From an uncultured Chloroflexota bacterium (GTDB taxonomy: Bacteria; Chloroflexota; Anaerolineae; Aggregatilineales; Phototrophicaceae), in contig CAIPFY010000075.1 in the NCBI GenBank assembly GCA_903864435.1, positions 1 through 43,607 of the forward strand: a stretch of 43,607 bases of DNA, written 5' to 3'. This document shows, piece by piece, positions 1 through 43,607 of the stretch. Each line of letters starts with the position of its first letter. Position 1 is the first letter of the stretch. Position numbers and translations under genes: made by a program. The notes under the pieces were generated by a model. The model saw only the letters and a list, made by a program, of their open reading frames with translations, was not told where the DNA came from and did no database searches.

Positions 1-2
1 GC

Positions 3-851
3 CTGTTCAAAAAGACCTGCGGCCCGGTCGCACCGGAAATCTACCGCCTGTCATTCCCGAACCTGTACCGCCGTCCGGCAGGCATGAGCGAAGACGCTTA
101 TGTGGACGATGCGATTGCCCGTCTGGAATATGCCTTCACCGCGCAGGTTGACCCCTCGGCGGTGGCGGCGATTGTGCTGGAGACGGTGCAGGGCGAAGGC
201 GGCTTCATCGCCACGCCGCCGCGCTTCCTCCAGCGCGTGCGCGACCTGTGTACGCAGCACGGCATCGTGTACGTGGCGGACGAAGTGCAGTGCGGATTCG
301 GGCGCACGGGCAAGCTGTTCGCGGTTGAGCATTACGGCATTGTGCCGGATTTGATCGTCACGGCGAAATCGCTGGCGGCGGGGATGCCCCTGTCGGCGGT
401 CACAGGCAAAGCCGAAATCATGGACGGGGCGCACCCCGGCGGCTTGGGCGGTACGTATAGCGGCAACCCGCTGGCCTGCGTCGCCGCTATCGAGGCCATC
501 GAGATGATCCGCCAGCCCGCCTTCCTCGAACGGGCGGCGGCGGTGGGGGCGCGTTTCCATCAGCACATGCTGGCGATGCAGAACGACTTCCCGCTAATCG
601 GGGATGTGCGCGGCGTGGGGCCGATGATGTTGATGGAACTGGTGAAAGACCGCGAGAGCAAGGTTCCGGCGGTGGACGAGACGAACATGCTGGCGCAGGA
701 ATGCCTGAAGCGCGGCCTGATCGCCATCCGCGCTGGTCTGTTTAGCAACTGCATCCGCCTGCTGCCGCCGCTGAACATCAGCGACGACGAGATTGACGAG
801 GGCATGGCGGTCATGCGCGAGGCGTTGGCTGTGGTCGAAAGCCGCCGCTGA
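3..851 (+). CDS. Class III pyridoxal-phosphate aminotransferase (4-aminobutyrate aminotransferase-like), 5' truncated by window edge
   Basis: Frame is open from the window start; motifs LETVQGEGGF, ADEVQCGFGRTGKLFA, TAKSLAAGMPLSAV, GTYSGNPLACVAA typical of class III aminotransferases. Confidence 0.92.
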   Translation: MFKKTCGPVAPEIYRLSFPNLYRRPAGMSEDAYVDDAIARLEYAFTAQVDPSAVAAIVLETVQGEGGFIATPPRFLQRVRDLCTQHGIVYVADEVQCGFGRTGKLFAVEHYGIVPDLIVTAKSLAAGMPLSAVTGKAEIMDGAHPGGLGGTYSGNPLACVAAIEAIEMIRQPAFLERAAAVGARFHQHMLAMQNDFPLIGDVRGVGPMMLMELVKDRESKVPAVDETNMLAQECLKRGLIAIRAGLFSNCIRLLPPLNISDDEIDEGMAVMREALAVVESRR

Positions 852-934
852 CCTAAGACCGATCACCTGCATTGTCGGCTTATGCGGCAACCGGGGTGCA
901 TCTTAACAACTGACTCCTGAAAGGGGTGAGGCGG

Positions 935-1549
935 CTAAGGTGCGCCCGCCTGCTTTTGCCGCGCCAGTTCGTTCGAGCCGCCGAGGGGGTGCGTTTGCGC
1001 CAGTGTTGCCAGATTGAAGCCACGCAGTTCTTTCGCCATCAGCGTGAGCGCGTCGCCATACGCACCCGCCGCCAGCGTACTGCCGAAGGGGAGCATGCCT
1101 TCGCCTTCGGCGCTGCTGTCTACTTGCAGCACCACGACTAAATCGCTGAGGGCGGCCAGTTCGCTCTGCGGGTTGGCTGTCCACGCCATGATCTTCGCGC
1201 CGCGTTCGTGGGCGATGCGGGCGAAGCGGTTGATGTCGTCGCTCTTGCCAGCTTTGGACAGGGCGATGAGTACATCGTCAGCCTGCATCATGGCAGATTG
1301 ACCGTGCAGCGCGTCGCCGGGGGGGACGGCAAAGGCGGTCATGCCGCAGGTCGCCAGCAGATGCGCCAGCCGATAAGCGATTGCGCCGCTGGTGCCCGCG
1401 CCCGTCACGATAATCTTGCCTTTGCATTCAGCCACCAGCCGCACCGCTTGCACAAAGGTGTCATCCAGCTTATCCGCAATCGCCAGCAGCGCCGCGCCTT
1501 CCGCCCGAATCTGGGCGCGGGCTGCCGTCAGCATATCCTGTTCGTTCAT
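935..1549 (-). CDS. SIS-domain sugar-phosphate isomerase (KpsF/GutQ or HxlB-like)
   Basis: [26 protein letters not shown]...PGDALHGQ...[34 protein letters not shown] is a SIS fold signature. Confidence 0.85.
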
Positions 1550-1594
1550 GATATTCGTTCCTCATGGTGACGCTGCTTGTAGTGTCCCTCAAAC

Positions 1595-3322
1595 TCACAG
1601 CACCTGCAACGTGTCGGTCGCGCTCCACGCGCCGCAGCCGCCTGTGCTGGTGCTACAGGCCCGCACCTGCCAGTAGTACGTTCCGGCTGAAAGGGTCATC
1701 GGGGCTGTCCATGTCGTGTTGTTGGCGGGAATCGCCGTATCGCTATAGAAGATATTCATGAAGCTGCTGCTCTCGCTCAGGCGAATCTCGTAGCGGAGCG
1801 CCCACGAGACGGGATTCCACGTCAGAGTAGGGGTGGTGTCGGTGGTGGCGTTGCGCGTGGGGGCTTCCTGTCCATTGCAGCCAACCCCAAATCCAGTGCT
1901 ACTACTGCCGGGGTAGCTGGCGAGCGTCCCCAGTTTGAAGCGCCGGATCGAGTAATACTGGCTGTCAATGGTGATTGAGGCGGCGGTGTGGTTGCCGTCC
2001 AGATAGTTGATCGCCCCGAAGGTGGCGTTGAAGGTGCTGTTGATGATATCGGAATACCACAGGTTGGCACTGGCATCGTAGTAGCTGGCGCGGACGTTGA
2101 TCTGTGTACAACTGATTTGTTCCCAGCGGGCGCGGATGATGTCACCCGGTTCGGGTATATAGCGTCCGGGCGCTGCCGCCGCTGCTGGCAGTTGCCATTC
2201 TGCCAGTTTTTGTGCTGTGCCGCCCAACCACGCCTCGAACCACAGTGAGAATACCCCGCTGGCGTTGGCATGGGGGATGACTTCGAGGTTCTCTTCGCGG
2301 TTGACTTCTTTGTGGAAGCCAATCATGGCGGAACAATAGTTGTTGGTGCAGGTGGGCGGTGTGCCGTTCGGCCAGTCTATTTCAATCTCGCCCCAACCAT
2401 CTGTGACCGAGGGCATCCGGTCAATATTACGGCCTGCTTGCAAGCGGGTGGTGGGCGAATACAGGCCGTAGGTCGCGTGGAGCGTGGGCTGATACTGCCA
2501 TGTTGACCAGTCGTACTGCACCTGCACGCCGCTGAGGGTGCGGAAGTTTTGCTCCTGCACCGAGGCGGTGGAACGGTTGTCCGTCCCGTCCGGGAAGTTG
2601 CCGGTGGTGTGGGTGCGCCACTCGTCCACGTATACGTTCAGGCTGTCCGGGCTGTTGGTGCTCAGGATGCCGATGGCTGACCGATCATAGGTTTCGGTGT
2701 CCATCTTGCCCTGACGATACCAGCCGTAGAAATTGCCGTTGATGAGGAAGGCGAAGGCGCGTTTCACGCCCTGACCACTCTGGCTGTGCAGGCCGATTTC
2801 GAGGTCGAACCACTGGTCGAGGGGGACTGTGCCGTAAGCCGGAAATTCCTGTTGCGACCCGTTGCTGTTCGCGCCGCGTACCCGCAGCGCCCCGCCGGAG
2901 GTGACGCGCAACTGCCACCCGTACTGGCTGGTGTTGGCGCTCACCCAGTAACTCGTCAGCGTGAAATACTCGCTGCCGCTGAGGGCGCTGACGGTGGCGG
3001 AAGGGATGTAAACCCGCGTCCGCTGCCAGCGCCAATCGCCGGGGCGCTCCTGCCAGATGCGACCAGTCGCGGCGCTGCTGAAACTGGTGCGGATGGCTGC
3101 GCTCTGTCCGCTGCCGCCCGTGTGGAGCAGCGCGGAGGCGGTTCCAGCGGCGGCCTGTGCGGTGCTGCGCGTGACCGTGCCACCGCTGGCATCCGATGCG
3201 ACGACCCAAGTGTCCTGCGCGGACTCGAACGTTTCCAGCACGGCGGCGGCGGCGTTGACCGGCACAAGGGGTAAGAGCAAGCTCAGTCCAAACAATCGGA
3301 TCACCCATTGAATGATGCGCAT
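1595..3322 (-). CDS. Secreted protein with signal peptide; concanavalin-like/polysaccharide-lyase-like region and C-terminal fibronectin III-like domain
   Basis: N-terminal hydrophobic signal (IIQWVIRLFGLSLLLPLVPVNAAAA); C-terminus 'WNPVSWALRYEIRLSESSSF...WTAPMTLSAGTYYWQVRACS' is an Fn3-like pattern. Confidence 0.6.
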   Translation of the reverse strand: MRIIQWVIRLFGLSLLLPLVPVNAAAAVLETFESAQDTWVVASDASGGTVTRSTAQAAAGTASALLHTGGSGQSAAIRTSFSSAATGRIWQERPGDWRWQRTRVYIPSATVSALSGSEYFTLTSYWVSANTSQYGWQLRVTSGGALRVRGANSNGSQQEFPAYGTVPLDQWFDLEIGLHSQSGQGVKRAFAFLINGNFYGWYRQGKMDTETYDRSAIGILSTNSPDSLNVYVDEWRTHTTGNFPDGTDNRSTASVQEQNFRTLSGVQVQYDWSTWQYQPTLHATYGLYSPTTRLQAGRNIDRMPSVTDGWGEIEIDWPNGTPPTCTNNYCSAMIGFHKEVNREENLEVIPHANASGVFSLWFEAWLGGTAQKLAEWQLPAAAAAPGRYIPEPGDIIRARWEQISCTQINVRASYYDASANLWYSDIINSTFNATFGAINYLDGNHTAASITIDSQYYSIRRFKLGTLASYPGSSSTGFGVGCNGQEAPTRNATTDTTPTLTWNPVSWALRYEIRLSESSSFMNIFYSDTAIPANNTTWTAPMTLSAGTYYWQVRACSTSTGGCGAWSATDTLQVL

Positions 3323-3427
3323 GGCAAACCCTCATCAACCGTGTTGGCTACGATGTATTTTCTTAACCGTCACAGTGTTTCGGAAGTTACTTGCAATGGC
3401 ATAACACGGTGATGAGAGAATATGCGC

Positions 3428-4267
3428 TTAAGCCCCCTTGTCCGCGCCCATCAGGGCGGCGCGGGTGACGATTCGCAGGGCGAACAGCAGCAGGATGCCG
3501 TCAATCAGCCACACCACGAGGCCGATGCCGAAGGCCACCAGCACGCTGAGATACAGCAACCCCGCCACCTGACCGATGACCAGCATGATGACGGGCAGCA
3601 CCAGCAAGCCGGTGTTCTGGTAGGCTTCCATGAAGCTCTTGACCCGCGCCGAGATGACCACCGCGCCCATCATGCCTAGCACCGCCACCGCTGGCGTGAC
3701 CCACAACACCATCACCCACCAGTGCGGCAGCGGGAACCACACGCGCCCCATGACCACGCCGCCTGCGCTGTTCAGCACCAGCGTGTACACGGCGAAACCC
3801 GCCCATGTGAGCAGCACCGCCGGAATGACCGCCGCCAGCATTTTGCCGGTGAACAACTCGCGCTCGGTGGCGGGGGTGTAGAGCAGCGCCTCCATTGTTT
3901 TGCGCTCCTTTTCGCCCACGAAGCTGTCCGAGCCGATCACGCTGGAGGTCATGATGGGCAGGATGAGGAACAGCGGCGAGAACAGGTAGCCTAGCAGCAG
4001 CACGATCATGGTCTGGCTTTCGTTGAGTCCGGCGATAGAGGCCGCCATCGCCGGTGGCAGGTTCGCCAGAAACAACTCCAGATCGGCATCCTTCATCATA
4101 TCGCCAGCCTCGCCGTTGGAGAGCGTCCCCGGCAGGACGATGATGAGCAGCGGCAGCACCACGCAGAAGATCAGCGGCACGATGAGAGTGGGTGCCCACG
4201 CCATTTTGTTCCCGCGCACTTCGCGCCAGTCCTTGAGGGCGATTGCCCGGATGGTTCGCCAGTTCAT
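3428..4267 (-). CDS. ABC-2 type exporter permease (NatB-like)
   Basis: Multiple hydrophobic segments, 'SDSFVGEKERKTMEALLYTPATERELFTGKMLAAVIPAVLLTW'; start overlaps end of the ATPase gene. Confidence 0.85.
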   Translation of the reverse strand: MNWRTIRAIALKDWREVRGNKMAWAPTLIVPLIFCVVLPLLIIVLPGTLSNGEAGDMMKDADLELFLANLPPAMAASIAGLNESQTMIVLLLGYLFSPLFLILPIMTSSVIGSDSFVGEKERKTMEALLYTPATERELFTGKMLAAVIPAVLLTWAGFAVYTLVLNSAGGVVMGRVWFPLPHWWVMVLWVTPAVAVLGMMGAVVISARVKSFMEAYQNTGLLVLPVIMLVIGQVAGLLYLSVLVAFGIGLVVWLIDGILLLFALRIVTRAALMGADKGA

Positions 4268-5205
4268 GATGCTTCGGCCTCCGCTTGCAGTTTGAAGTAA
4301 ATGTCATGGAGCGAATGGGCGCGGGGGGTCACGCGCAGGATTTGCGCGCCCGCCGCCGCCGCCGCTGATACCACCGCCGGAATCACGCTCTCGTCGCGCA
4401 CCTGCACTGCCAGCGCCGCGCCTTTGATCTGCACCTGCGTCGCGCCAGCCACGCCCATCAGCGCCGCATCCAGTCCGGCGGGGGGCGGCGCGGTTAGGCC
4501 GATGTCCACCCACTGACCATCCCACAGGTTGCGCCCCAGATCGTCCGGTTTGCCCACCGCCAGTAATCGCCCGTGATTCAGGATGCCCACGCGGTCACAC
4601 AGCCGTCCGGCTTCATCAAGGTTGTGGGTACACAGGAACACGGTGCGCCCGTCCGCGCCGCTGTACTGCGCGATCAAATCCGTCACCTGCTGCGCGGCTT
4701 CGGGGTCGAGTCCGGCGGTGGGTTCGTCGAAGAACAGGATGTCCGGCTGATGAATCAACGTTCGCGCCAGCGCCAACCGCTGCTTCATGCCCTTGCTGAA
4801 GCCGCCTGCACGGTCATCGGCGCGGTCATGCAGCCCGAATTGTTCCAGCAGCGCATCGGTGCGGCGGGCGAGATCGGCCTCCGGCACGCCGTACAGCGTC
4901 CCGAAGAAGTGCAAGTTCTGGCGGGCGGTCAGCCGTTCGTAGATGGACGGGGTTTCGGTCAGCACCCCGCTGCGGCGGCGCAGCGCATCGCCCTGCGTTT
5001 GTGGGTCGCAACCGAGGACGTGGGCGCGTCCGGCATCGGCCTTCAGCACGCCGTTCAGCAGGCGCACCAGCGTGGTCTTACCCGCGCCGTTTGGCCCCAG
5101 TAGGCCGAACACCTCCCCGGCTTCCGCCCGGAAGCTCAACTCATTGACCGCAGTGCGCGTCCCGAAGCGGCGCACCAGTCCTTCCGTTTCAATGGCTACG
5201 CTCAT
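4264..5205 (-). CDS. ABC transporter ATP-binding protein (NatA/CcmA-like exporter family)
   Basis: Walker A GPNGAGKTT, signature GFSKGMKQRLALARTL, Walker B DILFFDEPTAGLD; start set to MSVAIETEGLVRR with a GGAG-type RBS upstream rather than the longer ORF start at 5298. Confidence 0.92.
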   Translation of the reverse strand: MSVAIETEGLVRRFGTRTAVNELSFRAEAGEVFGLLGPNGAGKTTLVRLLNGVLKADAGRAHVLGCDPQTQGDALRRRSGVLTETPSIYERLTARQNLHFFGTLYGVPEADLARRTDALLEQFGLHDRADDRAGGFSKGMKQRLALARTLIHQPDILFFDEPTAGLDPEAAQQVTDLIAQYSGADGRTVFLCTHNLDEAGRLCDRVGILNHGRLLAVGKPDDLGRNLWDGQWVDIGLTAPPPAGLDAALMGVAGATQVQIKGAALAVQVRDESVIPAVVSAAAAAGAQILRVTPRAHSLHDIYFKLQAEAEAS

Positions 5206-5714
5206 GTGGAATGCTCCTTCGCCCGCCGCTGATGGATTCCGCACCAACTGGTCTGTTTGTCCAAACCGCAAACGGTGGGCATAATCTACACGTTCCATTC
5301 TATATCTCTATATCGAGCAGAAGGGTAGTCCATAAGTGACCGCTGAAGCCGTCCCGAATCACCGCGAGTAACTATTCACGTAGTTGAAAGAGATTGAAGT
5401 GTCAGAGGTATGGCGCAAATCTGTGCTACAGGAGGCGCACCAGCCAATCTGACAACCCACCCGCAGGTCTGTTCATCGAGTATCTGGCTTTTGCCCTCAT
5501 GGCCAAACTGAGTACCGAGTGGAGGCGTTCCGGGGTATTTGGGGAGGGCGGTTCAAGCGATTTTTCAATTCGCACAAACGCACTTCCAAAATAGTGACCT
5601 CGGATTGCAATGCTACACTGTGGTGGTTTGTTTCGTCTTCGGAAAGTTGGACGAGCATGTCACGATCTATGTAATTGACTGTAATCCATCCGTTAGAAAC
5701 GGTCGAGGAGGAGT

Positions 5715-7334
5715 ATGTTGAGTGAAAAATTTTCAGTCGCCGAGTTTATCGCTTTAGCCTGTGCCATAGTTATGGGTCTCGCTTTCTTGGTTATGCCGTG
5801 GGTGAATGTGCTGGGAGTGAGTCAGACGGGAGTTAGATTACTATCTGATGCGCAATCTCTCATCCAAAATGACATATCTAGCCTGTGGTTAGTTCCCATA
5901 GCGGCGGGCGTAGGCGGTTTGGTTGCCTTGTGGGGGCTGTTGGATGCTTCAGCACGAAGCATTAGTAGAGGGGGTGCTTGTTTAGCAGGGATCATTAGCT
6001 TGATTTACTACGGCATCTTCTTTGTTCAGAACAGTAAAAGTCCGATTGATGTAACGGGCTTAGTGGGTGCTGGTTTTTGGGTCGCGCTCTTTGCCTCTGT
6101 TTTTCTGGTATTACAGGTCTTCGTTCCGCGTCCTGTGTCTACCCCTATTGATCAGGTGAATAGTGATCACCGCGACGACCGGATTGTCGTCATCATCGCC
6201 TATCTCGGTTTCATCGTGCTGGGGATGCCCGGTGCGCTGCTCGGAGTGGTGACACCCTATATCAATGATACATTCAGCCTGTCGTTAGATGCGATTGGCC
6301 TGCTGCTGCTGACGGTGACGGTGGGGTATGTGGTTGCCAGTGCGGTGTGCGGGCGGGCGATTTCCCGGTTGGGCGCGGCGTGGTTGTTCGCGGGCGGTCT
6401 GCTGCTGAACGTGATTGGCCTGACCGGATATGTGGTGTCGCCTTCGTGGGGGGCGATGGTCGTTTGCGGCCTATTCTCCGGTTTGGGCGCGGGCTTCTTT
6501 GATGTGGGGCTGAATATTTACTTCGCGGCGCATTTCGGCCCGCGCCTGATGAACTGGCTGCATGCCTGCTTCGGGATCGGCGCAACGGTGGCTCCTCTGG
6601 TGATGACAGCACTTTTGAATCGCGGCGCGGATTGGCGTTCGGGGTATGTGCTGATCGTCGTGTTATTCCTGATCGTGATCGCGCTGATTATGCTCACGCG
6701 CTCTCGTTGGGACAGCCCCGGCGCGAACCAGACCACCGCCGCCGCAGAGAGCGTGCCAGCGATGGAAACGCTGCGCCTGCCGCTGGTGTGGATAGGCATC
6801 GGCCTGTTTCTGGCCTACGCTGGGCTGGAAAGCACTGCCGGTCAATGGGTGTACAGCCTGTTCACCGAAATGCGTAATGTGAAGCCGGAGACGGCTGGCC
6901 TGTGGGTGAGTATCTACTGGGGCAGTTTCACGGTGGGTCGTATCTTCTTCGGCGCGATTGTCAACTGGGTGAGCGCCGCTTTGCTCATCCGCCTGTGTAC
7001 GGCGGGCGCGGCAGTGGGCGGGCTGTTGCTGTGGCTGCATCCCACGATGGAACTCAGTTTCGCAGGGCTGGCGTTGTACGGCTTCGCGCTCGCGCCGATT
7101 TTCGCGCTGCTGGTGACGAACACGCAGGATGTGTTGGGGCCGAAACACGGGGCGAACGCGATCGGATTTCAGATGGCAGCGGCGGGGATGGGGTTAGGGG
7201 TGCTGCCCGGTCTGGCGGGCGTGTTGGCCGCCAATACCAGCCTCGAAGTGGTGCCGCCTTTCCTGATGGTGCTGGTCGTGGTCATGGCGGTGCTGTACGA
7301 ACTTACCCATAATCGTCGGCTGGCGAAGTCGTAA
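5715..7334 (+). CDS. MFS transporter with about 150-aa N-terminal membrane extension
   Basis: GAGGAG RBS before the ATG; C-terminal ~390 aa is MFS-like (GLGAGFFDVGLNIYFAAHFGPRLMNWLHACFGIGATVAPL); N-terminal part has about four extra hydrophobic segments. Confidence 0.8.
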   Translation: MLSEKFSVAEFIALACAIVMGLAFLVMPWVNVLGVSQTGVRLLSDAQSLIQNDISSLWLVPIAAGVGGLVALWGLLDASARSISRGGACLAGIISLIYYGIFFVQNSKSPIDVTGLVGAGFWVALFASVFLVLQVFVPRPVSTPIDQVNSDHRDDRIVVIIAYLGFIVLGMPGALLGVVTPYINDTFSLSLDAIGLLLLTVTVGYVVASAVCGRAISRLGAAWLFAGGLLLNVIGLTGYVVSPSWGAMVVCGLFSGLGAGFFDVGLNIYFAAHFGPRLMNWLHACFGIGATVAPLVMTALLNRGADWRSGYVLIVVLFLIVIALIMLTRSRWDSPGANQTTAAAESVPAMETLRLPLVWIGIGLFLAYAGLESTAGQWVYSLFTEMRNVKPETAGLWVSIYWGSFTVGRIFFGAIVNWVSAALLIRLCTAGAAVGGLLLWLHPTMELSFAGLALYGFALAPIFALLVTNTQDVLGPKHGANAIGFQMAAAGMGLGVLPGLAGVLAANTSLEVVPPFLMVLVVVMAVLYELTHNRRLAKS

Positions 7335-7344
7335 CGATAACCTT

Positions 7345-7505
7345 CATCCCCCGCCTTTCGCTCTGAGGGAGAAGGGCGTAAGGCGAAGAAACCTCACCCC
7401 TGTCCCCTCTCCAACACGCGGAGTACCGCTTTGGAGAGGGGTGAAAGACGCATCTGTGTTTCTGACTCCCTTCGCCATGACGCGCAGCGGAAGGGCGGGG
7501 GATGA
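7345..7505. repeat. Imperfect inverted-repeat (MITE/REP-like) intergenic element, copy A
   Basis: TCATCCCCCGCCTTT ... AAGGGCGGGGGATGA near-perfect terminal inverted repeat; interior shares about 115 bp of alignable sequence with 12203-12322, including CCCTTCGCCATGACGCGCA(G/A)CGGAAG. Confidence 0.7.
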
Positions 7506-7562
7506 GTGCCAATCCGAACACATTATTTTGAACACGTAGCGCATTCGGACGGAGGAAAACAC

Positions 7563-9062
7563 ATGGCAATCAAGGTCGCAATGATCGGCGCGGGGTCGGT
7601 GGGATTCACCCGGCGGCTGATGCGCGATATTCTGTCGGTGCCGGAATTGCAGGATACGCATTTCGCGCTGATGGACATTTCGCAGCGCAATCTGGATATG
7701 GTGGCGCAGTTGTGCCAGCGCGATATTCAGGCCAACGGGCTGTCGGCGGTTATCAGCGCCACCACCAACCGCCGCGAGGCGCTCACCGACGCCGATTATG
7801 TGGTGTGCATGATCCGGCAGGGCGGGCTGGAAGCGTTCGCGCTGGATGTGAATATCCCGCTGAAGTACGGCGTAGATCAGTGCGTGGGCGATACGATCTG
7901 CGCGGGCGGACTGATGTACGCCCAGCGGACGATCCCCGAACTGCTGAGTCTGTGCGCCGACATTCGCGCCGTCGCCAAGCCGGATGTGCTGTTTCTGAAC
8001 TACTCGAACCCGATGGCGATGAACACATGGGCTTGCAACCAGTACGGCGGCGTGCGGACGGTGGGGCTGTGTCATGGCGTGCAGCACGGGCATGAGCAGA
8101 TTGCGACTTGCATCGAATTGTGGGCACGCAAAGAAGGGCTGATCGGGGCGGAGGAGCGCGTCACCAAGCGCGAGGTGGACATTATCGCGGCGGGTATCAA
8201 CCATCAAACGTGGTACACCCGCGTGCAGTGGCGCGGCATGGACATAACCCCGCGCCTGCTGGAACTGTTCGAGAACCATCCCGAATACCGCCAGACCGAG
8301 AAGGTGCGGATTGATGTGCTGCGGCGCTTTGGCTACTACAGCACCGAGTCCAACGGGCATCTGAGCGAATATGTCCCTTGGTATCGCAAGCGCGTAGATG
8401 AAATCGGTCAGTGGATTGACCTGTCGCACTGGATTAACGGCGAGACGGGCGGGTATCTGCGCGAATGCACCGAAGGGCGTAGCTGGTTCGAGACGGAATA
8501 CCCGAAGTGGTTGAGCGAAACCCCGCCGCCCATGACGCAGGACAACCGCAGCAACGAACACGGCTCGTACATCATCGAGTCGTTGGAAACCGGACGCATC
8601 TACCGGGGGCATTTCAACATCATCAACCGGGGGCATATCTCCAATTTGCCGGATGGCTGCGTGATCGAAATCCCCGGCTATGTAGACCATAACGGAATCA
8701 ATATGCCAGTGGTGGGCGATCTGCCGCTGGCCTGCGCCGCCACCTGTTCTGCCAGCGTGCGCGTGCAGCAGATGGGCATGGAGGCGGCGGTACGCGGCGA
8801 TGTGACGCTGCTCAAACAGGCCATGCTGCACGACCCGCTGGTGGGGGCGGTGTGCAACCCGGAAGAAGTGTGGCAGATGGTGGACGAGTTGCTGGTGGCG
8901 CAGGCACAATGGCTGCCCAACTACGTTCCCGCCGAGATCGAAGCTGCCCGTCAGCGGTTGGCGCAGGCCGAAGCGAACGGAACCCGCGTGAAACTGCGGC
9001 AGACGGACGGCGCGGCGCGGCTGAAGGTTCGCAGCGTGAGCGAACTGGCAGCTGCCCGCTAG
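7563..9062 (+). CDS. Glycoside hydrolase family 4 (alpha-galactosidase/alpha-glucosidase-like, NAD-dependent)
   Basis: MAIKVAMIGAGSVGFTRRLMRDIL, DADYVVCMIRQGG, VGDTICAGGLMYAQRTIP, YSNPMAMNTWA, GLCHGVQH; GGAGGAAAAC RBS before the ATG at 7563. Confidence 0.9.
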   Translation: MAIKVAMIGAGSVGFTRRLMRDILSVPELQDTHFALMDISQRNLDMVAQLCQRDIQANGLSAVISATTNRREALTDADYVVCMIRQGGLEAFALDVNIPLKYGVDQCVGDTICAGGLMYAQRTIPELLSLCADIRAVAKPDVLFLNYSNPMAMNTWACNQYGGVRTVGLCHGVQHGHEQIATCIELWARKEGLIGAEERVTKREVDIIAAGINHQTWYTRVQWRGMDITPRLLELFENHPEYRQTEKVRIDVLRRFGYYSTESNGHLSEYVPWYRKRVDEIGQWIDLSHWINGETGGYLRECTEGRSWFETEYPKWLSETPPPMTQDNRSNEHGSYIIESLETGRIYRGHFNIINRGHISNLPDGCVIEIPGYVDHNGINMPVVGDLPLACAATCSASVRVQQMGMEAAVRGDVTLLKQAMLHDPLVGAVCNPEEVWQMVDELLVAQAQWLPNYVPAEIEAARQRLAQAEANGTRVKLRQTDGAARLKVRSVSELAAAR

Positions 9063-9112
9063 ACCCCCCCGTTCGCCGACGGAAAAACGAAAGGCGTTGT
9101 GACCGGATAAAC

Positions 9113-9143
9113 AAAAACCAGCGAGGATTTCGCTGGTTTTTTA
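9113..9143 (+). terminator. Rho-independent terminator after the GH4 gene
   Basis: CCAGCGA-GGATT-TCGCTGG stem followed by TTTTTT, preceded by an A-tract. Confidence 0.85.
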
Positions 9144-9212
9144 TCTGTGATTTATTGCTTACAGTCCATCCGATTCAAACCGATGCGCTATCCGGGAATA
9201 GTACGCCGATTA

Positions 9213-9298
9213 GAACACTTTCTGAAGCAGGACTTGAACCTGCGACCCCCCAGGCTACAACTGGATGCGCTGCCACTGCGCCATAACAGAAAGTGCTC
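9213..9298 (-). tRNA. tRNA-like element (cloverleaf with extended acceptor stem; apparent anticodon GTA), possibly non-canonical
   Basis: Minus strand: CTTTCTG...GCGC-AGTGGCA-GCGC...TCCAG-TTGTAGC-CTGGG...GCAGG-TTCAAGT-CCTGC...CAGAAAG. D, anticodon and T arms form, but the T stem is separated from the CAGAAAG strand by an extra TT. Confidence 0.55.
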
Positions 9299-9360
9299 AA
9301 ATCGAGGTGCTATTTCGTAACAATGCATCGGTGCGCTATCCGGGAATAGTACGCCGATTA

Positions 9361-9432
9361 GAACACTTTCCGAAGCGAGAGGTAATCCTACCGCAGATTC
9401 CTCTACAGCTACCACTGCAACAGAAAGTACTC
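9361..9432 (-). ncRNA. Second structured RNA module, paralog of the tRNA-like element without a recognisable T arm
   Basis: Minus strand GAGUACUUUCUG / CGGAAAGUGUUC pair over 12 bp using G.U wobbles; D-loop-like GCAGTGGTAGC shared with the neighbour; interior AGAGGAAT...ATTACCTCT hairpin. Confidence 0.4.
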
Positions 9433-9796
9433 TAATCGAGGTGCTATTTCGTAACAACGTATCGCCTCAATTAGTGCAATATTATCGAATATTCCGAGAT
9501 GCGTCAAGAGCGAGTTTTGGGTGATTATAGAGGATTAATCTGTACGATGCTTATCTTGCGCTCTTGGTGGATGAGCATGTTCATACTGCACGGTTTTTAG
9601 TCAAATGAGTGGTTTCTAACAATCAGTCTTTCCAATCCCCCAAAAACTGGCGGATACCCATCGGGCGAAACGGGTTTATGCTTAGAGTCGGGGTGCGTGG
9701 CGTTGTGCCGCGCAACCCGATGTGTTCAGTGTGCGTATATACACGTAAGCAGCCGCGCAGGGGATGAACCTGCGACGACGTTGGGAAAAGTTCGCC

Positions 9797-10390
9797 ATGT
9801 CTGACCCGAACACTGTGCAGTGGGTGACAGCCGCCTTACAGGGCGACCAAGATGCCTTTGCCGATCTGGTTTATGCCTATCAAGATTCGGTCTACAACCT
9901 GTGTTACCGGATGCTGGGGGAGCGCGTAGAAGCTGAGGATGCGGCACAGGAAGCCTTTTTACGCGCCTATTTGAACCTGCAACGCTATGACCCGCAGCGC
10001 CCATTCAAAACGTGGTTGCTGAGTATCGCATCCAACTATTGTATAGACCGGTTGCGCCGCCGTCGCCTGCAATGGATGTCGTTGGATGACGAGCCAACGG
10101 CGGATCGGCTGGCGTTGAGCAGCGACGAGCCAGAGCCGGAACATGCCACGCTCACCCGCGAACATAGCGCGGCGGTGCAGGCGTTGTTGAACGAACTCAG
10201 CCCGGATTATCGCGCTGTGGTGGTGCTGCGTTACTGGTACGACTATTCGTATGTGGAAATCGCGGACATGATGGATACGACCGAGAGCGCCGTGAAAAGC
10301 CGCCTGTTTCGCGCCCGTCAGGCGCTGGCGGATAAACTGGGCGACGAACAGGCCGCCCGCTTGGGTAAGCCGCTGATGGAGGGCTTGTAG
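9797..10390 (+). CDS. ECF-subfamily RNA polymerase sigma-70 factor
   Basis: DAFADLVYAYQDSVYNLCYRMLGERVEAEDAAQEAFLRAYLNLQRYDPQRPFKTWLLSIASNYCIDRLRRRR and LNELSPDYRAVVVLRYWYDYSYVEIADMMDTTESAVKSRLFRARQAL. Confidence 0.93.
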   Translation: MSDPNTVQWVTAALQGDQDAFADLVYAYQDSVYNLCYRMLGERVEAEDAAQEAFLRAYLNLQRYDPQRPFKTWLLSIASNYCIDRLRRRRLQWMSLDDEPTADRLALSSDEPEPEHATLTREHSAAVQALLNELSPDYRAVVVLRYWYDYSYVEIADMMDTTESAVKSRLFRARQALADKLGDEQAARLGKPLMEGL

Positions 10391-10391
10391 C

Positions 10392-10928
10392 ATGGCGAAT
10401 GAACAGCGAAAGCGGCTGATGCAGGAGGCGCTGGATTCCGAACGCCAGCACGCACAGCGCCAGCATCTTGATCTGGACGCGGAAAGTACCGCCGAGTTCA
10501 GCCGCCTGAAGCAGGTGGATACGCTGCTGCGGACTGCCCCGTTTGAACGCGCTCCGGCGCGGTTGGCGCTGGGTATCATGGCAAAACTGGCGCAGGCTGT
10601 CCAGCAGCCGATGACGCATATCAGCGGGTTGGCGCTGGCGTTGGGGCTGGCGCTGGTGATGCTGATTACGCTGCCGGTGCTGATCGGCGGGTTGAGCCTG
10701 TTTTTGGGCGCGGCGGGGAGCGCTGCCGCTTTGAACGTGCTGCTCCAGCAAATTGTGAACCTGCTGGCTTCGGCGGTGGCGGTGCTGGATGGCTTCGTGC
10801 AGGGGGCGCAACAGGTGGTTAGCGAGTATCCGGTGGCGCCGGCGCTGCTGCTGTCCGTCGCGCCGCTGGTACTGTTCTGGCTGATGCGAGTCTGGCAAAA
10901 ACGGGATTCGGATGAAGGGGAAGAATGA
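10392..10928 (+). CDS. Membrane protein, likely anti-sigma-like partner of the ECF factor
   Basis: Starts 1 bp after the sigma factor stop; charged N-terminus then two or more hydrophobic segments; assignment by operon position. Confidence 0.5.
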   Translation: MANEQRKRLMQEALDSERQHAQRQHLDLDAESTAEFSRLKQVDTLLRTAPFERAPARLALGIMAKLAQAVQQPMTHISGLALALGLALVMLITLPVLIGGLSLFLGAAGSAAALNVLLQQIVNLLASAVAVLDGFVQGAQQVVSEYPVAPALLLSVAPLVLFWLMRVWQKRDSDEGEE

Positions 10929-11092
10929 TGCGGATAGATAATCGCACGCTGATGCTAGTCGCGCTGGCGCTGTTGCTCGTGATGGTGGTGTTCAATCCCG
11001 GCAGCATCAAGTCCATGCTGGATACGGTTGAATCGCTGGTGATGATCGCACTGGGGAGCGTGGCGACCCTATATCTGTGGAAACGGCTATGA
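10928..11092 (+). CDS. Small (54 aa) membrane protein, absent from the ORF track
   Basis: MRIDNRTLMLVALALLLVMVVFNPGSIKSMLDTVESLVMIALGSVATLYLWKRL*; ATGA overlaps at both the upstream stop and the downstream start. Confidence 0.7.
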   Translation: MRIDNRTLMLVALALLLVMVVFNPGSIKSMLDTVESLVMIALGSVATLYLWKRL

Positions 11093-12234
11093 GCAAGCTG
11101 CGGAATTTTCTTATCCTCGGCGGGTTTATCCTCGCCACGTTCGCTCTGGCCTCATGGGTGCGCGGGCGGGTGGAGTCGCCTCCTACCACCGATGCCCTCG
11201 TTGAAGGCATTCTCATCACCGACCATTATCAATTGACGGGGACGCTCGATCAATCGCTGGTGGTGGCGGCGGATACGGCGGCGCTGGCGGAGTCGGCGCG
11301 GGTGTTTGGCGACGCGGCGCTGGTCGGGCGTTCAGGCGTGACGGTGGACGGGCAGGTGCAGGGCGATCTGACCGCGATGGGCGAGACGTTCATGCTCAGT
11401 TCAGGGGCGCACGTCGGCGGGGCGCTGTCCTTCATGGGGCATAGCGCCACCGTGAACGGCACGGTTGAGGGCGACCTGACGCTGGTAGCCGAGCAGATCA
11501 TGCTGGGGCCGCAAGCGCACATCAGCGGGCGAATCGCGGCTTGCGGCGGGCAGGTGGACGATCAGCGGGTGGATGTGGCGGCGCTGCCACCGTGCAGTCA
11601 GTCCGATTTGATGCCGCGTTTCGAGGCGTTGCAATCGCTGGCGCAGGTCGGCGCAGGCGGATTTTCGTCCGGCGGGGCGCTGGCCTCGTTCTCGTCGGCC
11701 TTCGTGCTGGCGGGGCTGACGGCGCTGCTGGCGGCGGCTTTCCCGCGCCGTGTGCGGTTGGCGATGGAAGCGGTGCGGGCTGCTCCCGGCTATTTGACGG
11801 GCGCGGGCTGCTTGACGTTGTTCGGGTTGGCGGGATTCGGGCTGTTGGCGCTGCTGGTGCTGGCCTTTGTGCCGCCGTTAGGGTTGATTTTGCTGCTGGC
11901 GGCGGCGGCGCTGTTCGTGCTGCTGGTTGCGGCGCTGGTGATGGGCTGGGTGGTGCTGGCGGCGGCGGTGGGCGACTGGATAGCGCGGAAGTTCGGCGCT
12001 CAGACTGTGCCGCCGCTGATGACCGCTGCTCTGGGCAGCATGACACTGACGCTGGCGTTGAACGGGCTGGTGTTTCTGCCGTTCGGCGGGCTGGTGGCGC
12101 TGGTGAGCGGCGTGCTGCTGGGGTTGATCGGAGTGGGCGCGGTCTACCGCACACGCATGGGCGGGCGGCGCTTGGATGAGGCGCATTTGGAAATTGGGGC
12201 AGCCCTCACCCCCAACCCCTCTCCCAACCGCTGA
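11089..12234 (+). CDS. Polymer-forming (bactofilin-like) domain membrane protein; C-terminus altered by a repeat insertion
   Basis: Repetitive beta-helix-like VVAADTAALAESARVFGDAALVGRSGVTVDGQVQGDLTAMGETFMLSSGAHVGGALSFMGHSATVNGTVEGDL followed by transmembrane segments; start at ATGA overlap. Confidence 0.7.
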   Translation: MSKLRNFLILGGFILATFALASWVRGRVESPPTTDALVEGILITDHYQLTGTLDQSLVVAADTAALAESARVFGDAALVGRSGVTVDGQVQGDLTAMGETFMLSSGAHVGGALSFMGHSATVNGTVEGDLTLVAEQIMLGPQAHISGRIAACGGQVDDQRVDVAALPPCSQSDLMPRFEALQSLAQVGAGGFSSGGALASFSSAFVLAGLTALLAAAFPRRVRLAMEAVRAAPGYLTGAGCLTLFGLAGFGLLALLVLAFVPPLGLILLLAAAALFVLLVAALVMGWVVLAAAVGDWIARKFGAQTVPPLMTAALGSMTLTLALNGLVFLPFGGLVALVSGVLLGLIGVGAVYRTRMGGRRLDEAHLEIGAALTPNPSPNR

Positions 12235-12369
12235 GTACAGCTAGGAGAGGGGAGGAATGCCGTGTCCGCTTGCTTTACCCCCTTCGCCATGACGCGCAAC
12301 GGAAGAGAGTAGGGGATGAGGGTTTATATCCCCCAAATCCGAATGCGGCGCTTGGATGAGGCGCATTTG
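12165..12369. mobile_element. MITE-like repeat insertion (copy B), core about 12203-12322, bounded by a 25-bp direct repeat
   Basis: GCGGCGCTTGGATGAGGCGCATTTG at 12165-12189 and 12345-12369; core is homologous to copy A at 7.4 kb with CCCTCACCCC/GGGGATGAGGG ends. Confidence 0.7.
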
Positions 12370-12431
12370 TTGCGGGGGTAAGTATCGGTTATCCTCAATC
12401 TATCTTTCATGGATAGCGCGAGGAGTGAAAA

Positions 12432-13163
12432 ATGATGCTGCGCCGTCTCATCATCCTGTTGATGTGTTTGTTTGTGGGGGCAGCTTTTGCCGCCGCGCAA
12501 GAGACTCCCGGTGTTATGGTAGATGTGGGCGAGAGCGATACGCTCGTCTCGATTGCCGAACGCACGGGGACAACGGTGGACTGCCTGCGTACTGCCAACG
12601 GCCTCGCGGCGGATGCCACACTGGAAGGGTTGAGCCGGTTGTTCGTGCCGGACGCTTGCGCGGCAGTTGAGTCCACTGGCGATCAGGGCGGCGGCGCGAC
12701 CACCACCACCGTGACCCCTTTGAGCGACCAGTCGTATGTGGTGAAGGCCGGCGACCGGCTGACCCGAATCGCGCAGCAGTTTGGCGTGACGGTGCAGTGC
12801 ATCGTGGATAGCAACGCCATCGCCGACCCGAATTTGATCTACCCCGGTCAGGTGTTGCTGATAACCACCGCCTGTCAGGGTGGCGGCGGCGGCGTGACCA
12901 CCATGACGACAGCGAGTGCCACGACAGAACCCGCCCTCGCCTGCCGCTTTGACCACAACGCGGGACGCAGTGCCCCCGGCAACCTGTACACCGTGCAGTC
13001 GGGCGACTTGCTGGACTTCATCGCCTGCGATTTCAATGTGGATTTGACGTGCTTGCTGGCGTCCAACCCGGAGATTACCCATCGCAGCCGGATCGCGGTC
13101 GGGCAGGTGTTGGTGATTAATCGCGCTTGCCCGATCTGGACGGACGCGACGCGCCCGCGTTAG
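12432..13163 (+). CDS. Secreted protein with about three LysM-type repeats
   Basis: Signal peptide, then VDVGESDTLVSIAERTGTTVDCLRTANG, YVVKAGDRLTRIAQQFGVTVQCIVDSN, YTVQSGDLLDFIACDFNVDLTCLLASNP. Confidence 0.88.
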   Translation: MMLRRLIILLMCLFVGAAFAAAQETPGVMVDVGESDTLVSIAERTGTTVDCLRTANGLAADATLEGLSRLFVPDACAAVESTGDQGGGATTTTVTPLSDQSYVVKAGDRLTRIAQQFGVTVQCIVDSNAIADPNLIYPGQVLLITTACQGGGGGVTTMTTASATTEPALACRFDHNAGRSAPGNLYTVQSGDLLDFIACDFNVDLTCLLASNPEITHRSRIAVGQVLVINRACPIWTDATRPR

Positions 13164-13228
13164 CACCGCCGTATGAACGACAGAGGGGACGCTGCGCGTG
13201 GTGTGCAGCCGCCCCCTGTGTCTATCCT

Positions 13229-14680
13229 TTACTGCCCCTGTCCCAGCGAATAGCCGGGAATGCCGTCGAAGTTGCAGAGGTGTTCGGTCTTGATGAAGTC
13301 GAAACCCGCATCGGAGAGCTTGCCGAGCAGTTCCACGATCTGCCCGTGCTTGAGGGGCGCGTTGTCCTTGCTCATGTAGCGGCAGCGCCAGTGATCCACG
13401 CAGAAGGTTTCGGCAGCGCCCTTAGGCCACACTTTCTGACCGCGATTGCTAATCATCGCCAGATCAAAGCCGTCATGGTTGACCTTCAATAACTGTTCGC
13501 CTAGCACGTTCGGATTGCGGTCGGCTTCGTCCCACGCGAGGAAGATGTCCACGCCCACCGTGTCCTTCTTGGCGGGGGCACGCACGCTGACCGCCGCGCC
13601 GGGGGGGATGCTGTCGCCGTTGGCGTAGCTGACCGGCTTGAGCGTCTGCGGTTGCTGACCGAGGCGGGCGATGATCGCCTCGCCAAACTCCTTCGTCCCC
13701 ACCTTCTGCTTGCTCACGCCGTCGCGGAAGATGTCGTAGGTATGCACTCCGTCCTCGACGGTACGCAGCCATGCGTTGTGAACGCGCTCCGCCACGTCCG
13801 GTTGACCGATGTGTACCATCATCATCACGCCCGCCAGCAGCAGGCCGGACGGGTTGGCGAGGTTCTGACCGGCGCGGCGCGGGGCGCTGCCGTGAATGGC
13901 CTCGAACATGGCGGCGTGCTGCCCGATGTTCGCCGACCCCGCCAGCCCGACAGAGCCGGCAATCTGTGCTGCCACGTCCGACAGGACATCGCCGTACAGG
14001 TTGGGCAGCACAAGGACATCGAACATTTCTGGCGTGTCGGCCATCTTCGCCGCGCCGATGTCCACGATCCAGTGCTCTTTTTCCAGTTCAGGATATTCCA
14101 CGCCGATCTCGTCAAAGACCTTGTGGAACAAGCCGTCGGTCAGCTTCATGATGTTGTCTTTGGTGAAGGCCGTCACCTTCTTGCGGTTGTTGCGCCGCGC
14201 ATACTCGAAAGCGTAGCGCACGATCTTCTCGCAACCGGGGCGGGTGATGAGCTTCAAGCACTGGTAGACCTCATCCGTCTGGCGGTGTTCGATGCCCGCG
14301 TACAGGTCTTCCTCGTTCTCGCGGATAATCACGATGTCCATGATCGGATGCTTGGTTTTGATGAACGGCGAATAGCTGACGCAGGGGCGCACGTTGGCGT
14401 ATAGGCCGAGCGTCTTGCGGGTGGTGACGTTGATGCTCTTGAAGCCCGTCCCCTGCGGCGTGGTCAGCGGCGCTTTGTAGAACACCTTGGTGCGGCGTAG
14501 CGAGTCCCATGCTGCCGGTTCGATGCCGGCGGTGTTGCCCGCCATGTAAATCTTCTCGCCCACCACGATTTCTTCGATGTCGATCTGCGCCCCCGCCGCC
14601 TGCAACACCTGCAAGCTGGCCGCCATAATCTCCGGGCCGATGCCATCCCCATACGCCACTGTGATCGGTGTCTTGCTCAT
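13229..14680 (-). CDS. icd: NADP-dependent isocitrate dehydrogenase (long, C-terminally extended type)
   Basis: MSKTPITVAYGDGIGPEIMAASLQVL, RENEEDLYAGIEHRQTDEVYQCLKLITR, FTKDNIMKLTDG, NLYGDVLSDVAAQIAGSVGLAGSANIG; start chosen at 14680 with a G-rich RBS. Confidence 0.9.
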   Translation of the reverse strand: MSKTPITVAYGDGIGPEIMAASLQVLQAAGAQIDIEEIVVGEKIYMAGNTAGIEPAAWDSLRRTKVFYKAPLTTPQGTGFKSINVTTRKTLGLYANVRPCVSYSPFIKTKHPIMDIVIIRENEEDLYAGIEHRQTDEVYQCLKLITRPGCEKIVRYAFEYARRNNRKKVTAFTKDNIMKLTDGLFHKVFDEIGVEYPELEKEHWIVDIGAAKMADTPEMFDVLVLPNLYGDVLSDVAAQIAGSVGLAGSANIGQHAAMFEAIHGSAPRRAGQNLANPSGLLLAGVMMMVHIGQPDVAERVHNAWLRTVEDGVHTYDIFRDGVSKQKVGTKEFGEAIIARLGQQPQTLKPVSYANGDSIPPGAAVSVRAPAKKDTVGVDIFLAWDEADRNPNVLGEQLLKVNHDGFDLAMISNRGQKVWPKGAAETFCVDHWRCRYMSKDNAPLKHGQIVELLGKLSDAGFDFIKTEHLCNFDGIPGYSLGQGQ

Positions 14681-14703
14681 GTCCTCAACCCCCCTCTTGG
14701 GTA

Positions 14704-14760
14704 TGAAATAAAAATAGGCCAACGTCAACTCCCGAAACTTCGGGAATTCACGTTGGCCTA
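14704..14760 (-). promoter_or_regulatory. Terminator-like hairpin in the leader of the isocitrate dehydrogenase gene (putative attenuator)
   Basis: Minus strand TAGGCCAACGT-GAAT-TCCCGAA..TTCGGGA-GTTG-ACGTTGGCCTA followed by TTTTTATTTC, ending about 25-35 nt upstream of the start codon. Confidence 0.6.
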
Positions 14761-14937
14761 CTGAACAGCTAGTCTAATGGACTGTCTGCGCGGTCTGCCG
14801 CGACTCATTTGTCACGAACACGGATAGGATAACGGCAATCGCGGGATTTGTACAGCCCTATTAAACCAACACTCATCTTGTTTATTGAGGTGGGCTGTTG
14901 TTGTATACTGAAAACAGGGGTGAGGAGGTGAAAAGGT

Positions 14938-15121
14938 ATGACGACTACTGAACTGTATGAACAAATATTAGCGCAAGTACTCCAACTACCCCCCCCGTGA
15001 GCGATTGCATCTGATCGCGCAGATAGCTTTATCTGTTGAGCGTGAACTCCAAATGATAACACTCGCTGCTCAATCGCCTGCTGAGGGCAATCTGGCGATT
15101 GACACCGAAGAATCAGGCTGA
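14938..15121 (+). pseudogene. Antitoxin-like ORF interrupted by a frameshift in a C8 tract
   Basis: GGAGG RBS then MTTTELYEQILAQVLQLPP-[C8 14989-14996]; deleting one C gives ...LPPRERLHLIAQIALSVERELQMITLAAQSPAEGNLAIDTEESG*. Confidence 0.6.
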
Positions 15122-15133
15122 TGGGCATGGAGG

Positions 15134-15403
15134 ATGCAGACCATGACGGTTATGGAGATTGTGGAACAGGCGAAAAAACTCACGCCGCAAGAGCGAGAGG
15201 ATTTGCTCATTCAGTTGCAGGCGCTACTCACAGATGCACCCTCATCCAGCATTCCCAAAACGGGCGCTGAAATCGTTGCATGGCTGGAGGCGGTAGAAGC
15301 GCCACTCGATTTGCTGGTGGATGAGCATATCGAAGACCCGACAGAATGGGTGAAGGCGCAGCGGCAGAAGCGGCAGCTTAAGATTTGGGGCGAGGATGGA
15401 TGA
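15134..15403 (+). CDS. VapB-like antitoxin
   Basis: Small acidic protein MEIVEQAKKLTPQEREDLLIQLQALL..., overlapping the downstream PIN-domain gene. Confidence 0.7.
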   Translation: MQTMTVMEIVEQAKKLTPQEREDLLIQLQALLTDAPSSSIPKTGAEIVAWLEAVEAPLDLLVDEHIEDPTEWVKAQRQKRQLKIWGEDG

Positions 15404-15780
15404 TGGATGCGATTGTGGATACTACCGTCATCGTTCATCTGCTGCGGCGCTATAAGCCTGCTTTGGCGTGGTTCAAGGCAGATTTAATTTGTGGCGTGAC
15501 TTCGACAACATGGATGGAAGTGATGGCTGGCGCGACCAGTAAAGCCAGTCAAGCTCATTCGAGAGAGATGCTTGTGCAGTTCGACCTGCTCTATCCCACA
15601 GCGGACGATCAACGGTGGGCGATGGCGCAGTTGGAACGTTTCCAGTTCAGCCACCACATCGGCAAGGAGGACTGCCTGATCGCTTCGGTAGCCCACCGCC
15701 TGCAAGTGCCGCTGTACACGCACAACCTCAAGAATATGCAACTCCTGCTTGGCGGCCTCGCCCTTCAGCCGTACCCTTAA
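15403..15780 (+). CDS. PIN-domain ribonuclease toxin (VapC-like)
   Basis: MDAIVDTTVIVHLLRRYKPALAWF, ...STTWMEVMAGA, ...GKEDCLIASVAHRLQVPLYTHNLKNM; acidic PIN residues in expected places. Confidence 0.85.
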   Translation: MDAIVDTTVIVHLLRRYKPALAWFKADLICGVTSTTWMEVMAGATSKASQAHSREMLVQFDLLYPTADDQRWAMAQLERFQFSHHIGKEDCLIASVAHRLQVPLYTHNLKNMQLLLGGLALQPYP

Positions 15781-15797
15781 CCGCCCGAACTCCCGCG

Positions 15798-17795
15798 CTA
15801 CGAACCGCTGACGATGAACGGATCACTAAAACGGGGATCACGAGTGAATTGCTCATCGGTCAGGCTTTCCAGAAACGCCACAAAATCCGCTTTTTGCTGA
15901 TCGGACAGGGTGAAGCCCGGAACGAAACCACTCTTAAAGGGGTTTTTTCGTCCATCGCCAGCAAATTCGCCTTCGGTGATGTTGCGTCCGCCGTCGGCAT
16001 AGAACTGGATGACGGCCTCCAGCGTGGTGATGCTGCCATCGTGCATATAGGGCGCGGTCAGGGCGACATTGCGGAGTGACGGCGGGCGGAAGCGTCCCAT
16101 ATCTTCAGGGCGGTTGGTGATCTCGTAGATGCCGCTGTTGGGCGCGGCATAAGCTCCGGTTCCGCCCACGTTATACAGGCCGGTGTTGAAGAAGGGGCGC
16201 TCATCGAGGGTGGTGCTGGCAATCACCGTTGAAAGGCTGAAGTTGAAGCCGGTGTGACAGTGGTGACACTCGAAATTTTCGGAGAGGAACATATCCATCC
16301 CGCGCCGCGCCGATTCGGATAAAGCGGCGGTATTGCCGCGCATGTACTGGTCGTAAGCCGAGTTGCCGGAGAGCAAGGTGCGGACGAAGGAGGACAGTGC
16401 CAGCGTGATATTGTTGAAGGTGAAAGGCTGCACCTGCTGTGGGAAGGCCGCCGCGAATAGGCGCTGGTAGCGTTCGTCCTGCTGCAAACGGGTGATGACC
16501 GTATTTTCGTTGCCCGTGATGCCCATCTCTACCGGATGTTCGCCAAACATGGGAATAACAATCTGGCGTTCCAGCACCAGCAGATTCGGGTTTGACCATG
16601 TGTAGGTGGCGTTATAGGCGACGTTCGTCAGTGATGGCGAATTGCGCGGCGTGGAATCGCCGGTTGATCCGCTGGAGACGGCTTTGCCATCGGTGAAGGC
16701 CAGCGCCTGAATATGGCAACCCGCGCAGGCCAGCGTGCCATTACCGGATAGGCGCTGGTCATAGAATAGGTAGCGTCCCAACTCAGCTTTTTCGGCGGTC
16801 ATCGGGTTGTTGTCCGGCACACGGGGCAGCGGGAATCCCGGCGGCAGTTGCCACTCATAGCCCCCGTCGGCGAGGGAGATCAGGCCGTTGGCGTTCACCG
16901 TCGCCCGCATCCACGCATTCGTGATCTGGAAGCCGTCGCTGCTGGCGAAATTCACGCGCCCGGTGGGTGCATCCTGCAACACGGTGAAATGGACGGTGAT
17001 GGTGCGACCGGATGCGAAATGAAACTGTACCGGTATGATTTCCCCGTTGTAGAGATCACCCGCCAGCCCATCCAGCATGATGTGTTTTCCACCCGGCGCG
17101 AACGAAACGACGGTATGGGGTGTGAAGGTGACGGTTTCTAGTGGAACCATCCTCGCCACGCCATCCGTCAGGGTGGTTTCGTGCAGTGTCATGGATTGGA
17201 TGCGGGCGCTGCTCACGCTCGTCAATTGATCGGCCTCTTTGCCGCTGTACACCATGCTGAAATAAGCGGCGCTGCTGGGGAAAACAGCAAAATTGAGACT
17301 GTGGTTGTGGGTGTGAATCAGGTTCGGGAACAACGGCGTGACCAGCAACCCGCTGCCCCAGACGAGCAACCCGCCGAGTCCTGCTGTGCTGGTTGCCCGC
17401 AGGAGCGCCGCCGCCTGTGAGCCGCGCCGCGCTTCAGTGTTCCGCGAAACGGCTGCTATCAGGCTGACGAAGGCCAGCCCTTCCGCCGCTTTGCAGATGA
17501 GCGTTGCCCAATCCACCGGCTCCGGGGCATCTGCGAACGGGGTTTGTACCCACTGCGTCAGCAGCCACAACGCCACCATTCCGCCGGACAGAATCAGCCC
17601 ACTCCACCGCAGCCAGCGGCGCTGACGCAACCCTGAGCGCAGGGCGAGCAGCGACCAGCCGACTTGCAGCACACCGGATAGGGCGAAAAAAGCGCCGTGC
17701 GCGGGTGCGTGTGAAAAGTGGTCAGGGCTGATGAATAGATGAATAAGACCAGCTAGAAAAAGACCGAGGGATGAGAGCAGAAAAAAGATAGTCAT
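15798..17795 (-). CDS. Fusion protein: N-terminal membrane domain + PCuAC-like copper chaperone domain + MbnH/MauG-like di-heme cytochrome c peroxidase
   Basis: Multi-TM N-terminus; AAYFSMVYSGKEADQLTSVSSARIQSMTLHETTLTDGVARMVPLETVTFTPHTVVSFAPGGKHIMLDGL (PCuAC pattern); CAGCH and CHHCH heme motifs in a MauG/cytochrome c peroxidase fold sequence. Confidence 0.82.
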   Translation of the reverse strand: MTIFFLLSSLGLFLAGLIHLFISPDHFSHAPAHGAFFALSGVLQVGWSLLALRSGLRQRRWLRWSGLILSGGMVALWLLTQWVQTPFADAPEPVDWATLICKAAEGLAFVSLIAAVSRNTEARRGSQAAALLRATSTAGLGGLLVWGSGLLVTPLFPNLIHTHNHSLNFAVFPSSAAYFSMVYSGKEADQLTSVSSARIQSMTLHETTLTDGVARMVPLETVTFTPHTVVSFAPGGKHIMLDGLAGDLYNGEIIPVQFHFASGRTITVHFTVLQDAPTGRVNFASSDGFQITNAWMRATVNANGLISLADGGYEWQLPPGFPLPRVPDNNPMTAEKAELGRYLFYDQRLSGNGTLACAGCHIQALAFTDGKAVSSGSTGDSTPRNSPSLTNVAYNATYTWSNPNLLVLERQIVIPMFGEHPVEMGITGNENTVITRLQQDERYQRLFAAAFPQQVQPFTFNNITLALSSFVRTLLSGNSAYDQYMRGNTAALSESARRGMDMFLSENFECHHCHTGFNFSLSTVIASTTLDERPFFNTGLYNVGGTGAYAAPNSGIYEITNRPEDMGRFRPPSLRNVALTAPYMHDGSITTLEAVIQFYADGGRNITEGEFAGDGRKNPFKSGFVPGFTLSDQQKADFVAFLESLTDEQFTRDPRFSDPFIVSGS

Positions 17796-17816
17796 AGGAT
17801 CACGAATTTTGAATAA

Positions 17817-17950
17817 GGAAGGTATCCGAGGCGGCGGCTACCTTCCCTTTTAGAACACTGCTGATTATGGAGGACACCCGAGGCGGCGGGTATCCTCCCT
17901 TATCAGTAACGATTAAATACGGAGGATACCCGAGGCGGCGGGTATCCTCC
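17817..17950. repeat. Three tandem 52-bp repeats, each containing a 30-nt hairpin
   Basis: Hairpins at 17817-17846, 17869-17898 and 17921-17950; the third is perfect (GGAGGATACCCG-AGGCGG-CGGGTATCCTCC). Confidence 0.9.
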
Positions 17951-17961
17951 CTATCAGAACA

Positions 17962-18837
17962 CTACTGCATACGGAAGAAGGACTGGGTATCGGCTACCTG
18001 AGTCACGCCTTCTACGATATTCAGCCCGAAACCGGGAAATAACGTCATGCAGTCAGGATCCATCGGCATAGACATACAACCGGGCGGTTCCGGAGTGTTC
18101 TCATTGAGGTTGACCCCTGCGACGAGTCCGGCGAGGTCAGCGACCACAAAGTTGTGGGCGGGATTGAACCCATCCAGACGGATCGTGGAGACGTTCGGAT
18201 TGCCGCAAGGTTCGGCAGGTGGGGTGTTGCCATCCGCTGCTTTACAGGCCGTGCTGCCCAGATGAATGAACCACGCAGGCAGCGCCCCTTCCGGCGTCAT
18301 CAGATCAATACGGACGAACTTATAACCGACCTGCCAATTCCACCACATCGCGGGGATATTGAGCGGTGCGGGAGCTGTCGTCGTATCCAGATGGTCGAGT
18401 TCAAACGGCACGCCGATGTCAAAGACGATCCCGGTATATTCGCCTTCAGGCACTTCACCGGAAATCTTGTTGTTCAGGGCGCTGTTGCCGGCTTCGCTGC
18501 ACCCGGCGGTGCCATCTTCAAAATCCAGCAGGGCGACATTTTCATACTGCCACAACCCGTCCTGTGTCAGCACAACAGGCACTTCTTCACCTGCGGCGCT
18601 CACCAGCCGGACGTTGGACACGAAAAAGCGGAAGTCATTCAAAACCACGCCGCTGTCACCGGTTCCCAGACCTTCGTAAGCCATTCCACAGCGGGCGGGG
18701 CGATCCCCTACCACCGCGTCAAACTGAATGGTGACAGCCGGCCCCACTTTCGCATGTTCCTCATGCGCTGTAACAAGGCTAACGCCCAGAGTCAGCAGCA
18801 AAATTACCACAATCAGGCTAAACCATTTCCCCAACAC
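17962..18837 (-). CDS. MbnP-like copper-binding periplasmic protein (metallo-mystery pair four-Cys motif family)
   Basis: Signal peptide; VTIQFDAVVGDRPARCGMAYEGLGTGDSGVVLNDFRFFVSNVRLV, MWWNWQVGYKFVRIDL, HLGSTACKAA, GCMSMPMDPDCMTLFPGFGL; adjacent to the di-heme peroxidase as in MbnP/MbnH pairs. Confidence 0.82.
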   Translation of the reverse strand: MLGKWFSLIVVILLLTLGVSLVTAHEEHAKVGPAVTIQFDAVVGDRPARCGMAYEGLGTGDSGVVLNDFRFFVSNVRLVSAAGEEVPVVLTQDGLWQYENVALLDFEDGTAGCSEAGNSALNNKISGEVPEGEYTGIVFDIGVPFELDHLDTTTAPAPLNIPAMWWNWQVGYKFVRIDLMTPEGALPAWFIHLGSTACKAADGNTPPAEPCGNPNVSTIRLDGFNPAHNFVVADLAGLVAGVNLNENTPEPPGCMSMPMDPDCMTLFPGFGLNIVEGVTQVADTQSFFRMQ

Positions 18838-18892
18838 AATCCAATCCTTTCCTTAAAATCCACGCTTGTGCGCGGCCCAACCACGTACCCGG

Positions 18893-19483
18893 CTATAAGG
18901 CCTCATCGTTCGGGTGTGTTTTGTGATGATGCGTCATCGAAAGATGTGAGGCGGTTTCCTCAAAAGACCACACTTCCCCGCCAAACCCCAGTTGGAAGGC
19001 AGAAGCGTCGTCGGCGGTGGCGAAACATAACACGCTGGGGATGCAGCACGCTTGAATGCGGCTGTTCACCACAAAATGCGCTTGCAGCACATTCACCATG
19101 CGCCCGTGAAGGAAGTCTTTCGTCAGCGCGGAATACGTGCCGGTCTGGTTGTTCAGCATGATGAGGCCGCAGTGAGCGCAGCAGGCCGTGAGAATGTTCC
19201 CCGATTGCAGATGAATGGTGAACAGGGTGCGATCCGCAACGGCTGAACCGCACATGCCACACACCGAACCGCGAGAGGGCTGCGGGTTTTCGGCACGCAG
19301 GCGCACTTTGCCGTAACTCTTTTCAACGAGACCCGTATTCACGAACGTTTCCAGATCACGGTGAACCGTCATGATCGAAACACTGAGTCGGGCTGCCAGA
19401 TCATCAATTGAAAGGACACGATGCTCTCGCAGCCAGTTCAAGATATGTTCGCGGCGTTGTTCGCTGTTTTTGAACGGTTCCAT
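18893..19483 (-). CDS. Transcriptional regulator: DeoR-type HTH fused to a NosL-like Cys-rich metal-binding domain
   Basis: N-term RREHILNWLREHRVLSIDDLAARLSVSIMTVHRDLETFVNTGLVEKSYGKVRL; C-term CGMCGSAV...CCAHCGLIM...DFLHGRMVNVLQAHFVVNSRIQACCIPSVLCFATADDASAFQLGFGGEVWSFEE, His-rich tail HHHKTH. Confidence 0.75.
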   Translation of the reverse strand: MEPFKNSEQRREHILNWLREHRVLSIDDLAARLSVSIMTVHRDLETFVNTGLVEKSYGKVRLRAENPQPSRGSVCGMCGSAVADRTLFTIHLQSGNILTACCAHCGLIMLNNQTGTYSALTKDFLHGRMVNVLQAHFVVNSRIQACCIPSVLCFATADDASAFQLGFGGEVWSFEETASHLSMTHHHKTHPNDEAL

Positions 19484-19494
19484 GTTAGAAGTTG

Positions 19495-19529
19495 TTGTTA
19501 TATTTAACAGACGATGTTAACTATAACAA
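19495..19529. promoter_or_regulatory. 35-bp palindrome, putative operator at the DeoR-NosL regulator promoter
   Basis: TTGTTATATTTAACA-GACGA-TGTTAACTATAACAA; 14 of 15 arm positions match; 12 bp upstream of the start codon. Confidence 0.6.
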
Positions 19530-19827
19530 GAAAAATCAAAAAACACAAGTTGATTTTCAAAACCCGTTTTATTCTGGGTGAAACCCTTTGATCGGCTCGT
19601 GTTGCCGGAGCAGAGCGAATTCTGCCCTATATGAACGTGGTGGGTCGTGGTTTAGCGGCAGAGTGGCTTCAAGACCAATAGATGACATTAGGCATATATT
19701 CTTGGTGATGTTCATCATACACGATGTTGATGCCTGTGTTATATCGTGATATATCATGTGATTTTTAACACAACATCACATGTGTTGCGCTTTTTCGTCC
19801 CACTATTCGCGTTTGAAAGGAAACACC

Positions 19828-21564
19828 ATGACGGTTTGTAGCCCAATACAGGAAATATATACCCGTCTGCGCTCACCCCGGTGGTTTGCCATTGTAGGTG
19901 TCGCTTTCTGGGGCATATCCCTGTTCTTTTTTGCTGGAACCGCCGCCGCCCAAGATGCCACAGCGACCCCCGAACCCGCTGTGATGCTGCCCACTGAAAA
20001 CGGTCGGTACTTTGCCACATCGGGGTTATGCGCTGCCTGCCATGCCAACATGTTTGATGAGCATGGGAATGATATTTCGTTTGACACTACATGGCGTGCT
20101 ACTATGATGGGCAATTCCGGGCGCGATCCCTACTGGCGTGCCGGGTTGCGCCGCGAAGTGTTGAGCAATCCAGATTTTTCGGCCTTTATTCAAGATAAGT
20201 GCGCGACCTGCCATATGCCGATGGCACGCACGACCGCCAATCTATCCACCGGTGACGTACTTCAAGTCTTCGGAGAGGGTGGCGCAATTCAGCCGGGGAC
20301 GGAGTATCACAACCTCGCGCTGGACAGCGTTTCTTGCACGCTTTGTCACCAGATATCGAATGTTCACCTCGGTGAACGCGAAGGTCAAAGCGGGCACTAC
20401 ACCATTGATGGTTCGACCGATGAATTCTCCCATGCCCGCGTGATTTATGGCCCCTTTGTGCCGAGTGCTTCCCAATCTGCGTTAATGCAGTCTGCGACAA
20501 ACTTTACCCAGACACAAAGCGACCATATTTCTTCCTCGGAACTGTGTGCAAGCTGCCATGAGCTTTTTACCCCCTATTTCGATGTTGAGACTCGCGCATT
20601 GGCACCGGTCACATTCCAAGAGCAAACGCCCTACACTGAATGGTTGAACAGCGATTACCGCATCAGTAGAACCTGCCAAAGTTGCCACATGCCCATCGTG
20701 GATGGCTTAGCGCCAGCCGCCAGCGTCGGCAACCCCACCCCGCTGATGCGGACGGGCGTTTCGCAGCACACGCTGTTAGGCGGCAATGTGTATCTACCGC
20801 GCATTCTTCAGCAGTTTGGCGAAGAACTGGAAGTGGCGGCGACCGATGAACAGTTCCAGCAATACATTGATCTCACGCGGCAGCAACTTCAGAACGATAC
20901 CGCCCGTGTAAGCCTGCAAAACGCACTGGTCACGGAGGGTACGCTTTCGTTTGACGTGTTCGTGCAAAGCCTTGTCGGGCATAAGTTCCCGACGGCCTAT
21001 CCGTCGCGGCGCACATGGCTGCATGTGACGGTGCGGGATGCTGCTGGAACGGTCGTGTTTGAATCGGGCAGTTACAATACCAACGGTTCGATCAATGGCA
21101 ACGACAACGATGAAGATGCACAGCGTTTTGAGCCACACTATGATGTGGTGACTGCGCCCGATCAAGTTCAGATTTATGAGCCAGTGATGGGCGACACGGC
21201 TGGTCACGTCACCACCACGCTGCTACTGGCTTCGCAGTATTTGAAAGATAACCGCCTGCTGCCGTTCGGCTATGATCGCGCTACTGCGCCAGTGGAAATT
21301 GCCATTTGGGGTGATGCTGCGGCGGACACCGATTTTATCGGCGGTAGCGATATCGTCACCTATCAGGTTCCAGTGAGCAGCGCCACCGGGCTGACCATCG
21401 AGGTTGAATTGGTCTACCAGACACTCGGCTATCGCTGGGCAGAAAACCTGCGCGAATTTGCCGATCCTGTAGCTGCGCCGGAAATTGTCAAATTCCTGTC
21501 GTACTACGAAGCTGTACCGAATATCCCAGAGTTGGTCGTTAAGGCGTCTGCGCAGATTCAGTAG
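19828..21564 (+). CDS. Pentaheme c-type cytochrome (cytochrome c554-like/multiheme)
   Basis: Hydrophobic leader; five CXXCH motifs (CAACH, CATCH, CTLCH, CASCH, CQSCH); start MTVCSPIQE preceded by GAAAGGAAACACC. Confidence 0.85.
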   Translation: MTVCSPIQEIYTRLRSPRWFAIVGVAFWGISLFFFAGTAAAQDATATPEPAVMLPTENGRYFATSGLCAACHANMFDEHGNDISFDTTWRATMMGNSGRDPYWRAGLRREVLSNPDFSAFIQDKCATCHMPMARTTANLSTGDVLQVFGEGGAIQPGTEYHNLALDSVSCTLCHQISNVHLGEREGQSGHYTIDGSTDEFSHARVIYGPFVPSASQSALMQSATNFTQTQSDHISSSELCASCHELFTPYFDVETRALAPVTFQEQTPYTEWLNSDYRISRTCQSCHMPIVDGLAPAASVGNPTPLMRTGVSQHTLLGGNVYLPRILQQFGEELEVAATDEQFQQYIDLTRQQLQNDTARVSLQNALVTEGTLSFDVFVQSLVGHKFPTAYPSRRTWLHVTVRDAAGTVVFESGSYNTNGSINGNDNDEDAQRFEPHYDVVTAPDQVQIYEPVMGDTAGHVTTTLLLASQYLKDNRLLPFGYDRATAPVEIAIWGDAAADTDFIGGSDIVTYQVPVSSATGLTIEVELVYQTLGYRWAENLREFADPVAAPEIVKFLSYYEAVPNIPELVVKASAQIQ

Positions 21565-21591
21565 CCAACGGTTCGGCAATCGTTGATGAAT

Positions 21592-21637
21592 TAGCCCCGC
21601 ATAGATGGCATCTGTGATGTCGTTTGTGCGGGGCTTA
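21592..21637 (+). terminator. Probable terminator hairpin after the multiheme cytochrome
   Basis: AGCCCCGCA ... TGCGGGGCT, 9-bp stem, short weak T-stretch. Confidence 0.5.
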
Positions 21638-21699
21638 TGCCGAGCATCCAATAAATCGCCTGAATCGGTAAAACAATGACCGTTGCGGAACGTGTTCCT

Positions 21700-22656
21700 C
21701 TAAATTCCGGTCACTTGGGCTGCATCCCCGACCCGCGTCGCGGCTGGTTCGGCGGCGGGCGGTTGGGTGCGCTGGCTGGTTATCAGCACCACGCCGAACA
21801 GGATGACCGCCGACGCGATCAGCGTGTGTAGCGTGACATGCTCGTGCAAAATCGCCCATCCAGCCACCACCGCCATCACCGGATTCACGTAGGCGTAGGT
21901 ACTCACGCGGTTGGGCGAAACAACGCCCAACAGCCACATATACGCGCTGAAGGCCACCAGTGACGGCCCGAAGGCCAGAAAGAGCAGCGCCAATATGGAT
22001 TCTGGCAGAAGCGTTTCGGGGCGAATGCGGCTAAATTCCCCTGTCAGGCCGCTGGCGATGAGCAGCATGATGCCGGAAATGAGCAGGTTCATCGCCGCGC
22101 CCAAGGTGGCAGAGGCCGGTTTGTCCAACCGTTGCGACAGCAGTGAACCGGTTGTCCAGCCGATGGTGGAGCAGAAAATCAGCACCACGCCGATCAGGTT
22201 CACGCTGTCCGTATCGCCCGGCCCGATCAGCAGCACGACTCCGGCGAAACCCACCACCAGCCCCAGCAGGCCGCGCCCCCCCGGACGGTGTTGCCTGAAC
22301 CCCAACCAGCCGATGACGGCGAAACACAGTGGCGTGGTGGCGTAGAGCGTGGCGGCAAGGCCGGAGGGGAGCATGGTTTGCGCCCACATCAAACTGCCGT
22401 TGCCGAGGAAAAACATGAGGAAGCCGAGGATGAGCGACGAACGCCATTGATGGCGCGTAGGCGCGGCTTGCCCCCGGCTGGCGATGGCGTACAGGGCGGT
22501 GCCTGCGATGAAGAACCGCGCCCCCGCCGTAAAAAAGGGCGGGAACGATTCCAGCGCCACATGAATGCCGAGGTAAGAAAACCCCCACAGGAAGTAAATG
22601 GCAGCAAAGGCGACCATCACCTTCCACTGAGGTGCGTTGGGGCGGGATGCAGGCAT
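21700..22656 (-). CDS. EamA/DMT-family permease
   Basis: Ten hydrophobic segments; FAAIYFLWGFSYLGIHVALESFPPFFTAGARFFIAG and second-half YVNPVMAVVAGWAILHEHVTL. Confidence 0.88.
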   Translation of the reverse strand: MPASRPNAPQWKVMVAFAAIYFLWGFSYLGIHVALESFPPFFTAGARFFIAGTALYAIASRGQAAPTRHQWRSSLILGFLMFFLGNGSLMWAQTMLPSGLAATLYATTPLCFAVIGWLGFRQHRPGGRGLLGLVVGFAGVVLLIGPGDTDSVNLIGVVLIFCSTIGWTTGSLLSQRLDKPASATLGAAMNLLISGIMLLIASGLTGEFSRIRPETLLPESILALLFLAFGPSLVAFSAYMWLLGVVSPNRVSTYAYVNPVMAVVAGWAILHEHVTLHTLIASAVILFGVVLITSQRTQPPAAEPAATRVGDAAQVTGI

Positions 22657-22791
22657 GGATTATCCTTCGCTCAAGGGCAACGTTGTGTGTCAGACGCAGA
22701 CCGCGCCGCGTATGCGCTTCAAACAAGTATTCTATAGGATGTCACAAGTCCGAGTGAGTCCATAGGCTCACCCGGACGGGTATACCGGCAG

Positions 22792-25700
22792 CTAGTCGGC
22801 GATATGCGCTTCCGGGTCAAGGTCGGCTATCGGGACGGTGAACGAGAAGATGCTGCCGCCCGTCGGGTTGTCCATAATCCAGATGCGCCCGCCGTGTGCT
22901 TCTACCGTCATGCGGCAGAAGGTTAAACCGAGGCCGATGCCGCGCCGATTCCCGCGCCGCCCTTTGATCTGCACGTAGCGATCAAACAGCCGCCCTTTAT
23001 ATTCGTCCGGCACGCCGGGGCCGGTATCCGCCACGCCCACGCGCACCCATCCCGGTTCATGTTCGACGGCCTGAATCGTGACCGATCCTTCCGAGGGGCT
23101 GAATTTGAGCGCGTTATCCACCAGATTTTGCAGCACGCGCTCGATCTTGTCACTATCCACCGCCAGCGTGGGCAGGTCGGCAGCAAACTGCATACTCAAC
23201 TTCACATCGAGGTCTTGCGCCAGCGGCCCCAGATCGTTAATCACGTTGTCCGCCATCCGTTTGAGCGATGTCGGCTCGATGTCCAGCATAATCTGCCCGT
23301 TTTCCATCTTGGAAATATCCAGCAGCGAATCCACCCGCGATAGCAGTTTGCGAATCGCCCGCTGGCTGGTGTCGGTGGTGGATTCGACCAGCGAATACGC
23401 ACTGATGTCTTTGGGCACGATGTCGCGCATCAGCTTGATGCCCGTCGTGACGGCGGTTAGCGGGCTGCGCAGGTCGTGGACGATCATGCTGCCCAGATCG
23501 TCGCGCATTTGGGCGAGTTCGCGTTCTTCCGTCTGATCGTAAAAGACCAGCAGCACCCCTAGCGGGTCGCTGACCGACGCGCCCACCGGGATGATATGCC
23601 GCAGCAGGTAAGTGGTTTCGCCGTCGTTTTGCAGGCTGTAGGCGAAAGGTTGCGTTTCGCTCAAGCTGATTCCGGCACGCAGTTCTTTGACCAACCGGCT
23701 TAGGCGGTGGTCAGACTCGAACCCCATCCGTTCAGCCAACCCCAAATCGGGGCGTTCCAGCAGCGCCTCTAGCGGTTGGTTGAGGAGCGTGTTGACTTGC
23801 AGGCCGAGGAGCTTCACACGCGGGTTCGCCAGCGCGATGATGCCCTGCCGATCCACCAGTACGATGCCTTCGGTCATGGCGTTGAGGATGACCTGAAGGC
23901 GGTCACGCGCTTCGGCGATGCGCTCGAACAGGCGCGTATTGTCCATTGCGATGATGGTCTGGTTGGCCAGCTGAGTGACGAAATAGCTGTCTTCTTCGGT
24001 GTAGGCGGCAGGCACATCACTTTCCAGACCAATCGCGCCCAGAATTTGCCCGCTGCGCAGAATGGGCATAATGAGTTGCGCCCGCGCCCCGGCTAGAATC
24101 GCCTGTGCCGAAGGTTCGCCCCGCAAATCCATCACCCGCGCCGCCTGTCCGGTTTGCAGCACGCGCCCGCCCGTCGAACGCATGACATCACTGGCATCCA
24201 CAGGCATTCCTAGCGGATAGCCGCTGAGTGTTTCCACGCGGAATGCTCCGGCGGCGTCCTCGCGCAAAATGACATAACCGGCTTTGGAAACGGTGACTTC
24301 CATCGCCCGCCCCAACACCAGATTGCAGATTGAACGCAGGTTCATGGTGGCGGTCAACTGCCGCCCCAGAGTCGCCAGCGCGTACATCTGCTCCACGCGG
24401 CGCTCCAGCGCCTTGTCGGTGGTGGAATACTGACGGGCGTTTTTGATGGCCTGCGCCGCCTGTGTAGCGAAGGCGCGTAGGATTTCGACATCGTTTTCGT
24501 TGAACGTTTGCGGCGTGTTGTAGAAATATTGAATCACGCCCAGTCCGCTATCGCCCGCTTCCAGCGGCAGTTCCGCCCACGCCTGCTTACCTTCCCGCAC
24601 CAGCGCGGCGCGGTAGATGGTGACACGCTCATCGGTGGCGGCGTTCTGGACAAAGACCGGTGCGGCGCGGCGCGGTGTTTGAATCAGCGGCATGATCGGG
24701 TCGCTGTTAAAGAGTTCGCTCAATCCGGCAGTGCGCACCAGCATCAGCCCCACTTGCAGATCGTCTCGCACAAGGTAGACGGCGACGGCGGTGGCTTCGG
24801 TCACAACGGTTGCCGACGAAGCTACTGCGTCCAGCACCGCATCCGGGGCTAACGTCCCTGTCAGGAGGGAGGCGACGCGGTTCAGGGTGGCTAACTGGTT
24901 GGCGCGGGTGGCCTGCTGCTCGAAATATTGCGCGTTGGCGATGGCTGCGCCGGCGCTGGTGGCGACGATGCTCAATAGGCGCTGGTCGGCTGCTTTGAAC
25001 CCCTGCGTGGGATCGTCAGAGGCGACGGCAATCGCGCCGAGCAACCGCCCACCCGCCAGCAGCGGCACTCCTAACCACGAATACAGGTTGTCGCTAGGGG
25101 ATTCCAGCCGCAACTGACGCGCCATATTTCGCGCTTCATGCGCCAGCAGCAGCGGCGACTGCTGTTCCAGCACGCGCCCTAGCAACGTGCGTTCTGACGA
25201 CTGCTTTGGCACGTCTACCGGCTGCCCGTGCCGCATCACCAGTGGGAAGCTGAGTTCGCGCTGTACCGGATCGTAGAAGGCCACCGTGAAATGTTCGGCC
25301 TTCAAAAGCTGAGTGACCTGTTCGTGGATGGCGCGTAGTAGCGGTTGCAGTTCAAAGTCGGATTGCAGGGCGCGGCTGACCGCCGATAAGGTGCGGCTTT
25401 CCTCGATCTGGGTATGCAACTGGTAGCGCATGCGGCTGAATATGTGCAGGCCGATGGTGATGAGCGTCGCGCCGCTGGCGAACGTCCAGACCGTGCCATT
25501 GCTGATGGCGATCACCTGCGCCGAGAGGATGGCGAACGGGATGGGCAGGATGAGCAGGATGAGGATGGGGAATATGCTCCGCCGCCACAGCTTGTCCAGT
25601 GAGCGCCCATCGGCGTAAGTTTCGAGCAAGAAAATGGCGATATACACGACACAGTAGGCCACCGACATGCCGATCAGGGGGGTGCTGTGGTTGCGGATGG

Positions 25701-26145
25701 GCGCTTGCAGCGGCACTTCGCCGCCCATCGTCTGGAATACTGCCGCGCCGACAAGAAAGCTCAGGCTGAGGCGGGCGCAAATGACAATGATACTGCGGGC
25801 GGTTCGGCTGGTTAAGCGCCGCCGCAGCAGCGGGTCGCTCTTTTTGAGCATGAGCAGGATGCCGCCGAAAAAGCCGCCAAAGAACATAGACCACAGCATC
25901 ATGGGCTGCACGTTCAGCGGGTAGGCCAGCAGCGCCACCACGCCGACACTGTGCGCGACGCTAAACTCCCCTTCACTGAGCAGCGCACCGAAGTACAGCG
26001 CGGCGGCGGTGACTAGCGCATAGATGAGGGCTGGCCCGGTGTATTTGGCAAACACGCTGCCATCCGGCAAATTCAGGAACAGTGTGACGGCCATCACAAG
26101 GCCGAGCAGCCAGATAATCAGTGTGCTGACAGAGGAACGGTTCAT
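22792..26145 (-). CDS. Large sensor histidine kinase: N-terminal membrane domain, multiple GAF domains, PAS, HisKA/HATPase
   Basis: HisKA MIVHDLRSPLTAVTTGIKLM, HATPase LVDNALKFSPSEG...DTGPGVPDEYKGRLFDRYVQIKG...GIGLGLTFCRMTVEAHGG; several GAF-like segments. Confidence 0.9.
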   Translation of the reverse strand: MNRSSVSTLIIWLLGLVMAVTLFLNLPDGSVFAKYTGPALIYALVTAAALYFGALLSEGEFSVAHSVGVVALLAYPLNVQPMMLWSMFFGGFFGGILLMLKKSDPLLRRRLTSRTARSIIVICARLSLSFLVGAAVFQTMGGEVPLQAPIRNHSTPLIGMSVAYCVVYIAIFLLETYADGRSLDKLWRRSIFPILILLILPIPFAILSAQVIAISNGTVWTFASGATLITIGLHIFSRMRYQLHTQIEESRTLSAVSRALQSDFELQPLLRAIHEQVTQLLKAEHFTVAFYDPVQRELSFPLVMRHGQPVDVPKQSSERTLLGRVLEQQSPLLLAHEARNMARQLRLESPSDNLYSWLGVPLLAGGRLLGAIAVASDDPTQGFKAADQRLLSIVATSAGAAIANAQYFEQQATRANQLATLNRVASLLTGTLAPDAVLDAVASSATVVTEATAVAVYLVRDDLQVGLMLVRTAGLSELFNSDPIMPLIQTPRRAAPVFVQNAATDERVTIYRAALVREGKQAWAELPLEAGDSGLGVIQYFYNTPQTFNENDVEILRAFATQAAQAIKNARQYSTTDKALERRVEQMYALATLGRQLTATMNLRSICNLVLGRAMEVTVSKAGYVILREDAAGAFRVETLSGYPLGMPVDASDVMRSTGGRVLQTGQAARVMDLRGEPSAQAILAGARAQLIMPILRSGQILGAIGLESDVPAAYTEEDSYFVTQLANQTIIAMDNTRLFERIAEARDRLQVILNAMTEGIVLVDRQGIIALANPRVKLLGLQVNTLLNQPLEALLERPDLGLAERMGFESDHRLSRLVKELRAGISLSETQPFAYSLQNDGETTYLLRHIIPVGASVSDPLGVLLVFYDQTEERELAQMRDDLGSMIVHDLRSPLTAVTTGIKLMRDIVPKDISAYSLVESTTDTSQRAIRKLLSRVDSLLDISKMENGQIMLDIEPTSLKRMADNVINDLGPLAQDLDVKLSMQFAADLPTLAVDSDKIERVLQNLVDNALKFSPSEGSVTIQAVEHEPGWVRVGVADTGPGVPDEYKGRLFDRYVQIKGRRGNRRGIGLGLTFCRMTVEAHGGRIWIMDNPTGGSIFSFTVPIADLDPEAHIAD

Positions 26146-26352
26146 AGTAAAGCCTGTGCGCAGGGGCAGCGCATGTATTGAGAATGCCCGGTTGGATAGT
26201 TTGTATAAGTGTACATCACGTTAGAAGTAAATTTTGTAAATAGCGGAGGCTTCTCAACCCAATTGTTCAGCAAAAGCCGGTTTTCCGCGTAAATCCTGTG
26301 CCGGAGCCGGTTCGCGCACCGGACGCGGGTTAGAATTTTCGTTGGATATGGT

Positions 26353-28326
26353 TCACCGGATGGGCAAGTCTGTTCCCAACCGTTCGGGTGTGAAATCGTG
26401 CGAAAGCGGCCAGTCCTGCGTGATGTACAGCGCGTGCCACAGGTGGAACACCAGCAGCGGAAAGACTGTCCACACCTTATAGCTCTGACGGCTGAGATGC
26501 GCCTGCACGATGGACTGTACCGCTTCGGGGCGAAAGAAACCGGCGGCGGCCACCCGTTCCGGCGCGAGGACGGTTTCCACCAGCGGGCGCAGAGAGGTGC
26601 GCAGCCATTCGGAGATGGGCGGCTGGAAGCCCCACTTCGGGCGGTTGAGAATCTCGGCTGGAACCAGATCGGCTACCGCGTCCTTCAGCACCGTCTTAAA
26701 ATCGCCCCGCCGCAGTTTGTAGGCACGCGGTAGGTTGAGCGCAAAGGCCGTCAAGTGATGATCCTCAAACGGGGCGCGGGCTTCGGTGGACATCGCCATC
26801 GTCATCTTGTCCACGCGCATATTGCTGTTTTCCGCCAACCATGTGCCGAGGCCGGCATAGGCCAGCCGATCGCTAAAGTTGGGGCTGTGCGGGTGTTCGA
26901 GCAGGGGCAGCAGGCTGGCGCGTAGCAGGGCTGTGCCGCGCTCCACCTGTGCCGGATCGTGCAGCAGGTTCGCGGCTGTGCCGGTGTCTGCCATACGCTT
27001 CCATTCCAGATAGCGCACCACAGGGTCATGCGCCGTGCGCGATTTTTGCGCCAGCTTACGCACCGAGTCCCAACGAGCAGGGGCGCGTTCCAGCAAGGGT
27101 GTGAGGATGCTCTGACGCAGCAGCGCGGGCAGGCGCAGGTAGCGTTCCAGAATCAAATCCTGACGAAAATGGTTGTAGCCCATGAACAACTCATCGCCAC
27201 CGTCACCTGTGAGCAGCACCGGAACCCCGTTTTGGCGGGCGAGCGCGGCGATGTACGGCGTCTGGAAGATGGCCTGTTCCGCGATGGGTTCATCCATGCT
27301 GTGAACCAGATGGGGCAGCAGCGCCGAAAGCTGCGAGTCGGTTTTGAGGGTGATGCTGTGATGGTGCGTCCCCAAGCGTTCGGCGGCCAGCGCCGCGTAA
27401 CGCGCATCCACGTTGAATTTGGCGTTGGCGCGTTCGTCCGCGCCCATGTCAAAGCCAACGGTGAAGGTTTCCACCGGACGGTTCAGGGCGCGGCTCATCA
27501 GCGCCACGACTGCCGTCGAGTCCACGCCGCCGCTGAGGAACGCGCCAATCGGGACATCGCTCATCAGCCGCATCTCAACGGCTTCGGTCAGCAGGGCGCG
27601 GGTGTGGCGCACGGCTTCGTCATACGACACGGGGCGGCGGCTGGTGAAGGTGGTATCAATCGCGGGTTGCCAGTACAGGCCGCGTGTGATTTGCCCGCGT
27701 TCAATCGCCAGCCATTCGGCAGGGCGCAGCTTTTGCACCCCCGTGAACAGGGTGCGCGGCGCGGGGGCATAGCCTAGCGCGAAGTAGGCCGGCAGCAGGT
27801 CGGCATCCACCACGCGGCGCAGGCCGGGGTGCTGGAACAGCGCCTTAATTTCCGACGCGAAAACAAATTCGCCGTTCCCCAGATCGGCCACCACCAACGG
27901 CTTTTCGCCCAGACGATCCCGCGCCAGTAGCAGCCGTTCGCGGCTGGAATCCCAGATGCCGAGCGCGAACATGCCGCGCAGTCGTTCCAGAACGCCATCG
28001 CCCCATTGTTCGTAGCCGTGAATGAGGACTTCGGTATCGGTGCGGGTGGCGAAGTGGTGCCCCGTCCGTTCCAGTTCCGCACGCAGTTCGCGGTAGTTGT
28101 AGATTTCGCCGTTAAAGACGACGGCGGCGCGGCGGTCTTCGTTGAAGATCGGGCCGGCGGGGGCGCTCAGGTCAATGATCGCTAACCGACCCGCGCCGAA
28201 GGCCAACGGCCCGAACGAGTGTGTGCCATAGCCATCCGGCCCACGATGCGCCAGTGTGGAGGCCATGCGCTCGACCAGCCCTAAATCCGCACCACGCGGG
28301 TTCAAATGTCCAAATATGCCGCACAT
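26353..28326 (-). CDS. asnB: Asparagine synthetase (glutamine-hydrolysing)
   Basis: MCGIFGHLNPRG N-terminal nucleophile, MASTLAHRGPDGYGT, FNGEIYNYRELR, PIGAFLSGGVDSTAVVALM. Confidence 0.93.
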   Translation of the reverse strand: MCGIFGHLNPRGADLGLVERMASTLAHRGPDGYGTHSFGPLAFGAGRLAIIDLSAPAGPIFNEDRRAAVVFNGEIYNYRELRAELERTGHHFATRTDTEVLIHGYEQWGDGVLERLRGMFALGIWDSSRERLLLARDRLGEKPLVVADLGNGEFVFASEIKALFQHPGLRRVVDADLLPAYFALGYAPAPRTLFTGVQKLRPAEWLAIERGQITRGLYWQPAIDTTFTSRRPVSYDEAVRHTRALLTEAVEMRLMSDVPIGAFLSGGVDSTAVVALMSRALNRPVETFTVGFDMGADERANAKFNVDARYAALAAERLGTHHHSITLKTDSQLSALLPHLVHSMDEPIAEQAIFQTPYIAALARQNGVPVLLTGDGGDELFMGYNHFRQDLILERYLRLPALLRQSILTPLLERAPARWDSVRKLAQKSRTAHDPVVRYLEWKRMADTGTAANLLHDPAQVERGTALLRASLLPLLEHPHSPNFSDRLAYAGLGTWLAENSNMRVDKMTMAMSTEARAPFEDHHLTAFALNLPRAYKLRRGDFKTVLKDAVADLVPAEILNRPKWGFQPPISEWLRTSLRPLVETVLAPERVAAAGFFRPEAVQSIVQAHLSRQSYKVWTVFPLLVFHLWHALYITQDWPLSHDFTPERLGTDLPIR

Positions 28327-28441
28327 GGATTCCCCATCTCATCGAACCTTCGGCGAACCGAAGTATCTTACGCCCGCAGGAGGGTGTCAATTGAGAACCG
28401 CGCCGGAGGATGATCGGGTTCGGACGTGTTGCGTCGGTCGC

Positions 28442-29788
28442 TCAGGCCGGGGGTATTTGCCGCTGCAACCCGCGCAACGATACCCACGCCGTAAACCCTA
28501 CCGACAGCAGATAGAACACGTTCACCAGCCATGCGCCGAATAGCGCCCCTGCGCCCGCCTCTACGGGCGCATCTGTCCCCCGCAAAATGACCAGCGCCGA
28601 CAAGGTTACGATGATGAGCGTGAGCGTTTTGAGCAGCACAATCGGGCGCAGCACATTGAGCGCCCGGTACAGCGGGCCAAACGTGCCGCCGACGATTGTC
28701 ACCGCGCCATAGACCGAGAGCGCGGCGATGGCGGGGACGGCAGGCAGCCATTCCGCGCCGAACAGCAGCGGCACGAACAGCGGCGCGGTGAGGGCGAACG
28801 CGGCGTAAAAGAGAACCGCGCCCACCGTCAGGCCGATCAGCACCCGCCGGAGGTTGCGGCGCAGGTTGCCAAAATCGCCGCGACCGACCGCTTGCGGAAT
28901 GACCGCCTGCAAATTGTCGAAGACTGCCGAGGTGAGCGTGGACGGGATGGTGAGCGTTCTAAACGCGATCCCCAGATAGCCCGCCGCCGTTTTGCCCATC
29001 ATAATCCCGACTAACTGCATGGGAATATCCACGAATAGGCCGGTGATGTTCTTGTCAATCGCGTTCCACAGCCCGAAGCGCCAGTACGGACGCGGCGACA
29101 CGCGCAACGCATGACGCGCTATCGTCGTCAGCGGTGGATAGGGCAGACCGGTGCGCCGTCCGCGCTCGAAAAAGACGAACGCCAGCCCCATCGTCAGGGT
29201 GGAATAGGCAAGGCGCGATAGCACCATCGCTTCCGGTGTGGGGTTGAGCAGTAGCGCGGCGGCGGTGCAGGCCAGCAGTACCAGTTGGTTCAGGTTTTGC
29301 AGCACCGCCAGCGTTCGCATCGAACGGTGACTTTGCAGCGCGATCAACACATAGGCGTAGAGCGCGTCCGGCAGGGTGGTCAAGGACAGCCACGCCGCCA
29401 GCACGCCGATTTGCACCTCACCACTGTAGGCCATTCCCGCCAGCAGCGGCCCGATGAGCGCCAGCGCCCCGCTGATAAAAACAGCCCAGACCGTCGAGAT
29501 TTGCACATAGAAGGCCGACACGTTCAGGATTTCGGTCGTGTTCTTCGCGCCGACTGCCATCGCCAACTGGGTGTTGGCGCTCATGCTCACGCCGGTCAGG
29601 TTGAGCGTTTGCCAGATCGAGAAGAAGGACTGCGCCAGCGCCCACGCGCCATAAGGTTCGGTGCCGAGCAACCGCGCCACCAGCAGCGACGAGAGAATCG
29701 TCAGGCCGGTGGTGCCGAGCTTGCCGATTTGCAGCGCCAGCGTGTCGCGCACGAATTTGCGCTGAAGAAACCCTCGCATCCGGTTCAT
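28442..29788 (-). CDS. Polysaccharide flippase (Wzx/MATE-like)
   Basis: About 12 hydrophobic segments; FVRDTLALQIGKLGTTGLTILSSLLVARLLGTEPYGAWALAQSFFSIWQ; neighbouring glycosyltransferase. Confidence 0.8.
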   Translation of the reverse strand: MNRMRGFLQRKFVRDTLALQIGKLGTTGLTILSSLLVARLLGTEPYGAWALAQSFFSIWQTLNLTGVSMSANTQLAMAVGAKNTTEILNVSAFYVQISTVWAVFISGALALIGPLLAGMAYSGEVQIGVLAAWLSLTTLPDALYAYVLIALQSHRSMRTLAVLQNLNQLVLLACTAAALLLNPTPEAMVLSRLAYSTLTMGLAFVFFERGRRTGLPYPPLTTIARHALRVSPRPYWRFGLWNAIDKNITGLFVDIPMQLVGIMMGKTAAGYLGIAFRTLTIPSTLTSAVFDNLQAVIPQAVGRGDFGNLRRNLRRVLIGLTVGAVLFYAAFALTAPLFVPLLFGAEWLPAVPAIAALSVYGAVTIVGGTFGPLYRALNVLRPIVLLKTLTLIIVTLSALVILRGTDAPVEAGAGALFGAWLVNVFYLLSVGFTAWVSLRGLQRQIPPA

Positions 29789-30933
29789 CCTTCCCGCCCC
29801 GCCCGATAAGCCGCCACCCACTGCGCCGCCACCCAGTCCCACGATTGGCGCGTGGCTTTCGCCAGCCCCGCCGCGCCCATTCGCGCCCGCAGGTCGGCAT
29901 CGTTCAGCAGCCGCAGCAGCGCAGCGGGTAGGCTTTCTGCGATGCCTGTTTGCGGGATCAATAGGCCGGTCACGCCGTCCTCAATCGCATCTTCCGCGCC
30001 GCAATCCCGCGTGCCGATGACCGGCAGCCCCGCCGCGCCCGCTTCCAGATATACAATGCCGTAGCCCTCGAACTTCCAGCCCTGATTGAGCGACGGCAGG
30101 GCGAACACATCGGCCTGTGCATAAGCCGCCCGCAGGTCGGCCTCCGGCACATGCCCGCGCAGATGCACCGCGCCTTCTAATCCGAGATCGCGGATGGCCG
30201 CCTGCACCTGTGCCACATAATCCGGTTCGCTGGTCAAACTGCCGATGATGACCGCCTGCGCTTCGGGCAAGGAACGCCGTACCACCGCCATCGCTTGCAC
30301 CAGTTCTAGCATCCCCTTGCGCCGTTTGACCGCGCCGACTGCCAGCACCGTCAGCGGGTGGGGCGGGGCGCTCCGGCGGACAGCAACCGCCGCCGCGAAA
30401 AGTTCGGCGTTCACGCCGTTCGGAATGACGGCGGTCTGTGCGCCCGGCAGCGCGGTATGAACCACCGATTCGGTGTAATGGCTGACGCAGATGATGTGCG
30501 CTTGCCGGAATGCTCGCGCATAAACCGTGCTGATCGGCCAGCGCCGCAGCCCTGCCGTTTGTACATAACTGCCGTGTCCGGTCATGAACAGCGGACGGCG
30601 GCCTGCTGTCCATGCCGCCAGCGGCGCGTAAGGCTCTATCGTGGCATGGATGACTTCTGCGGCACGCAGGAGCGAACGCGCCTGCGGGATGAGCGCCGCC
30701 TGTTTGGGCAGCAAACCGCGTTCGGCGGGGTTGGTTTCCGGCAGGATGCAGTGCAGCGCCGCGCCTGCCAGCCGCGGACTGCTGCGCGGCACCAGCGCCG
30801 TCACCTGCGCGCCCGCCCGTAGCAGCGCCTCGATAAGATGGAAGCTGTGGCTGGCCCAACCGTGTCGGGTGGTTAGTTCCGCGCTCATTAATCCGATGTG
30901 AAGTTGGAATGGCATGGTGGTATGCTGCTGCAT
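29785..30933 (-). CDS. Glycosyltransferase family 4 (GT-B)
   Basis: LTVLAVGAVKRRKGMLELVQAM, VHLRGHVPEADLRAAYAQADVFALPSLNQGWKFEGYGIVYLEAGAAGLPVIGTRDCGAEDAIEDGVTGLL. Confidence 0.9.
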   Translation of the reverse strand: MQQHTTMPFQLHIGLMSAELTTRHGWASHSFHLIEALLRAGAQVTALVPRSSPRLAGAALHCILPETNPAERGLLPKQAALIPQARSLLRAAEVIHATIEPYAPLAAWTAGRRPLFMTGHGSYVQTAGLRRWPISTVYARAFRQAHIICVSHYTESVVHTALPGAQTAVIPNGVNAELFAAAVAVRRSAPPHPLTVLAVGAVKRRKGMLELVQAMAVVRRSLPEAQAVIIGSLTSEPDYVAQVQAAIRDLGLEGAVHLRGHVPEADLRAAYAQADVFALPSLNQGWKFEGYGIVYLEAGAAGLPVIGTRDCGAEDAIEDGVTGLLIPQTGIAESLPAALLRLLNDADLRARMGAAGLAKATRQSWDWVAAQWVAAYRAGREG

Positions 30934-30992
30934 AAGAAATACAAATCTGTTAGTATCTTATCAGATGTATTTTTTGAAAAAGGTGTGTTGTC

Positions 30993-31874
30993 ATGCAATG
31001 GCTCGAAGTTCCTCAAGTATTTGAACGTGCGCTGAAAACCCGTAAAGACCTGCTGGCTATTCATATCAACCCTCGCAGCAGCATCGAGGATTTGGCGGCG
31101 GCTTTGTTTCGCAAAGTCGAACCTAGCAACGAGAGTTTATACTCGTTCATCGTGACTGCCCACTGGCGTAAATTCAAGGTGGAATTAAAGAAACAGCAGG
31201 GCGTTCAGTGGTTTGATGTAGATCGCTATTATGATGAACAGACTGATGATTGGGCTGATGGCAGCGAAGAAATCCTGATGGTTTTTGTGACCTATGCCAC
31301 CAGCGGCGAAGTCGAGAGCGTGTCTGCCATCTGCCTGCCAGAACTGATTCGCCTGCTGGGATGGGATCGTAAAACCATGCGGAAGGCGCTGCGGCTGCGG
31401 CGCAAGGTCAAGGGGTTGCAGTTCAAAGTTCCTGTGACCATGCGTGCTTTAATGAAGGGCAACACGCCGCCCTTCCAACTGCTGTACACCGCCGACCCCG
31501 ACGTTCATTTCCAGATGGAACCCAAGACGTTCCTCAAACGCCTGCCGCCAGAAACACGCGCCCTGCTGGATGCTGCCCGTCCCATCGTGCAGGCCGCGCT
31601 GCCGGATGCCGGGGAGCGCGTGTACGAAGGCTACCGCACCCTGTCTTACGGGAGCAGTCCGGCGCTGTGCGACCAAGTGGTATCGCTCACGCCGGTCAAA
31701 GGGCGCTTGCAGATCGCGTTTCATCGGGGGGCAGACCTGCCTGATCCGACAGGTCTGCTGGAAGCCAGCAAGGGGCAGCAGCGGGTGATTCGCATCAAAC
31801 GCGCTGACCAACTCGAAGAATCGGCGCTGCGCGATTTGCTGCAAGCGGCTGCTGCACCCCCGCCGGAAGCGTAG
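30993..31874 (+). CDS. Uncharacterised N-terminal domain fused to a DUF1801-like (YdhG-like) domain
   Basis: C-term ALPDAGERVYEGYRTLSYGSSPALCDQVVSLTPVKGRLQIAFHRGADLPDPTGLLEASKGQQRVIRIKRADQLEESALRDLLQAA resembles DUF1801; N-term ~200 aa not recognised. Confidence 0.55.
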   Translation: MQWLEVPQVFERALKTRKDLLAIHINPRSSIEDLAAALFRKVEPSNESLYSFIVTAHWRKFKVELKKQQGVQWFDVDRYYDEQTDDWADGSEEILMVFVTYATSGEVESVSAICLPELIRLLGWDRKTMRKALRLRRKVKGLQFKVPVTMRALMKGNTPPFQLLYTADPDVHFQMEPKTFLKRLPPETRALLDAARPIVQAALPDAGERVYEGYRTLSYGSSPALCDQVVSLTPVKGRLQIAFHRGADLPDPTGLLEASKGQQRVIRIKRADQLEESALRDLLQAAAAPPPEA

Positions 31875-31882
31875 CGCCGCGT

Positions 31883-32986
31883 TTAGCGCGACAGGCTTTT
31901 TTTGGGGAAACTGGTGAGTACATCGAGTCCGGTTTCGGTGACGACGACATCATCTTCGATGCGGACGCCGCCCAGACCGGGGACATAAATACCCGGCTCG
32001 ATGGTGAAGCTCATGCCCGGTTCAAGCAGATCGGTCACGTTTTCCGCGATCTGCGGGATGAGTTCGTGCCCGCCCAAGCCCAGCCCGTGCCCGGTGCGGT
32101 GCGTGAAGTATTCGCCATAGCCCGCCGCTACGATCACATCACGGGCGGCTTTGTCCACCGCGCCCATCGCCACGCCGGGGCCAGCGGTGCGGATGGCGGC
32201 TTCGTTGGCGGCCAGCACCGTGTCGTAAATCTTCTGCATTTCGGCGGTAGGCTTGCCCAGACAGAAGGTGCGGGTGATGTCCGCCGGATAGCCCTCAAAG
32301 CGCCCGCCATAATCCACCAGCAAAAACTCGTCCGCGCCTAGCGCCCGATCGGTGAGCATACCGTGTGGCAGGGCGCTGTTGGGGCCGGTCTGAATCAGCG
32401 GTTCAAAGGCCGCGCCTTCGCTGCCTAGCGCCCGCATCTGTTCCATCAGGTAATCGGCGATGGCGCGTTCGGTCAGGCCGGGGCGCACCCACGCCAGCAT
32501 CTTTTCCAGCGCGGCCTCGCTAATTTGCACGGCGCGGCGCATGGCGGCGATTTCATCCGGGGCTTTCATCGCCAGAATGCGGATAATTTGACGTTCGACT
32601 GCCGCCGACTTCACGCTCGGCTCGGCCTGCTGGAAGGCCAGTAGTTCGGTCACGCGCACCGTCAGGCCGTCCATACCCAGTGTTTTGCCCGCCAAACCGA
32701 GATCAGCGACGGCGGCACGGAACGCGCCTTCGTAGCCATCGGTATCCGTCCACGAGAACAGACGCGCATCCAGATCGGGGCGCTGCTGGAGCTTAATCAC
32801 TTCCAGATACGGAATGATGAACGAAAGCTGTCCATCCGGGGTGAGGATTGCCAGCGTGGGACGTTCCGAGAGATGAAATTGCAGGCCGGTAAAGTATTCC
32901 ATATTGGTGCCGGGTGCGAGGATGACGGCATCCACGCCGGCGATTTGACGCAATTTTTCCAGCCGCGCAGCATGATTAATTTGCAT
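31883..32986 (-). CDS. M24-family metallopeptidase (Xaa-Pro aminopeptidase-like)
   Basis: MQINHAARLEKLRQIAGVDAVILAPGTNMEYFTGL; metal-binding motifs DYGGRFEGYPADITRTF, THRTGHGLGLGGHELIP, GMSFTIEPGIYVPGLGGVRIEDDVVVTE. Confidence 0.9.
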   Translation of the reverse strand: MQINHAARLEKLRQIAGVDAVILAPGTNMEYFTGLQFHLSERPTLAILTPDGQLSFIIPYLEVIKLQQRPDLDARLFSWTDTDGYEGAFRAAVADLGLAGKTLGMDGLTVRVTELLAFQQAEPSVKSAAVERQIIRILAMKAPDEIAAMRRAVQISEAALEKMLAWVRPGLTERAIADYLMEQMRALGSEGAAFEPLIQTGPNSALPHGMLTDRALGADEFLLVDYGGRFEGYPADITRTFCLGKPTAEMQKIYDTVLAANEAAIRTAGPGVAMGAVDKAARDVIVAAGYGEYFTHRTGHGLGLGGHELIPQIAENVTDLLEPGMSFTIEPGIYVPGLGGVRIEDDVVVTETGLDVLTSFPKKSLSR

Positions 32987-33222
32987 GACGTAATGCTCCT
33001 TTGCCGTGAGTGATGGCTCACACGCCCATCCTGCTCTCCATATTAAGGGGGATAGGGAGAGAGCGTTGGGGGGCGAGGTAGACACCACTGACTTTCCTTT
33101 AGTGATGGGCGTATTGTACTCGCACCCGTTCGGCGGGCAAAGTGGGCGGCCTGAATCGGCAGCGGCGGCTGGCGAGAAAGGTCTTGCAAAAATGGCGGTT
33201 TGGGCTATACTAAACACGGTCA

Positions 33223-33295
33223 GGGCAATTAGCTCAATTGGCAGAGCACTCCTTTGACGTGGGAGGGGTTAGAGGTTCGAGTCCTCTATTGCCCA
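33223..33295 (+). tRNA. tRNA-Val (anticodon GAC)
   Basis: GGGCAAT-TA-GCTC-AATTGGCA-GAGC-A-CTCCT-TTGACGT-GGGAG-GGGTT-AGAGG-TTCGAGT-CCTCT-ATTGCCC-A full cloverleaf. Confidence 0.95.
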
Positions 33296-33300
33296 CAAAT

Positions 33301-33338
33301 AACACCCTCTGGATGATATTCCAGAGGGTGTTTTGTTT
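33301..33338 (+). terminator. Rho-independent terminator after tRNA-Val
   Basis: AACACCCTCTGGA-TGATAT-TCCAGAGGGTGTT then TTGTTT. Confidence 0.9.
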
Positions 33339-33349
33339 CGTGCCGTTGT

Positions 33350-34111
33350 TTAGGCGCGGGATTTTTCGAGGTAATCGCGGGCGGCGGGCGAGAGGAGCGA
33401 TTCGAGCATGACGGTGATGTAGCGAGCGCCGCGTTCGCGCCACTGTTGCGCGGCCTGCGCGTTGCCCACCATGATTCCGAGCGCCTTATCCGTGCCTTTG
33501 ACCGTTTCCACGATGCGATTGATGGCGGCCTGCACATCGGGGTGCTGCGGTTGCCCCGGCACACCCAGCGAGTGCGAGAGGTCGGTGGGGCCGATGAAGA
33601 TCACATCGAGGTCATCAATCTTGACGATTTCCGGCAGCCGTTCGACGGCTTCAATGGTCTCGATGTGGATGACGACTAGACTTTCCTGATTGGCGGTTTT
33701 TACATAGTCGGCAAAGGTGCCGCGCTGCCCGTAATCGGCTGCACGGACGCTTGCCAAGCCGCGAATCCCACGCGGGTGATACTTCACGGAACGCACCACT
33801 GCTTCGGCTTCTTCCGCTGTATTCACCCAAGGGACGTGTAAGCCCTGTGCGCCGCTGTCCATAAAGCGTAGGATGATATGCGGTTGGTTGGTGGTCACGC
33901 GCACAATCGGCGTTACGCCCTGTAGTTCCGCCGCCCGTACCATGTGTTCGCAGTCTTGCGGCTCTAGCGTGCCGTGTTCGCCGTCAAACACGAGGAAATC
34001 CCACGGTTGGTAGCCCATGACTTCGATCAAGCTGGCGTTGGGGTAACGCACAAAGCACCCGAATACGGTTTCGCCCGCCTGCAAACGTTCTTTGGTTTTG
34101 TTGTGTCGCAT
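33350..34111 (-). CDS. HpcH/HpaI-type aldolase
   Basis: ETVFGCFVRYPNASLIEVMGYQPWDFLVFDGEHGTLEP, GAQGLHVPWVNTAEEAEAVVRSVKYHPRGIRG, DVIFIGPTDLSHSLGVPGQ. Confidence 0.92.
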   Translation of the reverse strand: MRHNKTKERLQAGETVFGCFVRYPNASLIEVMGYQPWDFLVFDGEHGTLEPQDCEHMVRAAELQGVTPIVRVTTNQPHIILRFMDSGAQGLHVPWVNTAEEAEAVVRSVKYHPRGIRGLASVRAADYGQRGTFADYVKTANQESLVVIHIETIEAVERLPEIVKIDDLDVIFIGPTDLSHSLGVPGQPQHPDVQAAINRIVETVKGTDKALGIMVGNAQAAQQWRERGARYITVMLESLLSPAARDYLEKSRA

Positions 34112-34456
34112 GGTATCTCGCTATTCAATAAAGGGATGAAAAACAACCGGTTCGCCTGCAACCCTCACCGCTTGATCTTAGCTGCTTTCAAGCCGTTCGG
34201 TAGATTCCACGACTGCGGCGGGTCAGCATTGGGCTTCAATAGCCCCCCTTTTAATTGGTATTGATTGTACAATGATTACTTGTCAGATTGCATTGCTTCC
34301 GTTTTTGCCGTTACGGTATAAAAGGTGCATTATAGTAATCATAGGAAAGGACATGAGCATTGTCATGATGAACAGGTAACAAATGAACATTCCTAACCTT
34401 GCAGTGTATCGCTACTCTATTGTCTATGGGTGGAATGTAAATTCCGGGAGATCAAA

Positions 34457-34981
34457 ATGACAGATATGACGTGGGAGAAACCCTCCCAACCGGTGGCTGC
34501 GCCGCGTAAAGGCGAACGCACCAAGTTCCTCATTGGCGGCATCCTCATCATCGCCGCCGTCCTCTACCTGATTATCTCAGGCACAACCGGTAACACGCAG
34601 TATTTCATGACCGTTGCTTCGGTACAGAATAGTGCGGATTATGTAGGCAAAACCGTGCGGTTGTCCGGCGCGGTGATCGGTGAGACGATCCAGTACGACA
34701 GCCAGAATCTTATCCTCGACTTCACCATTGCCAACATTCCGCAGGAAACCCAGAACCTCGCGCTGACTCTGCACGAGGCGGTGTCCGATCCGGGTGCTGC
34801 TCGCATGAAGGTGCATCTCGAAAATCAGGTAAAGCCTGACCTGCTCCAGCACGAAGCACAGGCCATTCTCACGGGTGCGCTGGGTGAAGACGGTGTGTTC
34901 TATGCCACCGAAATTCTGCTGAAATGCCCCAGCCGCTACGAAGAGAGTGTGCCGGATCAATCCATCAAGAGCGAAACTTAA
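34457..34981 (+). CDS. ccmE: Cytochrome c maturation protein CcmE, Cys-variant (CxxxY) heme ligand motif
   Basis: Single TM then OB-fold-like sequence FMTVASVQNSADYVGKTVRLSGAVIGETIQYDSQNLILDFTIAN; C-term ATEILLKCPSRYEE in place of KHDENY. Confidence 0.85.
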   Translation: MTDMTWEKPSQPVAAPRKGERTKFLIGGILIIAAVLYLIISGTTGNTQYFMTVASVQNSADYVGKTVRLSGAVIGETIQYDSQNLILDFTIANIPQETQNLALTLHEAVSDPGAARMKVHLENQVKPDLLQHEAQAILTGALGEDGVFYATEILLKCPSRYEESVPDQSIKSET

Positions 34982-34990
34982 GGGGACATC

Positions 34991-37096
34991 ATGCTGGCAG
35001 AAATCGGTCTGGTCGCCACGCTACTTGCCTTTTTTACATCAATCTACAGCATTGGCGCATCCATTTATGGCGAACGCATTTCGCGTAAAGAGGCGACTGT
35101 CCTCAGCGGGCGTAACGCTGCTATTTTGACATTTGTGCTGCTGCTCGTTGCCATGATGGGACTGATGGGGGCGCTGCTCAATCAGGACTATCAGGTGAAA
35201 TATGTCTGGTCGGTCAGCAGCCCGGACATGCCGCTGTTCTTCCGCATCACCGCGTTGTGGGGGTCGCAGGCCGGTTCACTGCTGTTCTGGTCGTTCCTGA
35301 TGAGCGCGTTTTCGGCGGTGGCGACCATCATCAACTGGCGCAGCCACCGCCGTTTAATGCCGTATGCCATCGCTTATATGATGGCGGTGGTCGCCTTCTT
35401 CATCGGCCTGACGCTGTTTATCGAAAACCCGTTCAGCCGCTGGTGGATTTTGCCGAACAATCCGGTGGATAGTCAGGTGGTGGACGCGGCGTTCATCCCC
35501 TCGGACTCGGTTGCGCCGGGTGCGGTAGAACTGGCGAGTAGCGCCAACGGGTTGAACCCGCTGCTGCGGCACTTTGGCATGGCGATTCATCCGCCCATGC
35601 TGTATCTGGGCTTCGTGGGCTTCGTCATCCCGTTTGCTTTTGCGATGGGTGCGCTGGCCTCCGGCGATCTTTCGACCAACTGGATTAAAGCCTCGCGCCG
35701 CTGGGCGCTGGTGGCGTGGCTGTTCCTCAGCCTCGGTTTAATCCTCGGTGGACGTTGGGCGTATGACGTACTCGGTTGGGGAGGGTACTGGGGCTGGGAC
35801 CCGGTGGAGAACGCTGCGTTCTTACCTTGGTTGATGGGTACGGCCTTCTTACATAGTGTGATGATTCAGGAAAAGCGCGGGATGCTGAAGACATGGAATA
35901 TGTTCCTCGTCATCGGCTCTTTTAGCGCCGTGATCTTCGGCACATTTGCCACCCGTAGCGGCCTCGTGGAAAGCGTTCATGCGTTTGCCCGCAGCGGCAT
36001 CGGTACGCCGATGTTCCTGTTCTGGTTCTCGCTGACCTTTATCTCGGTTGGCCTGATTCTGTGGCGGCGCAACCGGGGCGAACTGAAAGACGATCACCGC
36101 TTCACCAGCATTCTCAGCCGTGAAACGTTGTTCGTGCTGAATAACTTCATCTTCGTGGCGCTGTTCATCGCTGTGTTCTGGGGTAGCTTCGGTGCGCCGA
36201 TTCTGTCGGAACTGCTGATGAAGACCAACATCACGTTGGGCAAAGACTACTTCATGCGTGTGACCCCGCCGCTGTTCGCCGCGCTCTACATTCTGATGGG
36301 CATCGCGCCGGTGTCGGCGTGGGGCGTGTCGTCGGCGAGGCGTCTGGGTAAAGCCATGATTGTGCCGCTGGTACTCACGCTGTTGTCGCTCATTCCTTTC
36401 TACCTGACGGGCGTGCATACTGGCGGGGCGCTGGTGGCCTATGGCATTGTGCTGATGGCGGGCTGGGTGGCGATCTTTGAAACCTACCGCGCAGTGGTGG
36501 TACGGGTGCAGATGCAAAGCGAAAACCCGCTACTGGCGCTGTGGTCGCTGCTGCGGCGTAACCCGCGCCGTTACGGGGGCTACATGATCCATCTGGGGAT
36601 CACGGTCATCGGCATCGGCGTGATCGGCAGTACGTTGTTCCAGATGGAAACGCAAAAGACGCTGGCGGTGGGCGAAAGCCTGACGATTGGCGGCTACAGC
36701 CTGCGCTACGATCAACTGCTGAAGGGGCAGATTGCGGAAGATGGTCGCATGATGGACATCGCCGAAGTGACGGTGATCCGTGATGGTCAAGAACTGGCAC
36801 ATCTGCGCCCACGCCGCGATTTCTTCCCGCAGACTCAGGGTTTGAATACCATGACGATCTCCGGCGCTTATAGCACAGTCGAAAATGACTTCTATGTGCT
36901 GCTGGTGGACTGGGAACCGATCAACCAAGACGCTGCCACCTTCAAGGTATACATCAACCCGCTGATTAATCTGATCTGGTGGGGCAGTTTCATCCTCATC
37001 CTCGGCACGGTCTTTGCCATGTGGCCTAAAGAACTGCTGCCGTCTCGTGTCCGCGAATCTGCTCTGGCAGGTGCGTTGGTCGGGAAGGGTGCATAA
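34991..37096 (+). CDS. ccmF: Cytochrome c heme lyase subunit CcmF
   Basis: Multi-TM; tryptophan-rich WGGYWGWDPVENAAFLPWLMGTAFLHS, HFGMAIHPPMLYLGFVGF. Confidence 0.93.
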   Translation: MLAEIGLVATLLAFFTSIYSIGASIYGERISRKEATVLSGRNAAILTFVLLLVAMMGLMGALLNQDYQVKYVWSVSSPDMPLFFRITALWGSQAGSLLFWSFLMSAFSAVATIINWRSHRRLMPYAIAYMMAVVAFFIGLTLFIENPFSRWWILPNNPVDSQVVDAAFIPSDSVAPGAVELASSANGLNPLLRHFGMAIHPPMLYLGFVGFVIPFAFAMGALASGDLSTNWIKASRRWALVAWLFLSLGLILGGRWAYDVLGWGGYWGWDPVENAAFLPWLMGTAFLHSVMIQEKRGMLKTWNMFLVIGSFSAVIFGTFATRSGLVESVHAFARSGIGTPMFLFWFSLTFISVGLILWRRNRGELKDDHRFTSILSRETLFVLNNFIFVALFIAVFWGSFGAPILSELLMKTNITLGKDYFMRVTPPLFAALYILMGIAPVSAWGVSSARRLGKAMIVPLVLTLLSLIPFYLTGVHTGGALVAYGIVLMAGWVAIFETYRAVVVRVQMQSENPLLALWSLLRRNPRRYGGYMIHLGITVIGIGVIGSTLFQMETQKTLAVGESLTIGGYSLRYDQLLKGQIAEDGRMMDIAEVTVIRDGQELAHLRPRRDFFPQTQGLNTMTISGAYSTVENDFYVLLVDWEPINQDAATFKVYINPLINLIWWGSFILILGTVFAMWPKELLPSRVRESALAGALVGKGA

Positions 37097-37098
37097 CT

Positions 37099-37614
37099 AT
37101 GCGCGCATCCAAAGGGGTTCGCCGCTGGTTGTGGGTCGGGCTGTTGGTCGCGTTCATGGCGCTGGCCTATGTGCCGCCTGCCGTCGCGCAGGATGGCGTG
37201 CCGCGCACGGTGACTGCGGATGATGTGAACGCGATTGCCCAAAAGCTGTACTGCCCGGTGTGCGAGAACATCCCGCTGGATGTGTGCGGGACGGCGGCTT
37301 GCGCCGACTGGCGTGACGAAATTCGTCAACAGTTGGAAAGCGGCATGACCGAGCAGCAGATTGTGGATGACTTCGTGCGGCGCTTCGGCGACCGTGTGGT
37401 GGGGACACCGCAAGACCCGGCGCTGCGGGCGCTGTCATTGGTGACACCCTATATTCTCATTGGAGTCGGTTTGCTGCTGACGCTAGGCGTGATCTGGCGG
37501 CTACAGCATCGCAAGGGGAATGGCGCTGTGCCGCCGTCCCCTGATCCGGCTGATGCAGGCAGAAGCAACTCGTCCTACTACGAGCAGCTTCAGAAGGATT
37601 TGGAAGGAAAGTGA
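37099..37614 (+). CDS. ccmH: Cytochrome c maturation protein CcmH (CcmL-type)
   Basis: Signal peptide, LYCPVCENIPLDVCGTAACADWRDEIRQQLESGMTEQQIVDDFVRRFGDRV, C-terminal TM. Confidence 0.88.
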   Translation: MRASKGVRRWLWVGLLVAFMALAYVPPAVAQDGVPRTVTADDVNAIAQKLYCPVCENIPLDVCGTAACADWRDEIRQQLESGMTEQQIVDDFVRRFGDRVVGTPQDPALRALSLVTPYILIGVGLLLTLGVIWRLQHRKGNGAVPPSPDPADAGRSNSSYYEQLQKDLEGK

Positions 37615-37616
37615 CC

Positions 37617-38192
37617 ATGATGGATGAAAGCCTCCCTGTGAACGAGACTGAAGCACAGCCGACATCCAAACGCGGCGGCTTCGGCATCGGTTCGCTCATG
37701 CTTCTGGCCGGGGTGGTCGTGGCAGCCGTCGTGTTCGGGTTGGCGCTCTCACGTCAAGGCCAGACCCAACCCACCAACGGCGCTGCGCCCGATTTCGAGT
37801 TCTCTACGTTCGATGGGCAGACGATGAAATTGTCGAGCTTACTTGGCAAGGTCGTGGTCATCAACTTTTGGGCCAGCTGGTGCGGCCCCTGCCGTGACGA
37901 AGCGCCGGAACTTCAGAATGCGTGGGCGAGCTATCAGGATCGTGGTGATGTGGTGTTTCTGGGGATCGCGTATGCCGATAATGGCCCGAAATCGCTGGCC
38001 TACATTGATGAGTTCAAAATCACCTATTTGAATGCCCCTGATCTGGGGACGCGCATCAGTGAGTTGTACAACATTCAAGGTGTGCCGGAAACGTTCGTGA
38101 TTGATACGACGGGTCGGGTGGCACAGTTCATCTATGCCGGCGTCACACAAGAAAAACTTCAGACCATCATTGATCCGCTGTTGAAAGGATAA
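37617..38192 (+). CDS. Membrane-anchored thioredoxin-like protein (CcmG/ResA/TlpA)
   Basis: [24 protein letters not shown], ...[18 protein letters not shown]. Confidence 0.92.
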
Positions 38193-38198
38193 TCAACG

Positions 38199-38645
38199 AT
38201 GAGCATAGCAGGATTAATCCTCGCGGTGGTGATGGGGTTGGCGACACTGGCCGTTCTGATGCTGCCGTATCTACGGTATCGGTCTACGCCGATCAACAAT
38301 GCGTTGATGCGCTCCGGTCAAACCCGCGATGCGCTGCTGACGACTTATGAGCGCGTCCTGTCCGCTATACGCGATCTGGATGATGATTTCCAGACTGGCA
38401 AACTGGCGCAGGAGACTTATCAGGCCGAACGTGCGATATGGGCAGAGCGCGGCGTGCAGGTCTTGCAAAAGATAGAAGCCGCAGACGCGACTCCCGCACC
38501 CAAGAATAATGCCAAGCGCCGCGATACGACCCCGGCTGGAGGGTTTGCCCCGCCTGCCGTCGCCGCCGATGCCGCGCTGGATGAAGCTGTAGAAGAAGCC
38601 ATTGCCAAGTATCGCAAAGCCAAAAGCAGTACCGCAGGAGATTAG
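38199..38645 (+). CDS. Small membrane protein with CcmI/SHOCT-like coiled segment
   Basis: N-terminal TM; YERVLSAIRDLDDDFQTGKLAQETYQAERAIWAERG; operon position after the ccmG-like gene. Confidence 0.5.
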   Translation: MSIAGLILAVVMGLATLAVLMLPYLRYRSTPINNALMRSGQTRDALLTTYERVLSAIRDLDDDFQTGKLAQETYQAERAIWAERGVQVLQKIEAADATPAPKNNAKRRDTTPAGGFAPPAVAADAALDEAVEEAIAKYRKAKSSTAGD

Positions 38646-38649
38646 CCTC

Positions 38650-40431
38650 GTGATTTTTAAGCATCGTAATTTGACGTGGATCACGAGCCTGCTGCTCGTC
38701 CTCCTGCTGGCCGCCTGTGACGGGCTGGCTGGTGAACCTCAAGTTGTCGCCACGCTGCCGCCGGATCAGGCAGATGCCCAGAAAGAAGCCATCAGTTCCG
38801 GCGCGATGGGACAGAGTGCCGCGCAGTCCGCGACGGTTGTCGCACCGGATACCGAACCTGATCTGGCGCTGGGCGCGTTGGTTTTTACCGAACACTGCAC
38901 CCGCTGTCATGGGACGGGCGGGAAGGCCGATGGCGAATTGGTCTTGGAAGGGAAAGTACCCGCGCCGCTGGATTTCACACTTCCCGCGACGATGGCAGGC
39001 AAGACCCCGCAGGATTACTACACGATCATTACCATCGGCAAGCTGGATACCCTGATGCCGCCATGGTCGGAGAAACTTTCGGATCACGAACGCTGGTCAG
39101 TCGCCAACTATGTGTATGGCCTGTCCGGCGCGGTTCCCAGTGCCACCGCTGAACCGGCGGCGGCGGCGGACGCGGCCACCGCTGTTCAGCCCAGTGCGAC
39201 GGCGGTCGAGCCGAGCGCGACGGCTGAAGCAGGCGCTTCGCAGGTGCTAGGCAGCATCAGCGGCAAGATCACGAACGGCACGGCGGGCGGCGCGGTTCCG
39301 GCGGGGCTGGCTGTTCAACTGCATGTGATTAATCAGGATTTCTCCTCGGATAACACGACGGACGGTGTGGCAGCGGACGATGGCACCTTCCAGTTTGCGG
39401 ATGTCGAGATGAAAGCCGATATGGGCTACGCGGTGACGGCGGAATATAACGGCACGATCTTCGCCAGTGAAGTCGTTCCGGGCACTCTCGATGCCCCTGC
39501 GCTTGATCTGCCCTTGACGATCTTTGAAGCCACCGATGATGTGAGCGTGGTGGCGATTGACGGGTTCTCGTCGCAGGTGAGCGTGACGGATGGCGAGTTG
39601 ACGGTGATCGAAATTCTGTCGTTCACCAACAGTTCGGACAAGATGTACCGCAGCACCGACGGGACGACTTCGGTCACTGTGACCGTGCCAGAGGGTGCTA
39701 CCCTGACGCAGTTCAGCCAGCAGGGGACGCGCTATGTCTACAGCGAAGATGGCAAGCAGGTCACGGACACATTCCCGATTGTGCCGGGGCAAAGCCATAT
39801 CTTCCATCTCCTCTACACCATGCCCTATAACAGCGCCGGTGTCGCCCTGACGCGCAAACTGGACTACCCGCTGACCAACGGTTTCGAGGTGATGATTGAC
39901 ACCCCCGGACTGAACATCACCGGCGATACGGTAGCTCCGTTGGGGGGCAGCGCCAGCGCGGACTCGCCGCATGGCAGCGTGATGAGCTTTGGCAACCTTG
40001 ACCCGCTGCCTGCGGGCGAAGCGATGACCTACACGGTGTCCGGCGAACCGCAAGCGGCTGCAACGGACTCGTCCGCCAACAGCGCGACGGCGACCACCGC
40101 GACCGCTGCTGCACAGTCTTCCACGCCCGTTCTGGCGTATGTGTTCATCACACTGGGGGCGGTGGCGGTGGCTGGAGCCGGTTTCCTGTTCTATAAGGAA
40201 CGTCAGTTGATGCGCTCGATAGGCACTTCCGCGTCTGTTGCGCCCAGCACCAGTGCGAACCCGGCTGTGAATGCGGCCGACCAAGCGCGGATCAATGCGC
40301 TGGTCAAGCAGATTGCTGACCTCGATCAGAGCCATCAGGAAGGCAAGATCAAGAAAGCGGTTTATGAGAAGCGCCGCAGCGACTTGAAAGCCGAATTGAT
40401 GGCGATCATTCAGCAGAGCAACCAGAACTAA
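38650..40431 (+). CDS. Lipoprotein c-type cytochrome with carboxypeptidase-regulatory-like domain, C-terminal TM and CcmI-like tail; GTG start
   Basis: Lipobox LLLAAC; CTRCH heme motif in a cytochrome c domain; beta-rich middle; TM then DQARINALVKQIADLDQSHQEGKIKKAVYEKRRSDLKAEL. Confidence 0.75.
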   Translation: MIFKHRNLTWITSLLLVLLLAACDGLAGEPQVVATLPPDQADAQKEAISSGAMGQSAAQSATVVAPDTEPDLALGALVFTEHCTRCHGTGGKADGELVLEGKVPAPLDFTLPATMAGKTPQDYYTIITIGKLDTLMPPWSEKLSDHERWSVANYVYGLSGAVPSATAEPAAAADAATAVQPSATAVEPSATAEAGASQVLGSISGKITNGTAGGAVPAGLAVQLHVINQDFSSDNTTDGVAADDGTFQFADVEMKADMGYAVTAEYNGTIFASEVVPGTLDAPALDLPLTIFEATDDVSVVAIDGFSSQVSVTDGELTVIEILSFTNSSDKMYRSTDGTTSVTVTVPEGATLTQFSQQGTRYVYSEDGKQVTDTFPIVPGQSHIFHLLYTMPYNSAGVALTRKLDYPLTNGFEVMIDTPGLNITGDTVAPLGGSASADSPHGSVMSFGNLDPLPAGEAMTYTVSGEPQAAATDSSANSATATTATAAAQSSTPVLAYVFITLGAVAVAGAGFLFYKERQLMRSIGTSASVAPSTSANPAVNAADQARINALVKQIADLDQSHQEGKIKKAVYEKRRSDLKAELMAIIQQSNQN

Positions 40432-40443
40432 ACCTAGTAACAC

Positions 40444-40481
40444 ACTTCTCCGGGTTTTCAACACTGGAAACCCGGAGAAGT
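40444..40481. other. Perfect 14-bp intercistronic hairpin
   Basis: ACTTCTCCGGGTTT-TCAACACTGG-AAACCCGGAGAAGT between cytochrome lipoprotein and ccmC; no T-tract. Confidence 0.8.
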
Positions 40482-40519
40482 CCACTCGATCAAGACCCAT
40501 TTTCAAGGAGAGGAAGAAC

Positions 40520-41293
40520 ATGACCGCAGCACCATCGTCTATGCCCACCAATGCCATTCCCCAACAGTCGGAAAGCAGCGCCAAGCAGACTGACCGCCTG
40601 CCAATCCTGAAGATTTTTTCGCTACTGGCATTCCTCGGCTTTTTCGCCGGCTTGATGCTGGCATTGTTCTATGCGGGCACGGATGCCACGCAGGGGCAGG
40701 TTCAGCGCGTGTTCTACGTCCATGTGTCGGCTTTCTCCGGCGCGACAGTGGCGTTCTTCACGGCGCTGGTGGGTGGTGCGGCGTATCTGCGTACCCGTAG
40801 TGTGAAGTGGGATACGTTGTCGTTGGCGGCGGTGGAAGTGGGCTTCACGCTGTCGCTGATTACGCTCATCACCGGTATGGTGTGGGCGCGCCCGACGTGG
40901 AATACGTGGTGGACGTGGGACCCGCGCCTGACTTCGGCGGCCATCATGACACTGACCTATGCCGCGTACTTCATGCTGCGCGGCGGCATTGATAACGCGG
41001 ATCGTCGCCGTTCGTTCGCAGCTGTGTATAGCATTCTGGCGATCACCACCGTGATTATCACCTTCATGATTACCCGCATTCGCCCGGACACCATTCACCC
41101 CGTCGTGATTGGCCCCAGCCCGGTGAACGCGAAGGGCAGCTTTGAGATGGCTACCAATATGTCGGCTACGCTGGGCATGAACAGCGCCATCTGGTGCTGC
41201 CTTGTCACCCCCGCGCTGATCTGGTGGCGTATCCGCCTCGAAAACCTGACTCGCCGTGTTGAGCAAGCCCGTTTGAACAACCTGTCGAACTGA
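40520..41293 (+). CDS. ccmC: Heme exporter/cytochrome c assembly protein CcmC
   Basis: Multi-TM; VFYVHVSAFSGATVAFFTALVGG, MVWARPTWNTWWTWDPRLTSAAIMTLTYAAY. Confidence 0.92.
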   Translation: MTAAPSSMPTNAIPQQSESSAKQTDRLPILKIFSLLAFLGFFAGLMLALFYAGTDATQGQVQRVFYVHVSAFSGATVAFFTALVGGAAYLRTRSVKWDTLSLAAVEVGFTLSLITLITGMVWARPTWNTWWTWDPRLTSAAIMTLTYAAYFMLRGGIDNADRRRSFAAVYSILAITTVIITFMITRIRPDTIHPVVIGPSPVNAKGSFEMATNMSATLGMNSAIWCCLVTPALIWWRIRLENLTRRVEQARLNNLSN

Positions 41294-41314
41294 ACCTAAA
41301 AGGATACACACCTC

Positions 41315-41449
41315 ATGCCTGAAACAACTCCTTACCTGATGCTCGGCCTCGGCGTGATTTTCGCCATCCTGCTTGTGTACCTCGGCAGCCTTGTGGTGCG
41401 TTTTCGCAATGCCGCTAAGGACTTGCAAGTGCTGGAAGATTTGAAGTAA
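41315..41449 (+). CDS. CcmD-like small membrane protein (44 aa), absent from ORF track
   Basis: MPETTPYLMLGLGVIFAILLVYLGSLVVRFRNAAKDLQVLEDLK*; single TM plus basic/coiled tail immediately after ccmC. Confidence 0.7.
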   Translation: MPETTPYLMLGLGVIFAILLVYLGSLVVRFRNAAKDLQVLEDLK

Positions 41450-41461
41450 AAACCCATCCGT

Positions 41462-41496
41462 TCGTCCCCTTCCGAAATTCAACCGGAAGGGGACGA
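41462..41496. other. 13-bp intercistronic hairpin downstream of the ccmD-like gene
   Basis: TCGTCCCCTTCCG-AAATTCAAC-CGGAAGGGGACGA. Confidence 0.75.
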
Positions 41497-41514
41497 GGAT
41501 CATGAGGACGACCT

Positions 41515-43401
41515 ATGAGCGCCCTGCAATCTGCTGCCCCCACTGCTACACCCATCTTCACCGGGCTGCGAAAGAAGCTCATCATCGCGTTTCTGGCGGT
41601 GCTGCTCATTCCGGTGGTCGAAATTGGTTTCTACGGCTATTTTTTCACCAGTCGAGTGCTTTCACAACAGGCGTTGGACGGCGCTGAACGCGAAGTGCAG
41701 TTGCAGGCGCAGCATATTGTGCGTTCGCTGGCACAGGCGCAGGGCGACGCGCTGTTTCTGTCCCAACTTCGCAGCCTCGCCAAATTGCGCGAGCTGATGG
41801 CGCAACATGCGCCGTCTGCCGAAATTGACTTGTGGCGCGAAGAAGCCGCGCAGGATTTTATGGTGCTGCTCTCGGTGCGCCCGATGGTGCAGAACCTGCG
41901 CTATATTGACAGCGGCGGGCGTGAAGTGGTGCGGGCAGATTCGGATGGACAGACGGTGCATTCGTCTCCCCGCAAAGAACTGCGCGACCGTTCCGAATTC
42001 GCCTATTTTCAACAGGCGATGGCGCTCACTCCGGGCAGCGTATTTGTGTCCCCGTTTGCCATAGATCAAGATATGGACGAGAACAGCCCGCTGGTGCATT
42101 ACGCACTGCGCACCAGCGATGGCAACGGCGTGATCGTGGTGGATTTGCACGCGGCATGGATTTTGCGCAATCTGCCTGCGAACGTCACGCAGGATACGTG
42201 GGCGCTGATTGATCAGGACGGTAACTATCTGGTCTATCCAGAGAATTACGCGCCCGCTTCCAACGATGCGGGCAAGGCGCACATTCACAGCGCCATGAAC
42301 AACCTGCTTTCCGGCGGGGCTGGCACTTTTGAAACCGATACCAGCGTGTTTGTCTATAACACCGTGTTCCCGGCGGCGAATAGTCAGTCGCAGTTCTGGG
42401 TGCTGTACCGCGATACGCCCCGCGCCGTGTTGTATGCCGATGTGTCGGATTTTTACCAGAAGGCCGCGCTGTTTGTGATGGCTGCGGTGCTGTTGGCGGT
42501 GGGGCTGGCGATTTTCACCAGTCAGGGGATTGTGTCGCCCATCCTCGATTTGCGGCGGAAGGCCGAACATTTGGGGCATGGCGGCGAGGTGGATGAGATG
42601 CCCCTCGAACTGCCGACGGATGAAATCGGTTCGCTCACGCGCACGTTTTACGAGATGGCGCACGATCTGGAACGCAAGCGCCGCGAAGCCCAGATGTTGA
42701 TTGAACGCTTGATTACCGCGCAGGAAGAAGAACGCAAACTGGTGGCCTATGATTTGCACGACGGCCTGATTCAGCACATGGTGGGGGCACGCTTCCATCT
42801 GAGCAATTGCCGCCAGTTATGCCCGATCCGCGACAACGAACACGCTACCGCCGGATTGGTTCGTGGTTGCGATGCGCTGACGAATGCGATTGTAGAAGGA
42901 CGGCGCATCATTGAGGGCTTGCGTCCGGCGGCGCTGGATGATCTGGGGTTGGGCGCGGCGCTGACCGAGCTGGCACACTCTACCGCAGAACACAGCGATT
43001 GGCAGCTTTCGCTGGATGTGCATCCACTTTCGCAAGAACCTGAAAAAAGTGTGGGCGTAACGCTGTACCGGATCGCACAGGAAGCCTTGAACAACGCCCG
43101 CAAACATGCACAGGCCAAGCATGTTCAGCTTTCGCTGACCAACGGCTATGGCATCAGCCTGAGCATTCAAGATGATGGACGCGGCTTCGAGCCGGAAATT
43201 GTCTCCCGTGAGGAGCGCGGGTTGGGGATTACCACCATGCGCGAACGTGCTGCGCTGCTGCATGGCACTTGCGAATTGGTGTCTACCCCCGGAGTCGGCA
43301 CGACGATTCAGGTGTGGATTCCCTGGCAGGTGGAGGCCGCGAATACCATCCATTTGACCGACATTCCCGGAGGTGAAACGGAATGGTCAACGCCCCCTTA
43401 G
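41515..43401 (+). CDS. Sensor histidine kinase, NarL/NarX-type (Cache-like sensor, HAMP, HisKA_3, HATPase)
   Basis: HAMP QGIVSPILDLRRKAEHLGHGGEVDEMPLELPTDEIGSLTRTFYEMAHDLE; LVAYDLHDGLIQHMVGARFHL; HATPase QDDGRGFEPEIVSREERGLGITTMRERAALLHG. Confidence 0.9.
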   Translation: MSALQSAAPTATPIFTGLRKKLIIAFLAVLLIPVVEIGFYGYFFTSRVLSQQALDGAEREVQLQAQHIVRSLAQAQGDALFLSQLRSLAKLRELMAQHAPSAEIDLWREEAAQDFMVLLSVRPMVQNLRYIDSGGREVVRADSDGQTVHSSPRKELRDRSEFAYFQQAMALTPGSVFVSPFAIDQDMDENSPLVHYALRTSDGNGVIVVDLHAAWILRNLPANVTQDTWALIDQDGNYLVYPENYAPASNDAGKAHIHSAMNNLLSGGAGTFETDTSVFVYNTVFPAANSQSQFWVLYRDTPRAVLYADVSDFYQKAALFVMAAVLLAVGLAIFTSQGIVSPILDLRRKAEHLGHGGEVDEMPLELPTDEIGSLTRTFYEMAHDLERKRREAQMLIERLITAQEEERKLVAYDLHDGLIQHMVGARFHLSNCRQLCPIRDNEHATAGLVRGCDALTNAIVEGRRIIEGLRPAALDDLGLGAALTELAHSTAEHSDWQLSLDVHPLSQEPEKSVGVTLYRIAQEALNNARKHAQAKHVQLSLTNGYGISLSIQDDGRGFEPEIVSREERGLGITTMRERAALLHGTCELVSTPGVGTTIQVWIPWQVEAANTIHLTDIPGGETEWSTPP

Positions 43402-43607
43402 CTAAAGCTAGGGACTTGTAGGAATACAAGCTAGGTTGACCCGACTCAGCCACCAGCCGAAAGGCTGATGGGGCTACGTTAGTAGTAGCAGTTCAAGACC
43501 TATCTACGGGTGCTTCACCATCTCGTAGCACTAGAACCTACGCATTAAACAGATTGAAGGTCTAAATCAGTGTGCGGTTGGGATAGTACGGGCTACTCAC
43601 ATTGTCA
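43392..43607 (-). mobile_element. Right-end/omegaRNA-like region of an IS200/IS605-type (TnpB-associated) element, truncated by the window edge
   Basis: Minus strand ends CATCAGCCTTTCGGCTGGTG...CAAGTCCCTAGCTTTAGCTAAGGGGGCGTTGAC, the stem-loop architecture typical of IS605-family right ends; no coding capacity in the visible part. Confidence 0.5.

Follow-up and report, generated by a model that had tools for sequence, protein, structure and literature searches.

Closest described systems

In Bacillus subtilis, YcnK is a copper-dependent repressor of the ycnKJI operon, whose expression rises in copper starvation and falls when copper is plentiful (PMC12154828; PMC13344008; PMC8424229). MbnP/MbnH pairs occur far beyond the methanobactin producers (PMC3621798); in the analogous corA/mopE pairs, copper represses expression and a kynurenine is part of the copper site (PMC3621798; PMC3912023).

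The locus described here comes from a little-studied bacterium of the Chloroflexota (probably Anaerolineae), lies in a window of 43,607 nucleotides (the whole stretch of DNA that was analyzed) and consists of known families in a new combination. Like ycnKJI, it places first a regulator with a DeoR helix-turn-helix (HTH) and a NosL-like domain, with copper genes downstream; in contrast to ycnKJI, mbnP and a gene for a fusion of a five-transmembrane (5-TM) module, PCuAC and MbnH take the place of ycnJ (CopC-CopD-YtkA) and ycnI (DUF1775). As in the MbnP/MbnH systems known from methanobactin operons and from other operons (PDB 7l6g and 6e1c), both proteins score over the curated cut-offs, the WxW, His and Cys residues are conserved and two hemes are present. 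However, none of the methanobactin genes is recognized nearby, the regulator is of the YcnK type and MbnH is fused to the TM and PCuAC segments. With MopE/SACCP and CorA/CorB of Methylococcus and Methylomicrobium, which are copper-repressed, the locus would share the pairing of a kynurenine-site copper-binding protein with a MauG-like di-heme partner, but their binding protein comes from another sequence family and is surface-associated or secreted. We know of no earlier description of an MbnP/MbnH system that includes a YcnK-type regulator.

Organization of the locus

Three co-directional genes, in the order regulator, mbnP, mbnH, are located on the minus strand, and a gene for a pentaheme cytochrome diverges from the regulator gene (Table 1). 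An ORF check over positions 15798-21564 recovered all reading frames where the sequence-only reading had placed them. Its assignment of the MbnP/MbnH, PCuAC and NosL-like families was borne out by curated profile searches, with the correction that PCuAC has no gene of its own but forms a domain of the protein encoded by mbnH. Four curated models matched within one 3.7 kb stretch, which rules out chance. Contamination of the contig looks unlikely, as a kinase encoded at 22792-26145 has relatives within the same genus at 52-58%.

Table 1. Features of the copper locus, in window coordinates.
Feature	Position	Strand	Description
mbnH fusion gene	15798-17795	-	5-TM module, PCuAC domain, MbnH di-heme domain
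MbnH di-heme domain	15816-16820	-	aa 326-660; hemes C357-H361 (CAGCH 357) and C510-H514 (CHHCH 510)
PCuAC domain	16992-17276	-	aa 174-268; follows about five TM helices and precedes the di-heme domain
N-terminal membrane module	17316-17795	-	aa 1-160; about five TM helices, from hydrophobicity
mbnP-mbnH intergenic region	17796-17961	-	three tandem stem-loops, GGAGGATACCCG-loop-CGGGTATCCTCC; fold z -7.1
mbnP	17962-18837	-	N-terminal hydrophobic export segment and MbnP domain
YcnK-family regulator	18893-19483	-	DeoR-type winged HTH and NosL-like Cys-rich sensor domain; first gene of the operon
Operator candidate	19496-19530		inverted repeat TTGTTATATTTAACA-GACGA-TGTTAACTATAACAA, just upstream of the regulator
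Weaker operator-like pair	19737-19770		two half-sites in inverted orientation, before the pentaheme gene; shuffle fraction 0.08
Pentaheme c-type cytochrome	19780-21564	+	five CXXCH; divergent; at most a doubtful member of the system

The regulator and its putative operator

The regulator matches HTH_DeoR (PF08220; 46.7 bits, cut-off 21) and NosL (PF05573; 27.3 bits, cut-off 24) in profile searches. In an alignment of 26 sequences, C75, C78, C101, C102, H104, C105, C146 and C147 are invariant, seven of them cysteines. The AF2 model (pLDDT 91.5) matches NosL 7og7 in Foldseek (E 5.8e-7), and the fold of the sensor domain resembles that of NosL (PDB 7og7, 7osf) and, less closely, MerB. In contrast to NosL, the protein is not exported, is fused to an HTH and has a Cys-rich site of its own; it has no hydrophobic segment and starts with the HTH, which sets it apart from the exported NosL lipoproteins. 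Bacillota relatives occur in ycnK-ycnJ-ycnI order at three loci (L137, L147, L166), with CopC-CopD(-YtkA) and DUF1775 genes directly downstream. Judging from sequence, namely the Cys/His set, the predicted NosL fold and the synteny of these Bacillota homologs, the regulator is a member of the YcnK family, the comparison being with these Bacillota relatives. The DeoR-NosL architecture had been considered as a new family, an idea that was dropped once the literature led to YcnK.

The neighborhoods of related genes link the regulator, MbnP/MbnH and PCuAC with copper genes in related genomes. Within the class, relatives of the regulator have a PCuAC gene within 3 kb in 22 of 28 other loci and any copper gene in 24 of 28, as opposed to none of 48 control loci, many of which are shorter. 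Linkage of the regulator to mbnPH is found in just two genomes of one genus: besides the locus described here, the same-genus genome G628 has the order regulator-mbnP-mbnH, preceded by a TGTGATA repeat. None of the remaining MbnPH genomes in the class sample has the regulator; G632 and G641 have instead a pair of genes for a response regulator and a kinase, which diverges from the locus.

Upstream of regulator relatives, direct repeats of TGTKANA were observed at a spacing of 10 in 12 loci and of 20 in 10 loci, with approximately none in shuffled sequences. The only such pair in the window stands before this regulator, where sense-strand half-sites TGTTATA and TGTTAAA lie 19 bp apart (19503-19528) within the candidate operator, a spacing of 19 as compared to 10 or 20 in the relatives. 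A scan of the genome itself returned three further matches at unrelated genes, which is about the background level. These conserved repeats can serve as a model for the operators of YcnK-family regulators outside Bacillus.

MbnP and the MbnH fusion protein

MbnP is recognized by TIGR04052 (286 bits, cut-off 140) and PF20243 (133.5 bits, cut-off 27) and matches PDB 7l6g (E 3.2e-41). Alignment of nine Chloroflexota MbnPs identified W165, W166, W168, H149 and H192 as invariant, together with six cysteines. MbnP exceeds the cut-off in 8 of 249 genomes of the class, and MbnH does so in the same eight. In some other Chloroflexota CopC is fused to MbnP, and other MbnPH loci of this phylum adjoin CopC, CopD, SCO or CopC-CopD-YtkA genes. 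Among the ORFs adjacent to our locus no methanobactin genes (MbnB/MbnC) were recognized by eye.

The mbnH product scores 510 bits with TIGR04039 (cut-off 363) and matches PDB 6e1c (E 6e-123). Its N-terminal membrane module is fused straight to MbnH in other Chloroflexota (tblastn; L067, L210, L212, L213); as the AF2 model is poor (pLDDT 51.6), only its N-terminal helices were taken, as a hint for this module. The PCuAC domain (PF04314; 77 bits, cut-off 29; E 9e-22) contains the exact H-x10-M-x21-H-x-M copper motif (H205, M216, H238 and M240). This motif is shared with PccA and other PCuAC chaperones, but whereas those are free periplasmic proteins, the domain is here tethered inside an MbnH enzyme. 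Among 25 MbnH entries listed from plasmid records, the best-matching ones match essentially the MbnH domain only, and no PCuAC fusion is evident.

A model for the operon

Together, the profiles and neighborhoods are in line with the dedicated copper system proposed in the earlier reading, which had left acquisition or sensing open; the more exact placement of the regulator in the YcnK family points to acquisition under copper limitation, a role suggested by the known biology of YcnK. The genes probably form an autoregulated copper-limitation operon, in which a copper-responsive repressor controls mbnP and mbnH, MbnH makes kynurenine in MbnP, and PCuAC hands over copper; the direction of regulation and the hand-over are what we infer. 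When cytosolic copper is ample, the Cys-rich NosL-like domain would bind Cu(I), and the HTH of the copper-bound regulator would repress the operon at the TGTKANA repeats, like YcnK on ycnKJI, with derepression upon copper shortage. MbnP would then be exported, and membrane-tethered MbnH would oxidize one Trp of its WWNW motif to kynurenine, which with two histidines would complete a copper site. The tethered PCuAC, located beside the modifying enzyme, may deliver Cu(I) to the new site or collect it there, and copper could move onward to respiratory copper enzymes or importers. More tentatively, the fusion may be a membrane-bound machine in one polypeptide, in which MbnH makes the kynurenine copper site of MbnP and PCuAC loads Cu(I) into it in place, with a cytosolic YcnK-type sensor in direct control.

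The role and regulation of mbnPH outside methanobactin producers are poorly known. With a YcnK-type regulator at the front, an mbnPH operon should be derepressed when copper is limiting, a prediction that can be tested directly, and the PCuAC fusion suggests a route by which the kynurenine site gets its copper.

Alternative explanations

Many class relatives of the regulator are located with the oxidase assembly genes PCuAC, SCO and sometimes SURF1, and YcnJ supports Qox/Cta in Bacillus (PMC13344008). The operon might thus serve mainly the metallation of cytochrome oxidase, with PCuAC as the working end and MbnP/MbnH buffering or loading copper for CuA/CuB and not for uptake. We consider this unlikely: neither an oxidase nor an SCO gene is adjacent to the operon, and MbnP/MbnH relatives are found with CopC/CopD import-type genes. 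The two readings overlap, though, since acquired copper ends in oxidases.

The fusion itself could be neutral, PCuAC and MbnH acting independently. In G641, PCuAC is fused to MbnH with the copper motif lost, so that not every PCuAC-MbnH fusion needs to act as a copper chaperone, and three genomes (G627, G628, G635) have MbnH without PCuAC. Against this, the triple fusion is repeated full-length in G632, where the strict motif is kept at 58% overall identity, suggesting selection in at least two species; we regard neutrality as improbable.

The sequence-only reading had also suggested a possible tie to a redox chain by way of the pentaheme cytochrome. As a functional part, the cytochrome would supply or drain electrons for MbnH and be co-regulated from the shared intergenic region. 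Its divergent placement agrees with this, as do the five half-sites counted in the 344 bp intergenic region, where shuffled sequences give 0.85; two of the five lie near the cytochrome. Those two, however, are not significant alone; the relatives of the cytochrome in 23 other class genomes were never next to the regulator or MbnP/MbnH in the inspected loci and show no linkage to copper genes, and the cytochrome is absent from the related operons L251-L255. This part of the proposal is not supported, and a functional role of the cytochrome appears quite doubtful.

A copper-excess or detoxification operon induced by high copper is highly improbable, and no result obtained here speaks for it directly. 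CopC and CopD are names known from resistance loci too and a Cys-rich sensor could derepress upon metal binding, but ycnKJI under YcnK goes up in copper starvation (PMC12154828; PMC13344008; PMC8424229), mopE/corA are copper-repressed (PMC3621798; PMC3912023), and the ORF list contains no recognized efflux ATPase or CsoR adjoining the locus. A copper-limitation operon is the reading we prefer.

Further features of the locus

The stem-loop unit probed from the mbnP-mbnH intergenic region occurs nowhere else in the genome. The hairpins were considered as terminators and rejected, as no T-run follows them; they are more likely processing or stability elements.

The pentaheme cytochrome has no family above cut-off in profile searches and a weak likeness to ExtKL. 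Its sole link to the operon is the shared intergenic region, where the half-sites near its start are weak by themselves. The start codon is more likely the ATG at 19828, given GAAAGGAA just upstream.

Organization of the locus and relation to known systems

At the sequence level the gene and domain anatomy of the locus is established: the regulator gene, mbnP and mbnH are co-directional, with gaps of 55 bases (regulator-mbnP) and 166 bases (mbnP-mbnH), and a cytochrome gene diverges from the regulator gene. The sequence-only reading had proposed a copper locus with this arrangement, and the four open reading frames were found at the positions it gave. Its MbnP and MbnH families (TIGR04052, 286 bits, cut-off 140; TIGR04039, 510 bits, cut-off 363) and PCuAC (PF04314, 77 bits, cut-off 29) all score over cut-off, the last as a domain within the mbnH product rather than as a separate gene. 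The observation is confirmed and a copper role is supported, apart from the suggested tie to a redox chain through the pentaheme cytochrome.

Genes of the locus
Feature	Coordinates	Strand or orientation	Remark
Regulator gene	18893-19483	minus	first in transcription order
mbnP	17962-18837	minus	second in transcription order
mbnH	15798-17795	minus	third in transcription order
Five-CXXCH cytochrome	19780-21564	divergent from regulator	ATG 19828 likelier start

We infer the direction of regulation, the modification of MbnP and the hand-over of copper: under a YcnK-type regulator the operon would be derepressed at low copper, MbnP would be exported, MbnH would form kynurenine in it, and PCuAC would be the route of hand-over. 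Manesis et al. 2021, a title cited in PMC9426467, reportedly deals with the dependence of MbnP copper binding on kynurenine formation. The pairing of MbnP and MbnH resembles that in the copper-repressed MopE and CorA systems, where a kynurenine-site copper protein is accompanied by a MauG-like di-heme enzyme (PMC3621798; PMC3912023). Operons headed by CruR homologs, with MbnPH-like, PCuAC, ScoC, YcnI and CopC genes, were noted earlier (PMC9426467). All component families have been described before; what is new is their combination, in an mbnPH operon headed by a YcnK-type regulator and in a fusion of TM, PCuAC and MbnH parts, neither being found described in the literature searched, mostly papers available without subscription.

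The regulator and its neighborhood

In curated profile searches the regulator exceeds the cut-offs for HTH_DeoR (46.7 bits, cut-off 21) and NosL (27.3 bits, cut-off 24), and its predicted structure (pLDDT 91.5) matches NosL (7og7, E 5.8e-7) and, more weakly, MerB, in agreement with the NosL-like regulator first proposed. A sample of 249 genomes of the class, probably Anaerolineae, holds 28 further full-length relatives; seven cysteines (C75, C78, C101, C102, C105, C146, C147) and H104 are invariant in an alignment of the window protein with 25 of them. In Brevibacillus, Rummeliibacillus and Peribacillus, relatives have CopC-CopD and DUF1775 genes just downstream, the gene order of B. subtilis ycnK-ycnJ-ycnI, an operon upregulated in copper starvation whose copper-dependent repressor is YcnK (PMC12154828; PMC13344008; PMC8424229). 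On its invariant residues, its predicted fold and the gene order in these Bacillota, the regulator belongs to the YcnK family and is no new kind of protein.

Conservation of the neighborhood also links the regulator to copper genes. At least one copper gene lies near the regulator in 24 of 28 class loci (PCuAC within 3 kb in 22, SCO in 9), against 0 of 48 control loci, which were cytochrome and di-heme peroxidase loci, many shorter than the regulator loci. At L041, from a same-family genome, the regulator is followed by one gene of unknown family and then a single-protein CopC-CopD-YtkA-PCuAC; at L121 a MauG-like gene precedes it and a four-tandem-PCuAC protein (L121:7590-9353, 587 aa) directly follows. 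A conserved protein of about 180 aa without a Pfam match (L252:3763-4293 and L041:8548-9135, 62% identical) stands in front of CopC-CopD-YtkA-PCuAC, and a relative of it follows the regulator at L112.

Candidate operator and the pentaheme cytochrome

Upstream regions of regulator relatives, deduplicated by protein with some near-identical regions left in, share the half-site TGTKANA. TGTTATA is present in 23 of 53 regions mostly from Chloroflexota, where shuffles gave 1.6 (at most 6), and in 11 of 28 mostly from other groups, where they gave 2.3 (at most 7); TGTKANA direct repeats are spaced by 10 bp in 12 loci and 20 bp in 10, with almost none in shuffles. In the window, TGTTATA-N12-TGTTAAA (19503-19528, 19 bp spacing), enclosed by a 15+15 bp inverted repeat (19496-19530), is a candidate operator and the only direct pair with 9-11 or 18-21 bp spacing in 43.6 kb. 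When the organism's own genome was searched over a broader range of spacings, three further pairs came up, at unrelated genes and at about the control count; the motif by itself therefore does not define a regulon.

The regulator-cytochrome intergenic region contains five half-sites; shuffles of the same region have 0.85, and about 2 in 2000 of them reach five. The half-sites on the cytochrome side, taken alone, are not significant. Relatives of the cytochrome in other class genomes (40-51% identity) had neither MbnPH nor the regulator nearby in the loci examined, which speaks against the proposed link; its position and weak half-sites are what putatively tie it to the copper system.

MbnP, MbnH and the PCuAC fusion

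MbnP and MbnH exceed their cut-offs in the same 8 of 249 class genomes, and an alignment of nine Chloroflexota MbnPs keeps W165, W166, W168, H149, H192 and six cysteines. In the mbnH product about five membrane helices come first, then PCuAC (residues 174-268) and then a di-heme domain that spans residues 326-660 and has its hemes at C357 and C510. Its H205-x10-M216-x21-H238-x-M240 is the H-x10-M-x21-H-x-M motif described for PCuAC (PMC7558416). Since the 5-TM module is fused straight to MbnH, without PCuAC, at L067, L210, L212 and L213, PCuAC seems to have been inserted between the two at a later stage. The same-genus G632 has the full triple fusion (58% identity, strict motif kept), and the same-family G641 a PCuAC-MbnH fusion that has lost the motif and adjoins CopC-CopD-YtkA-PCuAC; in both, a divergent LuxR-type response regulator and kinase-like gene replace the regulator. 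MbnH relatives in G627, G628 and G635 lack PCuAC, and G628 has the same regulator-mbnP-mbnH order, with upstream TGTGATA repeats at 10 bp spacing. Among other Chloroflexota MbnPH loci, CopD and CopC are neighbors at L067, CopC-CopD-YtkA is present at L210 and ZnuA-type metal ABC genes at L211 and L213, and at L069 CopC is fused to MbnP (L069:5753-6973), with CopD and SCO; similar fusions occur at L072 and L073. Where the YcnK-type regulator is missing from the mbnP locus, in two genomes, the LuxR-type response regulator and kinase-like gene that diverge from it (L251:4263-5794 and L252:2084-3615) are possibly a second kind of copper regulator.

Other features of the window

The mbnP-mbnH gap holds three stem-loops in tandem (17796-17961, fold z-score -7.1), a possible mRNA processing element; the unit that was probed has no other copy in the genome. 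Just behind mbnH, on the opposite strand, end two small overlapping genes (15134-15780), the second encoding a PIN-domain protein (PF01850 over cut-off), probably a toxin-antitoxin pair. An ARAGORN tRNA-Thr (14453-14540), opposite an isocitrate-dehydrogenase-like ORF and absent from the Rfam results, is probably a false call. Candidate cytochrome c maturation ORFs (ccmE, ccmF, ccmH, ccmG/ccmI; 34430-38645, by eye) are separated from the heme-protein genes by about 13 kb, and a HEARO RNA (RF02033, 92 bits) occupies the contig end (43386-43606).
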